DNA of 64,000 nucleotides, from the NCBI GenBank assembly GCA_003132405.1, contig PKXQ01000138.1:1938-65937 (forward strand). The letters run 5' to 3'. Made by a program: the position numbers and the translations under genes. Positions 1 to 64,000 of the stretch are shown piece after piece (the first letter of the stretch is position 1; every line of letters begins with the position of its first letter). Below the pieces are notes generated by a model. It was not told the origin of the DNA. It did not search any database and saw only the letters and a program-made list of their open reading frames with translations. This DNA is from Acidobacteriaceae bacterium (GTDB taxonomy: Bacteria; Acidobacteriota; Terriglobia; Terriglobales; Acidobacteriaceae).

Positions 1-925
<925 letters not shown>

Positions 926-1046
926 AAACCTGAGTTGGTCTGGGTAGACCAACGGCCTCCGTCTGCTGTGACGAAGGTCCTATCTTGTGAGTACGTTCAG
1001 ACTTGAGCCCGAACATTTGTTTCTCACGACTGGCACGTTCAACCTT

Positions 1047-1058
1047 TTGTCAAAGACC
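1047..1058 (-). promoter_or_regulatory. boxA-like antitermination site in the rRNA leader
   Basis: The minus strand reads GGTCTTTGACAA about 120 bases upstream of the 16S 5' end. This resembles the boxA of rRNA leaders (E. coli TGCTCTTTAACAA), bound by NusB/NusE to prevent premature termination. Position and similarity are seen; function is inferred from the family. Confidence 0.5.
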
Positions 1059-1183
1059 GATCCGCTTTCCGCCTGAGCGGTGCGCTTCCAGATCTGCCGC
1101 CATCCCTTAGAAGAGATTTTGGCGTCCTCGAAACTTGTGTTACTAAACTTGTCTTGCTGAACCCGCTTTACCAAACCTGCTTA

Positions 1184-1212
1184 AAGCTACGCGTCCGTGC
1201 GCTCGCTGTCAA
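1184..1212 (-). promoter_or_regulatory. candidate rrn promoter
   Basis: On the minus strand there is a perfect -35 hexamer TTGACA (1212-1207), a 17-base spacer and a weak -10 TAGCTT (1189-1184). Transcription would start about 250 bases before the 16S gene and run through the boxA-like site. The -10 matches the consensus at only three positions. Confidence 0.45.
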
Positions 1213-1643
1213 CCCTCTGAGATCACAGGATTTCCACCTGATTTCAACAGTGCGGGGAGTTCAATCCGGAGTGGAATCAAACCAGACCGGAGAACTCTTT
1301 ACCTCAAAAGAACTCTTTGCGGGAATTCTTTACAGCGCGCCGAAAACGCTCTTCCACCCAGAATACGCCACGAAATCGGGCGCAAGCCGACGCGGAAGAC
1401 AGTTCAAAAATTAAAGATCGCTTGGAGGCTCTGCTATGCGCGGAAACCCTTCAGGGAACCTTGTCCCCGAATGCGAACCCCGGAAAGGGGTCAATTGGAG
1501 GCTTTCCGTATTAGATGCCCAAAGAGGCCGCGAAGATTCAGCGGACGACTCAGACACTTATTCACTTGTCCTCGACCTGATTGTTATACCAAAGCGAATT
1601 GGATTGTGCAAGGGGAGAACAAAAAAAGTTACGGGGCGCAATT
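1213..1643. other. intergenic stretch with no recognised gene
   Basis: This is the gap between the rRNA promoter region and the REP/transposase locus. Frames here are short, overlap each other and show no recognisable protein family, tRNA or clear hairpin. It could hold further rrn upstream promoter elements on the minus strand. Confidence 0.4.
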
Positions 1644-1691
1644 GGTGCCCCGCTCTTGTCGCGTTCTGTGCGACAGGGCGGGGACTTTGAC
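1644..1691 (+). repeat. REP element, upstream copy
   Basis: This is a 48-base imperfect palindrome: CCCCGC..TGTCGC pairs with GCGACA..GCGGGG around a short loop. Its reverse complement recurs, with only a few differences and the same length, at 2293-2340 on the other side of the transposase gene. Paired inverted REP copies around a TnpA-REP gene are the usual arrangement for these non-autonomous elements. Confidence 0.75.
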
Positions 1692-1772
1692 CTTTCCCGA
1701 TTGTGGAATAACGATGAGGAATTTTATCGGCCGAGGTCTTCGCGGCCAAGTCTCCAGGATTACGATACTGAC

Positions 1773-3405
<1,633 letters not shown>

Positions 3406-3501
3406 TAGCCCTGACTTGATTCAGATGCTCCCGCCGAGCAAGAAGTGGCAGAGAAACGCCAGACATCCTTCCTCGTGGTCCACCGGGACCCGCTCCGAGC
3501 C

Positions 3502-3507
3502 TATAAT
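3502..3507 (+). promoter_or_regulatory. -10 hexamer of lipB
   Basis: A perfect TATAAT lies 12 bases before the chosen GTG start of lipB. No strong -35 is seen. It supports the internal GTG over the upstream ATG, which would lie before the transcription start. Confidence 0.55.
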
Positions 3508-3519
3508 TTCTATAGCCAC

Positions 3520-4329
3520 GTGATTTCTGTCGTCCAACTCGGTCAGCTTGATTATGCAGAAGGATTGCGGCTGCAGCGGAAGCTGGTCGATCTGCGCAAG
3601 GCTGGCGAGATCGGCGACGTGCTGTTGCTGCTCGAACATTCGCCTGTCATTACGCTTGGACGCAATGCGCGCGCGGCTAATGTACTCGCTTCCGCCGATG
3701 CGCTGTCGGCACGCGGAGTCGAGGTCTTCGAGTGCGATCGCGGCGGCGATGTTACGTTTCATGGGCCGGGACAGCTGGTCGGGTATCCCATATTTGATTT
3801 GCGGGGATATAGCTCTCAGCTATCAGCTGTGAGCTCTCAGTTGGAACCCCCACGTGCACAGCGCAAAACGCTCGGCGCTGTTGACTACGTTCGGCGGCTG
3901 GAAGAAGTGCTAATTCGCGCCTGCGGCGATTTCGGTATTCCTACGCGGCGCATAGCGGGACTGACTGGAGCCTGGACTGACTCCGAACTTTCCGCCAAAA
4001 TCGCAGCTATCGGCGTGCACATTTCGCGTTCGGTCACTTCGCATGGATTTGCCTTAAATGTGAATCTCGATCTCAGCTATTTCAATCTCATCGTGCCTTG
4101 CGGAATCGCGGCGAAGCCGGTGACTTCCATGGAGAAAGAGTTGGGGCGCGAGATTAATCTGGATGAAGTGGCGCAGTCGGTGTCGAGAAACTTCGGCGCA
4201 GTTTTTGGCAGCCAGATGCTTTGGCTCGAGACGATTGATGCGCTGCTTAGAAACCGCGTCGGTGTGCCAATGAATGTTCCGGAGGATTTGCGGAAGATGC
4301 AGGGCGAGGACGATTTGTTTCTTGCGTGA
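3520..4329 (+). CDS. lipB: lipoyl(octanoyl) transferase LipB
   Basis: Transfers octanoate from acyl carrier protein to lipoyl domains, the first step of lipoate assembly; LipA, encoded nearby, then inserts sulfur. Family motifs are clear: RGGDVTFHGPGQ at 74-85, K160 in AKIAAIGVH and the catalytic C194 in NLIVPCG. The GTG at 3520 is preferred because the protein then begins in register with the family (ISVVQLG) and TATAAT sits 12 bases upstream; an ATG at 3445 would add 25 unconserved residues. Residues about 96-115 (GYSSQLSAVSSQLE...) are an in-frame insertion encoded by a repeat also seen between genes. The protein is 269 residues long. Confidence 0.93.
   Translation: MISVVQLGQLDYAEGLRLQRKLVDLRKAGEIGDVLLLLEHSPVITLGRNARAANVLASADALSARGVEVFECDRGGDVTFHGPGQLVGYPIFDLRGYSSQLSAVSSQLEPPRAQRKTLGAVDYVRRLEEVLIRACGDFGIPTRRIAGLTGAWTDSELSAKIAAIGVHISRSVTSHGFALNVNLDLSYFNLIVPCGIAAKPVTSMEKELGREINLDEVAQSVSRNFGAVFGSQMLWLETIDALLRNRVGVPMNVPEDLRKMQGEDDLFLA
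3811..3840 (+). repeat. short repeat inserted in frame in lipB
   Basis: This stretch is made of CAGCTATCAGCTGTGAGC-type units, partly palindromic. Similar units occur between genes near 10,433-10,461 and 62,735-62,765. Here they encode SSQLSAVSSQL inside LipB, between conserved blocks. Confidence 0.6.
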
Positions 4330-4358
4330 CGGCCAGCGCGCACTCCGCCGCACACTTT

Positions 4359-4382
4359 CGCGGGCGGGGCGCCCGCGCCACA
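4359..4382 (+). repeat. GC-rich palindromic repeat, family 1
   Basis: Core GCGGGCGGGGCGCCCGCG followed by CCACA, a near-perfect palindrome between lipB and the E1 alpha gene. Further copies occur at 16,783, 23,432 and 35,748, the last two inside genes. Confidence 0.7.
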
Positions 4383-4417
4383 GAACACATCGGTGTTAGC
4401 ATATTCGCGTACTGATC

Positions 4418-5737
4418 ATGGCGGACAATCACAACAAAAAGAAAACCGCTGCCGCTGGAAAAATTCTCCCCGCGAAAAACTCCAAGCCGACCGCGAAACT
4501 CGCCGAGTCAAACGGCGATCTGCGCTCGTACACCATCCGCGATTATCGGCTGGAAAAACCTCACTTCACGACTCGGCAGGTGCGGGTTGGCGATGACGTG
4601 CATTACGAGGTCGAGAGCGGCGATTTCGCGACGCCCGCTCCTCCCATTCGCGACTCCAAATATCTTAGCCGCGAGCAGTGTATTGAAATTTATCGCTGGA
4701 TGCTGCTCAACCGCCGCATGGAAACGGCGCTCGAAAATCTCTACAAGCAGGGAAAAGTTGTAGGCGGGGTTTATTTTGGCTTGGGCCAGGAAGGTTGCTC
4801 CTGCGCTTCGGCCTACGCTCTCGGCAAAGATGATTGGATGGGGCCGATGATTCGCAACCAGGGAGCGCTTCTGGTGCGCGGTTTCAGGCCCGCCGACATC
4901 ATGATGCAATATATGGCGAAGTCAGGGTCGCCGACTGGCGGACGCGATACGACTTCGCACTTTGGCGATCTCAAGAAGCGCAACGTCGTGGCGCCGATCT
5001 CGATGCTTGGTGATTTAATCCCCGTGTTGACCGGCGTGGCGCTGGGCGCGCGGCTGCAAGGGAAAAATGTTGCCGTGATGACTTGGATTGGCGACGGCGG
5101 GCAGTCGACTGGCGTGACTTATGAAGGGCTGAATTTTGCAGCGGTGCAGAATCTCGGCTTGGTGCTGGTTGTCGAGAATAATCTCTGGGCCTACTCGACT
5201 CCGGCCAACATGCAATTCCGCATTGAGGATCTGGCGGAACGCGCCATCGGTTACGGGATCCCGGGCGTGATCGTCGATGGCACAGACGCGTGCCAGGTCT
5301 ATGACGCGTGCTATGAGGCGTGCGAGCGGGCGCACCGCGGCGAAGGGCCGACGCTGATCGAGGCGAAGATGATGCGCATGAAGGGGCACGCCATTCACGA
5401 CGCGGCCGAGTACGTTCCGAAGCCAATGTTTGAATATTGGAAGCGGCGCGATCCGATTACGCGCATGGAAGATTATCTGATTACCAAGAAGAAATGGTTG
5501 ACGACTGAAGAAAACGAAGCTCTGATCGCCAGCGTCGAGCAACAGCTAGAGGCTGAGCGCGAGCTCGCGGTAAATTCTCCGATGCCAACGCCGGAGTCGG
5601 CCGCCGGTGGCGTATATTGCGAAGATGGATGCCACGACATCAAGCCAAAGTATGCGATGCCTGAGTCCGCTACCATTGGAGGGCGCGAAAGTGGGTCCGG
5701 TCCCAAGCGCTCGGAATCCGCGGTGCATCTGAAATGA
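4418..5737 (+). CDS. 2-oxoacid dehydrogenase E1 component, alpha subunit
   Basis: Thiamine-diphosphate-dependent decarboxylase subunit of a pyruvate or branched-chain 2-oxoacid dehydrogenase complex. The TPP motif runs from GDGGQ (225-229) to VVENN (251-255). The residues after it (LWAYSTP) and the DAAEYVP segment near 330 are typical of E1 alpha. The first 80 or so residues, rich in Lys and Ala, are an extension of unknown role. It lies between lipB and lipA, matching its dependence on lipoylated E2. The beta subunit is encoded far away at 57,642. The substrate (pyruvate or branched-chain) cannot be fixed from sequence alone, so no symbol is given. Confidence 0.92.
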   Translation: MADNHNKKKTAAAGKILPAKNSKPTAKLAESNGDLRSYTIRDYRLEKPHFTTRQVRVGDDVHYEVESGDFATPAPPIRDSKYLSREQCIEIYRWMLLNRRMETALENLYKQGKVVGGVYFGLGQEGCSCASAYALGKDDWMGPMIRNQGALLVRGFRPADIMMQYMAKSGSPTGGRDTTSHFGDLKKRNVVAPISMLGDLIPVLTGVALGARLQGKNVAVMTWIGDGGQSTGVTYEGLNFAAVQNLGLVLVVENNLWAYSTPANMQFRIEDLAERAIGYGIPGVIVDGTDACQVYDACYEACERAHRGEGPTLIEAKMMRMKGHAIHDAAEYVPKPMFEYWKRRDPITRMEDYLITKKKWLTTEENEALIASVEQQLEAERELAVNSPMPTPESAAGGVYCEDGCHDIKPKYAMPESATIGGRESGSGPKRSESAVHLK

Positions 5738-5784
5738 TTGCGAAACTCAGGCGCTCAGTTTTCTTCCTCTTCCGGGCGAACTGA

Positions 5785-5790
5785 TAAAAT
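5785..5790 (+). promoter_or_regulatory. -10-like hexamer of lipA
   Basis: TAAAAT lies 11 bases before the lipA ATG, within a 64-base gap after the E1 alpha gene. It suggests that lipA has its own, possibly leaderless, transcript. Confidence 0.4.
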
Positions 5791-5801
5791 CAAGATTCGA
5801 C

Positions 5802-6710
5802 ATGTCCGCCTCTACTCAGCTGATCCAGATTGACATTGGTCCCAAGGTGCACACTCCGAAGCCGTCGTGGCTTAAGGCAAAGGCGCCGGTGGGCGACAAT
5901 TTTCACAACCTCAAGAAACTGGCGCGCGGCCTGGGACTGCATACCGTTTGCGAATCGGCGCAGTGTCCGAATATCGGCGAGTGTTGGGACCATCACACTG
6001 CGACGTTCATGCTGCTGGGCGACATCTGTACGCGGCGCTGCGGATTTTGCGCCGTGCCGAAAGGGCGTCCGCAGGCGATCGACTGGGACGAACCGCGGCG
6101 TGTGGCGGAAGCAGTCGCGACGCTTGGGCTGCGGCATGCGGTCGTTACCAGTGTGAATCGCGACGATGACAACGTTGGCGGCGCCAAGATTTTTGCCGAG
6201 ACGATTCAACAGATTCGCGAACTCGTACCCGAGTGTCGCGTCGAAGTGCTGATTCCCGATTTTCAAGGACTCGAAGAGCCGCTGCGCATCGTGCTCGACG
6301 CCAAGCCAAACGTGCTCAATCACAATACCGAAACTGTGCCGCGACTGTATCGCGCGGTGCGCTCGGGCGCGCGCTATAAGAGAACGCTCGATCTGCTGGC
6401 GAACGCCAAGAAGTGGGACCCCGCAACCGTCACCAAGAGCGGTGTGATGGTAGGCATCGGCGAAGAGACCGGCGAACTGATCGAAGTCTTCCGCGATCTG
6501 GGCGAGCGCGGCGTCGATATTCTGACGATTGGCCAATATCTGCGTCCGTCAAGGGACCATCTGCCGATGACGCGTTATTACACTCCGGCCGAATTTGTGT
6601 CGCTGAAAGAAGAAGCGCTCAAGTTTGGCTTCAAGCATGTGGAATCCGGGCCGCTGGTGCGGTCGAGCTATCACGCGCACGAACAGGCAGATGTGGCGGG
6701 CAGTCGTTAG
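5802..6710 (+). CDS. lipA: lipoyl synthase LipA
   Basis: Radical SAM enzyme inserting two sulfur atoms into octanoyl groups on lipoyl domains. It carries the two iron-sulfur motifs of the family: C50, C55 and C61 in CESAQCPNIGEC (sacrificial cluster), and C76, C80 and C83 in CTRRCGFC (SAM cluster). The C-terminal SSYHA, whose serine ligates the auxiliary cluster, is present near residue 290. At 302 residues the length is normal. It follows lipB and E1 alpha on the same strand, forming a coherent lipoylation block. Confidence 0.96.
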   Translation: MSASTQLIQIDIGPKVHTPKPSWLKAKAPVGDNFHNLKKLARGLGLHTVCESAQCPNIGECWDHHTATFMLLGDICTRRCGFCAVPKGRPQAIDWDEPRRVAEAVATLGLRHAVVTSVNRDDDNVGGAKIFAETIQQIRELVPECRVEVLIPDFQGLEEPLRIVLDAKPNVLNHNTETVPRLYRAVRSGARYKRTLDLLANAKKWDPATVTKSGVMVGIGEETGELIEVFRDLGERGVDILTIGQYLRPSRDHLPMTRYYTPAEFVSLKEEALKFGFKHVESGPLVRSSYHAHEQADVAGSR

Positions 6711-6816
6711 TCATCGGCGCGCTTTTCGCTATTCGTCGTTCACTGTTCGCACTCGCTCGACGCGGTGGTGTCTAAAAGCAAGAGTACGCACTTGCGAAAA
6801 GCGAACGACGTTTCCC

Positions 6817-8844
6817 CTACCACACCCTGCAAGCCTTCTGATTCACCATGGGCGCGGTTGCGGCACAGTGATACGCCTCGCGAAACTCCAGCATATTCGA
6901 AAGAGTTCCATTCACGCGATTCTTTCCCGGCGAGTGCGGATCGACGGTGACTAGCATACGCGACACTGCATCGGTGCGGCTCTCGCACCACACGTTGGCC
7001 CATCCCAAAAAGAGGCGCTGCTTGGCCGTTAGGCCCTCGATCGGCGCCGGCTCTTTCCCGGCGAGAGTATTCAGCAGAGCCATGTAAGCGATGCGCAGGC
7101 CGCCGTTGTCCGCCGTGTTTTCGCCGAGCGTCAGCTTGCCATTCAGCTTCAGGTCGTCGACGGCGACGAAGCTTCCATACTGATCTTTAATGCAGCTCGT
7201 ACGTTCTTCGAATTGCTTCTTGTCGCTCGCCGTCCACCAGTCGCGGAGATTGCCCTCGGCGTCGAACTGGCTGCCCTGGTCGTCAAAGCCGTGCGTGAGT
7301 TCGTGGCCGATCACGGCGCCGATGCCGCCAAAGTTCAGCGCGTCGTCAGCCCGATTGTCATAAAACGGCGGCTGTAAAATTCCGGCGGGGAAGGTGATAT
7401 TGTTTTGCGTCGGATCGTAGGTCGCGTTCACCGTCATCGGCGGATACGGCCAATCCCGCTTATCGAGCGGCGTACCAATCTTCTTCAACCGGTACTGAAG
7501 GTCGTTCTGATTCGCTCGTTGCGAGTTGCCGAGCGCATCGCCACGCACGATCTGAAGCGTTGAGTAATCGCGCCACTTGTCGGGATAGCCGATGCGATTC
7601 GTAATCGCGCTCAATTTCACAATCGCCTGAGCTTTCGTGTCAGCGCCCATCCATGCCACGCTCTGGATATCTTCGCCGAGCGCTTTTTCCAGCGCGCCAA
7701 CCATTGCCAGCGTGCGCTCCTTGCCTTCGGCGCCGAAGGTCTGCTGCACATAGATCTGGCCGATCACCTCACCAAGATCACTGTCGGCATAGCCGACGCA
7801 GCGCTTCCAGCGCGGACGCAACTCCTTGGTGCCTTGCATCGTCTTGCCGAAGAAATCAAAGTTTTCGTTAACGAAGGCCGCGGGCAGATAGGGCGCGCTC
7901 GCGTGCACGGCGTGCCAACGCAGATAAGTCTTCCAATCGTCGAGCGAGTGCGCGTCGATTATACCCTGCATGTTTTTGATGAAATCGGGTTCGCTCACGT
8001 TCAGCGAATTGAACCGAGGCGCGCCCACGTCTTCGAAGTAGACGTTGAAGTTGAATGCCGGACTCAGCGCGGCGAGTTCCTGGCTGCTCAGCTTGTGATA
8101 AACCTTCTGCGGATCGCGGCGACTGGTCTGGTCGAGCGCGCCCTTCGCCAAGCCGGTTTCGATATCCATGACAACTTTGGCTTCGGCGTCGGCTTTGCTT
8201 GGGTCGTCTCCCAACAGCACAAACATTTTCGCCACATGCGCGACGTACTTTTTTCTCAACTCCACCGACTTCTCATCGTCTTTGAAATAGTAATCGCGGT
8301 CGGGCATGCCAAGTCCGCCCTGGTCGACCTGAGCAATGATCTGGCTGGCGTTCTTGAAGTCCGATCCGGAATCGAAGCCGAATAATACATCGGCACCTTC
8401 GCCATGCAAGCGCACGATTTCTTTCGGAAGCTCCTCTTTCGAGTGGATCGCCGCAATACTTTGGAAGTCGCGTTCCAGCGTCTTGGTTCCCACTTTTTCG
8501 ACGGCGGCTTCGTCCATGCAACTGGCGTAAAAATCGCCGATCTTTTGTTCGTTGGCGCTGCGGCCGGGATGGTCGGCGGATGCCTTTTCCAGAATGTCGC
8601 GAACGATGTATTGGCCGCGTTCCGCCAATTCGTTGAACCGTCCCCATACTGAGCGATCGGCGGGGATCGGATTTTGAGCTGTCCACTTGCTGCACGCGTA
8701 CGCGTAAAAATCGTTGCAGGGATCGACGCTCTTATTGAGCATATCGGCGGAGAAACGAACATCGGCGGTGGGCTTAGCTTTTTCCTGGGCCGATAGTGCG
8801 GACACGAGCAGGAGGGCGACGATTAACACTGTGAAATAGCGCAT
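6817..8844 (-). CDS. M13 family zinc metallopeptidase (neprilysin/PepO type)
   Basis: A secreted or periplasmic endopeptidase of 675 residues. It has a signal peptide (MRYFTVLIVALLLVSALSAQ), the zinc motif HELTH (514-518) in VIGHELTHGFDDQG and the third-ligand motif ENTAD (575-579). The C-terminal CRVW matches the family's usual CxxW end. The ATG at 8844 is chosen because the signal peptide starts there and GAGG sits 7-10 bases upstream; upstream in-frame codons encode nothing signal-like. Its substrate is unknown; homologues act on small peptides. It stands alone between lipA and the MCE gene. Confidence 0.93.
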   Translation of the reverse strand: MRYFTVLIVALLLVSALSAQEKAKPTADVRFSADMLNKSVDPCNDFYAYACSKWTAQNPIPADRSVWGRFNELAERGQYIVRDILEKASADHPGRSANEQKIGDFYASCMDEAAVEKVGTKTLERDFQSIAAIHSKEELPKEIVRLHGEGADVLFGFDSGSDFKNASQIIAQVDQGGLGMPDRDYYFKDDEKSVELRKKYVAHVAKMFVLLGDDPSKADAEAKVVMDIETGLAKGALDQTSRRDPQKVYHKLSSQELAALSPAFNFNVYFEDVGAPRFNSLNVSEPDFIKNMQGIIDAHSLDDWKTYLRWHAVHASAPYLPAAFVNENFDFFGKTMQGTKELRPRWKRCVGYADSDLGEVIGQIYVQQTFGAEGKERTLAMVGALEKALGEDIQSVAWMGADTKAQAIVKLSAITNRIGYPDKWRDYSTLQIVRGDALGNSQRANQNDLQYRLKKIGTPLDKRDWPYPPMTVNATYDPTQNNITFPAGILQPPFYDNRADDALNFGGIGAVIGHELTHGFDDQGSQFDAEGNLRDWWTASDKKQFEERTSCIKDQYGSFVAVDDLKLNGKLTLGENTADNGGLRIAYMALLNTLAGKEPAPIEGLTAKQRLFLGWANVWCESRTDAVSRMLVTVDPHSPGKNRVNGTLSNMLEFREAYHCAATAPMVNQKACRVW

Positions 8845-9002
8845 GAAATCCTCGAAGCGAGATGTGGAATTATCAGCGGTTGCACACGACACACACTGAT
8901 CCGCTGTATTGGACGAAACAAAACGGCAATGGTTAGTTGTGCTCGGTCGGCAAACGCATTGCGGCCAACTACTAACGACAAGCGACCAACGACGTTCTGC
9001 CC

Positions 9003-10103
9003 TCAGAATACTTTGACGTGGAACGTCAGATATTTCTTCGGATTCTCGCGGATCGCTTTCACCAGTTCGCGCGTCTCCACCAGCATCTGGTTGCTGTTAT
9101 TGTAGAGCGCCGGATCCTTGAATAACATTCCCGCCGTGCCCTCGCCTTTTTCCAACCGATCAGACAGTGCCGCCAGATTGTTGATCGTAGTTTGTAGCTT
9201 GTCCGCAAATTCCTGGTCGTGCGAAAACTTCCCTAGCGCGCCCTTGCCCGCATTGATATCGTCGGTGAGTTGCCGAACATTGGCTATGGTCTTATTCGCG
9301 TTGTCAAACAGCTCGGGATCCTTGAGCAGCTTGCCGGCCGTGCCCTTGCCCTGTTGCAATTCGTCAACCATCGCGTTGAGTTTGTCGATGACGGCGACCG
9401 CCTTCTTATACGCTTCGTCGCTGGTAAACAGCGGGCCAAGCGAGCCTTTTCCCGTCTGAATGTCGTCGACCAATCCTTTGAACTCAGTCACCGTCGCGTT
9501 GAGCTGGTCATACAGAGCCGGACTGTAAATGACTTTGCCGATCGAACCCTGGCCGCTCTCAATGAAAGCGACGATGCGATCCACGCGCTTAAGCAGCGCG
9601 TCCATATTCTCGAGCGTGCCCTGGGTGGCCCGCACCACATCCTGCAATTCGGGCTGGTCGCGCGCAGGCAACACGTCTCCATCCCTCGCCTCAGCGCCCT
9701 TGGCTTGCGAACTATCCACGTCGACGTAGGTTTCGCCGAGCACTCCAGCAGTGCTCAGCAACGTAACGGAATCTTTGCGCAGATAGGACGAGTACTTTGT
9801 GTTGACCTTCATGGTGACTTCAACCGGCGTCATCGGTTTGGCAATATCGATTCGGATACTCTTCACATTGCCGATGTCAACGCCCGCCAGGCGCACCGGC
9901 GCGCCTTCGCGCAATCCGCCGGCGTTATCGAAGTAGGAGCGCAGCGTAATCTTGCTGGTGAACCATCCGCCAGTCCCGCTCATTACGAAGATCAGGACCA
10001 TGAGCGTAACGCTGGCGACAACGACAGTCAGCCCCACGCGGAGTTGCGACCATTTCAACTGTTTCTGGCTAGGCAAGGTGGTCAGTAAACGACAGGACAT
10101 CAT
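9003..10103 (-). CDS. MlaD/MCE-domain lipid-transport protein
   Basis: A membrane-anchored protein with one transmembrane helix (about residues 24-44) followed by an MCE domain (about 48-125: SYFDNAGGLREGAPVRLAGVDIG, VTMKV, GETYVDV). Proteins of this kind shuttle phospholipids between membranes with MlaE/MlaF-type ABC partners, none of which is next to it. The C-terminal 230 residues hold five repeats of about 35 residues, each opening with G(Q/K/E)GxxG and an acidic-aromatic stretch such as LLKDPELFDN. A TTG at 10,076 (LPSQKQLKWSQLRVG) may be the true start, since family proteins often begin with that segment. The length is 366 residues from the first ATG. Confidence 0.88.
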   Translation of the reverse strand: MMSCRLLTTLPSQKQLKWSQLRVGLTVVVASVTLMVLIFVMSGTGGWFTSKITLRSYFDNAGGLREGAPVRLAGVDIGNVKSIRIDIAKPMTPVEVTMKVNTKYSSYLRKDSVTLLSTAGVLGETYVDVDSSQAKGAEARDGDVLPARDQPELQDVVRATQGTLENMDALLKRVDRIVAFIESGQGSIGKVIYSPALYDQLNATVTEFKGLVDDIQTGKGSLGPLFTSDEAYKKAVAVIDKLNAMVDELQQGKGTAGKLLKDPELFDNANKTIANVRQLTDDINAGKGALGKFSHDQEFADKLQTTINNLAALSDRLEKGEGTAGMLFKDPALYNNSNQMLVETRELVKAIRENPKKYLTFHVKVF

Positions 10104-10187
10104 AGCAAATGCAATGGAATTTACGGCTGAGAGATTTTGGCGAGACGAAAAACTCGCTCGGCGAGGTCTTTCCGTAGAGCAATAAAG

Positions 10188-10227
10188 AAGGCTTCCACGG
10201 TCGCATTCGCATGCGGGTGGAAGCCTT
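10188..10227. terminator. bidirectional terminator-like hairpin
   Basis: A perfect 11-base stem (AAGGCTTCCAC / GTGGAAGCCTT) with an 18-base loop is followed by TTTATT-like stretches on both strands. It lies downstream of acpS and upstream of the MCE gene, so on the minus strand it would end the selA-DUF488-acpS transcript. The rest of the 360-base gap holds only repeats. Confidence 0.55.
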
Positions 10228-10366
10228 TTATTGGTAGGGCCTCAGCTTGAGGCCTCGATGATCGAACTTTCGCGATGGAAGGTTTAGCGACGCTCGCTGC
10301 CTCCACTTCGCTTCGGTTCAGCCTTGGCCTGCTTCTGAATGAGGGGTTATCCTAGGCGAAAATCAC

Positions 10367-10410
10367 GTAGGAGTGGACGCCCCCGTCCGCCCAGCCGAGC
10401 AAAGCTCGGC
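10367..10410 (+). repeat. palindromic repeat, family 2
   Basis: Two adjacent palindromes, GGACGCCCCCGTCC and CCGAGCAAAGCTCGG, lie in the gap before acpS. The same pair in the same order occurs inside ispE at 55,544-55,587. Confidence 0.6.
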
Positions 10411-10466
10411 AGATGCTAAGAGCGAAGTTTCTTCAAGACTGAAAGCTGATAGCTGAGGGCCGACAA

Positions 10467-10844
10467 CTAACCCTCGAGAATGACGTGAGCCAGCGCCTGC
10501 TCGGAAGTGTGAGTAATCGACAGCGCGATATTTTTTGTGCCGATCTTGGCGGCGATAGCCGCCGCCTCGCCGTGAAATTGAATGGTCGGACGCTGCCCTT
10601 TCGGACGCACCACTTCGATGTCGCGCCAGCGGACACCGTGACTCCAGCCTGTGCCCAGCGCCTTCATGCCGGCTTCTTTGGCGGCGAAACGCGCGGCGTA
10701 GCTCTCACAGCGATTCGCTCTGCGCTCGCAATACTGGATTTCGCCCTCGGTAAATACGCGATGAAGAAAGCGATCGCCGAAGCGCTCGATGCTCTCGCGG
10801 ATGCGCGCAACCTCGGCGAGATCGACTCCCGTGCCGATGATCAT
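10467..10844 (-). CDS. acpS: holo-[acyl-carrier-protein] synthase
   Basis: Transfers 4'-phosphopantetheine from CoA to acyl carrier protein. The 125-residue protein shows the two magnesium-binding motifs of AcpS: D8 in GTGVDLAEV and E57 in FAAKEAGMKALG. The C-terminal LSITHTSEQALAHVILE is also typical. The ATG at 10,844 gives the standard N-terminus MIIGTGVDL; upstream in-frame residues are not conserved. It follows DUF488 by 42 bases on the same strand and is probably the last gene of a selA-DUF488-acpS transcript. Confidence 0.96.
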   Translation of the reverse strand: MIIGTGVDLAEVARIRESIERFGDRFLHRVFTEGEIQYCERRANRCESYAARFAAKEAGMKALGTGWSHGVRWRDIEVVRPKGQRPTIQFHGEAAAIAAKIGTKNIALSITHTSEQALAHVILEG

Positions 10845-10886
10845 AGAAACATTGTTAATTGCGCATTTGTGAATTGGCAATTGAGC

Positions 10887-11417
10887 TCAGAAAAGATTAT
10901 CGCCGCGATAGATCACTTTGCCATCGATCAGCCGCGCCTCGGCAAAAAGCTTATGCGATCGGGTCGGGCCTTCCGCGTCAATGTGCAGAACTTCATGACC
11001 ATTCGCCACGAGCCAATCGGAAACGATCATGCGATGGCAGCGAAAATACACGCGCTCGGCGCACATGTAGGCAGTATGCGACCCTTCGGCAATTTTAATC
11101 AATTCGGCGGCGGCGCGCTCGAACTCCGGCGTAAGGGTATAGTCCGCGTAGTTGCGGAAGCTGGCATTGCGCAGCGCCGTGTGCGGCGAATCTTTTCCTG
11201 TCGCCTTTCGATATCCGCCCAGTTCTTTCATCCATAGGTAGCGAATGCCGTGCTCGGCCAGCGAACGTTCGAGCGACTCGCGATTAAAGTGGGGCAGGCG
11301 CCGCGACATGGGGAAAGCGCGGATATCAATCAGCGTCTTGATGCCATGCGCCTTGAGCGCCGACACCAATTCGTCGAGCGAGCGCGTGGAGTGGCCGATG
11401 GTATAGAGGGTCGACAC
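10887..11417 (-). CDS. DUF488 domain-containing protein
   Basis: A 176-residue protein of the DUF488 family (N-terminal TLYTIGHSTRSLDELVSAL, then DIRAFPMSRRLPHFN), whose function is not established. The conserved Cys-containing CAERVYFRCHR near residues 119-129 is the likely active or metal site. It sits between selA and acpS on the same strand with small gaps. A more distant relative of the YeaO branch is encoded at 13,422. Confidence 0.88.
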   Translation of the reverse strand: MSTLYTIGHSTRSLDELVSALKAHGIKTLIDIRAFPMSRRLPHFNRESLERSLAEHGIRYLWMKELGGYRKATGKDSPHTALRNASFRNYADYTLTPEFERAAAELIKIAEGSHTAYMCAERVYFRCHRMIVSDWLVANGHEVLHIDAEGPTRSHKLFAEARLIDGKVIYRGDNLF

Positions 11418-11446
11418 AACGAAGGAGAATGCCTCAGGCCCAGTTC

Positions 11447-12868
11447 TCAGTTCTTTAAAGATGCTAACGCCTCGACCAGGTTTGCATCTTGCTCCGGGAA
11501 AACAGTTCGCAGGTCGAGGAGAACCCGTCCTTCTTCGACGCGCGCGATAACGGGTGGGAGATGGGCGCGAAGTCGTGTGTTCAATTCATCCGCGCTGAGA
11601 TCAGCATGAGTAGTTGCAATCAGGCATGTGGGCAAAGCCGCTGACGGAGCCGCGCCGCCGCCGATCACCGACTCGCCGTCAACGAGCTCGACGTTCAGTC
11701 GAGCCGGCTTTGTGGCAGCCGATTCAACCTGCGAAATAATTCTTTGCGCGCGCTCCGCGATTTCATCTTTCGATAGCCGCATCATGCGCAACACGGGTAC
11801 CGCGTCATGATCGCGTTTCACATAGGCGAGCAGCGTCGCTTCGAGCGCCGCGTAAGTGAGCTTGTCGACGCGCAGAGCGCGGAACAGCGAATTCGAGCGC
11901 ATTCGCGCGACCAGATCGACGCGACCGCTGATGAGTCCGGCCTGCGGACCGCCGAGAAGCTTATCGCCACTGTAAGTCACAATGTCGACGCCCGCGTGCA
12001 GGCTGTCGAGCACTCCCGGCTCGCCGTTAACTCCGACCGAACGCAAATCGAAGAGCGCGCCGCTACCAAGATCTTCCATCAGCGGAATATTGCGGCGACG
12101 GGCGAGAGCAACTAGTTCGTCGAGACTCGGCTGCTCGGTGAAGCCTGTGATTTCGAAGTTCGACCGATGCACACGAAGCAAGATCCGCGTGCGGTCGTTG
12201 ATGGCCCCCTCGTAGTCGGCGATGCGCGTGCGGTTCGTTGCGCCGACTTCGCGCAGCGTTGCATTCGACTTCGACATCACATCTGGTATGCGGAACGAGC
12301 CGCCGATTTCAACCAGCTCTCCGCGCGAGACGATGACCTCGCCGCCCTCAGCGAGTGAGTTCAGGGCGAGCAAAACTGCGGCGGCATTGTTGTTGACGAC
12401 TATTGTCGATACTGCACGATCACTGTCGAGAAGCTTCTGGAAAAGCCGATCTACGTGAAAGTCGCGCTTCCCACGTTCGCCGGACAACACGTCAAATTCG
12501 AGATTCGAATACGCGCTAGCCGTGGCGCGGACATGATCGAGCGCTGCGCCAGCCAGCGGCGCGCGCCCTAGATTCGTATGCAGGATTACGCCCGTGGCAT
12601 TAATGAGCGGCCGCAGGGAGTAACTTAACGATTGTCGGAGTTGGCGCTCTATGGCCGCAGACAGGCCGCCCAGCGCAAGGTCCAGCGATTGATCGTTCAA
12701 CTGGCCGCTGCCGATTTCCTGGCGCAGGCGGGCAAGCACAACACGAATGCTCTCGGAAACGGCGGCATGCCCATCGCGTTCCATCAGCACCTTCATATCG
12801 GGCTGTCGCAGCAGTTCGTCCGTCGAAGGCAATTTCTGGAAGAGCGCGGCTTTGTTGATGGCAGACAC
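11447..12868 (-). CDS. selA: L-seryl-tRNA(Sec) selenium transferase
   Basis: A PLP enzyme that converts seryl-tRNA(Sec) to selenocysteinyl-tRNA(Sec) using selenophosphate. The 473-residue protein has the SelA N-terminal domain (LPSTDELL), the N-GVILHTNLGRAPL segment near 91-106, the dipole segment MEDLGSGALFDL and the PLP lysine K303 in SGDKLLGGPQAG. The start is GTG at 12,868, with CATAAT eight bases upstream. SelB, its functional partner, is encoded at 32,241. No tRNA-Sec gene or selD is visible here, although they must exist for the pathway to work. Confidence 0.96.
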   Translation of the reverse strand: MSAINKAALFQKLPSTDELLRQPDMKVLMERDGHAAVSESIRVVLARLRQEIGSGQLNDQSLDLALGGLSAAIERQLRQSLSYSLRPLINATGVILHTNLGRAPLAGAALDHVRATASAYSNLEFDVLSGERGKRDFHVDRLFQKLLDSDRAVSTIVVNNNAAAVLLALNSLAEGGEVIVSRGELVEIGGSFRIPDVMSKSNATLREVGATNRTRIADYEGAINDRTRILLRVHRSNFEITGFTEQPSLDELVALARRRNIPLMEDLGSGALFDLRSVGVNGEPGVLDSLHAGVDIVTYSGDKLLGGPQAGLISGRVDLVARMRSNSLFRALRVDKLTYAALEATLLAYVKRDHDAVPVLRMMRLSKDEIAERAQRIISQVESAATKPARLNVELVDGESVIGGGAAPSAALPTCLIATTHADLSADELNTRLRAHLPPVIARVEEGRVLLDLRTVFPEQDANLVEALASLKN

Positions 12869-12876
12869 TGAGCGCG

Positions 12877-12882
12877 ATTATG
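12877..12882 (-). promoter_or_regulatory. extended -10 of selA
   Basis: The minus strand reads TGGCATAAT, an extended -10 type, ending eight bases before the selA GTG. This spacing implies a transcript with almost no leader. Confidence 0.45.
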
Positions 12883-12992
12883 CCATAGGAGCAGTGGTCG
12901 GTGGCCAGTGATCAGTAGTCACTAGAACGACCATTCGGCCCGCCTCAGTCATATCGTTAAGTCTTTACTGACAATTGATGACTGACAACTTT

Positions 12993-13370
12993 CTAAAGCG
13001 TGTGCAAATATGCAAGCAGATCTTTAACCTGCTGCTCGGTCATGACCTGGTTAAAACCTTCCATCTTGGCGCGTCCATACTTAACGATGTCGGTTACGCG
13101 CTCATCATTCGCCGGAAGTCCGCTGAGCGACAAGTATTGATGTTTGAAGATGCCTTTGAGGCTCGGGCCTTTTTTGCCGTGCGACGAGTAAGGCTCGTGG
13201 CAGCGGTCACAATAGTTGTCATATAGCTTGCGGCCGGCGGCCTGCTGCGGGTCGAGGCCGAGTTCGGTATCGGACTTGCGCCGCTCCACGTCGCAGCCCG
13301 CCAGCCACAAGATTGCAACCAAGACCGCGAAAGTACGTAAGCTCGGATAAATCTCTCGCCAGAAATTCAT
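12993..13370 (-). CDS. monoheme cytochrome c, predicted lipoprotein
   Basis: A 125-residue class I cytochrome c. The N-terminus is a lipoprotein signal (FAVLVAILWLAGC, lipid-modified C26). The heme site is CDRCH (C54, C57, H58). A downstream Met in the GFNQVM segment is the likely sixth ligand, and the tail VKDLLAYLHTL is a typical closing helix. It probably carries electrons at the outer face of the inner membrane. Its start is divergent from the YeaO-like gene, and the two share a promoter region around 13,400-13,420. Confidence 0.9.
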   Translation of the reverse strand: MNFWREIYPSLRTFAVLVAILWLAGCDVERRKSDTELGLDPQQAAGRKLYDNYCDRCHEPYSSHGKKGPSLKGIFKHQYLSLSGLPANDERVTDIVKYGRAKMEGFNQVMTEQQVKDLLAYLHTL

Positions 13371-13406
13371 GATGATTGCGGCATCGCCCGTGAGGACTCA
13401 AAGTAG

Positions 13407-13417
13407 GATAATACGGA
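13407..13417. promoter_or_regulatory. overlapping divergent -10 elements
   Basis: GATAATAC on the plus strand lies nine bases before the YeaO-like ATG, and the same bases read GTATTATC toward the cytochrome c gene. Both genes may start from this 50-base gap. No good -35 is visible. Confidence 0.35.
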
Positions 13418-13421
13418 AAGC

Positions 13422-13847
13422 ATGGGCATTGTGCTCAAACGCGTTTATGAAGCCGCTTCTGCGTCGGACGGCGTCCGCGCACTGGTGGATCGACTCTGGC
13501 CGCGCGGGTTGACAAAAGAGGATGCTGCAGTCAAGTTCTGGCTCCGCGACCTGGCGCCTTCGGACGAGTTGCGAAACTGGTTCCATGCGAATCCGGAAGG
13601 ATGGAACCAGTTTCGCAAACGCTATCTCAAAGAACTGGCGACCGAAGAAGCATCGGCGGCGCTGGAAAAGCTGCACCATCTGGCGGAGGCCAAACGGCGG
13701 GTAACATTGTTGTACGCATCGCGAAATGTTGAGCGCAACAACGCTATTGTGCTGAAAGAATTGCTGGAAGGAACACCCAAGCCTCCGTCGAGCGTGGGCC
13801 GCGCCGCGGCGGGACGCGAGCGGATTCGAAAAGCACAGAAGAAGTAG
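13422..13847 (+). CDS. DUF488 family protein, YeaO-like
   Basis: A 141-residue protein with the clear YeaO signature: IVLKRVYEAASASDGVRALVDRLWPRGLTKEDA, then WLRDLAPSDELRNWFHANPEGWNQFRKRYLKEL. The function of this group is unknown. The C-terminal tail is Lys/Arg-rich and variable. It precedes ligA on the same strand by 148 bases. Confidence 0.9.
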   Translation: MGIVLKRVYEAASASDGVRALVDRLWPRGLTKEDAAVKFWLRDLAPSDELRNWFHANPEGWNQFRKRYLKELATEEASAALEKLHHLAEAKRRVTLLYASRNVERNNAIVLKELLEGTPKPPSSVGRAAAGRERIRKAQKK

Positions 13848-13920
13848 CCGTTTGCCAGTACCCATAGCCAGTAAGACCACTCGCTGTTGCGTCTTCGGCA
13901 TTTGGTTCCGTTGCCGCTGA

Positions 13921-16023
<2,103 letters not shown>

Positions 16024-16102
16024 CGAGATTTTACTTCGTCTAAGATGAAGGAGCGTGTATGGGGAAGGCGAGCCGCCTGCCCCACACCAACTCGATCACG
16101 TT

Positions 16103-16642
16103 TTATTTCTTCGCCGTCGGCGGCAACAACCCATTCAAACGCAGATACATTGCGGTTTCGGCGTAATGGTCGGCCCAACTTCCGGCGAGGATCAAGGCGC
16201 CTCTGGCACGGGAGATTTGCTGGCCATGGGCCTCCGTCATCTCACCTAGTTTGGAGTCATCCATTTTCGCGAGCGCATCGCCACAGAAAGCGAACGAGGC
16301 TTTGAGCGCGGCAACCAGCTTGTCCTTTCCGTCAGTTTCTTTGACCTCCTCCACCTTGGGCGCGGGGATGGCGGCAGCCAGGCTGCAGAATGCATTGTTC
16401 GATTCGATCATGTGAGCGACGAGGTGCCCGAATGTCATCTGGTCGGCGCTGGGCTTGTAACTAAATTTTTCGGCGGGCATGGCTTCGACGGCCGCGATAG
16501 TATTTTTCTGGCGGCCGGGGAGCGTGTCTCTGAGCGCGCTGCTGACCGGGTTCGCCACTGGCGCGGACGCGGCTGGCGCTGTTTGTGCGATTGCCGATGC
16601 AGCGAGCAACAACAAGGCTGGGATCATGCAAATCTGCTTCAT
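16103..16642 (-). CDS. DinB-like secreted protein
   Basis: A 179-residue protein with a signal peptide (MKQICMIPALLLLAASAIAQ) and a DinB-like four-helix domain: MTFGHLVAHMIESNNAFC near 70-87 and the final ILAGSWADHYAETAMYLRLNGLLPP. The His residues (H74, H78, H163) could be the metal triad of the fold. The ATG at 16,642 is supported by AGGAGG seven bases upstream. Secreted DinB proteins are common in this phylum, but their role is unknown. It is divergent from the cation exporter. Confidence 0.83.
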   Translation of the reverse strand: MKQICMIPALLLLAASAIAQTAPAASAPVANPVSSALRDTLPGRQKNTIAAVEAMPAEKFSYKPSADQMTFGHLVAHMIESNNAFCSLAAAIPAPKVEEVKETDGKDKLVAALKASFAFCGDALAKMDDSKLGEMTEAHGQQISRARGALILAGSWADHYAETAMYLRLNGLLPPTAKK

Positions 16643-16782
16643 TTTGTGCCTCCTGGGGGCGACGAGAAGAATAGCGCGAGAGCATGGGTCTGCGCTAGCC
16701 GGACTGGAGCTAAATTGTTCTCTCCTGTCGTCTCGTTGCATTTCCCCTGCGCCGGCATCCGCAACAGAATCAAGGTCAAAAG

Positions 16783-16806
16783 CCGCGGGCGGGGCGCCCG
16801 CGCCAC
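16783..16806 (+). repeat. GC-rich palindromic repeat, family 1
   Basis: Another copy of the GCGGGCGGGGCGCCCGCG palindrome with CCAC at its edge, lying between the DinB-like gene and the cation exporter. Confidence 0.7.
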
Positions 16807-16834
16807 GCGGAACAGTCTGCGCTATCCTAGTGAT

Positions 16835-17785
16835 ATGCACTCGCACGCCGGACACGGGCATTCGCATGGGACGGGGCGGGTGCTGCGTTTCTCTTTGGGC
16901 GTGACTCTGCTCTATGTCGGCCTGCTGGTCGTGGCCGGCATCCGTGCTCATTCCCTGGCGCTGCTTTCCGAGGCGGGACACAATCTCTCCGATTTTCTAG
17001 CGCTTCTTCTGTCGCTCTTGGCTGTTTTTCTGGAAGGCCGACCGCCGAGCGCCACGAAAACCTACGGCTACCGGCGCGCCGGAGTGCTGGCGGCGCTGGT
17101 GAACGCGCTGTCGCTGGTAGTGGTTTCGTTCTTTATTTTTTACGAGGCATTCCAGCGCATTCAGCACCCCGAGCACGTCCGCGCAGAAGTGATGATTGGC
17201 GTAGCGGCGGCGGGCGTGGTGATGAACGGCGTAATCGCCTTCCTGTTGTGGCGCTCAGGGCGCGATGTGAATGTACGCAGCGCGCTGCTGCACGAAGTTG
17301 GAGACACGCTCTCGACTGCCGCTGTCATTGTTGGTGGTTTCGTAATTCTGTGGACCGGGCAATACTGGGTCGATGCGGCGCTATCATTCGCGATCGGCGC
17401 ACTGATTTTGTGGTCGAGCATTGGCATCGTGCGCGAAACGATGAATATTCTGCTCGAGGGCACGCCGCGCGGAATCAGCCTGGAGGCTGTGGAATCAACC
17501 ATGCGCGCGATTGCGGGAGTGAGCGATGTGCACGACCTACATCTGTGGAGCATCGGTTCGGAAAATCACGCGCTCTCGGCGCACGTGAAGATCGCCGACA
17601 TGGCGACCTCGGAGAGCGACACAATCTTGAAAGAGATCAACGACAAACTCGGCCGCGGATTCGGAATTCATCATACGACGATTCAACTCGAGCACGTGGT
17701 CTGCGAGACGGCGCATAGCTGCGTAATTGCGGTACGGGAAGAAGTACACGAACACGATCATTCCAACCACGGCCACGCGCGGTAA
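16835..17785 (+). CDS. cation diffusion facilitator (zinc/cobalt exporter)
   Basis: A 316-residue inner-membrane metal-proton antiporter with about six helices. The intramembrane metal site is visible as H49 and D53 in SEAGHNLSD (TM2), with H153 and D157 in LLHEVGD (TM5). This HxxxD pairing is typical of zinc transporters. The termini are His-rich (MHSHAGHGHSHG and HEHDHSNHGHAR), and the cytoplasmic domain has DVHDLHLWSIG. The ATG at 16,835 starts the His-rich tail; TATCCT lies six bases before it. It is convergent with the ATP ligase gene. Confidence 0.93.
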   Translation: MHSHAGHGHSHGTGRVLRFSLGVTLLYVGLLVVAGIRAHSLALLSEAGHNLSDFLALLLSLLAVFLEGRPPSATKTYGYRRAGVLAALVNALSLVVVSFFIFYEAFQRIQHPEHVRAEVMIGVAAAGVVMNGVIAFLLWRSGRDVNVRSALLHEVGDTLSTAAVIVGGFVILWTGQYWVDAALSFAIGALILWSSIGIVRETMNILLEGTPRGISLEAVESTMRAIAGVSDVHDLHLWSIGSENHALSAHVKIADMATSESDTILKEINDKLGRGFGIHHTTIQLEHVVCETAHSCVIAVREEVHEHDHSNHGHAR

Positions 17786-17786
17786 A

Positions 17787-17846
17787 TAGTCGACGGTGGT
17801 TAGTCGATAATCGTTATTGAGCGCCTTGCCGAACCACCATCGACTA
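17787..17846. terminator. inverted repeat between convergent genes
   Basis: A 15-base arm TAGTCGACGGTGGTT at 17,787-17,801 pairs with AACCACCATCGACTA at 17,832-17,846 with one mismatch. It lies exactly between the ends of the exporter and ligase genes and even includes the ligase stop codon. A bidirectional terminator is plausible, though no T-run follows. Confidence 0.5.
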
Positions 17847-19578
17847 AACACACTCGCCTATTTTCTGGCGCTCGTAAATTTCCCTGACCGTCTCGATCGT
17901 ATCGGCATCCTCCGGGCGTTTATCGGAACGCAGGCGCACGATGCGCGGGAAGCGGAGAGCAAAACCGCTCTCATGGCGTGTGGAGCGCATCATGTTATTG
18001 AATGCCACTTCCAAGACAATCCTCGGCTTCACCCCCAGCCGCAATCCTTGTTCGCTGATCTTGTGCGCGAGAAACCACTGCGTCATTTCCGCGATCTCCG
18101 CATCGGTCAGACCCGAATATGCTTTGCCGATATTGACCAGGCGCTCGTCCGCCCATACCGCGAAGGTGTAATCGCTGAGCACTGCTATGCGCTTGCCGTG
18201 GCCGTACTCGACAGCGGTTACGACAACGTCGAGCGTGGCCAGTTCTCGCTTCATCTTGAGCCACGATTTGCCGCGGCGACCCGGTGTGTAGAGCGAATCG
18301 AGATCTTTGATTATCAATCCTTCATTGCCTCGGTCGCGCGCGGCGGTGAAGAGAGTTTCGACAGCTTGCGAGGATTGAGCGGCTGCGACGGGAGCGCGAA
18401 GAACCATTGCCGAGAAAAATTCCGGCACTGCGAAGTCGAACGGAACCTGTGACAACGGGCCGGAGGCCGTTCCTGCGTGACGATTGATAGAAGCCGAACA
18501 TTGCACACCCTTCATGAGATTGTCCAAAATCATTGCCCGTTCGCGCAATCGACGATCCAAAAGAAGCTCACGATCCGCGTAGAGAACATCGAACACCAGA
18601 TAGGCCACCGGAACTTCGCGCATGAGTTGCTCGCTGACTTTCTTGCGGCCAAGGCGACGTTGCAGCGCACTGAAGGGCAGAGCGCGACCGCTTCCCTCCG
18701 AGTTCCACGCAACGATCTCGCCATCGAGAATCGCGTCATGGGCCGAGCCAGCGAGAGCGGCAGGCAATTCGGGGAACGACTCAGTAATTTCGTCGCGGGT
18801 CCGCGAAAAGACGCGCACCTCTCCGCCACTGACGTGAGCCTGGGCGCGGATGCCATCGTACTTGTCTTCTACCGACACGTTCCGAAAATAACTCAGCGCC
18901 TCTTCCGCAGATTCGACAGGACTGGCCAGCATGAAGTCTATGGGATGAAAGAAGCGGAGATGCGCGTCAGCCAACTTCCCAGCCGAGGCGAGGCGCAGCG
19001 TCTCGCCGATATCTCCAAGCAACATATTCGCGCGTTTTGACTTGGTCTAGTGGAGCTTCAAAAGCGCGCGCGATCGCCTCCTCCACCAGGCTTTCTTTCA
19101 GACCGATACGCAGGTCTCCGCTGATAATTTTTACTATGTACTTGGCTTCGAGCGGTGTCGCTCGCTCGAGAAGTGCGCGCAAAAGAGAGGCTTTAGCGGC
19201 CGGGCCACGCGCAGCGGCAATTTCGGAGAAAGCCTGCTGCACCGCGCCGAGCGATAGGCCCGACCGAGGCCTGGCAGGAAGCGCCTCGGCGGCGACGGAG
19301 CCAGCATCACCATGCTTGCGATAAATCTCCGTAAGCTCATCGTCGGATTTTCCCGACAGCTCCCCGATGATTTGCCACAACAGCGCTCGGCCAACTTGCA
19401 GAGTCGATTCTTCAAAGGCCGGGAAAGGCCTGCCAGAGAGAAAAACGGCCGCAGTCACCGCCTCGTTCAGCGGCATTGTCTGCAACAGAGATTTCAGATA
19501 GGAGGCAACCAAAGCGGTCTTCTGCAGTTTCTTGCTGGTCGCAGCGACCGCATCGCAAGTCTCGGCGAAATACAGCAT
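17844..19578 (-). pseudogene. ATP-dependent DNA ligase, frameshifted
   Basis: Two overlapping minus-strand frames (19,578-18,967 and 19,025-17,844) together make one ATP-dependent ligase of the archaeal/bacterial LigB-like type, about 577 residues. The first holds the N-terminal DNA-binding domain (ending SLVEEAIARAFEAPLDQVK), the second the adenylation domain with the nucleophile in EDKYDGIRAQ, then GLIIKD and WLKMKR of the catalytic core. The break is at an AAAA run (19,038-19,035): removing one A restores VKRANMLLGDIGE, as in intact relatives. It may be a real mutation, a sequencing error or, less likely, slippage. If intact, the enzyme would act in repair. Confidence 0.82.
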
Positions 19579-19772
19579 CGTCTATTGGATTCCATCGACT
19601 GCGGAGCGGATTGCGAGGTTAGCGTCGAAGCCACAGATTGTGAAAACATGTTTTTTTAACCTACTGATAAACAACGAGATATTCGATTTGACGACGCAAT
19701 CCCAAAAGCGGGGACCGCCGCGTTCTGTGATAAGCTAAGGGTCGGAGTCCTCCATCCGGTCAGTATCATCCA

Positions 19773-20792
19773 ATGCCTATGCGACGTTGGCGGCAAATTT
19801 TGCGTTTTTTGGCGGCGGTGCAACTGCTGCCAGCTCTCGAGAGCGGCGAGGAAACCCTCGTCGGCGGCCAGGCCGTGCTCGAGGGAGTGATGATGCGTTC
19901 GCCGCACGCCTGGGGCATTGCCGTGCGCAAACCGTCCGGCGAAATTGTAACGCATAGCGAACCGCTGGAGCGGCCCTCGGAGCAGCATAAGTGGATGGGC
20001 TGGCCGGTTGTGCGCGGCGTTATGACGCTGGGACACGCGATGACATTGGGATTCCGTGCTCTCAAATTTTCGGCCAATGCAGCGCTCGAAGAATTATCCG
20101 ACAGCGACGCTGACCAGAGCGGCCCTGACAAGAAAGATGCCAAGAAGTTTGAAATCACTGGCTGGATGGCGGGATTGAACATGGCGTTCTCCATCGCCTT
20201 TTTCATCTTCATGTACAAGTACCTGCCGCTGCTGGCGACGACGGAATTGAAGCGTGTGAATCCGGTTTTCGGTCAGCAGATCATGTTCAACCTGGTCGAT
20301 GGGTTGATTCGGATTACGATGTTCCTGCTCTTCGTGTGGGGCGTTTCGCTGTGGAAGGACATTCGCCGCGTCTATGAGTATCACGGCGCCGAACACAAGA
20401 CCGTGTTCGCCTTCGAAAATGGCGGCCCGCTGGACACCGCCGCGGTACAGAAATATTCGACGTATCATCCGCGCTGTGGCACCAGTTTCTTGATGACGGT
20501 AATGATCATCTCCATGCTGGTCTACATGGCGATTCCGGTGCATACGTTCTGGACACGATTTGGGATTCGCATCGCGCTCCTGCCCGTGATTGCCGGCGTT
20601 TCCTACGAGATCATCCGTTTTGCCGCTAAGCACCGCGGTTCGCTGTTCGCATTGATGACAGCTCCGGGCCTGTGGCTGCAGCGCATCACCACCCAGCCCC
20701 CGGATGATCGCGAAGTAGAATGCGCGATTCTGGCGCTCGATGAAGCCATGAAACTGGAAAAGCAACGCGGCGGCGAACTCGTGATTGCCTAG
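19773..20792 (+). CDS. DUF1385 family membrane protein (YqhQ-like)
   Basis: A 339-residue protein of the DUF1385 family: GGQAVLEGVMMRSPHAWGIAVRKPSGEI near the N-terminus, WPVVRGVMTLGHAMTLG, then the conserved core RVYEYHGAEHKTVFAFE and HPRCGTSFLM. It has several membrane segments (about 155-175, 195-215, 245-265 and 270-285). Function is unknown; the gene is often linked to prfA and prmC, as here. Confidence 0.9.
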   Translation: MPMRRWRQILRFLAAVQLLPALESGEETLVGGQAVLEGVMMRSPHAWGIAVRKPSGEIVTHSEPLERPSEQHKWMGWPVVRGVMTLGHAMTLGFRALKFSANAALEELSDSDADQSGPDKKDAKKFEITGWMAGLNMAFSIAFFIFMYKYLPLLATTELKRVNPVFGQQIMFNLVDGLIRITMFLLFVWGVSLWKDIRRVYEYHGAEHKTVFAFENGGPLDTAAVQKYSTYHPRCGTSFLMTVMIISMLVYMAIPVHTFWTRFGIRIALLPVIAGVSYEIIRFAAKHRGSLFALMTAPGLWLQRITTQPPDDREVECAILALDEAMKLEKQRGGELVIA

Positions 20793-20918
20793 CGGTCGTT
20801 CGCTATTCGTCCCTCGCTACAAGCTATAGCCTGGATTTCAAGAAACATCACAAATTGATTGTTCAACCGTCGCTGCAAATGGCACTTCCACTCTTCTAGT
20901 CTGAGGATGGGGGCGCAC

Positions 20919-21318
20919 ATGGCAACAAACTCATCGTATCGAGATTTGCGGATTTGAACGGGAAGCGGTTGACCTGGCTCTGGTGATATATCGCGTTACG
21001 GCGGGGTTTCCGAAGCACGAACTTTACGGTCTGACATCGCAGATGCGACGCGCTGCTGTTTCCGTATCAAGTAATATAGCCGAAGGCAAAGGACACAATT
21101 CGGATGGAGATTTTGGCCGTTTCCTCTTCCACGCAAGAGGTTCGATTCTCGAGCTTCAAACGCAGGTTGTGATTGCTGGAGGTTTAGCGTATCTCACTAA
21201 GGAGCAAACTGCGACCCTGACGCATACGACCGACGATCTCGGACGCGGATTAAATGGTCTCATCCAAACGGTTAGGGGAAAGCATGGCAGTTCGAGCCCC
21301 ATTACGGATCGCGAATAG
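20919..21318 (+). pseudogene. four-helix-bundle protein (S23/IVP family), broken near its start
   Basis: From a GTG at 20,983 the frame encodes the bulk of a four-helix-bundle protein (GFPKHELYGLTSQMRRAAVSVSSNIAEGKG). The missing N-terminus is found just upstream in another frame: ATG at 20,919 encodes MATNSSYRDLRI, followed by TGA where the family has Trp and a net one-base shift before AVDLALVIYR. The gene is thus broken unless translation restarts at the GTG. The family, about 120-130 residues, was first seen inside 23S rRNA insertions and has no known activity. Confidence 0.7.
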
Positions 21319-21353
21319 CGACCGACGAACAGCGAACGGCGGCATTATCCATT

Positions 21354-22436
21354 ATGTTTGAACGGCTTGACCAAATCGAAATTCGCTACGAAGAGCTAAC
21401 GCAGGCTCTGCTGTCGCCGGAGATCACCAACGATTCGGCGAAATACCAGAAGACTGCCAAGGCCCATAGCGAAGTCGCCGGGATCGTCGAAAAGTATCGC
21501 GAATACAAAGACCTGAAGCGCGGCATCGCCGAGAGCAAGGCCGTGCTCGCCGACGAGAAAGATCCCGAAATGCGCGCCTATGCTGAAGAGGAACTCGCCA
21601 AGCTGGACGCCCGCATTGTCACCGTCGAAGAAGATCTCAAAGTTCTGCTGCTGCCGAAAGATCCGAATGACGAGAAAAACGTAATCCTCGAAATTCGCGC
21701 AGGCACGGGCGGCGACGAAGCTACGCTCTTCGTGGCGGAAATATTCCGCATGTACAACCGCTACGCCGAGACGCAGAAGTGGAAGGTGGAAGTGCTCTCG
21801 ACATCAGAGTCGGGCATAGGTGGGCTGAAGGAAGTAATCGCGCTGATCGAAGGCGAGCGCGTCTATTCGCGCCTGAAATATGAGAGCGGCGTACATCGCG
21901 TGCAGCGCGTGCCCGCGACCGAGCAGCAAGGACGCGTACACACGTCGGCAATCACTGTGGCAGTGTTACCGGAAGCCGAAGAAGTCGACGTCAAAATCGA
22001 GGCCAAAGACCTGCGCATCGATACGTTTTGTTCTTCCGGACCGGGCGGCCAATCGGTAAACACGACATATTCCGCGGTGCGGATCACGCACATCCCGACA
22101 GGCACAGTCGTAAGCTGCCAGGATGAAAAGTCGCAGATCAAGAATCGCGAAAAGGGCATGCGCGTGCTGCGCTCACGGCTCTACGAAGTCGAGATGCAGA
22201 AGCAAGCGGACGCGCTCGCCAAAGAGCGCAAGCAGATGGTCGGCTCCGGCGACCGGTCCGAAAAAATTCGCACCTACAATTTCCCGCAGAACCGGCTCAC
22301 TGACCATCGCATCGGTTTCACGATTCACCAACTCGAGCAGGTGATGGACGGCAAGCTGCAGCCGATTATCGACGCGTTGACCACACACTATCAGGCCGAA
22401 AAGCTAAAGCAAGAGACAGCCGCTGGGGTGGTGTGA
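21354..22436 (+). CDS. prfA: peptide chain release factor 1
   Basis: Recognises UAA and UAG and triggers peptide release. The 360-residue protein has the codon-recognition PAT motif (187-189, in [14 protein letters not shown]) and the catalytic GGQ (231-233, in [12 protein letters not shown]), whose Gln is methylated by PrmC. Length is normal. The order YqhQ-prfA-prmC is conserved in many bacteria; here an unknown gene sits between prfA and prmC. Confidence 0.97.
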
Positions 22437-22481
22437 GGCGATTGCAGAAGTAAGAAGTCAGATTGAGCTAGGTCGATCAAC

Positions 22482-22967
22482 ATGCCCCATGAAACCACAA
22501 CGCTTTATCGGCCCGTGGGCCAAGCCGAATTCGAGCTGATTCGGGCATCTGGATTTCGCGAGTTCCCGCCTCGGCTTCCGGGGCAACCTTACTTTTATCC
22601 TGTTACAAACGAGGCGTACGCAGTCCAGATCGCTCGCGATTGGAATACCAAAGATCCTAACTCGGGGTTCGTGGGATACGTGCTCCGATTTGATGTGCTC
22701 TCTTCTTATTTGCACCACTTCGAAGTACACACAGTCGGCGATTCTCGTCACCGAGAGCATTGGATTCCAGCGGCTGACCTCGAAGAATTTAACCGTAGTA
22801 TCGTAGGACCGATATGCGCGCTAGCCTCCTACAGGCGCGAAGCCAATGCGGGTGAGGCACGCGTGTTCACCTTGGGCGATTCCGGTAGCTCCGATGTTGC
22901 GAACAACAAAGACGCAATGATCGGCAATTCGTTTGAGCGGGCGCGCGGGAAGCGTCGGCGTCGCTGA
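22482..22967 (+). CDS. unknown protein, similar to small proteins labelled ADP-ribosylation/crystallin J1
   Basis: A 161-residue soluble protein with no signal or membrane segment. The body (TLYRPVGQAEFELIRASGF, FPPRLPGQPYFYPVTNEAYAVQIARDWN, then WIPAADLEEFNRSIVGPI) resembles a small family often annotated as ADP-ribosylation/crystallin J1, a label without firm experimental basis. The last 45 residues are low in conserved character and end RARGKRRRR. It interrupts the usual prfA-prmC neighbourhood. I recognise the family only by its sequence style, so function is open. Confidence 0.6.
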   Translation: MPHETTTLYRPVGQAEFELIRASGFREFPPRLPGQPYFYPVTNEAYAVQIARDWNTKDPNSGFVGYVLRFDVLSSYLHHFEVHTVGDSRHREHWIPAADLEEFNRSIVGPICALASYRREANAGEARVFTLGDSGSSDVANNKDAMIGNSFERARGKRRRR

Positions 22968-23045
22968 ATTTCCCTGGATGTCTCCCACAGTTAGTGTCAT
23001 TTCCCGAGGGCCCATTTGCCAAACAGGTTCGTGGGAAATAGATCT

Positions 23046-23963
23046 ATGCAACTTCGCCAGGCCCTGAATGCCGCTGTCGAACAGCTGACTGCCAGCGATG
23101 TCCCTTCTCCGCGCATGAACGCAGAGATCCTCATCATGTTCACGCTCGATTGCGATCGCGCATATCTCTATGCGCATCCAGAACGCGAACTCACTGCCGA
23201 CGAAATCCGCCGTTACGACGATGCTCTTGCTCGTCGATCCGCCGGCACGCCCGCGCAGTACATCACCGGGCACCAGGAGTTCTGGGGGCTGGATTTGATC
23301 GTGTCGCCTGCGGTCTTGATTCCGCGTCCGGAGACGGAGCATGTGGTGGAGGCGGTGCTCGCACTTGCTTCTGCGGGTGGATCGCCGAGCGGTCAAGAGC
23401 AAAGTCGAAATCAGAAGCTAGATCAACAGCAGCGGGCGGGGGCGCCCGCGCCACACACTCTGAGAATCGTCGATGTGGGCACGGGGGCTGGCGCGATTGC
23501 GATTGCTTTGGCTTCGGAGCTCCCGGATGCGGAAATTTACGCGACCGACATCTCTCCGGACGCGCTTGAGGTCGCACGCGCCAATGCAGCCCGGCACGAA
23601 CCTGCCCCGCAGATAAAATTTTCACTTGGTGATTTGCTGCAGAACTTTCCCCCAGCTTCCTTCGACATTGTGGTTTCGAATCCTCCCTACGTAGGCGATT
23701 CAGAAGAAGATTCCGTACAGCTCGAAGTGCGTAAATTCGAGCCTCGCAATGCCGTGTTTGCCGGACCGACGGGACTCGAGATCATCGAGCGATTGATACC
23801 GCAAGCGCACGCAGCACTTGCTCAGGGCGGATGGCTGGTCTTTGAGATCAGCGGAACGATTGCCGACCGGGTGCGGAACCTGCTCGCCGAATGGGGCGAA
23901 GTCGCGATCAGAAACGATCTGCAAGGCATCGCGCGAGTGGCGATCGCCAGAAAAGTCTTGTGA
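23046..23963 (+). CDS. prmC: release factor glutamine methyltransferase PrmC
   Basis: SAM-dependent enzyme methylating the Gln of the GGQ motif in release factors. The 305-residue protein has the N-terminal helical domain, SAM motif I (DVGTGAGAIAIAL, about 143-155) and the catalytic NPPY at 212-215 (SNPPYVG). Residues about 110-136 are an insertion including RAGAPAPH, encoded by a palindromic repeat inserted in frame just before motif I. The ATG at 23,046 matches the usual N-terminus (LRQALNAAVEQL); an upstream TTG would add ten residues. It acts on the prfA product encoded upstream. Confidence 0.94.
   Translation: MQLRQALNAAVEQLTASDVPSPRMNAEILIMFTLDCDRAYLYAHPERELTADEIRRYDDALARRSAGTPAQYITGHQEFWGLDLIVSPAVLIPRPETEHVVEAVLALASAGGSPSGQEQSRNQKLDQQQRAGAPAPHTLRIVDVGTGAGAIAIALASELPDAEIYATDISPDALEVARANAARHEPAPQIKFSLGDLLQNFPPASFDIVVSNPPYVGDSEEDSVQLEVRKFEPRNAVFAGPTGLEIIERLIPQAHAALAQGGWLVFEISGTIADRVRNLLAEWGEVAIRNDLQGIARVAIARKVL
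23432..23454 (+). repeat. GC-rich palindromic repeat, family 1, inside prmC
   Basis: Copy of the GCGGGCGGGGGCGCCCGCG palindrome within the prmC coding sequence, translated as RAGAPAP. It lies in a variable loop before SAM motif I, so the enzyme is probably still functional. Confidence 0.7.
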
Positions 23964-24062
23964 GCAAAAGTCAGCAAAACCACGGAGGCCGGAAAATAAA
24001 AGCCCCTCGTGATCCCACGCGACGGCGGTTCCCCGTGAGCGCGCCGCCTGAGAATCCAACTT

Positions 24063-27000
24063 CTAGAACGTCACCCGCACGCCAAGCTGCGCCGCGAACG
24101 GAATCCCAACTGTCGTACCAGGACCGAAGAAATCTCCCAAAGCGCCCTCTGGTATCTCGAGTTGCTTTAGGCTGGTAAGCGGCATGCAATTCGGATTACA
24201 AATCCCATTGACGGCGCCATTCGCGTCAAATTGCGCTCCCGGAATCTGAACAACGTTCACCGCGAAATTTGCGCCAGGATTATTTCGGTTGAAGAGGTTG
24301 AAGAATTCGATGAAGGGATCGACTCGCCAGCGCTCATTGATGTTCACAGGCCGCGTCACCCGCAGGTCTGACTGGATATAACCCCGCCCACGAAATTCAT
24401 CAAGGCTGGTGTACATGTCCGGGCCGTTATTCAAAGAAATCGAAATACGTCCGCTATTGTCCGCTGTCGTGATGGTGATGGGACGCGCGCTCTCAACCTG
24501 ATTCACCGTGCTTAATTCGAAGCCGCCTGCGACATGGACGATTCCCGCCAGCACAAAGCGGTGTCGCACGTCTTCGCCAGACGGGCCGTAGTCGCCCGGT
24601 CCGAAGGCATCGAGCTGTCCTTCACGCGGTCCACTTTGCGCGGTGCACACGCCATCGACATAGTCAAACAGTTCGCCAAGCACGCAACCCCACGTCTGCG
24701 CCTTGGAGAGAGTGTAATTCGCGACCAGGTCGAAGCGGCGTAGGTTGGCCTGCATGTGCAGCATCAGGGCGTTGTAGCTCGAGCGGTTGTCGGATGCGAA
24801 GACGTTGGCAGTGGGATAGGGGAAAGCGCGATAGCCGTGGTTCCCCTGCTCATGAGTGTAGTCGGCACTAACCATCCAATGCTCGTTGAAGGCGTGCTGC
24901 ACCCCTCCGGTAATGTGGATGGCATAAGGTGTTTTGTAGTTGGGATCGATGAGCGACGGCGGCGCCGCGGAATTCGGATTCACAGCTTCAAACGCGATTG
25001 CCCAGCCGTTTTGCGCGAGGTCGTTGTAGTATAGGCCGAAGCCGGCGCGAATCACGGTCTTTTCGCTGTCGCCCGGCGAGTAGGCAATTCCGATGCGGGG
25101 CGCAATTTGCTTGCGGTAATCGTGAGGCACTGCTTCGGCATATCCCAACGACGGCAGTAGCGTGAAGGAAGGATTCGCGACCTGGCTTAGCCCAGAGGCC
25201 TCGAAGAGCCCGAACGTCGTCTGATAGCGCAGGCCGTAGTTCAACGTGAGATGATGCGACACGCGCCAAGAGTCCTCGGTATAAAGCCCGAGCCGTTGCA
25301 CGTTTTGCGAGAAGCTGCCGTTACCGCCGAGATTATAGCTGCAAGTTGAGCCATCCGAAGCTGTGAAGTCGATACACCGTGGGCTAAAGGTTCCGAACAC
25401 ACTTGGGTTCTGTACATAATATGTCGGGTCATTGATGTACTTGGCGAGAGTCTCCGCAGTCGACGCAAACGCGCCGCCCAGCACGGGTTCGTGAATGAAG
25501 TCGATTCCAAACTTGAGCGCATGGCTGCCGACAACGTGGCTAAGATCGTAGCGGAACTGGTATTTGTCCTGATTGCGCAGGTCAGGAAAAAGAGTAATGG
25601 GAGTGGCGAACTGGTTGTCGCCAAAAGTTTCAAATCCTGAAATCGTCAGCGCCGTCGAACTAAAGGGAAACGCGAGTGCGAATCCGAGATCGGAATTACG
25701 CGTCTGCGTAAGATGCAACAAACTGGCGCCCATCACCAAGTTACCCAGCCAGGTCGGGCTGAATGCATAGGCATTGCTGATAACGACATTCCAGTAGTTA
25801 TTGTGCGTGGTTAATCCGGTCGAGGGCAGCGTCCCCTGCTCTACCAGTGCGTTGTGCGTGAGGTAGCTGTCTTGCGAAGTGCGCAGGAACCATTGCGACT
25901 TCGACGACTCAGCCCAATCAAATCGCACCGAGCTGATGTAATCGCGAAACGGAATGGGGACAGTCGCGGGAACGGCAATCGCAGGAACGCCGGTGATCAG
26001 GCCATCCGCCGCTAACTGCGCCAGCGCATCGAATTGCGTAACACTGGCTGGGCTGTATGCAATGCTAGCGTTCTCATGCACATTCTCGAAAGAAGTAAAG
26101 AAGAACACTTTGTTCTTCGCGATGGGCCCACCGAGCGTGCCCACGTAATTCTGCCGCGAGAAGGGCTGCTTGGGATTGGGCGCCGGATTCTCAATCGGGA
26201 AACGCGCATTGAGAGCGGCCGCGCGCTCGTAGAAAGCGCCATCGCCGTGCCATTCGTTGGTGCCACTCTTGGTGGTGATCACGACCGATCCAGCGGTGGT
26301 CCAGCCTGTGTCGGCATCCTCATTCGACGTGCGCACGGCAAATTCCCGTATGCCATCGGGCGAGAAATTCTGCAGAAAGCCGCCGATCCAATCGTCGGAG
26401 TTGTCGGCTCCGTCGACCGACAGTTCATTATTTAATCCCGAGCTCCCGCCCGTGGAAACGGCAGTGATGCGCGCCTTGGTGGGATCGGAGGGCTCGACCG
26501 GTTCGGTTCCAGGCACGAGATAAGCAATGTTGGCGAAACTGCGCGCCGGCAGCGGAAGAGACTCCAGATCCTGGCTGCCGACCACTCCTCCCCGAACTGC
26601 GCTCGCAGTGTCAATCGTCTCTTCCGTGATCGAAGAAGGATTGCTCTGAACGGTAACTGTCTCCCGCGTATGTTCCAACGTGAGCGTCACAGAGATGTCG
26701 CGCACCACACTGACAGCAACATCTACATTGGCGTTGGCTTGGGCAAAACCGTTGGCGGTAACTGTGACGCGATAACGACCGGGCAGCAGACCCTCTATGC
26801 GAAATTCTCCACGATCATTTGCTATCGACTCGCGAGTAGCGGAAGAGGCCACAGATTCAACCACAACCCGAGCGCCCGCCACACGCGCGGCGCTCGCATC
26901 TTGCACCTCGCCTCGCAGAGTGCCATTCGAATTCTGGGCAAGCAGCAGCGAAGGGACACAGACGAGTAGGAAAAGAAAGACCGATAGAGGCAGGATAACG

Positions 27001-27068
27001 GCGCGCACACGTAAACCTGATCGGCGAATTTTAGAGAGTCGAAATTTGTGGAACATTTGAAAAGCCAT
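24063..27068 (-). CDS. TonB-dependent receptor-like protein with carboxypeptidase-regulatory domain
   Basis: A 1001-residue outer-membrane protein. It has a signal peptide (about 25-45), then a CarbopepD_reg_2-like domain (NGTLRGEVQDASAARVAGARVVV to about 140), a plug-like region (LPLPARSFANIAYLVPG) and a long beta-barrel domain ending in RVTF, a terminal-Phe signal for BAM insertion. It resembles the Oar-type receptors, very numerous in this phylum and thought to take up large substrates. No TonB box can be pointed to with certainty, and no SusD-like partner is adjacent. The substrate is unknown. Confidence 0.88.
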   Translation of the reverse strand: MAFQMFHKFRLSKIRRSGLRVRAVILPLSVFLFLLVCVPSLLLAQNSNGTLRGEVQDASAARVAGARVVVESVASSATRESIANDRGEFRIEGLLPGRYRVTVTANGFAQANANVDVAVSVVRDISVTLTLEHTRETVTVQSNPSSITEETIDTASAVRGGVVGSQDLESLPLPARSFANIAYLVPGTEPVEPSDPTKARITAVSTGGSSGLNNELSVDGADNSDDWIGGFLQNFSPDGIREFAVRTSNEDADTGWTTAGSVVITTKSGTNEWHGDGAFYERAAALNARFPIENPAPNPKQPFSRQNYVGTLGGPIAKNKVFFFTSFENVHENASIAYSPASVTQFDALAQLAADGLITGVPAIAVPATVPIPFRDYISSVRFDWAESSKSQWFLRTSQDSYLTHNALVEQGTLPSTGLTTHNNYWNVVISNAYAFSPTWLGNLVMGASLLHLTQTRNSDLGFALAFPFSSTALTISGFETFGDNQFATPITLFPDLRNQDKYQFRYDLSHVVGSHALKFGIDFIHEPVLGGAFASTAETLAKYINDPTYYVQNPSVFGTFSPRCIDFTASDGSTCSYNLGGNGSFSQNVQRLGLYTEDSWRVSHHLTLNYGLRYQTTFGLFEASGLSQVANPSFTLLPSLGYAEAVPHDYRKQIAPRIGIAYSPGDSEKTVIRAGFGLYYNDLAQNGWAIAFEAVNPNSAAPPSLIDPNYKTPYAIHITGGVQHAFNEHWMVSADYTHEQGNHGYRAFPYPTANVFASDNRSSYNALMLHMQANLRRFDLVANYTLSKAQTWGCVLGELFDYVDGVCTAQSGPREGQLDAFGPGDYGPSGEDVRHRFVLAGIVHVAGGFELSTVNQVESARPITITTADNSGRISISLNNGPDMYTSLDEFRGRGYIQSDLRVTRPVNINERWRVDPFIEFFNLFNRNNPGANFAVNVVQIPGAQFDANGAVNGICNPNCMPLTSLKQLEIPEGALGDFFGPGTTVGIPFAAQLGVRVTF

Positions 27069-27302
27069 CCGGCGAATGTCAGGATTGCGACCGCTGCAAA
27101 CTTGACCAGCGAGACTAACAAGACGCGCCAGCTACTACCAGCGATAGTGAGATCGAGTAGTCGCAGAGATTAACAACAGAGCAGCGAAGAACCATCAACC
27201 AACAGCATCCGAAAGATCGCTAGGGCTTTTCGCTCCAGCAATCTCAAGAAGCCCGGGAGCGAACTGTCCCAATATTTTACATTACGACCCTAAGCGAAGC
27301 GT

Positions 27303-27806
27303 CTAGTCGGTTTTGTCTCCGGTATCGTGGTCTACAATCTGAAAACGCAGAAAGTCCTGCACCGCATTCAGAACGTCGTGATTCTTCGTCGAAATCCGCA
27401 CTCTTCCGCCTGCGGGCAGCTCCTCAAAGGAATAAGAAATTTCGGCCCTTCGCTCTTTCATTTCGGTGACACCGGGAGGAACTTGGCTGTGAACAAACAT
27501 GGGCAAAGAGAAGTCACCATTCGAGAACATCGTGACAATATGGGCCAGATGCGACCGGATCGCCTGTACATTTTGAGTGTTGTTGCTGTCGTCGACAGTC
27601 ACTTCAATCGCACCACCATCCGCCAAAAGACGGAAATGATGGGTTGTCTTATCGTGTGGAAACCCCATTGCGTCGTCGCCGTGTTTTTCGACGTCAGCCT
27701 GATGCTCCGCTTTCATGTGCTCTTTGTGCATAGGGCAGGACTGCATGTCTTGTGCTGCCAGTGGCACTCCGCAAAGTAGCAGAAAAATGAATATCGCTCT
27801 CATCAT
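27303..27806 (-). CDS. secreted protein with metal-binding motif, linked to MerR regulator
   Basis: A 167-residue protein with a signal peptide (MMRAIFIFLLLCGVPLAAQ). Directly after it comes MQSCPMHKEHMKAEHQ, a Cys/Met/His cluster like the CPMHP heavy-metal-binding motif. The rest is a soluble domain with a His pair (KTTHHFRL) and no family I recognise. Its start overlaps the MerR stop by four bases (ATGA), so the two are co-translated. A periplasmic metal-binding or metal-sensing role is inferred from the motif and the partner, not shown. Confidence 0.7.
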   Translation of the reverse strand: MMRAIFIFLLLCGVPLAAQDMQSCPMHKEHMKAEHQADVEKHGDDAMGFPHDKTTHHFRLLADGGAIEVTVDDSNNTQNVQAIRSHLAHIVTMFSNGDFSLPMFVHSQVPPGVTEMKERRAEISYSFEELPAGGRVRISTKNHDVLNAVQDFLRFQIVDHDTGDKTD

Positions 27807-28273
27807 CTCCCCTTTCGAAATTGACGCGCCTTCATCTTCGAACCCTCGACGCTTCCGGCAAGCGAGTGCAGCAAGTTTGATCTCTGCCCCGGAGCCGTTT
27901 GCTTCATCCGTTGTTCCCAGTCGCCCAGAACCTGCCTCAAGTATCTCTGCGTCTGCCTCAGCGCTTCAATGCCCGCCGTAACGCTCGCCAGTTTTTCCTG
28001 CGCCAACTTGTACACGCGATGGCATGGAGCACCACCTGCGTCACGCGCCTTCAAGACGTCGGCCAGTTCGGCGAGAGTGAAGCCGATCCGCAGCGCCCTT
28101 TGCACCACGAATACTCTCTCCACTGCGTCCGCCGGATATACGCGGTACCCCGAGGCGGTCCGCGAGGCTCGCGGCAGAACGCCGATTCTTTCATAGTGAC
28201 GAATCGTGTCGGGACTCACCCCCGCTGCTTTGGCAAGCCCACCGGAGTGAAGAATCGTGGCACCGTTTTTCAC
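27803..28273 (-). CDS. MerR family transcriptional regulator
   Basis: A 156-residue regulator with the MerR winged-helix start GGLAKAAGVSPDTIRHYERIGVLP, the second half of the DNA-binding domain (SGYRVYPADAVERVFVVQRALRIGFTLAEL) and a coiled dimerisation helix. A single Cys (GGAPCHRVYKLAQEKL) lies where MerR-type metal sensors carry a ligand Cys. The GTG at 28,273 is preferred: an upstream extension would run through the promoter. A classic MerR-type operator with 20-base spacer lies directly before it, implying autoregulation. It is translationally coupled to the metal-motif protein downstream. Confidence 0.87.
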   Translation of the reverse strand: MKNGATILHSGGLAKAAGVSPDTIRHYERIGVLPRASRTASGYRVYPADAVERVFVVQRALRIGFTLAELADVLKARDAGGAPCHRVYKLAQEKLASVTAGIEALRQTQRYLRQVLGDWEQRMKQTAPGQRSNLLHSLAGSVEGSKMKARQFRKGR

Positions 28274-28280
28274 GATGTTA

Positions 28281-28312
28281 AGTATCAACCCTGGAATGCG
28301 TTCCAGAGTCAA
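28281..28312 (-). promoter_or_regulatory. MerR-type promoter and operator
   Basis: On the minus strand: -35 TTGACT (28,312-28,307), a 20-base spacer containing the perfect dyad CTGGAA-CGCA-TTCCAG (28,306-28,291), then -10 GATACT (28,286-28,281). The overlong spacer with a central dyad is the hallmark of promoters untwisted by MerR proteins, and the sequence resembles the known zntA promoter. The -10 ends seven bases before the regulator's GTG, so the transcript should be essentially leaderless. Confidence 0.8.
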
Positions 28313-28392
28313 GCAATTTTGCTGGGGAATTGGGGATGTTATTTCTTTCGCGAGGCACGGATGAGAGCGAGGAGGGATTAAATCGGGGTTCC

Positions 28393-29817
28393 TTATCGCG
28401 TGGCGGCCGCCGGAAGGATTTCTTCGACGTCGATCTTGGTAGGATAGTTTCCCGTATAGCAGGCCGAGCAGTAAGTGGTTTTCTCCCCGTCGGCGCAAGC
28501 TCTTTTCAGGCCCTCAAGCGAGAGATAGGCGAGTGAATCGGCGACGATGAAATCGCGAATCTCGTTGATCGTTTTATTGGCGGCGATCAGCTCTTTTTTC
28601 GACGGGGTATCCACACCATAGAAACAAGGCGAAATCGTCGGCGGGCAGGAAATTCGCATGTGAACTTCCTTCGCACCGGCGTTGCGAATCATGCGAACAA
28701 TCTTCTTGCTGGTGGTTCCGCGCACAATGGAATCATCCACCAGAATCACGCGTTTGCCTTCGAGCAGGCCGTGAACCGCATTGAGCTTGAGTTTGACGCC
28801 GAAGTCGCGAACCGACTGTTGCGGCTCAATAAAAGTGCGCCCGATGTAGTGATTGCGAATGAGGCCCAGCCGAAACGGAATGCCGCTTTCGGCGGCGTAT
28901 CCTATGGCCGCGGTATTACCGGAATCAGGAACGGGAACAACAACGTCGGCATCCACCGGAGCTTCGCGCGCTAACTGGCGTCCCATAGCGTCGCGGCTCT
29001 GATCGACCGAGCGGCCAAAGACCAAGCTATCAGGACGCGAAAAATAAACGTGCTCAAAAATGCAACTCGATTGTGCGGGAGACGGCGAATAAAAACGCGA
29101 GCTGATGCCCTCAGGGCCAACGATCACCAGCTCACCGGGCTTTACATCTCGCAAGTAAGTGGCGCCGAGCAAATCAAACGCGCAGGTTTCCGATGCAAAG
29201 ACAATCGTATCTTTCTTATCGCTGGTCACGGCCGGAATGCGTCCCATGGCGAGCGGCCGAAATCCGCGTGGATCGCGAGCGGCAAAGATGCGATCGCGGC
29301 TGATCATCACCAGCGAAAATGCGCCTTCCACCCGTCGCAGGGCGTCGGCGATGGCGTCGGGCAGAGTCTGCTCGCGAGAGAGCGCAATCAGGTGAACCAG
29401 AACTTCGGTGTCGCTGTTCGTCTGAAAAATCGACCCCTGGCCCTCCAGCCTGGCGCGAATCGACGCGGCGTTAACCAGGTTGCCATTATGAGCGATCGCG
29501 ATCGTGCCCTTGTTCGACTGCACCATGATGGGTTGCGCATTCAGCAAAGCCGAATCGCCGGCAGTCGAATAGCGCGTGTGTCCAATGGCAAGAACGCCGC
29601 GCATCGATGCCAGCACTTCGTGGCCAAAAATATCCGCGACCAGCCCCATCGACTTATGCTGGCGCAGGCGCTCGCCGTCGGAGGTAACGATGCCCGCCGA
29701 TTCCTGTCCGCGATGCTGCAGCGCATGCAGTCCGAGATAGGCAAGTTTCTCCGCCTCAGGATGCGCGTGGATCGCAACCACGCCGCATTCATCGCGAAAT
29801 TTATCGGAAGTTGGCAT
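28393..29817 (-). CDS. purF: amidophosphoribosyltransferase
   Basis: First committed step of purine synthesis: PRPP plus glutamine to phosphoribosylamine. The 474-residue protein has a short propeptide before the N-terminal nucleophile C11 (RDECGVVAI), the glutaminase motif LQHRGQESAG and the PRPP loop VILVDDSIVRGTTSKKIV. Cys residues near 250, 400, 445 and 448 may hold the iron-sulfur cluster of the Bacillus-type enzyme. It lies 44 bases after purL on the same strand, forming a purL-purF unit. Confidence 0.96.
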   Translation of the reverse strand: MPTSDKFRDECGVVAIHAHPEAEKLAYLGLHALQHRGQESAGIVTSDGERLRQHKSMGLVADIFGHEVLASMRGVLAIGHTRYSTAGDSALLNAQPIMVQSNKGTIAIAHNGNLVNAASIRARLEGQGSIFQTNSDTEVLVHLIALSREQTLPDAIADALRRVEGAFSLVMISRDRIFAARDPRGFRPLAMGRIPAVTSDKKDTIVFASETCAFDLLGATYLRDVKPGELVIVGPEGISSRFYSPSPAQSSCIFEHVYFSRPDSLVFGRSVDQSRDAMGRQLAREAPVDADVVVPVPDSGNTAAIGYAAESGIPFRLGLIRNHYIGRTFIEPQQSVRDFGVKLKLNAVHGLLEGKRVILVDDSIVRGTTSKKIVRMIRNAGAKEVHMRISCPPTISPCFYGVDTPSKKELIAANKTINEIRDFIVADSLAYLSLEGLKRACADGEKTTYCSACYTGNYPTKIDVEEILPAAATR

Positions 29818-29861
29818 TTGCCACGCCTTTAGCTCTTAGCCAATTCAAAATCGTTCCAAGA

Positions 29862-32186
<2,325 letters not shown>

Positions 32187-32227
32187 TGGGGAATCTCTAT
32201 TGTCGCATCTCCACACACTGCCCCGTC

Positions 32228-32233
32228 TATACT
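32228..32233 (+). promoter_or_regulatory. -10 hexamer of selB
   Basis: TATACT lies seven bases before the selB ATG in the narrow gap shared with purL. The expected transcription start coincides with the start codon. Confidence 0.45.
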
Positions 32234-32240
32234 GTCGCAG

Positions 32241-34139
32241 ATGAAGTCTGTCATCGTTGGCACCGCCGGACACATCGACCACGGCAAGACGGCGCTCGTG
32301 AAAGCGCTGACCGGAATCGATGCCGACCGCCTCGAAGAAGAAAAGCGGCGCGGCATCACCATCGACATCGGCTTTGCCCACCTTGAACTGCCCACTCCCG
32401 ATGGCAGCAAAATTCGCCTCGGCTTCATCGATGTCCCCGGCCACGAGCGCTTCGTTCGCAACATGCTGGCCGGCGTGGGCGGCATCGACCTGGTGCTGCT
32501 GGTCATCGCCGCCGATGAAGGGATTAAGCCGCAGACTCGCGAACACTTCGATATCTGCCGCCTGCTGGCAATTCGCCGCGGCCTCACCGTCCTCACAAAA
32601 TCCGATGCCGTCGACGCGGAGACGCTCGAAGTCGTTAGGCTCGAAATCGAAGATTACGTGCGCGGATCATTTCTCGACGCAGCACAATCGCCGATAGTCG
32701 CGGTAAGTTCGTTGACAGGCGCCGGGCTGGATAATTTGAAATCCGCTCTCGTTCACGCGGCGTCGGATGTTGCCGCGAAAAATTCGGCCGCGCTGGCTCG
32801 CTTGCCAATCGATCGTGTTTTCACTATCAAGGGTTTCGGCACCGTCGTCACCGGCACGCTTATCTCCGGCACGATCCGCAAATCCGACGAAGAAGAACTG
32901 GAACTGTTTCCCGCCGGAAAACGCGTGCGGGTTCGCGGCGTGCAGGTTCACGGTGCCGCGGCGGAATCCGCTATCGCCGGCCAGCGCACCGCATTGAACA
33001 TCGCAGGAGTTTCAACCGAAGATCTGGCGCGCGGCATGACGCTCGCCACCGCCGGCACTTTTCATTCCACGTTGCGGGTCGACGTGCTCCTCTCGCTTCT
33101 TCCCTCAGCGAAGCCGCTGAAAGACCGCGCCCGCGTCCACTTTCACGCGTACACGACAGAGACGATCGGCGAAGCACGCCTTTATGGGATCAAGCAGCTC
33201 AAACCCGGAGAGGAAGCCTACGCGCAACTGAGATTCGATGAGCCCATGCTCCTTCTGCCCGGAGATCGCTTCATCGTGCGGCAATTTTCGCCCGTGGTGA
33301 CCATCGGCGGAGGCATCGTGCTCGATGCCTCGCCTCTGACTCGCAAGCAACGCGCGGAAGACGCAATCGCATTTCTTAAGATCATGCGCGATGGGTCTAT
33401 CGACCAAATGCTGGCGGCGCGAGTCGGTAGGCACGGAACTATAGGCCTGCGCCTCGACGATATCGCCGGAGAAATGAATATCCGCCGGGCGGACGCGGAA
33501 AAACTGGCCGCAAAAGCCGGGCTGATCCACTTCAATCAGATACTGATTTCGCCCGCAGCATACGCGAAAGCAAAAGCTGATGTGGTTCAGTCTCTGAAAA
33601 TATTTCAAGATGCCAATCCTCTTGTCGCCGGGATGAGCAAAGAAGAACTCCATGATCGGGCCAGCCTCGGCGCCGAGGTGTTCTACAACGTACTGGGAAA
33701 GTTGGAAGAAGAAGAGAAACTCGAAGTCGACGGCGAACTCGTGCATCTCTCCGGTCGCGGCGTGGTCATGAAAGATGACGAGGTCGAATCAAAGAAGATC
33801 ATCGAGCACGCATTCGCTTCCGCAGGATTGAAGGTTCCGTCACTGAAAGAAGTGTTAACCGGGTTGAAGGTCGATAAACTTCGCGCGCAGAAAATTGTGA
33901 CCCTGCTCTTGCGCGACAAAGTTCTGATCAAGATTTCAGAGGAACTGGTCTTTCACCAGAGCGTCCTTCTCGATCTGCGCCACAAAATCTCCGCTCTCAA
34001 AACTACCGTGCCAAAGATCGACGTCGCCCGCTTCAAAGATATGACCGGAGTCAGCCGCAAGTACGCGATCCCATTGCTCGAATATCTCGATCGCGAGCAC
34101 GTGACGAGGCGCGTCGGCGATGAGCGAGTGATTCTCTAA
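32241..34139 (+). CDS. selB: selenocysteine-specific elongation factor SelB
   Basis: GTPase that delivers Sec-tRNA to UGA codons followed by a SECIS hairpin. The 632-residue protein has an EF-Tu-like G domain (GHIDHGKT at 10-17, DVPGHE, TKSD), two beta domains ([16 protein letters not shown]) and C-terminal winged helices that bind SECIS RNA (about 440-632, ending [20 protein letters not shown]). Its partner selA lies at 11,447-12,868. The domain set is complete, so selenocysteine decoding is expected in this organism. Confidence 0.96.
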
Positions 34140-34150
34140 TTGCTGGCCGG

Positions 34151-34678
34151 CTAGATTTTTTCCTCCGGAAACTCCACTTCCAGCACCAGCGGCCCGGTGA
34201 CGCGGTTGGTAAGATTCGCCAATCCAATGAGCAGGTGCAGGTCAACAATCTGTTCGTCGGAAAAATGTTTTTTGAGCTCCGCGAAGTCGGCATCGCTGGC
34301 GCCCTCGGGTGTGCGTGTTAGCTTTTCCGCATAGCGCAGAGCAGTCTGCTCGGCAGCGCCAAATCCAGAGTAGTTTCCCTCCTTCAAAGCTTTCATCTGT
34401 TCCGGCGTGAGTCCTACGCGCTTGGCACCCTGAATGTGGTGCTGCGTGCAGTAATGACAGCCATTGATCAGTGAGACTCGCAGATATACCGCCTCATAAA
34501 GCTTGCGCTCGAGTGAGCGCCCCACACTGGCATAGAATCCGAGAAAGTTACCCAGCATTGCCGGACGATGCGCCAGCGTTTTCTGAATGTTGCCGGGTTT
34601 GCCTTTCAATTTGACATCGTAAATTTCCTTGACCTCAGCATTGGCTTGCGCAGGTTCAATCAAACTAATTCTGGCCAT
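34151..34678 (-). CDS. carboxymuconolactone decarboxylase/AhpD-like protein
   Basis: A 175-residue all-helical protein of the CMD family. The redox motif CHYC (C74, C77) followed by QHH near residue 80 is the AhpD-type active site, suggesting a thiol peroxidase or peroxidase-linked disulfide reductase. The ATG at 34,678 is supported by a G-rich Shine-Dalgarno stretch right before it. It is divergent from the GNAT gene, sharing an AT-rich promoter (34,704-34,710). The physiological partner is unknown. Confidence 0.87.
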   Translation of the reverse strand: MARISLIEPAQANAEVKEIYDVKLKGKPGNIQKTLAHRPAMLGNFLGFYASVGRSLERKLYEAVYLRVSLINGCHYCTQHHIQGAKRVGLTPEQMKALKEGNYSGFGAAEQTALRYAEKLTRTPEGASDADFAELKKHFSDEQIVDLHLLIGLANLTNRVTGPLVLEVEFPEEKI

Positions 34679-34703
34679 ACGCCCCCCCTTCAAATTGCGC
34701 CTT

Positions 34704-34710
34704 TATAATA
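34704..34710. promoter_or_regulatory. overlapping divergent -10 elements
   Basis: TATAATA reads as TATAAT toward the GNAT gene (28 bases before its ATG) and as TATTAT toward the AhpD-like gene. It is the only AT-rich patch in the gap. Confidence 0.5.
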
Positions 34711-34737
34711 AACGCAGAAGAATCTCATGCGCCTCCA

Positions 34738-35217
34738 ATGCTGACAATTCGCGACGCCACCATCGCCGACGCCGCCTTGATTAGACGATTGATCTGGGAA
34801 CTCGCAGAGTTTGAAAGAGAACCCGATGCGGTTCGCACAACCGAAGCCGACATCGCGCGCGACGGCTTCGGCGCGAATCCTGAGTTCCGGGCCTTGATTG
34901 CCGAGTGGGACGGGCAACCCGCTGGCTTTGCGCTCTTCTTTAGCTACTACTCCACTTGGCGGGGCGCGGGATTTTATCTGGAGGATCTATTTATCCGTCC
35001 CGAGTTTCGCGGACATGGAATCGGCACGGCACTCTTTGCGCGAGTTGCCCGTACCGCGGAGGACGAAAATCGCAGATTTATCAAATGGGCCGTGTTGGAT
35101 TGGAATCGGCGCGCCATCGAAATGTACCAGGCGCTGGGGAGCGAGTTTCTCGATGGATGGCGAGACGTTCTCCTAAGCGGCGACAGTTTGCGAAAATTGG
35201 CGGAGAAAGATTCTTGA
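34738..35217 (+). CDS. GNAT family N-acetyltransferase
   Basis: A 159-residue acetyl-CoA-dependent acetyltransferase. The fold is clear: TIRDATIADAALIRRLIWELAEFE at the start, the beta-4/acetyl-CoA loop IRPEFRGHGIGTALF near 86-100, and WNRRAIEMYQALG near 121-133. The arrangement (LEDLFIRPEFRGHGIG, AVLDWN, AIEMY) is closest to diamine/thialysine acetyltransferases of the SSAT type, so a polyamine or amino-acid-like substrate is possible. Its stop codon lies in the first unit of a minisatellite that runs into trmFO. Confidence 0.9.
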   Translation: MLTIRDATIADAALIRRLIWELAEFEREPDAVRTTEADIARDGFGANPEFRALIAEWDGQPAGFALFFSYYSTWRGAGFYLEDLFIRPEFRGHGIGTALFARVARTAEDENRRFIKWAVLDWNRRAIEMYQALGSEFLDGWRDVLLSGDSLRKLAEKDS

Positions 35218-35291
35218 CGCGAGATTCTTGACGCGAGATTTTTGAGGAAACATTCTCGACGAAAGTTTTTGAGGAAAGACTTCTGAAGCAA
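35209..35291 (+). repeat. 14-bp minisatellite between GNAT and trmFO
   Basis: Six tandem units of about 14 bases: two identical GATTCTTGACGCGA units, then diverged GATTTTTGAGGAAA, CATTCTCGACGAAA, GTTTTTGAGGAAA (13 bases) and GACTTCTGAAGCAA. The first unit contains the GNAT stop; the last two supply GAGGAAAG and the trmFO start. Confidence 0.85.
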
Positions 35292-36650
35292 GTTCGCATC
35301 ATCGGAGCGGGCCTCGCAGGATCCGAGGCGGCGTGGCAGTGCGCTCGCCGCGGCATTGCTGTCGAATTATTCGAAATGCGGCCAGGGCGCAAGACTCCTG
35401 CCCACCAGACAGAAGATTTCGCGGAACTGGTCTGCTCGAATTCGCTGAAGTCGGAAAGCGAGAACACGGCGCCCTGGCTGCTGAAAGAAGAGATGCGGCG
35501 AGCGGGATCTTTGCTGCTTGGGCTCGCACGGGAGGCGTCGGTTCCCGCCGGCCACGCTCTGGCCGTGGATCGCGCGGAGTTTTCCCGAAAAGTGACGGAG
35601 GCGATTTCGCGCGATCCACTGATTACGATTCGACGCGAAGAAGTCACGCACATCGACAACGCTCAGCTCACCATTATCGCCACCGGCCCGCTGACCTCGG
35701 ATGCGCTATCACAGGAAATTGTGCGCTTGAGTTCTACCAACGATCTTCCGCGGGCGGGGGCGCCCGCGCCACAAACCAACCTTTATTTTTACGATTCGAT
35801 CAGCCCTATCGTTGAGGCCGACTCGATCGATATGAGTAAGGTATATCTGGCGGCGCGCTACGACAAAGGATCGGCCGACTACATTAATTGTCCGATGTCC
35901 AAAGAAGATTACGACCGATTTTATGATGCCCTTCTCGCCGCACAATCGGTGGAACAAAAAGATTGGGAAAAACTAAACTACTTTGAGAGTTGTCTGCCGA
36001 TCGAAGAGATCGCGCGGCGCGGCCGCGATACGCTGCGCTTCGGGCCGATGAAGCCGGTCGGCCTCCTCGACCCTCGCACCGGCAGAATGCCTTATGCCGT
36101 CGTGCAATTGCGGCAGGAAAATCTGCGCGCCGATTCTTACAACCTGGTCGGCTTTCAAAATCATCTGAAATTCGGCGAGCAGGCACGCGTGCTGAGCCTG
36201 ATCCCTGGCCTCGAAAGCGCGCGGTTCCTGCGCTACGGACAGATTCATCGCAACACGTATATCAATTCGCCGGCGCTCCTGAATCTGACTTTGCAGATGA
36301 AAGCGCACTCCAATGTTCTCTTCGCGGGACAGATTTGCGGAGTCGAAGGCTATGTGGAATCGATTGCAACCGGCCTGATCGCGGGGATGAATGCGACCGC
36401 TCTCGCCACCGGCAGCGAACCAGCGCCTCCTCCGCGAGCCACAGCATTTGGGTCGCTCGTCCACTACATCACGCGGGCGGAGAGCAAGAACTTTCAGCCC
36501 GCGAATATCACCTTCGACCTGCTTCCACCTCTTGATCGCAAGATTCGCGATCGCAAAGAGCGCCATCGACTTCAATGTGAACTTGCTCTGCGCGATTTTG
36601 AAGAATGGCTCGTCCGCGCCACAGCACAGCCAACTCCCGTCGCTACGTAA
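35283..36650 (+). CDS. trmFO: methylenetetrahydrofolate-tRNA-(uracil-5-)-methyltransferase TrmFO
   Basis: Folate- and FAD-dependent enzyme making m5U54 in tRNA. The FAD motif GAGLAG (8-13), the NSLKS segment with catalytic-type C51 (VCSNSLKS) and the C-terminal QICGVEGYVESIATGLIAG are diagnostic. The GAGLAG motif lies upstream of the first ATG in frame (35,376), so translation must begin earlier; no ATG, GTG or TTG exists before the in-frame TGA at 35,229. A CTG at 35,283 with GAGGAAAG directly upstream is the best start. About 15 residues near 150-163 (RAGAPAPQ) come from an inserted palindrome. The length is 455 residues. Confidence 0.92.
   Translation: MKQVRIIGAGLAGSEAAWQCARRGIAVELFEMRPGRKTPAHQTEDFAELVCSNSLKSESENTAPWLLKEEMRRAGSLLLGLAREASVPAGHALAVDRAEFSRKVTEAISRDPLITIRREEVTHIDNAQLTIIATGPLTSDALSQEIVRLSSTNDLPRAGAPAPQTNLYFYDSISPIVEADSIDMSKVYLAARYDKGSADYINCPMSKEDYDRFYDALLAAQSVEQKDWEKLNYFESCLPIEEIARRGRDTLRFGPMKPVGLLDPRTGRMPYAVVQLRQENLRADSYNLVGFQNHLKFGEQARVLSLIPGLESARFLRYGQIHRNTYINSPALLNLTLQMKAHSNVLFAGQICGVEGYVESIATGLIAGMNATALATGSEPAPPPRATAFGSLVHYITRAESKNFQPANITFDLLPPLDRKIRDRKERHRLQCELALRDFEEWLVRATAQPTPVAT
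35748..35772 (+). repeat. GC-rich palindromic repeat, family 1, inside trmFO
   Basis: Copy of the GCGGGCGGGGGCGCCCGCG palindrome translated as RAGAPAPQ, placed just before the conserved LYFYDSISPIVEADSIDM block of TrmFO. Confidence 0.7.
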
Positions 36651-36831
36651 GTTGCCGATTCTCCGAACGAGCAGGCGAGAACACTCATGAGTCCACCGCA
36701 GGCTAGCCGCGGCAATGCGCGTCGCCGCAACAGATTCCGTCTCCCTTGCCGGAACCAAACCTCTCTCTTTCTCGTATTTCTAGACAGCCCGCTCCGCTTT
36801 CATTTGGCGGCGAGCCGCGTCGAACCATCAC

Positions 36832-38091
36832 ATGTCATTTCGCGATCTCATTCAGGACGTCTTCCGAACTCTCTGGGCGCACCGCGTCCGCACCCTGCTG
36901 ACCATGTTCGGCATCGCCTGGGGAGTAGTCTCGATCGTCCTGATGGTCGCCGCCGGCGAGGGCCTTCGCGTCGGCCAAGCCAAGCAGGCCGAAACGCTCG
37001 GCCGCGATCTGATGATCGTCTTCCACGGTCGCACCAGCCTGCAAGCGGGTGGCACGCGCGCCGGCCGCCTCGTGCATTGGGTCGATTCCGATATCCCTCA
37101 TCTTCAGGAAGAGGCGCCCGATTGCCAATATGCGATCCCTGAACTCGAACAGAACACCGTGCGTTCGCACACCGCTTTTAATGCGGCCGCGTTTACCGTG
37201 ACCGGCTCAACGCCCGAGTTCGCGGAGATTCGCAGCCTGGGCGTCAGCGAGGGCCGATTCTACGATCAGGATGACATCAACGAAGCCCGCCGCGTCGCTT
37301 TCCTCGGCTCCGATGCGAAGAAACAATTATTCGCTGGCCGCTCAGCGGTCGGAGAGTTTGTTTATCTTAACGACATTCCTTTCACCGTCGTCGGCGTGAT
37401 GTCGTCAAAAAAACAGGACTCGAGTTACGACGGCTGGGACGTTAACAAAATTTTCGTTCCTTTCTCTGCCATGAGGCGCGATTTCCCAGATAAGCCGCCA
37501 GGCACACCTTACACCTTCGATCAGTTGCTGGTAGTTCCGCGCTCGGTAGAAACTCACGAAGCTTGCAAGGGAGAAGTGCGCTCCGTTCTGGCCCGGCTGC
37601 ACAATTACGATCCTCACGACAAAGAAGCCTGCCCCATTTGGGACACAATTCAGGAAGCGCAAGCCTTTCGCACCATGACCGACGGCATGAAATATTTTCT
37701 CGGCGCCGTCGGCATCGTGACGCTTTTTCTCGGCGGTCTTGGCGTCATGAATGTCATGCTGGTCGCGGTTCGCGAGCGCACCCGCGAGATCGGAGTTCGC
37801 AAAGCCATCGGCGCTCCCGCGAACAGCATCCTGCGCCAATTCTTTTTGGAGGCATTGATCGTCGCGCTCATCAGCGGTGGCACGGGCCTCATCATTGCCT
37901 TTGGTCTCTGCGCGTTAGTCGACATGCTGCCAATGCCCGACTTCTTCGCCGGTTTGTTGCCCACCTGGCAGACGGGAACTTTAGCGCTCGCCATTCTCGG
38001 GACCATCGCGATCTTATCGGCTCTCTATCCCGCGCGCCGCGCCGCCGCTATCGATCCCATCGAAGCCCTGCGCCACGAGGCCGGTGGCTAG
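36832..38091 (+). CDS. ABC transporter permease, MacB/FtsX type (first of pair)
   Basis: A 419-residue inner-membrane protein with the MacB layout: one N-terminal helix (VRTLLTMFGIAWGVVSIVLMVAAGEG), a large periplasmic domain (about 50-285) and three C-terminal helices carrying the FtsX signature (TLFLGGLGVMNVMLVAVRERTREIGVRKAIGA). Such proteins use mechanotransmission to drive periplasmic export. No ATPase gene is adjacent, so the energising subunit must come from elsewhere. The next gene starts one base after its stop. Confidence 0.9.
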   Translation: MSFRDLIQDVFRTLWAHRVRTLLTMFGIAWGVVSIVLMVAAGEGLRVGQAKQAETLGRDLMIVFHGRTSLQAGGTRAGRLVHWVDSDIPHLQEEAPDCQYAIPELEQNTVRSHTAFNAAAFTVTGSTPEFAEIRSLGVSEGRFYDQDDINEARRVAFLGSDAKKQLFAGRSAVGEFVYLNDIPFTVVGVMSSKKQDSSYDGWDVNKIFVPFSAMRRDFPDKPPGTPYTFDQLLVVPRSVETHEACKGEVRSVLARLHNYDPHDKEACPIWDTIQEAQAFRTMTDGMKYFLGAVGIVTLFLGGLGVMNVMLVAVRERTREIGVRKAIGAPANSILRQFFLEALIVALISGGTGLIIAFGLCALVDMLPMPDFFAGLLPTWQTGTLALAILGTIAILSALYPARRAAAIDPIEALRHEAGG

Positions 38092-38092
38092 A

Positions 38093-39349
38093 ATGATTTA
38101 CCAAATCCTCAGCGAAGCCTGGACCGCGTTGCGGCGTAACCCTACTCGCAGCGCGCTCACCATGCTCGGCATCGTCTGGGGAATCGTCACCGTCACGCTG
38201 TTGATCGCCTACGGCGGCAGCTTTCGCGAAATTCTAGTCAGCGGCTTCAATGCCTTCGGCAAGGGCGCCGTCATCTGCTGGCCACAACAAACCAGTGAAC
38301 AGCCCGGCGGCCAGCGCGCCGGAAAGAAAGTCGTCCTTGAGCAAGCCGACATCGACATGATCAAGGAGACGGCCAACTACGTGCGCCACGCCTGTCTCGA
38401 GACAGTGCGCCGTCCTGGCATCGCCTATGGCGATCGCATGGTCGGAACTGCGGCCGTCCGCGGCGTTTGCCCGGAATACGGTGACATGCGCAACGAACAA
38501 CCGTCCGAAGGCCGATGGATCAACTCGCTCGACGAGCTTGAAAGGCGCCGCGTCGTCTTCCTCGGAGCGCGCGTCCGCGAACAATTATTCGGCGGACGCC
38601 CCGCCGTAGGCGAGACCGTGACCATCGGCGGCGTGCGTTTCACAGTGATCGGCACCATGGATCGCAAAATTCAATTGAGCAATTATTTTTCCAGTGACGA
38701 CGAGTCGACGTGGATTCCCTACTCCGCAGCGAACGACCTTTGGAACGCGAAATACGGCGACGTGCTGGTCTTTGAGCCGATCGCGCCGCAATTCGAGGCG
38801 CGCGCGGAGGCTCAGGTGCTCGCCGCCATTGCCACGCGTCAGCAGTTTTCGCCCAACGACAAGAAGGCCATTCAAATGTTTGGCCGCGAAGAATTCCGAC
38901 CCGTCATCAATGGCATCACCATCGGCCTGCAAGTGTTGCTGATATTTATCGGAATCCTCACGCTCGGAATCGGTGGCGTCGGCGTGATGAACATCATGCT
39001 CGTTTCGGTCGATGAGCGCATAAAAGAAATCGGCTTGCGCCGCGCCCTCGGAGCGCGGAAGTGGCACATCAAGGCGCAATTTCTTGCGGAAACACTCTTT
39101 ATTATGCTGCTCGGGGGCGCGATTGGAATTCTGGTTTCCTACGGAGTCGCCGCCGGCGTGGGCACGCTGCCGCTGATGGGCCCGCTCTTCGAAGATACTT
39201 CCGGAAAGGCCGACATCCACCTCAGGATCTCACTCTTCATCGTCATGATTTCAACGGCGGTCTTGCTCATCGTGGGCGTGTTGAGCGCCCTCATTCCCGC
39301 ATCACGCGCGGCTAACCTCGATCCGGTCGACGCGCTTCGCTACGAATAA
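38093..39349 (+). CDS. ABC transporter permease, MacB/FtsX type (second of pair)
   Basis: A 418-residue paralogue of the preceding permease with the same layout: N-terminal helix (SALTMLGIVWGIVTVTLLIAYG), periplasmic domain and C-terminal FtsX helices (GIGGVGVMNIMLVSVDERIKEIGLRRALGARK). The ATG at 38,093 follows the previous stop by one base; a GTG at 38,084 overlapping that stop is possible. The two probably form a heterodimeric transporter. Confidence 0.9.
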   Translation: MIYQILSEAWTALRRNPTRSALTMLGIVWGIVTVTLLIAYGGSFREILVSGFNAFGKGAVICWPQQTSEQPGGQRAGKKVVLEQADIDMIKETANYVRHACLETVRRPGIAYGDRMVGTAAVRGVCPEYGDMRNEQPSEGRWINSLDELERRRVVFLGARVREQLFGGRPAVGETVTIGGVRFTVIGTMDRKIQLSNYFSSDDESTWIPYSAANDLWNAKYGDVLVFEPIAPQFEARAEAQVLAAIATRQQFSPNDKKAIQMFGREEFRPVINGITIGLQVLLIFIGILTLGIGGVGVMNIMLVSVDERIKEIGLRRALGARKWHIKAQFLAETLFIMLLGGAIGILVSYGVAAGVGTLPLMGPLFEDTSGKADIHLRISLFIVMISTAVLLIVGVLSALIPASRAANLDPVDALRYE

Positions 39350-39436
39350 TCTGGAGCGAGTATTCGGCCCGCCATTCACCATTGACGCGGCAACTCCGTC
39401 CGCGATACCTTGGCGGCGTTGGTTCGAGGTCATCCA

Positions 39437-40582
39437 GTGCCTGTTTCCGCGGTTGATTGCGTACAGCCCGCTTTGCAACACACGCGAGAGCAACTCTTCA
39501 CGCGGTTTCAATTCGGGCAATGGTCTCGCCTCGCTCTGGTTGGAATTCTTGCGATCGAACTGCACGTTGGCGGATGCAACTTCGGCAACTTCAACGGCAA
39601 CTGGCCTCACATTCCGCACAAAAATCCTCGCGCATGGCTGCCCACGTCAAGTCTCGCTCTCGATTGGCCTCTCTTTAATCCTCCTCACATACCCGAACAC
39701 ATCGGCCCCATCATCGGATTGATCCTGCTCGGAATCGCCGCCGCCATAGCTGTGGGATTCATCTTCCTCTACATCAACAGTGTCTTCCGCTTTATCCTCT
39801 TCGATTCCGTTCTACGCCGGCACTGTTCGATCAGCGAGGGATGGAGAAGATTTCATCGCGCCGGCGTTCGCTTTTTTCTGTGGCAGCTTGTCTTTCAATT
39901 TGTCGTTTGGCTGTTTCTGATTTTTCTGATCGGCGTGCCGCTGGCCGTGGCGTTGGCCGCTGGCTGGCTGACAAATCCGCGCTCGCACATAGGGCCGCTG
40001 GCTCTCACTGTGATTCTCTTTCTCAGCCTGTTCGCACTCGTTATATTGCTAAGCGTCGTGGTTCAAGTGCTGGCGAAGGATTTCCTCGTACCGCTGATGG
40101 CTCTCGAGAATCTCGATTTTGCCGACGGCTGGCACCGTTTGCTGGCAATGATGGGCCGAGAAAAGGGACGATTCACCGTCTACCTGCTGCTCAAATTAGT
40201 GCTGTCGATTGCGGCGGCCATTATTTTCAGCATTATCGCAATCGTACCGATCCTGTTTGTTGTCGTGCCTGGCGTAGTTGCTGTTCTGGCCGGCAAAGCC
40301 GCAGGGGTGGGATTGAGCGTTACCACAATCAGCCTGCTCATCATTCTGGGAACATCGCTCGCGCTGCTCTTGCTATATCTGATTGCGCTGGTTTGCGTGC
40401 CCGCTACTGTCTTTTTCCCTGCGTATGCGCTGCACTTTTTTGCTGCGCGCTATCCAACTCTCGACGCGCTGCTCAATCCCGCGCCCACGCCGCCAGCTCC
40501 GATATTGCCGCCGCCGGTGCCAGAGTCTCCTTCGCCTTTCGAAGCCCCGCCCCTGCCGCCATCGGTGGAACCGATCGGCTAA
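39437..40582 (+). CDS. multi-pass membrane protein of unknown function
   Basis: A 381-residue protein with about six to seven hydrophobic helices (for example IIGLILLGIAAAIAVGFIF and AAAIIFSIIAIVPILFVVVPG). A Pro-rich tail (PTPPAPILPPPVPESP) follows. The conserved-looking soluble segment DFLVPLMALENLDFADGWHRL resembles glycerophosphodiester phosphodiesterase membrane-domain or DUF4013-like proteins, but I cannot assign it. The GTG at 39,437 has GAGGT seven bases upstream; an upstream TTG is weaker. Confidence 0.72.
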   Translation: MPVSAVDCVQPALQHTREQLFTRFQFGQWSRLALVGILAIELHVGGCNFGNFNGNWPHIPHKNPRAWLPTSSLALDWPLFNPPHIPEHIGPIIGLILLGIAAAIAVGFIFLYINSVFRFILFDSVLRRHCSISEGWRRFHRAGVRFFLWQLVFQFVVWLFLIFLIGVPLAVALAAGWLTNPRSHIGPLALTVILFLSLFALVILLSVVVQVLAKDFLVPLMALENLDFADGWHRLLAMMGREKGRFTVYLLLKLVLSIAAAIIFSIIAIVPILFVVVPGVVAVLAGKAAGVGLSVTTISLLIILGTSLALLLLYLIALVCVPATVFFPAYALHFFAARYPTLDALLNPAPTPPAPILPPPVPESPSPFEAPPLPPSVEPIG

Positions 40583-40592
40583 TACTCTGCGT

Positions 40593-40638
40593 TGTCATCC
40601 TGAGCATCGACTGTCATCCTGAGCGCAGCGAAGGACCT
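40593..40638 (+). repeat. TGTCATCCTGAGC direct repeats
   Basis: Two copies of TGTCATCCTGAGC 19 bases apart, the second continuing GCAGCGAAGGACCT. Units of this wording are common between genes in this phylum. They lie just outside the left end of the IS1595-type element. Confidence 0.6.
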
Positions 40639-40669
40639 ATGTATTAGATTTCGCGAGGAGGCCCGGACC

Positions 40670-40677
40670 TACTTTAG
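40670..40677 (+). repeat. target-site duplication, left
   Basis: TACTTTAG, directly repeated at 44,931-44,938 on the far side of the element. Eight bases is the usual duplication length of the IS1595 family. Confidence 0.85.
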
Positions 40678-40703
40678 GGCATTAATATACTTGACTGACA
40701 GAC
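40678..40703 (+). repeat. left terminal inverted repeat with built-in promoter
   Basis: It matches the inverted right end. It contains TTGACT (40,691-40,696), which with the extended -10 TGTTAACTT (17-base spacer, hexamer at 40,714-40,719) makes a promoter pointing at the transposase ATG six bases later. Confidence 0.75.
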
Positions 40704-40725
40704 CGTTCCATGTTAACTTTTAAGC

Positions 40726-41679
40726 ATGGAAAGCCCAAAAACACTTCAGCAGGCGATTCAATACTTCAGCAATTTCGAGAACTGCCAGCAGTTCATGATT
40801 GCAAACCGCTGGGCAGACGGCAAGGTGCGCTGCCCGCAGTGCGACTCTCTCGAAGTGAAGTATCTTCCCAATGCGCGCCTGTACAAGTGCTATCAGAACC
40901 ATCCGCGCCAGAAATTCTCGCTCAAGGTTGGAACCGTGTTCGAGGATTCCCCGATCCCCCTAGAAAAGTGGCTCCCCGCCGTGTGGCTGATCGTGAGCTG
41001 CAAGAATGGCATTAGCTCTTACGAAGTGGCCAGCGCTATCGGCGTCACTCAGAAGTCGGCATGGTTCATGATGCACCGGATTCGCAAAGCTATGCACTCC
41101 GGTTCTTTCCAGAAGCTAGGCGGAAACGGCGGCGAAATTGAAGCGGACGAAACTTTCATCGGCGGCAAGGCGCGGAACATGCACTTGAGCAAACGACAGC
41201 GCCGGATCACCGGAACTGGCGGCAAGGATAAAACCGCAGTCATGGGCATCCTTGAGCGCGGCGGCGAAGTTCGCACCGTGGTAGTAGGGAGCCGTCGCAA
41301 GCAGGTTCTGCAAGGCGAAGTGAAAAAGCATGTGGAAGCGGGAGCCGCGCTGTACACCGATGCGCTACTCTCCTATGACGGCCTTGCTGGCGACTACGCG
41401 CATCAGGTGATTGATCACGCCGCGAAATACGTAGATGGCCGCGTGCACACAAATGGCCTTGAGAATTTCTGGTCGCTCTTGAAGCGCGGCATCTCGGGAA
41501 CCTACGTGAGCGTGGAACCGTTCCACTTATTCCGCTACTTGGACGAGCAGACCTTCCGTTACAACAACCGCAAAGACATGGACAATGCGGATCGTTTCCA
41601 GTTGGCCCTCTCGCAAATTGTTGGGAAGCGTCTGACCTATGCGGAGGTGACTGGCAAGGTGGGTGAAACGGCTTTCTAA
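40726..41679 (+). CDS. IS1595 family transposase (ISXO2-like)
   Basis: A 317-residue DDE-type transposase. The N-terminal zinc ribbon (C36, C39, C55; CPQCDSL) binds DNA, followed by a helix-turn-helix (GISSYEVASAIGVTQKSAWFMMHRI). The catalytic domain has D141 (IEADETFIGGK), D212 (YTDALLSYDGL) and the HTNGLENFWSLLKRG block (241-255), supplying the third acidic/Asn position and the family lysine. It appears intact. Its stop overlaps the end of the small convergent gene by four bases. Confidence 0.95.
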   Translation: MESPKTLQQAIQYFSNFENCQQFMIANRWADGKVRCPQCDSLEVKYLPNARLYKCYQNHPRQKFSLKVGTVFEDSPIPLEKWLPAVWLIVSCKNGISSYEVASAIGVTQKSAWFMMHRIRKAMHSGSFQKLGGNGGEIEADETFIGGKARNMHLSKRQRRITGTGGKDKTAVMGILERGGEVRTVVVGSRRKQVLQGEVKKHVEAGAALYTDALLSYDGLAGDYAHQVIDHAAKYVDGRVHTNGLENFWSLLKRGISGTYVSVEPFHLFRYLDEQTFRYNNRKDMDNADRFQLALSQIVGKRLTYAEVTGKVGETAF

Positions 41680-41879
41680 TCCTTTACGCGGGAAGCGCGG
41701 GAAGCGGAAGTCCGCTTAGACTTCTGCGCCTTTGCTCTTTTCTCGGCGTCAAGCTTGGCCTTGATCTCCGAATGGGGAACGGCCAAAAGACGCTTCATAA
41801 AATTCGTGAACTTGCCGAAATCGCCCTCAACATTCTTTGCGGGATTGGCGGGGCGAGTTGGCTTTTGGGACACGTCCAC
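41676..41879 (-). CDS. small basic protein convergent to the transposase
   Basis: A 67-residue, highly charged protein: FGKFTNFMKRLLAVPHSEIKAKLDAEKRAK, with a Lys/Arg/Ser-rich tail. The phrase F..F...(L/M)..LL.VP..E(I/L) is one I recall from small genes next to IS1595-type transposases in other genomes, but I cannot verify it here. A transposition accessory or regulator role is only a guess. It overlaps the transposase stop by four bases, tail to tail. Confidence 0.6.
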   Translation of the reverse strand: MDVSQKPTRPANPAKNVEGDFGKFTNFMKRLLAVPHSEIKAKLDAEKRAKAQKSKRTSASRASRVKD

Positions 41880-41995
41880 CTTCTCTTTGTAGGGAGAAGG
41901 GTAGTTCTACGTGTGCCAAAAGTCAACCGATGCCCCGTACTGATATTTTCAGTTTCTATAAGCCGGAAGATTTCGATGCTTCTGGAGGAGAAACA

Positions 41996-42691
41996 ATGGA
42001 ATTCCGTCTGATTTATCAAGGGCCGCTGCCGTCCGAAAAATGTGAGGATAAATTGGTCGTGGGAAGCGGTGGCTACGGGAGGGCCAAAGACAAGCATCGA
42101 TTAAGAAAGCATTTTCATTTGCAGTTGCGCGAACTCTGGAGGCAGCACCCCGACTTAAGGGAGCAATCTGAGCAGCGGTATGCAGTATATAAAACACCAA
42201 GCAACCAAGTAAGCGCATCGGGAGCAGGAGTAAGACAAATAGAAGTAGTTCCTAGTGGACATCCAAATGCTAAGACATGGTTGGAGCATATAGCAGACAG
42301 CCATATCCGATGCAACGGTAATCGTTTCGTCCCGCTCATCAGTGAAGCGGGTGGTTTCACTTGTGCTCTCGATATTCTTTTCCTGCGAAGAGACAATCCG
42401 GGGAATCTAATAAACAACCTGGGCGACATCGACAACCGCATCAAGGTTCTGTTCGACGGACTCAGGCTGCCGCGAGATGTCAAAGAGCTCGGAGGGTTGC
42501 CGATAGGCAAAGACGAGGACCCATTTTTTTGTCTGCTGGAAGACGACAAGCTCATCACCAGCGTCACTGTGACTACAGACCGTCTGATTATTCCGCAAAG
42601 AACTGACGAGGATATTGCTGACGTTTTGCTAGTCATTCACGTAACGATGGTGAATCCATCCGCCGTGTTTGCGGGGAACCGTCTCGTGTGA
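41996..42691 (+). CDS. divergent RusA-like endonuclease (transposon passenger)
   Basis: A 231-residue protein. The core GDIDNRIKVLFDGL carries D144, D146, N147 and K150 in the exact spacing of RusA's D70-x-D72-N73-x-x-K76. The acidic cluster LLEDDKLITSVTVTTDR (D183, D184) stands where RusA has its third catalytic D91. Between them is a roughly 20-residue insertion (PRDVKELGGLPIGKDEDPFFC), and the N-terminal 130 residues are longer than in RusA. A Holliday-junction or related structure-specific nuclease is inferred from this motif pattern. The ATG at 41,996 has a strong GGAGGAG before it; upstream codons lack homology. Confidence 0.62.
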   Translation: MEFRLIYQGPLPSEKCEDKLVVGSGGYGRAKDKHRLRKHFHLQLRELWRQHPDLREQSEQRYAVYKTPSNQVSASGAGVRQIEVVPSGHPNAKTWLEHIADSHIRCNGNRFVPLISEAGGFTCALDILFLRRDNPGNLINNLGDIDNRIKVLFDGLRLPRDVKELGGLPIGKDEDPFFCLLEDDKLITSVTVTTDRLIIPQRTDEDIADVLLVIHVTMVNPSAVFAGNRLV

Positions 42692-42698
42692 TCTAACG

Positions 42699-43040
42699 TC
42701 ACGGTTGCTTGTTCATCCGCTTTTCATCCAGATGGCGTTCCTCTTCGAGAATGTTTGCTTGCCGCTGCGCTGCTTGCCTTGGGTACTTCAGCGCCCATTC
42801 CTGCTCAGCGGCAGCCTTGCGCTCCTTGCAGCCCTCTAGCGGTATCTCGCATCCGATGGGATAGCGCTTGCACTCCTCCGTTTCGTAGGGCTTGCGACAC
42901 GCTTCGTCTTTTCTGTCGATTTCAGTGAGCGCGAAGATCGCAACGGCATCCTCTTGTTTTCGGAGATGCCTGTTGTACAGATAGGCGAGAGTCCCGATCA
43001 GCGCCAGCGCGAGGGTCACCACGATCACATAGAGCTTCAT
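42699..43040 (-). CDS. small membrane-anchored protein (transposon passenger)
   Basis: A 113-residue protein with one N-terminal helix (LYVIVVTLALALIGTLAYLYN) and a highly charged remainder holding four Cys (KDEACRKPYETEECKRYPIGCEIPLEGCKERK), possibly two disulfides if exported. No family recognised. It lies 12 bases downstream of the next minus-strand passenger, so the two are probably co-transcribed. Confidence 0.65.
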   Translation of the reverse strand: MKLYVIVVTLALALIGTLAYLYNRHLRKQEDAVAIFALTEIDRKDEACRKPYETEECKRYPIGCEIPLEGCKERKAAAEQEWALKYPRQAAQRQANILEEERHLDEKRMNKQP

Positions 43041-43052
43041 TTTCAGACCATC

Positions 43053-43754
43053 TTAATCAGGAAACGCAACCTCGACTTTTTCTCCCCGCCAACAGAAGCG
43101 ATTGTGCCCCCCGGTTCCGGGAAACGTGAACCAAATCGATGCCGAGCTGAAGTCTATCTTTATTTTCTCGCCAGCATTGGCAATGTTATCTGTAAACTCC
43201 AGCGGTACGAACTGCCAAAGCTTCATTTCTCCCACGTTCCCACGATCAAGCGTAAAGGGCGAGTTCACGATTTGAGGACATTGCGAGAATGGCCGATTGT
43301 CGGACGAAGGCAATTCTATCCTTCCGAGTGGTGTCGGTGCGGCTCTCCTCGCATAAGTAGGGTACGTGACGTTGCCTTCGACTTTCTCTGTCGTGATTTT
43401 GAATAGTGACGCATTAACTAACCTGAAAGTCACTTCGATACATGGGGCAATCGTATCTTTGTTCAATTTCGCGCTTGTCCCGCACAGGATCAGCCTCTTG
43501 TTCATGTCAGCCGAATCCTCATCAGCTAGCTTGTCGAGCCAGCTTGGCTCTGATTTGCGAGTTTCAGGCTTGGGGTTATGAAGTCTTGCAGTCCGAAAAT
43601 TGAAGATGGCAGAGACAACCAACCCAGCGACGATACCCAGTGGCAACAGGAACCAAGGCCAATGTAGGTGAGTGATGGCCGGGCCCTGCGATATCAGCAC
43701 AAGGGTGAGTATGATCAAAATGACAGTACCAATCGCAGTTATCCGTTCCCACAT
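43053..43754 (-). CDS. membrane protein with soluble beta-rich domain (transposon passenger)
   Basis: About 233 residues from the ATG at 43,754: two hydrophobic helices (ITAIGTVILIILTLVLIS and WFLLPLGIVAGLVVSAIFNF), then a roughly 160-residue soluble domain rich in short strands (IEVTFRLVNASLFKITTEKVEGNVTYP). A GTG at 43,817 would add 21 residues; neither start has a strong ribosome site. No family is recognised. Its partner at 42,699 follows closely. Confidence 0.62.
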   Translation of the reverse strand: MWERITAIGTVILIILTLVLISQGPAITHLHWPWFLLPLGIVAGLVVSAIFNFRTARLHNPKPETRKSEPSWLDKLADEDSADMNKRLILCGTSAKLNKDTIAPCIEVTFRLVNASLFKITTEKVEGNVTYPTYARRAAPTPLGRIELPSSDNRPFSQCPQIVNSPFTLDRGNVGEMKLWQFVPLEFTDNIANAGEKIKIDFSSASIWFTFPGTGGHNRFCWRGEKVEVAFPD

Positions 43755-43908
43755 CGCAGCACGCTCGCCTTTTATCGGGATGCGCTCTGTGGTAGATTCT
43801 CTGTGGACGGAGTCCACGAAGCGCTATCCCGCGTTTTTGTCTGACTTTTGAATTGGCCCGTTGACGCGGGCCTTTTCAATTTGTTGCCCTATGCAGCCAG
43901 CAGTTCTT

Positions 43909-44382
43909 TCAACGCTTCAACTCTTCCTTCAAGGCGGCGTTCTGCTTCTCAATCAGCGTGGGGAGTTCGTCGATTAGCTTGTCGCACTGAACTCTATGTT
44001 TGGGCCCTAGTTCTCCCGCATCCGCACAAGCCTTTCTCGTCTCCGGTGTCTGGTAGGCAGGCAGTTCTGACAGCGTTTTACACGCAGTCTCCTGCATGGC
44101 CTCATTCACGCACACTTCATAGGTCGTGCGGTCAAGCTCAAGATGCGCTAATTGACTATCAGTCTTGCCGAATCTGGTAAACCGACTAGTGTAGTAGGCG
44201 TCAGCTTCAGCGTCCTTTTCCTTTTCTGTTGCCTCATCCCAAGTCTTAGCCAGATCGTATCCATGCTTGGATTCTTGAGAGATAACGGGTTGGGGAGTTC
44301 CGGAAGCTACCGGCTGAGAAGCCTGCTTCGAGCAGGCGGTCAGAACGGATAGAAGCAGAACCGCGAACAGGATTTTCCTCAT
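43909..44382 (-). CDS. lipoprotein of unknown function (transposon passenger)
   Basis: A 157-residue predicted lipoprotein: MRKILFAVLLLSVLTAC with the lipidated Cys at 17, then a charged helical domain containing Cys pairs (CVNEAMQETACKTL, RKACADAGEL, VQCDKL). The ATG at 44,382 fits the lipobox. Like the protein at 42,699, it is Cys-containing, charged and anchored, suggesting that the element carries an envelope-related function. No family is recognised. Confidence 0.65.
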   Translation of the reverse strand: MRKILFAVLLLSVLTACSKQASQPVASGTPQPVISQESKHGYDLAKTWDEATEKEKDAEADAYYTSRFTRFGKTDSQLAHLELDRTTYEVCVNEAMQETACKTLSELPAYQTPETRKACADAGELGPKHRVQCDKLIDELPTLIEKQNAALKEELKR

Positions 44383-44401
44383 ATTCCTTTCTGTACAAAT
44401 A

Positions 44402-44767
44402 TCATCGCAGCCCGATTCTTTTCTTGGCTTCAGCAATAGCAATCTCAGCTACCACACTGAGTGCAACGCTCGGCAGTCCTTTTAGCCGTTCCTTTACGCT
44501 GCTCCAAATGCCAGAATCGCGGATAGTGTCAACAAACTCGTGGCCTTTCCATGTCAGTTTAGAAATAACTGGATTGGGGTTGCTGTCCGGGCTCCCCGCA
44601 ACGAAGCCTGCCTCGAACAAGAGATCGACATGGTAGTTGAGTTCCTCCTGCGAGTACTCTCCAAGGCCATCTGCCGGAGTGAAGACATAGTGGTGACTGC
44701 CGTCTAGTTTGGGGTCGGCTGCTACTTTGAGCAACATATCCCGAATCAAATCCATGTTGCGTTCCAC
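44402..44767 (-). CDS. DUF2513 family protein (transposon passenger)
   Basis: A 121-residue protein beginning MERNMDLIRDMLLKVAADP with the later block ISKLTWKGHEFVDTIRDSGIWSSVK, both typical of DUF2513, a small winged-helix-like family common in phages and mobile elements. The GTG at 44,767 is chosen because AGAGGAG lies seven bases before it and the family starts there. It is the first minus-strand gene inside the right end and may regulate the genes after it. Its function is not established. Confidence 0.82.
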   Translation of the reverse strand: MERNMDLIRDMLLKVAADPKLDGSHHYVFTPADGLGEYSQEELNYHVDLLFEAGFVAGSPDSNPNPVISKLTWKGHEFVDTIRDSGIWSSVKERLKGLPSVALSVVAEIAIAEAKKRIGLR

Positions 44768-44929
44768 TTCTAATCTCCTCTTCACAGGGCCGACTAATTG
44801 CATGTGGGCAAACCTCCGGTATATGATTTGGATGGTTGCCCAACAACCGACACTCCTGAAGGGGGTCAGACCGTGAATCTGGCCCTGAAGCTCATCCTAG
44901 CAGGTTGTGTCAGGCAAGTATATTAATAC

Positions 44930-45766
44930 CTACTTTAGCCCCGCGCTGAGCTTGTGTCCCCAACTAAAGCGCCGCCCGATAATGCACTTCACAATCAAAT
45001 GATCGGCTGAGTTCGTAACATCCACGCCCGCGCCAAAATTAATCTCCCAATCCGGCGAAACGTTAAGGTCGATCACTGGAAAAATCTGCTGCGACTGCTG
45101 CGAAATAGGATCGAATTCTGTGACCGGCCCAAGCGCCCCGTAGTACTCAAAGCCGCCCGTAATTTTGCTGGTGAAGTCATAACTAACCTTGACATTCGGA
45201 GAAAACTCCCACCCCTTGCCCGTGTTTAGACCATGCAGCGACCGGTCAAACGCCGGATTGAAAGCGAAATACCAGCGTCCAAGTTGCTTGTCGATGATGG
45301 GACGAAGTTCATAATCCCAACTGTCCTCCGCAAACTTCCGCCGCTGATAGCCAATTTCCTGCGAGATGCTCACGCCCACTGGCCAATGCCACGACTCAGG
45401 AGCCGTAAATCGCGGACGAATATGATCGCCCACCCAATCCCACCCATCGCCATTCTGAATGCTGGTGAATACATAAAAGCCAGTCTCAAACCAATTAGTC
45501 CATCCCTGCGTGATCTCGAGAGTCTCGTGCTCGGCGTGATTCGTAGGCGCAACACCGTTGATCACTTGCTTCGACCCGTCAACAGTAAAGTTAGAATGAA
45601 TCTCCACCATGGTGGAACCCTTCGGGACGAGTTCGGCCGAGTAGACCTGGATTTCGTAGTTATCCTGTGCGTGCGCCAGCAGAACGAACAAGAAAAAATT
45701 GAGCGCGAGAAAAAGGGTACTAACCACGCCTCGCCAGAAATGTTCCGATGCATTCCGCATGAACAT
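44930..45766 (-). CDS. secreted/outer-membrane beta-strand protein of unknown function
   Basis: A 278-residue protein with a signal peptide (VVSTLFLALNFFLFVLLAHAQ) and a strand-rich body with alternating aromatic residues (WYFAFNPAFDRSLHG, FGAGVDVTNSADHLIVKCIIG), probably an outer-membrane beta barrel of the kind annotated as hypothetical in this phylum. The IS1595-type element inserted exactly at its 3' end; the stop codon uses the terminal C of the element plus two bases of the target duplication, so the reading frame is unchanged. Confidence 0.75.
   Translation of the reverse strand: MFMRNASEHFWRGVVSTLFLALNFFLFVLLAHAQDNYEIQVYSAELVPKGSTMVEIHSNFTVDGSKQVINGVAPTNHAEHETLEITQGWTNWFETGFYVFTSIQNGDGWDWVGDHIRPRFTAPESWHWPVGVSISQEIGYQRRKFAEDSWDYELRPIIDKQLGRWYFAFNPAFDRSLHGLNTGKGWEFSPNVKVSYDFTSKITGGFEYYGALGPVTEFDPISQQSQQIFPVIDLNVSPDWEINFGAGVDVTNSADHLIVKCIIGRRFSWGHKLSAGLK
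44931..44938 (+). repeat. target-site duplication, right
   Basis: TACTTTAG, the second copy of the 8-base duplication, immediately outside the right terminal inverted repeat (which ends at 44,930). Confidence 0.85.
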
Positions 45767-46087
45767 CCGATTCTAGAGCAATTCGTGACTTGTCGTAGAA
45801 GCGGGGAACGGGTAGGGCGCGGCAATCGCGCCGCTGCGAACTGCAACCGATGGCTCCTGGTTCTTGGACTTGCTTTGAAAGGGCGCGGCTTCAGCCGCGC
45901 CGTTAGAAGCTGGAATGGATGCGGCTTTCGCCGCTGAGGCCCCAACCATATTCCGTCACGAAATAACTCACGTTACGTCGACGCGAGAACTGGAGACAAA
46001 CGATCTGGAACTCTCCCCATCATTCAGGTGTCCAATCATTCAAGACACGCGCGTGCCGATTCTCGTTGATGAAGGAAGGAAACCCAA
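45767..46087. other. intergenic stretch with a GC-rich palindrome
   Basis: A gap between the divergent envelope protein and exbD. It holds GGGCGCGGCTTCAGCCGCGCC near 45,883-45,903, a short hairpin-forming repeat, and GGCGCGGCAATCGCGCC near 45,815. I see no gene. Promoters for both neighbours should lie here. Confidence 0.4.
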
Positions 46088-46591
46088 ATGGGATTCTCGG
46101 CAGGCAGTGGTCCGTTTTCGACTGGCCCAAAGATGAACGTCACTCCGCTGATCGACGTTCTCTTGGTGCTCCTTATTGTTTTCATGCTGGTGGTGATCGA
46201 ACAGAAGCCAGTAGGTTTGCAGACAGAGATTCCGCAGCAACCCAATCCGAATGATCGTACGCTTCCCCCGCCCCAAGCGACAATCGTAATTCGAGTACAT
46301 CATATGAAGCCGGGAGGGAAGCATCTTGATGCGAAAGATTCCCAGGGCGAACTCCCGCAAATGGAGCATCCGCAAGTGATGGTCAACGAAGAAGCCGTCG
46401 ACTGGGATCATTTGCGCGACCGCCTGCGCGACATCTTCGCCATCCGCGTAGAGCGCATAGTCTACGTCGAAGCCGACGACGACATCGATTTCCAGGACGT
46501 GGTCGATGTAATCGCAATAGCCCGAATCGCCGGCGTCAACCGCGTGGGGTTGCTCTCTCAGGATGGAAAGCATTTGCCGATGGCGGGGTAG
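46088..46591 (+). CDS. ExbD/TolR family biopolymer transport protein
   Basis: A 167-residue protein with the ExbD hallmark MNVTPLIDVLLVLLIVFMLV near residues 16-35, including the proton-path Asp, followed by a periplasmic domain with the late VVDVIAIARIAGVNRVGL. The middle (PQATIVIRVHH, GELPQMEHPQ) is longer than usual. It normally works with ExbB/TolQ, which is not adjacent. A ribosome site AAGGAA precedes the ATG. It could energise the numerous TonB receptors of the organism. Confidence 0.9.
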   Translation: MGFSAGSGPFSTGPKMNVTPLIDVLLVLLIVFMLVVIEQKPVGLQTEIPQQPNPNDRTLPPPQATIVIRVHHMKPGGKHLDAKDSQGELPQMEHPQVMVNEEAVDWDHLRDRLRDIFAIRVERIVYVEADDDIDFQDVVDVIAIARIAGVNRVGLLSQDGKHLPMAG

Positions 46592-46635
46592 GAGTCATCC
46601 CATGAGTCGCGGAAGCACTATAAACCTCTGCGCCA

Positions 46636-47190
46636 CTACGTTATCAATTCGCCTGAGTCAAGTCGCAACATAAATGATTTACAGCCACCGGGGGGATCCC
46701 ACTCTCCTTCGCCCTTTATCAATTTGTCGTCGACCCCAGTGACGATTACTCCGTCCAAGGCGAGGTTCGGAGTTCGCCATATCACTTCGCCTTCGGTAGA
46801 CAGCCGCAGCAGGCCCGTACCCGAGGCAGCCAGAAAATATTCCGAGGCAGAATAGAAGGCGGCGAAATAACTATTCAAAGCAATTATCGAGCCCGACCGC
46901 AGCCCTGGATCGATGACGTAAATCGCATCACCAAAGCCCACAAACACTAGATTGCCCCGAAGTAATGCGTCTTTAAAGGGAACCGATTCACACTCCTCAT
47001 AAAGATCGACGCGCAGAATTGGGCGACCATTATCAGTAATAGCGATAAACAAGTCGGCGGTTCCAAATCCGCTCGGAAGTTTTCCAAGTTGCAGAGGAGG
47101 CATCGAGGTCCAAGGGAACTGGATTGCGGATTGGTGGCTGACACCTAACACGAACATCCTCCGAAAATCTTTATCGATTACTACTCTCAC
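46636..47190 (-). CDS. unknown protein, possibly beta-propeller-like
   Basis: A 184-residue protein with repeated strand-turn units (DLFIAITDNGRPILRVDLYEE, LVFVGFGDAIYVIDPG, LLRLSTEGEVIWRTPN) that recall PQQ-type propeller blades, but too short for a full propeller. No signal peptide. The start overlaps the der stop by four bases (ATGA), so it is translated as the second gene of a der operon. The function is unknown. Confidence 0.65.
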   Translation of the reverse strand: MRVVIDKDFRRMFVLGVSHQSAIQFPWTSMPPLQLGKLPSGFGTADLFIAITDNGRPILRVDLYEECESVPFKDALLRGNLVFVGFGDAIYVIDPGLRSGSIIALNSYFAAFYSASEYFLAASGTGLLRLSTEGEVIWRTPNLALDGVIVTGVDDKLIKGEGEWDPPGGCKSFMLRLDSGELIT

Positions 47191-48611
47191 GCCCGGTTCT
47201 TAATCCAAATAGGCGATCCCACAAACCCGAACACCGCGCGAATTTGATTCTCCAAAAACCGCAGGTAAGAAAAATGCAGCTTCACCGGACGATCAGTAAA
47301 GAGCACGAACGTCGGCGGAGCCACTCCCGCCTGCGTCATGTACTTGATCTTCACCCGCTTGCTCACCGGAACCGACGCGCGGTCGAAGTCAACCGTCCGC
47401 AGAAAGCGATTCATCTCTCCGGTCGTGACCCGCTTGCGCCGCTCGGCGGCGACCTTCTCGATTAGCGGAAGAATCTTTTCCGTTCCCTTGCCGGTGTGCG
47501 CGGAAAGAAATAGCACCGGAGCGTAGCTTAGAAATTTCAATCCATAGCGCAGCCGCTCTTCGTAAAGCGCGCGATCTTGCGGACGCTTCGCATCCTGAAT
47601 GCGCGCCGTCCGAGACTGGCTGATGGCGCGCTTCTCGCCGCTCGCCACGAGATCCCATTTATTGACCAGGATAATCACCGAGCGCCCACTCTCATGCGCG
47701 TAGCCTGCGATGTTGGCGTCGAGCCCGCTCGCGCCTTCCGTAGCGTCGACCATAAAGAGCACGATGTCCGCGTCCTCGATATTTTTCCGCGCCATGACCA
47801 CCGAAAGCTTCTCCGCCATCAGCCGCGTCTTGCCCTTGCGCCGAATGCCCGCCGTATCAATAAAGCGAATTTTGCGCCCCTTGTATTGGATGACCTCATC
47901 GATGGAATCGCGTGTCGTGCCGGCGACGGGCGAGACAATAGCACGATCTTTTCCCGTAAGCCGGTTCAACAACGTAGACTTGCCGACGTTCGGATGCCCG
48001 ATGATAGCCACTTTGATTTCATGCGGCTCCTCGGCAGCGGGCAACTCTTCGCTCTCGCCTTCCTCCGTGACCTCTGCGTGCTCTGCGGTTGTCTTTGCAC
48101 TCGCCGGAAGGACCTTGAGTGTGGCGTCCAGCAGATCGTCGATCCCGCGCCCGTGCTCCGCCGAAATCGGGAAAATATTCCGCATCCCAAGCGAATGAAA
48201 TTCACCGAGCAGCGAATCCTGTTTATCAGAGTCCATCTTGTTGACGGCGAGAAACAGCGGCTTGCCGGTGCGCGCCAGCAGTCTCGCTAATTCGCGATCT
48301 GGGCCAGCGATCTCGGTGCGAGCGTCGACAACCATGATGATCGCCGCCGCCTCTTCGAGCGCAACCTTCGCCTGCCGGAAAATCTCCGAGGGGATGAAAT
48401 CTTTATCTTCGGGAACAATTCCGCCCGTATCCACCACGCGAAACTCGTGTCCCAGCCATTCGACCTCGCCATAAAGACGATCACGCGTGATGCCCGGTTC
48501 GTCGCCAACGATGGCGCGACGCGATCCCGTCAGATGGTTAAACAGCGTCGATTTGCCAACGTTGGGCCGCCCAACAATGGCGACGAGAGGAGCTGGCTTT
48601 TTCTTGCTCAA
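47187..48611 (-). CDS. der: ribosome biogenesis GTPase Der (EngA)
   Basis: Double GTPase needed for 50S assembly. The 474-residue protein has two G domains, the first with GRPNVGKST (13-21) and NKMD, the second with GHPNVGKST (about 206-214) and NKWD, and a C-terminal KH-like domain. A roughly 30-residue acidic linker (AEHAEVTEEGESEELPAAEE) separates them. It is translationally coupled to the unknown gene downstream and divergent from dinG. Confidence 0.96.
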   Translation of the reverse strand: MSKKKPAPLVAIVGRPNVGKSTLFNHLTGSRRAIVGDEPGITRDRLYGEVEWLGHEFRVVDTGGIVPEDKDFIPSEIFRQAKVALEEAAAIIMVVDARTEIAGPDRELARLLARTGKPLFLAVNKMDSDKQDSLLGEFHSLGMRNIFPISAEHGRGIDDLLDATLKVLPASAKTTAEHAEVTEEGESEELPAAEEPHEIKVAIIGHPNVGKSTLLNRLTGKDRAIVSPVAGTTRDSIDEVIQYKGRKIRFIDTAGIRRKGKTRLMAEKLSVVMARKNIEDADIVLFMVDATEGASGLDANIAGYAHESGRSVIILVNKWDLVASGEKRAISQSRTARIQDAKRPQDRALYEERLRYGLKFLSYAPVLFLSAHTGKGTEKILPLIEKVAAERRKRVTTGEMNRFLRTVDFDRASVPVSKRVKIKYMTQAGVAPPTFVLFTDRPVKLHFSYLRFLENQIRAVFGFVGSPIWIKNRA

Positions 48612-48657
48612 GGTTTGCTTGGGAATAGTCGGAGATGAGTTGCGCTACGCATCCCGT

Positions 48658-48663
48658 TATTAT
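48658..48663 (+). promoter_or_regulatory. -10-like hexamer of the helicase gene
   Basis: TATTAT ends nine bases before the GTG start at 48,673. No clear -35. Confidence 0.35.
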
Positions 48664-48672
48664 AGAGACTCC

Positions 48673-50688
48673 GTGCCCTCTTCATCCCATCCCGTGTCTC
48701 ATCCCGCGACCGGGGCTGCTGGATTTTCGCTCTATCAGTTCTTTTCGCCGGGTGGCGTGCTCTCAAAAACTCATCCCGCCTACGAGTTTCGCCGCGGACA
48801 ATTGCAAATGGCGCAGGCCGTCGAAGAGGCGCTCGAAGAAAAGCGCCACTTGATCGTCGAAGCCGGCACCGGGACCGGCAAGACGCTCGCATATCTCCTG
48901 CCCGTGATCCGCTCCGGCAAGCGCGTCATCATCTCGACCGGCACGAAGAATTTGCAGGAGCAGCTTTTTCACAAAGACATTCCGTTTCTCGAGCAGGCGC
49001 TTTTCCCAGACGGCAAAAGCAAGCTCAACGTCTGCTACATGAAGGGCCGCAATAATTATCTGTGCCGCAAGAAACTCTACGATCTCACTAGTAATCCCGT
49101 TCTGAGCGGACTCGAAGAGATCGAACATTTCTCCGAAATCTCGCGCTGGGAAAAGCTCACGCAAATCGGCGACCGCGCTGAATTGGCCGCCGTGCCCGAG
49201 ACCAGCGTTCTCTGGCACAAACTGGACGCCCGCTCTGACGCCTGCACGGGCCAGAAGTGCAGCGAGTTTGAGCGTTGCTTCATCACCGAAATGCGGCGTC
49301 GCGCGGCGGAGAGCGACATCGTCATCGTCAACCATCATCTTTTTTTCGCCGATTTGACGATCAAGCAGCAGTCCGACTACGCGCCTGACGCGGGCATTCT
49401 GCCGGAAGTCGGCGCCGTGATTTTTGACGAAGCCCACGAACTAGAAGACGTGGCCAGCAACTACTTCGGAGTGACCCTTAGCAACGCGCGCATCGACGAA
49501 CTCGCCCGCGACGTCGAGCAATCGCTCACGCGCAATCGCATGTATTCGGCCGGAATATCAGGAGCGCTCGCCAGCCTGCACGATCACGCCGTGCTGTTTT
49601 TTTCGCTGCTGCCTATAGGAAACGGCCGCTTTGCCTTCGAGAATCGCCGCGATTTTTTGGAAGAAAATGGCGAAGAATACGACGCATTGCGCACTTCGCT
49701 ACAGCGCCTCGATTCCGAATTGCAGCAACTGCCAGAGAAGCCCGAGGAAATATTTGCTTTCTCCCGGCGCGCCGAAGAGATGAACTTTCAATTGCACTTC
49801 CTGATGGAGGAAGAAAATCCGAATACTGTCTTCTGGATTGAGCGGCGCGGCGGGCGCGGTGCCGGCGGTCGAGATCGCCATACCGTATTTCTGCAAGCGA
49901 CGCCGATTGATGTGGCGCCAATTCTGAAGTTGTCTCTATTCGACAAACTCGATTGCGCGGTGTTGACTTCGGCTACGTTAGCCGTCGGCGGAGGATTCGA
50001 CTACATGCGCCAGCGCTTGGGCCTGGAGCACACCCGCGAATTGCTTTTGCCCTCGCATTTCGATTACGAGAGCCAGGCGCTCCTCTACGTGCCGCCCGAT
50101 CTTCCCGATCCGCGCACACCCGAATTCGCCGCGCTCGCGGCGGAGCGCATACGGCAACTGCTCGAGATCACGCGCGGCCGCGCCTTTGTTCTCTTCACCA
50201 GCTTTGCACAGATGAAAGATGTTTATGAGCGCCTGTGCTCACGGCTTCCCTATCGTTTGTTTTTGCAAGGCGAGGCGCCAAAGAACGCACTGCTCGAAGA
50301 GTTCCGCCTCACGCCGAACGCCGTTTTATTCGGCACCTCATCATTTTGGCAGGGCGTCGACGTCCAGGGAGAACAATTGAGCTGCGTGATCATCGACCGC
50401 TTGCCCTTCGCCGTACCGAGCGATCCGGTCGTAGCGGCGCGCGTAAAAGCGATCGACGCAGGAGGCGGCAATGCTTTCTTCGACTATCAAGTGCCGAGCG
50501 CAGTGATCACACTGAAGCAAGGTTTTGGAAGATTGATTCGATCCCTGCACGACCGTGGCTTGCTGGCGCTGCTCGACAATCGGATTTTGAAGAAGCAGTA
50601 CGGGCGTGTATTCGTCGAGAGTCTGCCGCCCTATACACGAACGACAGACTTGCGAAAAGTGGGAGAATTCTTCGGGGTAGATTCTTGA
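48673..50688 (+). CDS. ATP-dependent DNA helicase, DinG/XPD-like
   Basis: A superfamily 2 helicase of 671 residues. Walker A is EAGTGTGKT and Walker B is IFDEAHELED. Four Cys between them (NNYLC, DAC, QKC, RC) can hold the 4Fe-4S cluster of DinG/XPD helicases. The C-terminal motif VI lies in LKQGFGRLIRS. Such enzymes unwind 5'-3', resolving R-loops and other structures. The GTG at 48,673 follows TATTAT by nine bases; upstream codons overlap der antisense and are unlikely to be used. Confidence 0.93.
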   Translation: MPSSSHPVSHPATGAAGFSLYQFFSPGGVLSKTHPAYEFRRGQLQMAQAVEEALEEKRHLIVEAGTGTGKTLAYLLPVIRSGKRVIISTGTKNLQEQLFHKDIPFLEQALFPDGKSKLNVCYMKGRNNYLCRKKLYDLTSNPVLSGLEEIEHFSEISRWEKLTQIGDRAELAAVPETSVLWHKLDARSDACTGQKCSEFERCFITEMRRRAAESDIVIVNHHLFFADLTIKQQSDYAPDAGILPEVGAVIFDEAHELEDVASNYFGVTLSNARIDELARDVEQSLTRNRMYSAGISGALASLHDHAVLFFSLLPIGNGRFAFENRRDFLEENGEEYDALRTSLQRLDSELQQLPEKPEEIFAFSRRAEEMNFQLHFLMEEENPNTVFWIERRGGRGAGGRDRHTVFLQATPIDVAPILKLSLFDKLDCAVLTSATLAVGGGFDYMRQRLGLEHTRELLLPSHFDYESQALLYVPPDLPDPRTPEFAALAAERIRQLLEITRGRAFVLFTSFAQMKDVYERLCSRLPYRLFLQGEAPKNALLEEFRLTPNAVLFGTSSFWQGVDVQGEQLSCVIIDRLPFAVPSDPVVAARVKAIDAGGGNAFFDYQVPSAVITLKQGFGRLIRSLHDRGLLALLDNRILKKQYGRVFVESLPPYTRTTDLRKVGEFFGVDS

Positions 50689-50752
50689 GGATGGAGTCAG
50701 GAGGCCCGGTCTCATCTTTAGGCCAAGCCCCGTCACTACGCGGGCATCAAAT

Positions 50753-51208
50753 CTATTCTGCCGCCGCTTCCTTCTCCACGACGACTTTCAAGTGCGTAGT
50801 CACGTCCTTGTGCAGTTTGACCGGGATCGTGAACTCACCAACACTCTTGAGCGGTTCGTGGAGCTGAATCTTCCGGCGATCGATGTGGAAGCTTTTCTTC
50901 TCGAGCGCTTCGGCAATATCGCCCGCAGTGACCGATCCGAAGAGCTGATCCGTTTCGCTGGACTTGCGCGTGAACTTAACCTCAAGCCCGTCAAACTGCT
51001 TCGCCAGCGCTTCGGCTTCCGTCTTTTCTTTGGCGGAGCGGCGGACTGAAGCCGCCTTCATCTGCTCGATGACGGTCTTGTTGGCTTCGGTGGCCTGTAT
51101 CGCCAGCTTCTTGGGCAGCAGAAAATTCCGCCCGTATCCTTCGGCGACCTTTACCACCTCGCCGCGATTGCCCAGCTTGGGCACATCTTCTTTCAGAATG
51201 ACTTCCAT
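50753..51208 (-). CDS. rplI: 50S ribosomal protein bL9
   Basis: A 151-residue L9 with the N-terminal MEVILKEDVPKLGNRGEVVKVAEGYGRNFLLPKKLA, the long central helix and the C-terminal rRNA-binding domain (FGSVTAGDIAEAL). The ATG at 51,208 gives the standard start. It is the last gene of the rpsF-rpsR-rplI group; a long hairpin lies between it and rpsR. Confidence 0.97.
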   Translation of the reverse strand: MEVILKEDVPKLGNRGEVVKVAEGYGRNFLLPKKLAIQATEANKTVIEQMKAASVRRSAKEKTEAEALAKQFDGLEVKFTRKSSETDQLFGSVTAGDIAEALEKKSFHIDRRKIQLHEPLKSVGEFTIPVKLHKDVTTHLKVVVEKEAAAE

Positions 51209-51234
51209 GCTTAACTCCGTTTCGTAAGCTTCCT

Positions 51235-51303
51235 CCCTGTGAAACCCTGCGTCCTCTGTGGTTGAGAAGATCCTTACCAGCGAGGACACAGGGTTTCACA
51301 GGG
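51235..51303. repeat. long inverted repeat between rpsR and rplI
   Basis: 22-base arms (51,235-51,256 and 51,282-51,303; core CCCTGTGAAACCCTG) pair with one mismatch around a 25-base loop. In the rpsR-rplI transcript it would form a very stable hairpin. It could be an intergenic repeat element or an attenuator or processing site. Confidence 0.7.
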
Positions 51304-51330
51304 GAACTCTTAATTCCTGTCTTGCTGAAC

Positions 51331-51678
51331 CTACTGCGCGCGTCCCGCGAAAGGAAGCAGCGCGATATTGCGTGCTTGCTTGATGGCTCGCGACAGACGG
51401 CGTTGATGCGGCGTACACACGCCGGTCAGGCGGCGCGGAGTAATCTTTCCGCTCTCCGCGACGAACTGCGCCAGCAGCCGCACATCCTTGTAATTAACCG
51501 CTTCGATCTTTTCGACGCAGAACTTGCAAACCTTCTTGCGCCGGAAAAACTTGCGCCCGCCTTCGCGCGGTCCACCGGGACCTCCGCCGGGCCGCGGGCC
51601 ACGTGGCCCGCTGCGATCCGGGCGATCACCGCCAGTGCGTTCCGGACGACTTTCTGGTGCTTTCGTTTCTTCTGCCAT
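51331..51678 (-). CDS. rpsR: 30S ribosomal protein bS18
   Basis: A 115-residue S18. The conserved part ([43 protein letters not shown]) makes up the last 75 residues; C51 and C54 form a possible metal pair. The first 40 residues are an Arg/Gly/Pro-rich extension ([19 protein letters not shown]) seen in some phyla. Between rpsF and rplI, as in most bacteria. Confidence 0.97.
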
Positions 51679-51760
51679 AGTGCTCCTGCTTTCTCAGAAT
51701 TTGCGTTTGGTAAGGGGCACAGCTTCAGCCCCTGAGATCGAAGGCCTCGGCGGCCTTCTG

Positions 51761-52192
51761 CTACGAAACCGGCGCCGAAGCGGGCGTTTCCGCGCTCGCT
51801 TCCACTGTTGCTGGAGTAACCGGAGCCGGTGCCGCCGCAGCCGGTTGCGCACTCGCTTTCTTTTTCGAGTCGCGCAGCTTCTTGATCTTGTCCAGTCGCT
51901 TCAGCTCTTCATCCGTACGGACGGTGAGAAACTTGATTACCGGCTCCGTCACGCGCAGGCGGCGTTCGACTTCATGTACAGCCGCGCCCGTCGCTTCGAT
52001 CAGCATCAGGACGAAAATGCCATCGTTGAACTTGCCGACCCTATACGCCAGCCGGCGCTTACCCCAGACTTCGCTCTTCGTCGTGCCGCTCGCGGAAGTC
52101 ACCGATGACTCTAGCGTGGAAATCAGCTTGGTTAATTCTTCGTCCACCATGTCGGGCCGGACGATAAACATCAATTCATAAGTACGATTCAT
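51761..52192 (-). CDS. rpsF: 30S ribosomal protein bS6
   Basis: A 143-residue S6 (NRTYELMFIVRPDMVDEELTKLI, WGKRRLAYRVGKFNDGIFVLM) with an Ala/Pro-rich tail of about 35 residues in place of the Glu tail of E. coli. First gene of the rpsF-rpsR-rplI group. Confidence 0.97.
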   Translation of the reverse strand: MNRTYELMFIVRPDMVDEELTKLISTLESSVTSASGTTKSEVWGKRRLAYRVGKFNDGIFVLMLIEATGAAVHEVERRLRVTEPVIKFLTVRTDEELKRLDKIKKLRDSKKKASAQPAAAAPAPVTPATVEASAETPASAPVS

Positions 52193-52217
52193 TCGTTATC
52201 TCCAAAATCTTAAATGC

Positions 52218-52284
52218 GTCGTTGGTCGTTAGTCGTTCGCGGATTCGCGGACTGTACGTTTGCTAACGACTAACGACCGACGAC
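52218..52284. repeat. inverted repeat between pth and rpsF
   Basis: 20-base arms (52,218-52,237 and 52,265-52,284) made of GTCGTTGGTCGTTAGTCG wording pair with one mismatch. Related wording occurs near 8,958-8,993 and 55,079-55,095. It sits directly after pth and before rpsF, where it could end the upstream transcript. Confidence 0.6.
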
Positions 52285-52291
52285 CGCACAC

Positions 52292-52873
52292 TCACTCTTC
52301 CGGCTCGTTCTTCCGATTGAACCGGTTCATCGCCGCCGCCGGCCCTTCCTTCACAATCACCTCGACCGCCTGCACCGCCATGTCGAGCACTTCATCCACT
52401 GCTTCTTCCTGCGCCTTGCGAAACGGAGCCAGCAAATATTTCGCTCCATCCCCGACTTTGTGATCGGGCGCAACTCCCAGCCGAATCCGCAAAAATTCAT
52501 CCGTACCCAGAGCGCCCAGGATCGACTCCATCCCGTTGTGCCCAGCCGAACTACCCCGCTGCCGTATGCGAATCGCGCCCAGCGGCAGGTCGAGTTCGTC
52601 GTAAATCACAATCAGGTCGCGCGTTACATCGACCTGATGTTCTGCTACTAATTCCACCACCGCAAGCCCACTCAGGTTCATGTAGGTTTCCGGCTTCGCC
52701 AAAATTGCCGGCTCCCCGGCAATCGCCGTCCGCGCTGTCAGCGCGCGGCATTGGCGATTTCTGACTTCGATCCCGAGATTGTTGGCGAGCCGATCAATCG
52801 TCAAAAAGCCGAGATTGTGCGGCGTGAACTGGTACTCGATTCCAGGATTGCCCAAACCGACGATCAGTTTCAC
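52292..52873 (-). CDS. pth: peptidyl-tRNA hydrolase
   Basis: Recycles tRNA from peptidyl-tRNA that falls off the ribosome. The 193-residue protein has N8 in GLGNPG, the catalytic H19 in TPHNLGF, D92 region YDELDLPLG and the N-bearing SSAGHNGMESI block. Normal length. Placed between rplY and rpsF, as in many bacteria. Confidence 0.97.
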   Translation of the reverse strand: MKLIVGLGNPGIEYQFTPHNLGFLTIDRLANNLGIEVRNRQCRALTARTAIAGEPAILAKPETYMNLSGLAVVELVAEHQVDVTRDLIVIYDELDLPLGAIRIRQRGSSAGHNGMESILGALGTDEFLRIRLGVAPDHKVGDGAKYLLAPFRKAQEEAVDEVLDMAVQAVEVIVKEGPAAAMNRFNRKNEPEE

Positions 52874-52932
52874 GCAAGTTTCGCTCTTGGCTCTTAGCTG
52901 TTGGCTCTTAGCTAAAAGCTAAAAGCCAAAGG

Positions 52933-53679
52933 CTATTTCTTCTCTTTCTTCTCGGCCTTTTCAGCCTTCTCGGGCTTGGCCTTGCCCTTCGCGTCGCCCT
53001 CGGCCTCGCCTTCACCCTCAACTTCCTGTTTGCCCTTTTTGATGACCTCGGGCTCAGCCGGCGCCGCTGTCGCATCCGCCGCCACTGCCTCAGGAGTCGC
53101 CACCACTTCTTCTTTCACCGTCGTAATGTGGGCGATCATCTGATTCTCTTCGGTCAAGAACTTCAGCTTCGGATCGTGCGGCAGATCCTTTACGCGCACT
53201 TCCACACCGAACACAAGGTGGCTGATATCGACCTCGATATTCTTCGGAATGTCGGCCGGCAAACACTCGATCTCGATCTCACGCAACAACTGCTCGAGAA
53301 TACCGCCCTCCGTCTTCACGCCCACTGCCTCGCCCTTGAGGATGACCGGCACCGTAACCGTCAACTTCTTATCCATAGCGATGCGCTGCAGGTCGACGTG
53401 GAGCAGCTTTCCCTTGATCGGTTCAAACTGCCAGTCCACGATCATCGCTTTCACACGATCACTGTCGAGCGCGAGATCAAAAATCGTGTTGTGCCCAGTC
53501 TCCGACTTCAGTATGCGCAGAACCTGCCGCGGATCAACTGCGACCGAGGCCGCATCTATCCCCGCGCCGTAAACCACCGCAGGAATCTTTCCGCCGACGC
53601 GCACGCGCCGAGCGGCGTTCTTCGTCCCTGGTACGCGCTTCTCCGCTTCCAGAATGCTGATATCCGTTGCTGTCGCCAT
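52933..53679 (-). CDS. rplY: 50S ribosomal protein bL25 (Ctc form)
   Basis: A 248-residue L25/TL5/Ctc protein binding 5S rRNA. The N-terminal 5S-binding domain (GTKNAARRVRVGGKIPAVVYGAG) and the C-terminal beta domain (IEIECLPADIPKNIEVDISHL) are clear. The last 45 residues are Lys/Glu/Ala repeats (EGEGEAEGDAKGKAKPEKAEKAEK). Placed between prs and pth. Confidence 0.95.
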   Translation of the reverse strand: MATATDISILEAEKRVPGTKNAARRVRVGGKIPAVVYGAGIDAASVAVDPRQVLRILKSETGHNTIFDLALDSDRVKAMIVDWQFEPIKGKLLHVDLQRIAMDKKLTVTVPVILKGEAVGVKTEGGILEQLLREIEIECLPADIPKNIEVDISHLVFGVEVRVKDLPHDPKLKFLTEENQMIAHITTVKEEVVATPEAVAADATAAPAEPEVIKKGKQEVEGEGEAEGDAKGKAKPEKAEKAEKKEKK

Positions 53680-53712
53680 AATTCCGTTTCCGTCCTTCGT
53701 TAATTCGCTTTT

Positions 53713-53777
53713 CGTCGTTCGCCCTTCGCTGTTCGCAAACCTTGCAATTCAGGGCGAAGGACGAACAGCGAACGACG
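53713..53777. repeat. inverted repeat between rplY and prs
   Basis: Wording CGTCGTTCGCCCTTCGCTG at one side and GCGAAGGACGAACAGCGAACG at the other form a hairpin with at least a 10-base perfect outer stem (CGTCGTTCGC/GCGAACGACG). The same words appear at 6,724-6,808, 20,795-20,815, 21,312-21,340 and 55,073-55,090. Confidence 0.55.
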
Positions 53778-53780
53778 CCC

Positions 53781-54848
53781 TTAAATAAATAACCTGCTCA
53801 CCGACGTCTCTTCGTGAATCGACTGAATCGCCCGTCCAATCAATCCCGCAATCGAAAGCACTTTAATCTTCGCCACCCGCTTCGCTTCCTCGGTCAGCGG
53901 AATCGTGTTCGTCACAACCACCTCGGCGATCGGAGAATTCACCAGATACTCCACCGCCGATCCCGAAAGCACCGGGTGCGAGCAGCACGCATACACTGTG
54001 CTCGCGCCATTATTGATCAGCGCCTGCGCCACTTTCACCAGCGTGCCGCCCGTATCGATCAGATCGTCGATGATTAAACAAGTGCGGCCGCGAACGTCGC
54101 CGATCACGTGCATCACTTCTGCCACATTCATCTCGACGCGGCGTTTATCGACGATGGCCAGCGCCGCATCCACTTTCTTCGCGAAGAAGCGCGCTCGTTC
54201 CACGCCACCCGCATCCGGCGAAACCACCGTCAAATTCGGCAAATTCAACTTCTTGAAGTGGTCCACCAGCACCGGCGAAGCAAACAGATGATCCACCGGA
54301 ATATTAAAAAATCCCTGCAACTGCGGCGCGTGCAAATCCACCACCAGAGCCCGATCCGCACCCGCCGTCGTCAGCAAATCCGCCACCAGCTTCGATGAAA
54401 TCGGCACCCGCGGCTTATCTTTCCGATCCTGCCGCGCGTACCCAAAGTACGGAATCACCGCCGTAATTCGCCGCGCCGACGCGCGCTTCAGCGCGTCCAT
54501 CATCAACAACAATTCCATCAAATGCATGTCCACCGGCTGGCAGGTGGGCTGCATCACGAAAACGTCGGCCCCGCGCACGTTCTCCTGTATCTGCACGTAC
54601 GCTTCGCCATCCTTGAAGCGCGTGACCAGAGCCTGTCCGCGCGTCAGGCCAAGAAAAGCGCAGACCTCTTCGCAGAGCGCCTCATTCGCGGTTCCACAAA
54701 AAACCTTGAACCGGTCATCGACCCGTGCGCGTTGCGGCTTGCGTTCGGTTTTCTCGTCGACAATCGGCTTTTTTTCCGCAGTCGTTTTTTCGGCGATCGG
54801 CTTTTCGACGATCGTCTTTTCGGCAGTCGTGGTAGCAACTGTGGCCAT
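53781..54848 (-). CDS. prs: ribose-phosphate pyrophosphokinase
   Basis: Makes PRPP from ribose-5-phosphate and ATP, feeding purF, tRNA and nucleotide synthesis. The 355-residue protein has the catalytic segment YFGYARQDRKDKPR, VVSPDAGGVERARFFAKKVDA and the PRPP loop IIDDLIDTGGTL. The first 45 residues are a repetitive extension (EKTIVEKPIAEKTTAEKKP) absent from typical Prs; the core begins near FKVFCGTAN. Directly downstream of tRNA-Gln and ispE on the same strand. Confidence 0.96.
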   Translation of the reverse strand: MATVATTTAEKTIVEKPIAEKTTAEKKPIVDEKTERKPQRARVDDRFKVFCGTANEALCEEVCAFLGLTRGQALVTRFKDGEAYVQIQENVRGADVFVMQPTCQPVDMHLMELLLMMDALKRASARRITAVIPYFGYARQDRKDKPRVPISSKLVADLLTTAGADRALVVDLHAPQLQGFFNIPVDHLFASPVLVDHFKKLNLPNLTVVSPDAGGVERARFFAKKVDAALAIVDKRRVEMNVAEVMHVIGDVRGRTCLIIDDLIDTGGTLVKVAQALINNGASTVYACCSHPVLSGSAVEYLVNSPIAEVVVTNTIPLTEEAKRVAKIKVLSIAGLIGRAIQSIHEETSVSRLFI

Positions 54849-54853
54849 AGGTT

Positions 54854-54932
54854 CAGTTCTCAGTTCCCGGTTCTTAGTTCTCAGCCTTGGGGCTCCAGTG
54901 TCTCTCGACTGAGAACTGGCAACTGAGAACTG
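54854..54932. repeat. inverted repeat between prs and tRNA-Gln
   Basis: Perfect 12-base arms CAGTTCTCAGTT (54,854-54,865) and AACTGAGAACTG (54,921-54,932). The same words recur at 57,590-57,620. On the minus strand the repeat lies between the tRNA and prs and could end the tRNA transcript. Confidence 0.5.
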
Positions 54933-54939
54933 GTTGATC

Positions 54940-55013
54940 TGGCTGGGCCGCTAGGATTCGAACCTAGACAAAGTGCTCCAAAGGCACTTGACCTACCATT
55001 AGTCGACGGCCCA
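54940..55013 (-). tRNA. tRNA-Gln (anticodon UUG)
   Basis: A 74-base cloverleaf on the minus strand: acceptor TGGGCCG/CGGCCCA, D arm with GGTAGG, anticodon stem AGTGC/GCACT around loop CTTTGGA (anticodon TTG), T arm with GGTTCGAATCC and an encoded CCA end. tRNA-Gln between ispE and prs is a recurrent arrangement in related bacteria. Confidence 0.96.
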
Positions 55014-55092
55014 AATTCCGCGTGCCTCTAGTATGCCGAAATCCGTACTCGCCGCAAACAACAAATTCTCGCGAACAGCGAACGACCAGCAT

Positions 55093-56214
55093 TTAGCGAC
55101 CAACAACCAGCGACTTCCAATACTTCTGGCGCGTCAACGTACTGGTCGCCACCGCCTTCAGCCCCCGCTTTCGCAGACGGCTAGCCGCTTTCGCAGCCTC
55201 GGCTGGCGACCGAAACAGCCCATAGAGGGTTGACCCTGACCCGGAGAGCGAAGCGTAGCGCGAACCGGCGCGCTCCAACTCACCTTTTATGTCACGCAAT
55301 TCGGGATATTGAGGAAAGACGACTTTCTCGAAGTCGTTTTCAATCCCGGTACGGACAAGGTCGGAAAGCAAGTTTCCGGCCCGGCTCCCGCCTTTTGCGA
55401 AAGCACCGGTGTTGGGGTAACCACTAACTTTGGGTGAACCACTACCTGAACCACAAAGCCACGCCGACAGCGCGCAGCCAACCTCAAACAGTCTATCGGA
55501 GCGAAGAGGCCGAGTCAATTGCGCTGGAGCAGCCAATGCTCGCGTAGGGGCAGACGCCCCCGTCTGCCCAACCGAGCCAAGCTCGGCTCCGCTTTTTGCA
55601 AGAGCATCCCAATCGGCAAACGCCCGAGGCGTCGACACCCCAACCTCCGGCGTAACCACCACCAGCGCCATCGCCGGCAAATCAGCTAGCGGATAAACCT
55701 CTTCCCCCCGCCCCACTCCCAGCACCGTCCCCCCCACAAGAAATAGAGGTAGGTCCGATCCAATCTCCGCCGCAATCCGCAGACGCGCTGCAGCCGGCAA
55801 CTGACGCTTCAGCGCCCGCTCCAGCGCGATCATCGTCGCGACCGCATTCGACGAAGCCGCGCCCAACCCTCCCTGCACCGGCAGCCGCTTATCGATCTCC
55901 ATGCGGACGCGTCCCGACGCGCCCAGCTCCTCCATCACCCGCTCCGCCATGCGATAGCAAGTGTTAGACGAATCCAGCGGAACCCGCTCATCCTCGCAGA
56001 CAATTTCAATTCCACCGCCGCGCCCAGATTTTCGTTCACCGCTTCGTTCAGAGCTTCGTTCAACGCTCACCCGGATCACATCGTGCAGCGCAATCGTCTG
56101 ATACACCGTGCGCAGCTCGTGAAATCCATCAGCTCGAGCCGCGCCAATGTAGAGCCCAAGATTAATCTTCGCAAAAGAACGCACCGCGACCGTCTTTGAC
56201 CAGGAAACGCGCAT
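55093..56214 (-). CDS. ispE: 4-diphosphocytidyl-2-C-methyl-D-erythritol kinase
   Basis: ATP-dependent step of the MEP isoprenoid pathway. The 373-residue protein has the GHMP kinase layout: SFAKINLGLYIG at the start, the glycine-rich ATP loop LPVQGGLGAASSNA near 117-130 and the C-terminal SLSGSGSTLYGLF. A stretch near 215-275 (VGQTGASAPTRALAAP, CGSGSGSPKVSG) is inflated relative to the family; part of it is encoded by a palindromic repeat. The ATG at 56,214 matches the family start. Confidence 0.92.
   Translation of the reverse strand: MRVSWSKTVAVRSFAKINLGLYIGAARADGFHELRTVYQTIALHDVIRVSVERSSERSGERKSGRGGGIEIVCEDERVPLDSSNTCYRMAERVMEELGASGRVRMEIDKRLPVQGGLGAASSNAVATMIALERALKRQLPAAARLRIAAEIGSDLPLFLVGGTVLGVGRGEEVYPLADLPAMALVVVTPEVGVSTPRAFADWDALAKSGAELGSVGQTGASAPTRALAAPAQLTRPLRSDRLFEVGCALSAWLCGSGSGSPKVSGYPNTGAFAKGGSRAGNLLSDLVRTGIENDFEKVVFPQYPELRDIKGELERAGSRYASLSGSGSTLYGLFRSPAEAAKAASRLRKRGLKAVATSTLTRQKYWKSLVVGR
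55544..55587 (+). repeat. palindromic repeat, family 2, inside ispE
   Basis: GGCAGACGCCCCCGTCTGCC followed by CCGAGCCAAGCTCGG, the same two-palindrome unit as at 10,367-10,410, here read through in frame by ispE on the opposite strand. Confidence 0.65.
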
Positions 56215-56480
56215 GGAAGGGGAATTGTAAGCGATTTGAGTACAGCGCGGGCTACACCGCGCTAACTTAACTCCGGAAGTAGGAGACGATGTCTGGGCTT
56301 TTGGCAACGGGGTGCGGGAGATCCCAGATGGTCACCTCCGGCTGGCGGCGACTCTCCGAAGTGACCGGACGATTCCTGGGTTCTGAGCGAGATGGGCGAT
56401 CGGGTGGAATATTGTTCTACGGTACTCAGTCCTCATTCTACGGTGCCGCTCATCCTCAACTGGTAGTCCGCCGCAGCCCG

Positions 56481-57320
56481 CTATCCCGCCAGTCCAATCG
56501 CCCGAGATTGCAAATCCAATGGCGCGACGTAGCTGAACATGGCTTGCTTCAATTGGGAATCGACTTCATCCGCGATCGTCACCACGTCCGGCAATAGTTT
56601 GCTGAAGTCCACGCCGCATAAATTCCTTTGTAAAGTGGTAAAGATGCTCACCTGCAAGATACGAGACTCTTCCACCACCATGGGAGCGGTGTATCCTTGT
56701 TGACGCCGCATCTCTCCATGGGCGTGAGCGGCTGCGGAAAGTGGGGCTGGCATTCCCGAGTCCAGTTGCAGGCGAATCACGAGGTCGCGAAGTAGTTTAG
56801 GAAGATGCCCAGTACGTTCCGTGCGGCTCAAGGGAACACACGTCAGTTCGGCATCCCGTTCCACGGCATCCAGCCAATTCTGGATCGTAGTGTCGGTCTC
56901 GCGCTCCAATATGGAAGCGACAGATTCCGGCTTCGGCCGCTTCTTCTTGTGAGGGTCGGCTAGCCGGGCGCGAATAAGTTCCTTGAGCGGGCCGATTCGA
57001 ATCGGCTTCGCATAAATTTCATCGGCTTGGGAGAGGATCGCAGACATCGCCTCGTCCACGGCTGGGTAGCCGCTGAGAATCACGGTCAACGCCTCCGGGT
57101 GAGTATGGCGCATCGCGCTGACTAGGGTGAAGCCGTCCCCCGCAAGAGGCAGGTGCAGGTCGGAGAGAAGGACGTCAAAATTCTCCGCCGAGATATGCCT
57201 GAGCGCGTCGCGAACGTTCGAAGCAACCACCACTTCAAACCCGTCACGTTGCAATCCTTCTTGCAGCATCAGACGAACAGAATCGTCATCCTCGACGACC
57301 AGGACTCTGGGTGTTGCCAT
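56481..57320 (-). CDS. response regulator with RsbRD-like C-terminal domain
   Basis: A 279-residue protein. Residues 1-120 are a CheY-like receiver (PRVLVVEDDDSV, phospho-acceptor D54 in LLSDLHLP, VILSG, YAKP). The C-terminal half (SILERETDTTIQNWLDAVERDAEL ... GYTAPMVVEESRILQVSIFTTLQ) resembles the helical N-terminal domain of RsbR/RsbRD-type stressosome or sensor proteins rather than a DNA-binding output, so signalling by protein contact is likely. The ATG at 57,320 has AGGAGG upstream. No sensor kinase is adjacent. Confidence 0.82.
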   Translation of the reverse strand: MATPRVLVVEDDDSVRLMLQEGLQRDGFEVVVASNVRDALRHISAENFDVLLSDLHLPLAGDGFTLVSAMRHTHPEALTVILSGYPAVDEAMSAILSQADEIYAKPIRIGPLKELIRARLADPHKKKRPKPESVASILERETDTTIQNWLDAVERDAELTCVPLSRTERTGHLPKLLRDLVIRLQLDSGMPAPLSAAAHAHGEMRRQQGYTAPMVVEESRILQVSIFTTLQRNLCGVDFSKLLPDVVTIADEVDSQLKQAMFSYVAPLDLQSRAIGLAG

Positions 57321-57641
57321 GAGGAACCTCCTGAATAACTTAGCCGCTGGCTCCGAGCGCCACCTAACCATCTAAGGCTTGTCGGAAGCACGTGGTAACT
57401 GGATGTCCCTGGGGTCTGATTCAGTGGGAGTGACACTCCTACAACTTCTTGTTGCGGGGCTCAGCACCTTTGTCCGAGTGTGAACAACGTTACCCTCAGT
57501 CACAGGCTGAAAACTGTACAATATTGAACAGTAGCCATCATTTTGACAATAACCAATCAGTGAACACATCAAACGCCCAACCGCACTTACTGAGAACTAA
57601 GAACCGACAACTGAGAACTGCTTGCGATACACTTCCCGTGC
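57321..57641. other. intergenic stretch between divergent genes
   Basis: Holds the ribosome site of the response regulator, a possible AT-rich promoter around 57,520-57,560 and repeat words (AACTGAGAACTG type) at 57,590-57,620 just before E1 beta. GATACACT lies eight bases before the E1 beta ATG. No gene seen. Confidence 0.4.
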
Positions 57642-58616
57642 ATGCCCCTCACCACCTATCTCGAAGCCATCCGCCAGGGAATCTGGGAGGAAATGGAACG
57701 CGACCCGAGCGTCTTCTGCCTCGGCGAGGACATCGGCATCTACGGTGGCGCCTTCAAGGTCACCGACGGATTCATCGACCGCTTCGGCGCCGAGCGCGTG
57801 ATCGACACTCCCATCGCCGAGTCCGCCATCGTAGGCGCTGCCTTTGGCGCCTCGCTCACCGGATTGCGCCCCGTCGCCGAATTCCAGTTCATGGACTTCA
57901 TCGGCTGCGCCTTCAATCAGATCGTCAACATGGTCGGCTCGGCACACTATCGTTGGGGAGCGCCCGCTCCGCTGGTGCTGCGCGGCCCAAGCGGCGGCAA
58001 TGTGCATGGCGGCCCATTTCATTCGCAAAATCCTGAGATGTGGTTTGTGCACGCGCCCGGATTAAAAGTCGTTTGCCCAGCGACGGCTTACGACGCCAAG
58101 GGTCTGATTAAGTCGGCGATCCGAGATCAAAATCCAGTCATTTTTTTCGAGCACAAATATCTTTATCGAAGAATTAAAGACGAAGTTCCCGACGAGGATT
58201 ACACGGTCCCGATAGGCAAGGCGCGAGTCTCGCGCGAAGGCCATCATCTAAGCGTAATCACCTACGCCGCGATGCTCTACACCGCGCTAGAAGCAGCCGA
58301 GCTTCTGAGCAAAGAAGGAATTGAAATCGAAATCCTAGACTTGCGAACGGTTGCGCCGCTCGATCGCGAAGCGATCGCCGCGACGGTAAAGAAGACGAAC
58401 AAAGTGATCATTCTCCACGAGCACTCGCGCACTGGCGGATTAGCCGGAGAAATTTCTGCCATCATCAACGAAGAAGCCTTCGACGATCTCGACGGCCCAA
58501 TCGTCAGGATCACAGCTCCCGACACGCCTGTGCCATTCTCTCCGCCGCAGGAAGAATTTTTCCTGCCAAAAGTTTCCGATCTGGTGCGCGAAGCTCGCCG
58601 CCTGCACGCTTACTGA
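57642..58616 (+). CDS. 2-oxoacid dehydrogenase E1 component, beta subunit
   Basis: A 324-residue beta subunit of a pyruvate or branched-chain 2-oxoacid dehydrogenase. Landmarks: FCLGEDIGIYGGAFKVTDG near 22-40, TPIAESAIVGAAFGAS, the HGGPFHSQNPE segment and IEILDLRTVAPLD near 229-241. It pairs structurally with the alpha subunit encoded at 4,418, about 52 kb away, an unusual separation. No E2 or E3 gene is in the window. Confidence 0.94.
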   Translation: MPLTTYLEAIRQGIWEEMERDPSVFCLGEDIGIYGGAFKVTDGFIDRFGAERVIDTPIAESAIVGAAFGASLTGLRPVAEFQFMDFIGCAFNQIVNMVGSAHYRWGAPAPLVLRGPSGGNVHGGPFHSQNPEMWFVHAPGLKVVCPATAYDAKGLIKSAIRDQNPVIFFEHKYLYRRIKDEVPDEDYTVPIGKARVSREGHHLSVITYAAMLYTALEAAELLSKEGIEIEILDLRTVAPLDREAIAATVKKTNKVIILHEHSRTGGLAGEISAIINEEAFDDLDGPIVRITAPDTPVPFSPPQEEFFLPKVSDLVREARRLHAY

Positions 58617-58646
58617 TCGACTGTCATGCAATCTGCGGGATCATTT

Positions 58647-58713
58647 ACCACAAAGGTCACGAAGCCACACGAAGGAAAAGAAATCCTTCGTGATACTTAG
58701 TGCCCTTGGTGGT
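58647..58713. repeat. nested inverted repeat
   Basis: Outer 18-base arms ACCACAAAGGTCACGAAG and CTTAGTGCCCTTGGTGGT (a few mismatches) enclose a second pair CACGAAGGA/TCCTTCGTG. A hairpin after the E1 beta gene; this ACCACAAAGG wording is a widespread intergenic repeat in many bacteria. Confidence 0.6.
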
Positions 58714-58779
58714 TCAAGCTTTCGTAATAGGGTCGTGAATCCGCGCAAATGAGTTCCGCCAGCATTTGCGCTCCTGTTA

Positions 58780-58785
58780 TATACT
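58780..58785 (+). promoter_or_regulatory. -10 candidate of the VWFA gene
   Basis: TATACT within TTATATACT, about 85 bases before the ATG at 58,871. The gene has its own ribosome site GAAGGGAG close to the ATG. No convincing -35. Confidence 0.35.
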
Positions 58786-58870
58786 TTCCTGCCAACGACG
58801 CTTCCAGATTCCAGTAACTCGGCTCGCGAATTGCCGCGCATCCTTCCCCGCATTAGAAGGGAGTAAAAGC

Positions 58871-60655
58871 ATGCCGACCAACCGCAACCTTTCCTTTCGT
58901 AACTTTGCCTTTCTCGCCATAGCCGCAGCGCTGGGCTTGTTCTATCTATGTCTTTGCCAGACCGAAAGACAAAGATAAAGACGACAAATCGGGAGGTCAA
59001 ATTCACAGCGCGCTCCGAGTTAGTGCTTATCCCCAACGTTGGTGACTGACAAGTCCGGCAATCACATCAGTGGACTGAAGAAGGAAGACTTTACGGTGCT
59101 CGAAAACGGCGCCGAGCAGAAGATTGCCACCTTCGAAGAGATCACCAGCGACCCGCAACGTATGTCGCGCCCCAGGGATCCGAACGAGTTTACTAACTCT
59201 CTGGGAGGCGAAGGATCGAATCGGCGTATTACGCTCATCGTGCTCGATTTCATCAACACGCCTTTTGTAGCTCAGGCGCGTGCCCGCCAGGATCTGTTCA
59301 AGTATTTGACCCAATCGCTGGACCAGCATGAGCCCACGGCCCTCTACACGCTCAACCGAAGCGGTATTCAAGTGATCCATGACTTCACCACCGATCCTCG
59401 CATCCTGGTAGCCGCCCTGCATCAGATAAATGGCGACACCTACGAGATGGTCGATAGTCCGGAAGATTCGCAAGCCATGAGCGCGGGACTCACCAGCCCC
59501 GATAGCAATGCGGGCGTGCCCAAAGGCGACGGAGGTAGTTCCCAGAGTTCGAAAGGACATAGCCAAACACAGAGCGAAGCCAACAGCCTCCAAAAAATGA
59601 TGCAAGACACGGAACTGAATTTTCGGTCATTCGAGCAGCGCCTCGCCATCACCTACACTTTGGAGGCAATGCAGCAGGTAGCGCAGGCGTTGGCAGGGTT
59701 CCCGGGGCGCAAGTCGCTGATTTGGGCGAGCGGCGGATTTCCTTTCAACGTGAGCGACAACAGCATGCATCTTGCGCCCGCCGGCCGCGACTCCCTCAGC
59801 GATCTGCTGCCCCTCTACGAACACACCTGGCAACTGCTGAACGATGCAGAAATTTCGCTCTATCCGGTCGATGTCAAAGGACTCCAAACCCTGTCGGTTG
59901 CGCCCGCCTCCATGCGCAACGGAGCGGGAAACCCGCGCAATCCGTCGAGAAACTACGGAAGCAAGGCGATGTCGAGAGAGATGGACACGCAGTCGACCCT
60001 CCAGACCTTTGCCTCGATGACCGGAGGCCGAGCGTATTACAACTCCAACGATCTGGTAAAAGGATTCCGCGACGCCGTAAGCGATTCCGCCAGGTACTAC
60101 ATGCTTGGCTATTATGTTGATCACTCGAACACCAAGGCTGGCTGGCGCAGGCTCGCGGTGAAAGTCAATCGCGATCACACGGAGGTGCGCGCCCGCAGCG
60201 GTTTCTTTGTCACCGATGCCACCATCGATCCCGAGGCCAGCCGCAACAGCGACATTTCGTCGGCTTTGCAGTCTCCTCTGGATTTCACGTCCCTGACGCT
60301 GGTGGCACGCTGGGACAAGACTGAGCCCGCCAAAGACCCGGGCAAGAAGCGTGTGAACTACGAAATGCATCTCGCGCCCGATCCCACTCTGATCAACGAC
60401 GCCGATAACAACCATCTCGTGATGGATTTCATGGCGCTGGCGAAAACGCCCGATGGCAAAGCGGCCGATCATCCCATGGGCCAGAAAGTGGACGTCCATC
60501 TGAGCCCGGAGAAGGTGTCGGTGATTCGGCAGAAGGGCGTTGCCTATGGCGGTGCCCTGGATCTTGCGCCTGGAGAATATACGATCCGTTTTGTCGTCCG
60601 CGACAACCTCAGCGGACGTATCGGCTCGGTTGTGGCTCCCTTAAGGGTAGAATGA
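58871..60655 (+). pseudogene. VWFA-domain secreted protein of the acidobacterial type, with two compensating frameshifts
   Basis: The ATG at 58,871 (ribosome site GAAGGGAG) starts a signal peptide (NFAFLAIAAALGLFYLCLC) that ends at TAA 58,974. The rest continues in another frame as REVKFTARSELVLIP and then, after a CCCC run (59,031-59,034), back in the first frame as TLVTDKSGNHISGLKKEDFTVLENG, the N-terminus of the VWFA-related domain. The domain runs to the end (LIVLDFINTPFVAQARARQDL, RKSLIWASGGFPF, GGRAYYNSNDL). Total length is an exact multiple of three. Two indels or assembly errors are the likeliest explanations; if intact, it would be a roughly 594-residue secreted protein of unknown role. 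Confidence 0.78.
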
Positions 60656-60735
60656 GAATCGTGAGCGAGGTCGCAGTTCGGCCCTGACTCGGCGGTCGAA
60701 TAAGGTTGTCAAGTCTCTAAACTTAAGGATCGAGC

Positions 60736-61290
60736 ATGCGCAACTTCGTTCTGGGGATTGTTATCACCATCGTGGTTCTCGTGATCGGCGGCGCTGGCCT
60801 TGCTCTGCTGGGCTTTATGCCGACGCGCGCCAATACTCCTCCGCCGGATATGGAACGACACTTGGCCATGAGCGCACTGGATAATTCAGTCGAGCGCCAT
60901 GCTCCGCGTATCAATAATCCTGTGCCACCGACCGATGACAACCTGATCGAGGGCCTGAAGATCTACACCATGAATTGCGCGCTGTGCCATGGCGGCATCG
61001 ACCGCCAGCCCTCGACTCTGGGGAAATCGTTCTATCCGCCGCCGCCGACCCTCATCCTTCATCCGCCAGACGACGAGGAATGGCATGTCTTCTACGTGAT
61101 TCGCACCGGCGTTCGTTATACCGGAATGCCTGCGTGGGACAAAGCGCTCTCCGAGCCGGACATGTGGAAGGTGACCGCATTCCTCACTCGCATCGAGAAA
61201 CTTCCGCCAGCGGTGCAGGAGTATTGGAAGAAATCCAGCGGCGTTACGTCTCCAACCGGTGAGCAGGCTGGGCACGACGAACACAAGTAA
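60736..61290 (+). CDS. membrane-anchored cytochrome c
   Basis: A 184-residue protein with an uncleaved-looking N-terminal helix (FVLGIVITIVVLVIGGAGLALLGF) and one heme site CALCH (C81, C84, H85). YTGMPAWD supplies the likely Met ligand near 134. AAGGAT precedes the ATG. It lies 80 bases after the VWFA gene and 107 before a dienelactone hydrolase; its redox partner is unknown. Confidence 0.88.
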   Translation: MRNFVLGIVITIVVLVIGGAGLALLGFMPTRANTPPPDMERHLAMSALDNSVERHAPRINNPVPPTDDNLIEGLKIYTMNCALCHGGIDRQPSTLGKSFYPPPPTLILHPPDDEEWHVFYVIRTGVRYTGMPAWDKALSEPDMWKVTAFLTRIEKLPPAVQEYWKKSSGVTSPTGEQAGHDEHK

Positions 61291-61397
61291 CGTGATGGCG
61301 AGTGGGCTCAGGCTGGCAAGAAGTTGACTTCGTGCGGCACCACATCGAAGGGTTTCACTGCTAGCATAGAGAATCGAAAATCCCGTAGAGGTATCGT

Positions 61398-62144
61398 ATG
61401 AAAAATCTTCTCCTGTGCCTTATCTTGTGCCTGTTGTTGTCAGTGTCCGCTAAGGCGATCGATGGCAAGACTGTGACCTACAAGTCTGGCGACGAAACGG
61501 TCACCGGAATCCTCTACACTCCTGCCGGCCACGGGCCGTTTCCCGCGCTCATCGTGATTCACGAGTGGTGGGGACTGAACGATTGGGTAAAACAGCAGGC
61601 TGACAAACTCGCCGGCGAAGGATACATCGCGCTGGCCGTCGACCTCTATCGCGGCAAAGTCGCCGACAACGCAGACTTGGCCCACGAATTAATGCGCGGC
61701 GTGCCTGAAGACCGCGCCACCCGCGACTTACGGGCCGCTTACGACTTCCTCGCATCACAGTTCAATGTGAAAAAAGATCGAATTGGCTCTATCGGATGGT
61801 GCATGGGCGGCGGTTATTCGCTCGACACAGCGCTGGCCGAGCCGCATCTGGCAGCCACGGTCATCAATTATGGGCACCTCGCCACGGAAACGTCGGAACT
61901 GAAGAAGATCAATGCTCCGATCCTCGGACTTTTTGGCGGTCAGGATCGCGGCATCACTCCCGACGATGTTAAGAAATTTCAACAGGCTATGGAGCAACTG
62001 GGCAAGAAGGTCGAGATCAAGATCTATCCTGACGCGGGTCACGCCTTTGAGAATCCCAACAACAAGCAAGGATACCGGCCCGAAGATGCGTCCGACGCCT
62101 GGCAACGCATAGTGGGCTTTTTGGCGGCGAACTTGAAAAAGTGA
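61398..62144 (+). CDS. dienelactone hydrolase family protein, secreted
   Basis: A 248-residue alpha/beta hydrolase with a signal peptide (NLLLCLILCLLLSVSAKA). The catalytic triad is C135 (GWCMGGGY), D183 (GGQDRGI) and H215 (DAGHAFEN), with E56 in IHEWWGLN as in dienelactone hydrolase. Substrate unknown; most relatives cleave lactones or esters. AGAGGT precedes the ATG. Confidence 0.91.
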   Translation: MKNLLLCLILCLLLSVSAKAIDGKTVTYKSGDETVTGILYTPAGHGPFPALIVIHEWWGLNDWVKQQADKLAGEGYIALAVDLYRGKVADNADLAHELMRGVPEDRATRDLRAAYDFLASQFNVKKDRIGSIGWCMGGGYSLDTALAEPHLAATVINYGHLATETSELKKINAPILGLFGGQDRGITPDDVKKFQQAMEQLGKKVEIKIYPDAGHAFENPNNKQGYRPEDASDAWQRIVGFLAANLKK

Positions 62145-62305
62145 CTCGAGGTTCGGATTCTGGCGACCCGAGCCTCCTCTCAACCTTCCGTCAACAGGCC
62201 GAACCTTGAATTTCCACTTGCCAGAAGGTACCGCTCTGGTTACTATGCACGCATCTTCATATTGATCTCTGCGTTCAACCCTAGGATTGAGCTAGTCGCG
62301 TACTT

Positions 62306-62650
62306 ATGAATATCGGCGAGACCATCCGCAACTTCCGGCTGCAACGCAGCATGTCCCAGGGCGACATTGAAAAGCGCACGGGTCTTTTGCGCTGCTATCT
62401 GTCGCGCGTCGAAAACGGCCACACCATTCCTTCGCTGGACACGCTGGCCAAAATCGCGGGGGCGATGGATCTGGCATTGTCGCAGTTCTTCGCTGAAGGC
62501 AACAGCAATGGCCACAAAGGCTTGCCCCAGCTGTCCGACGATGAGGTTCGCTTCCTGAGCCAGATGCGGCGCTATTCGGCCAATCTCAACGATAGCGACC
62601 GCAAGCTGGTGCTGGCCATGGTGAAGAAGATGGCGTCAAGCACGAAGTAG
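62306..62650 (+). CDS. XRE family helix-turn-helix regulator
   Basis: A 114-residue protein with an N-terminal XRE domain (GETIRNFRLQRSMSQGDIEKRTGLLRCYLSRVENG, residues 3-37, then PSLDTLAKIAGAMDLALSQFF). The C-terminal half (LSDDEVRFLSQMRRYSANLNDSDRKLVLAMVKKM) is helical. No toxin gene is adjacent, so an antitoxin role is not supported. Target unknown. Confidence 0.87.
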   Translation: MNIGETIRNFRLQRSMSQGDIEKRTGLLRCYLSRVENGHTIPSLDTLAKIAGAMDLALSQFFAEGNSNGHKGLPQLSDDEVRFLSQMRRYSANLNDSDRKLVLAMVKKMASSTK

Positions 62651-62856
62651 CCGTCATCTCTCAGCCCTCAGTACCCCCAGATCTGACCCCGACACTTCGC
62701 GAGAGGCGCCCGATATTCGTTTTCCGCTCTAGTGCGTTTACTGACCGCTGAGAGCTGACGGCTGCTTTTAGGTACTTTCGTACTATCTCTGACGTGTCCG
62801 GCGGGAACCTCGCCAATCCCCATGGGCAACGCTAAGCTGTTAGCTGGGGGATCTTT

Positions 62857-63504
62857 GTGACCACTGAGGAAGAGCTGAATCTGCTCGATCAGCAGTTGCG
62901 CCGCCTGAAGATCGAGTACGAAATCTTCTTCAACAACCCCACCAAACGTCCTCCTACGGATGTTGAATGGAAGGTTGTCACGCTGATTCGCAAGTTCAGC
63001 GACGGCGCTCGCCTGAGCTTCGCGCAGCGCTTTCGCTACAACGAAATGGCGCAGCGCTACGCGATTCAGAGCGACCTGTGGCGCAAGAAGACGCGCATTC
63101 GCGAGGAGGGTTATCGCCGACCTGCGGATGCAATTCTTTCGGTGCAGGGCGTGCGTGTCGCCGAAGAGCGGGAAGCCAAGCATAATCCGGCGTATGGCCT
63201 CGCCCACAATCCTAAAGTTGCCGGCGCCGAAACGCCTGACGGTAGTCCAGCGAACGGCCAGCCATTCACCGTGCATTGCTCCGGTGCAGCCGCTGAGTGC
63301 GAGCAAGTCGAATCCCTGTATAACGCGCTTGCCACAGCCAAGAAAAAGTCGGGCGAAAAAGTTTCCGGCGATCTCGATTCTTTCGCCGCCTTCGTCAAGA
63401 AGAAGACCAGCGAGATTCGCAAGCAGCACGGCTGCGATACGGTGGTCTACTCGATCGAGATGCAGGGTGGCCAGGTGAAGCTGAAGGCGAAGGCAAAAAG
63501 CTAG
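62857..63504 (+). CDS. unknown protein, MXAN_5187-like
   Basis: A 215-residue soluble protein starting at GTG (GGGGGA upstream). The first 85 residues (DQQLRRLKIEYEIFFNNPTKRPPTDVEWKVVTLIRKFSDGARLSFAQRFRYNEMAQRY) look like the C-terminal domain of Myxococcus MXAN_5187, a group known from Acidobacteriota and Myxococcota without assigned function. The rest (YNALATAKKKSGEKVSGDLDSFAAFVKKKTSEIRKQHGCDTVVYSIEMQGGQVKLKAKA) is a second, basic domain. Confidence 0.68.
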   Translation: MTTEEELNLLDQQLRRLKIEYEIFFNNPTKRPPTDVEWKVVTLIRKFSDGARLSFAQRFRYNEMAQRYAIQSDLWRKKTRIREEGYRRPADAILSVQGVRVAEEREAKHNPAYGLAHNPKVAGAETPDGSPANGQPFTVHCSGAAAECEQVESLYNALATAKKKSGEKVSGDLDSFAAFVKKKTSEIRKQHGCDTVVYSIEMQGGQVKLKAKAKS

Positions 63505-63507
63505 AGG

Positions 63508-64000
63508 TTACGCTTTCTTCCTAGTGCACGTGCTCGTATCGACAGATTGCCACTGCCCGTCCTTCTGAAATGAATAGCTCACGGTGAAAATGTCAGGGCT
63601 GTTCTTTACGAATTCAAATCGTTCCGCAGACGCGGCTGGATCTCCCAGCGCCTTACCATCCCAAACCAGCCTGGAATCCGCAAATCCGTGCGAATAAAAC
63701 AGGCGAATACCGCCGGTTGAGTCTTGCACCGTCGACACATATTGTTGGCCTTTTTCGTCCCAGCCCCATTCCGAAATCGCGTGATAGGAAAATGGCGGTC
63801 GGTCGTCGTGGCGAAATAACATCCACTTATTCTCGAGCGCCAGATCGAACGAGAGGTCAGCCGAAATCGCTTTGCCGGAACGAATGAATTTACCGGCGCA
63901 CGACCAATGTCCCGCAAACCACTGTAGATCGGCAATGCTCTTGTTCGCCGAGGCGGTCTGACCTTGAGCAGAGCTTGTGAGCGACAGGAATAGAGCCTCC
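63508..64000 (-). CDS. secreted protein, DUF1579/nitrobindin-like, N-terminus cut by window edge
   Basis: The frame is open from 63,999 to the stop at 63,508. It begins within a signal peptide (LFLSLTSSAQGQTASANKS) and continues IADLQWFAGHWSC ... SADLSFDLALENKWMLFRHDD ... YVSTVQDSTGGIRLFYSHGF, ending VDTSTCTRKKA. The FAGHW opening and strand-rich body recall DUF1579 and nitrobindin-like lipocalin folds, which may bind small ligands. At least 163 residues; the start lies outside. Confidence 0.65.
   Translation of the reverse strand, partial: EALFLSLTSSAQGQTASANKSIADLQWFAGHWSCAGKFIRSGKAISADLSFDLALENKWMLFRHDDRPPFSYHAISEWGWDEKGQQYVSTVQDSTGGIRLFYSHGFADSRLVWDGKALGDPAASAERFEFVKNSPDIFTVSYSFQKDGQWQSVDTSTCTRKKA

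Follow-up and report, generated by a model that had tools for sequence, protein, structure and literature searches.

An IS1595-family transposon of an Acidobacteriaceae bacterium, likely one of a clade of cargo-bearing elements with changing passengers

The window analysed here, a stretch of 64,000 nucleotides from contig PKXQ01000138.1 of an Acidobacteriaceae bacterium (GCA_003132405.1), contains a transposon of 4253 bp at positions 40678-44930. We consider it likely that this element belongs to an IS1595-family clade that is common in Acidobacteriota, bears passengers in every delimited case and often changes them, and we hold the account of these elements as cargo vehicles, taken as a whole, with the same confidence. 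A sequence-only reading had proposed a complete cargo-bearing IS1595-family transposon of about 4.25 kb; our analysis confirmed this and extended it to many related elements. The element ends in 23-nt terminal inverted repeats (left, 40678-40700, plus strand; right, 44908-44930, minus strand), and the match of 21 of 23 bases reported for them was reproduced, the arms being 91% complementary (21/23 nt; 15/16 and 21/24 in a second computation). Likewise, the exact 8-bp direct repeats proved to be two identical copies of TACTTTAG at 40670-40677 and 44931-44938 (no strand), and the frame listing showed the expected six extra open frames between the ends. Judged by eye, a TTGACT inside the left terminal repeat may be the -35 box of the transposase promoter.

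A chance origin of the duplication is unlikely because of three observations. In a control that combined the left flank of one element with the right flank of another, an exact 8-mer was shared in only 29 of 5402 pairings. On another Acidobacteriota contig, a sister copy (L034) matches the window element end to end at 92.4% identity, at a different site and flanked by its own exact 8-bp duplication, CTAGTTAG, unlike that of the window. Finally, the empty site that the sequence-only reading had suggested looking for was found in the congeneric genome G201, where the joined window flanks align across the junction with one copy of TACTTTTG. In G216, the joined flanks align from the duplication rightwards, around a single TACTTTTG; in G200, 700/700 joined flank bases align at 75%, a lower resolution. 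Of the 6 loci tried in the comparison that included G201 and G216, 2 align across the junction, and the other 4 match one side or separate pieces. The same ends were also sought, and found, in other genomes, so the reservation that no other genome might have them falls away.

The transposase (317 aa, 40726-41679, plus strand; motifs DET..YTD..HTNGLENFWSLLK) is intact, as had been claimed: it contains no stop and scores well above the cut-offs of Pfam DDE_Tnp_IS1595 (136.1 bits, cut-off 27) and NCBIfam transpos_IS1595 (181.1 bits, cut-off 75). Its catalytic residues follow the D..D..N signature, including ENFWS and K, that passages of PMC12561309 give: EADETF at 139, LYTDAL at 209 and HTNGLENFWSLLK at 241. 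The N-terminal zinc ribbon profile PF12760 reached 24.1 bits against a cut-off of 25.4. A small basic protein of 67 aa follows (41676-41879, minus strand), its stop codon overlapping that of the transposase. It had been counted among the passengers; instead, it is part of a fixed module, lying immediately after the transposase in 31 of 74 related elements. Across elements, this left module consists of the left end, the transposase and often the small basic protein, whose gene points towards the transposase. In the window it ends upstream of the small gene, at 41880-41926 (TTGACTTTT, minus strand), where the homology to the related element L035 stops at element position 1249; the two elements agree at 93% in their first 1249 bp and at 95% in their last 40 bp, with unrelated DNA in the middle. 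We also considered whether AAAGTCAA, at the cargo junction, is an inner fossil right end, and rejected this, the -35 box of the small-protein gene being a simpler reading; AAAGTCAA is present in 9/45 elements, namely L046, L091 and the ones that encode a close relative of the small protein.

The related elements were drawn from two sets of loci. The first comprised 78 loci: 26 had no candidate end pair, and 7 were dropped from the remaining 52 because their ends did not pass the criteria; the second comprised 40 loci hand-picked for high score and contig room, of which 32 were delimited and 8 were not, and 3 duplicates were removed. Thus 74 non-redundant elements were delimited, 64 of them with an exact 8-bp duplication, a rate that is somewhat circular because duplications helped to delimit the elements; in the subset with the best-matching ends, the count is 47/55. 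The duplications show a C(T/A)AATT(T/A)G-like target preference. Element size ranges from 1.8 to 7.0 kb, with none below 1500 bp, and bare insertion sequences number 0/74, while bare or decayed copies may be hidden among the 41/118 loci left undelimited by the criteria used. The common right end measures 22-27 bp (40 bp for the window and L035), variable cargo extends to ~25 bp from it, and several pairs of elements have the left module in common and carry different cargo.

These features suggest how the elements may work. The left module and the ~25-bp right end would remain together, and the transposase, by analogy with its family, would act on the two ends of its own element, duplicating 8 bp. 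Whatever DNA lies between module and right end would travel as cargo, as complete elements with different cargo suggest. Cargo would be replaced by recombination between co-resident elements with a common module and right end or, alternatively, by homologous exchange within the cargo. Mosaic divergence is observed: a tract at 42778-44477 (no strand) is 96-100% identical between window and L034 and is bordered by regions of 71-93% and 81-93%, reading as a recent recombination tract. Cargo would be retained if it helped the host against phages or mobile DNA, or made its own loss costly. This raises the question of how cargo is swapped almost flush with a 25-bp end, given that a recombinase shared by the elements was not observed. 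A right-end signal, CCTGTCACG, occurs in one fifth of the elements. Of the five positions of its stem, only the second covaries (15/16 paired, shuffled mean 9.2), and the third is paired less often than in shuffles (10 versus 11.4); a tRNA remnant was ruled out, as ARAGORN found no tRNA in 45 elements. An Rfam scan of 21 loci, looking for a structured RNA within the module or close to DUF3800 cargo, gave matches at threshold only outside the elements, and no DUF3800 RNA family reached threshold; the window gave a single sub-threshold, chance-level match (E 0.7).

The first passenger of the window is a RusA-like protein of 231 aa (41996-42691, plus strand; motif GDIDNRIKVLFDGL .. FFCLLEDDKLIT). 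Its frame is open from 41837, and we place its start at ATG 41996, after GGAGG, as the probable one because most homologues begin there. The earlier name stands at the level of motifs and fails at the level of profiles: Pfam RusA has no match in the window protein, and in 3/8 homologues it reaches at best E 0.028, below the gathering threshold. An alignment of 8 members shows a conserved GD(I/L)D.(R/Q)(I/V)K..(F/L)D.L and a later (E/Q)(D/N)D; the DxD and the later D are kept, with DxDG in place of DxDN in one member. These aspartates presumably resemble those of RusA. A fold prediction built on two sequences was useless (pLDDT 27.9), and sequence searches of the PDB returned weak unrelated matches, RusA not among them. 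The protein was not found in viral contigs or phage records, a plasmid search gave 2 records at 33-37% identity, and a PADLOC scan, which among the window passengers covered this one, gave no match for it.

Convergent with the RusA-like gene is a row of four genes on the minus strand. First comes a 133-aa protein (44402-44803), for which the predicted DUF2513 assignment proved right (Pfam, 80.9 bits against a threshold of 29.6). It is followed by a lipoprotein-like protein of 157 aa (43909-44382; Pfam LPAM_1 18.9 bits, just missing the cut-off of 20), a 233-aa protein with N-terminal hydrophobic segments (43053-43754; 254 aa if the start is GTG 43817) and a 113-aa protein with one such segment (42699-43040). 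Comparing passengers inside and outside elements, we found the two lipoprotein matches and the two strong ones of the 113-aa protein within IS1595-type elements, those of the window and of contig C18 (homologues at 76% and 80%, respectively); a third match of the 113-aa protein, in G280, is weak (E 9e-4). No window passenger has a known defence function.

Do these passengers form one dedicated system, with the lipoprotein and membrane proteins sensing or blocking at the envelope and the RusA-like and DUF2513 proteins acting inside the cell? The part of this claim that stood is that L034, at its different site, holds all six window passengers in unchanged order. Four genes are also consecutive on one strand, neighbouring elements carry known defence genes, and dN/dS against L034 is 0.11-0.45 for the RusA-like, DUF2513, 113-aa and 233-aa genes. 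However, the passengers differ in history and partners, and the small basic protein counts as part of the fixed module. The component genes recur separately: the C18 element, distantly related and in the same genome, has the lipoprotein and 113-aa genes together with other partners, DUF2513 is found again in another element with other partners, and RusA-like homologues in other genomes stand without the window's partner genes. In addition, dS against L034 spans 0.019 to 0.51 among the passengers, the RusA-like gene lies on the opposite strand, and the lipoprotein dN/dS of 0.75, from 7 changes, is little informative. A single system is therefore unlikely. Most likely, the window cargo comprises two or three units acquired independently. 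One would be a RusA-like nuclease that targets branched DNA of phages or plasmids, another an envelope module around the lipoprotein and the 113-aa protein; a role of these passengers in defence is what we infer.

Among the elements as a whole, defence- and toxin-like genes are enriched in the cargo, with DUF3800, HEPN-like, restriction, AIPR and toxin-like genes frequent. DUF3800 is the commonest recognised family (16 proteins by Pfam) and is absent from the window element; around a DUF3800-like gene on another contig of the window's genome (C8), a right end is present, but a complete element was rejected, the left end not being found. Compared with 688,542 bp of DNA beside the elements, the counts in elements versus flanks were 18 versus 0 for DUF3800, 8 versus 0 for HEPN-like, 3 versus 0 each for AAA and DUF2513, 2 versus 0 each for AIPR and DUF6941, 4 versus 0 for the PD-Lambda-5 queries and 2 versus 1 for methylase. 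Consistently, 164 and 172 PADLOC models were matched by the 43 and 50 ORFs of two cargo scan sets and 89 by 143 flank ORFs; the flanks also have defence-like genes, including a type IIG enzyme. The two sets leave out 13 of 106 ORFs (five of L034, two each of L067 and L082, and four of the window, scanned with Pfam instead). Because 16/30 cargo proteins scanned singly lack a Pfam match at E 0.01, "defence" does not cover all cargo. On the transposase tree, from which L104 (no acidobacterium) is left out, cargo classes are scattered like random labels: DUF3800 (20 rows) shows 19 changes against a shuffled mean of 17.6 and HEPN-like (9 rows) 9 against 8.6, with labels that are rough, L213 being in the DUF3800 cluster yet labelled "other".

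The many cargo ORFs without a known family and the fast turnover would also fit host DNA trapped by chance between the module and a distant right end, of no benefit and lost again. We regard this as improbable: the family bias is strong, most of the families being missing from the flanks, bare elements are absent among the 74, the genes are intact, and by rate synonymous changes exceed non-synonymous ones in 6/7 genes between window and L034. Least probable is that the RusA-like protein is transposition machinery rather than cargo, for example resolving branched intermediates: RusA enzymes resolve Holliday junctions, the gene adjoins the fixed module, and a homologue in another genome (L132) neighbours the 3' portion of a distant IS1595 transposase gene, but blastp clusters place the gene in only the window and L034 among 74 elements, and L035 lacks it although its transposase is 99% identical to that of the window.

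Returning to the cargo-vehicle account, we put forward a broader version of it only tentatively. Acidobacteriota may keep a dedicated single-transposase vehicle that shuffles defence and toxin genes, its module and 25-bp right end taking exchangeable cargo; the window set and other unassigned cargo might then be a source of candidate defence systems, and CCTGTCACG might aid the exchange. Large mobile elements are known carriers of defence genes. A transposon of 2-7 kb with one transposase and changing cargo would offer such genes a simple way to spread, and its ends would mark uncharacterised defence or toxin genes in a hard-to-study phylum.

Compared with RusA resolvases, the window family has presumably similar acidic motifs, a longer N-terminal part and a sub-threshold Pfam score. 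DUF3800 proteins, in passages of PMC10910872, have an RNase H-type fold and accompany some Cas12a2 systems. ISApl4, a bare IS1595-family insertion sequence of the IS1016 group described in passages of PMC12561309, is 712 bp long, lacks passengers and mobilises other genes as a pseudo-compound transposon. It shares 8-bp duplications, often A/T-rich, with the window clade, and its signature DES..YTD..HINGIENFWS resembles the DET..YTD..HTNGLENFWS of the window; unlike ISApl4, the window clade has its cargo inside one element. A close parallel is the IS1595-family "transporter IS" with passenger genes (Siguier, Gagnevin and Chandler 2009, as cited in passages of PMC8496243 and PMC3129680), with which the window element shares the transposase family, the 8-bp duplications and passengers between the ends of one complete element. 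Our literature searches found no description of such a cargo-exchanging IS1595 clade. Since transporter ISs of this family are already known, the window clade is a variant of them, differing in that a whole clade bears cargo in every delimited copy, that the cargo behind the fixed left module is exchanged and that it is biased towards defence- and toxin-like genes.

The sequence-only reading proposed a complete IS1595-family element with passenger genes and an 8-bp duplication, and this was borne out. The 4253-bp element at window 40678–44930 lies between 23-nt inverted repeats (21 of 23 positions matching) and two exact copies of the target duplication TACTTTAG (40670–40677 and 44931–44938). 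It encodes a 317-aa IS1595-family transposase and, on the opposite strand, a small basic protein (67 aa), the stop codons of the two overlapping; also encoded are a RusA-like protein and a minus-strand row of four genes for DUF2513, lipoprotein-like, 233-aa and 113-aa proteins, the last two with hydrophobic N-termini. An empty site was found in a congeneric genome, G201, where both flanks are joined around one TACTTTTG; in genome G216 the match to the joined flanks runs from the duplication rightwards. The alignment crossed the junction in two of the six loci of this test. The element was inserted at the stop codon of a gene at 44930–45766 (−), which remains whole because, by eye, a TAG stop is present with or without the element. 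A short repeat, GTCATCCTGAGCG..GAAGGACC, immediately upstream of the element (~40594–40640) has many dispersed copies in genomes of the genus.

The same passengers between the same ends were found elsewhere. Locus L034, on an Acidobacteriaceae contig, holds the entire element at 92.4% identity between a different exact duplication, CTAGTTAG, with all six extra genes in unchanged order. Locus L035 encodes a transposase with 99% protein identity to that of the window and matches the window element at 93% over positions 1–1249 and 95% over the last 40 bp; its middle 1.35 kb gave no blastn match, and its flanks showed no matching duplication (4 of 8 positions). The window's own genome has 11 matches to the transposase in total and four further delimited elements with other cargo, on contigs C9 (duplication not matching), C137, C153 and C91, the last also having an element remnant. 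This genome also contains two elements from a distant IS1595 lineage. The one on C18 (L009:2040–5850) is complete, 3811 bp long and flanked by TTCCGGAA; its ends (23 of 24 positions matching) differ from those of the window clade, and its transposase is only 38% identical. Aboard are a 366-aa gene, trypsin-like by eye, and homologues of two window passengers. The other, on C47 (L139:4880–6853), and an element in genome G157 (L223:441–2649) are ~2 kb long, with exact duplications and transposases only 34–36% identical. A 249-aa gene in the C47 element suggests that cargo may be common in IS1595 elements beyond the window clade.

A transposase scan of a species-genome collection yielded 72 loci, 68 from records titled as Acidobacteriota groups; adding six from the window's genome gave 78 to test, of which 45 could be delimited. 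When 200 genomes belonging to the class were searched, the transposase found a match in 108, and of 40 loci chosen from this search 32 were delimited, three duplicating the first set. The resulting 74 non-redundant elements span 1833–6983 bp (median 2689), none of them under 1500 bp. Exact 8-bp duplications flank 64 of the 74, and 47 of the 55 with best-matching ends; the target preference is a symmetrical C(T/A)AATT(T/A)G. Relatives of the small basic protein were detected in 41 of the 74 elements, some matches being weak; in 31 the gene sits immediately after that of the transposase, on the other strand. By eye, the left repeat of many elements has TTGAC at positions 15–19 and the right repeat often TTGCC, TTGGC or TTGCG; −35 box action is perhaps limited to the left end. 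Outside the elements we observed a Group II intron D1D4 match (L043:10929–11048, −) and, in flanks, Acido-Lenti-1 RNAs (L034:6907–6952, L036:15224–15269 and L046:6682–6729).

Cargo turns over behind a fixed left module, which comprises the left end, the transposase and often the small basic protein. Several pairs have the left 1.05–1.28 kb in common at 78–93% identity but carry unlike cargo: window/L035, window/L036, L043/L047, L054/L079, L056/L079, L079/L082 and, inside one genome, L209r/L210r. Their common right end measures 22–27 bp, or 40 bp in window/L035. On a quick-method tree of 73 transposases (22 of 70 inner branches starred), DUF3800 cargo (20 rows; L213 is labelled 'other' though its cargo falls in the DUF3800 blastp cluster) required 19 changes where shuffled labels averaged 17.6. 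The figures for HEPN-like cargo (9 rows) were 9 versus 8.6, and for the three cargo classes jointly 26 versus 25.7; the broken reading of L091 puts it on a long branch. With counts this near the shuffled means, cargo class is not detectably inherited with the transposase in this clade. Some close relatives do have common cargo (window/L034, L039/L067 and L054/L082).

Pfam scanning of 144 cargo ORFs at E 0.001, in batches of 43, 50 and 51, identified 16 DUF3800 proteins. It also recognised an MmeI-type enzyme, N6/N4 methylases (of which one has an Mrr domain as well), EcoRI-type and C5 methylases, Vsr, AIPR, GmrSD, RelA_SpoT, PIN, DUF433, DUF4145, AAA_15/21, DUF3226 and DUF6941. Families were assigned to single elements from a one-by-one scan of 30 proteins, in which Pfam matched nothing at E 0.01 for 16. 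PADLOC added PD-Lambda-5 A and B, type IIG and AbiLi models. The second frequent family, which Pfam does not match, shows R-x4-H in the last quarter of all seven members, compared with 5 of 39 cargo proteins of similar size from outside the family; we take this motif to be HEPN-like and name the family accordingly. As a control, family queries were run against the flanks of these loci, which total 688,542 bp, the elements totaling 213,570 bp. No flank match was obtained for DUF3800 (18 elements), HEPN-like (8), PD-Lambda-5 (4), OLD-type AAA (3), DUF2513 (3), AIPR (2) or DUF6941 (2) queries, and the methylase query gave one flank match versus two elements. The number of PADLOC models matched was 164 in the batch of 43 cargo ORFs and 172 in that of 50, compared with 89 in 143 flank ORFs, indicating that flanks are poorer in defence-like genes, yet not free of them.

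The suggestion that the six window passengers form one system is weakly supported: their conserved order in L034 favors it, but their histories differ. The lipoprotein occurs in one of 200 genomes, the window's own, in two copies (window and C18, 76% identity), and the 113-aa protein in two of 299 (window, C18 at 80% and one weak match, E 9e-4). Given the other ends and distant transposase of C18, both genes appear to have passed from one IS1595 lineage to another. DUF2513 occurs in 5 of 151 genomes; its closest relative (54%) lies inside L197, a complete 3215-bp element of the window clade, with other partners, a 234-aa protein and a HEPN-like gene. The 233-aa protein occurs in one of 200 genomes and RusA-like homologues in eight of 200, the window's included and one weak; six RusA-like neighbourhoods were viewed. 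In one, the gene is next to where a distant IS1595 transposase gene ends; the other five showed no transposase match in short flanks, some near contig ends. Synonymous divergence (dS) from L034 is also uneven, being high for the transposase (0.43), RusA-like (0.49) and DUF2513 (0.51) genes and low for the 113-aa (0.17), 233-aa (0.035) and lipoprotein (0.019) genes. Element positions ~2100–3800 (window 42778–44477) are 96–100% identical to L034, between regions of 71–93% and 81–93%; since synonymous sites show the same low divergence, this stretch of the cargo is a recombination tract. An origin of the window cargo from two or three units that came together fits better than one system.

A plus-strand motif, CCTGTCACG then G or C, lies 47–60 bp from the right end in 16 of 74 elements, including L035, L036, L072 and L200, and also on contig C8 of the window's genome (C8:25326–25378). 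Elsewhere, CTGTCACG occurs three times in 213,570 bp of elements and eight times in 690,022 bp of flanks. The motif-gap-end pattern was found at 16 places in 200 genomes, and the reversed pattern at none in the same genomes. Inspected by eye, 12 of these places have ends like those of the window clade and one looks like a gene for tRNA-Asp, the anticodon arm of which resembles the motif. The motif is absent from the window element and L034, and in L035 lies just outside the 40 bp common with the window, so it seems to travel with cargo.

We propose that the transposase would recognise both ends and insert with an 8-bp duplication, as family knowledge and the duplications seen here suggest; the small basic protein may, at a guess, regulate it. 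Cargo replacement would require two breaks, one near the module end and the other at the right terminus. The best explanation would be homologous exchange among copies resident in the same genome, favored by the 11 transposase matches in the window's genome alone and the mosaic seen. Cargo may be retained through benefit to the host, as the cargo bias suggests.

Among open-licence papers, searches on IS1595 with passenger genes, DUF3800, Acidobacteri* or defense/cargo, and on DUF2513, yielded no account of the window clade, although an earlier description may exist; no paper matched DUF2513, nor IS1595 with DUF3800, and matches for IS1595 with Acidobacteri* concern IS6, judging by titles. Excerpts of one paper (PMC12561309) describe an IS1016-group member with its 8-bp repeats and catalytic signature. 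In 2009 Siguier and colleagues described members of the IS1595 family that carry passenger genes ('transporter ISs'), according to excerpts of PMC8496243 and PMC3129680. Like these, the window clade carries passenger genes, a habit already known in the family, of which it is apparently a variant not described before.
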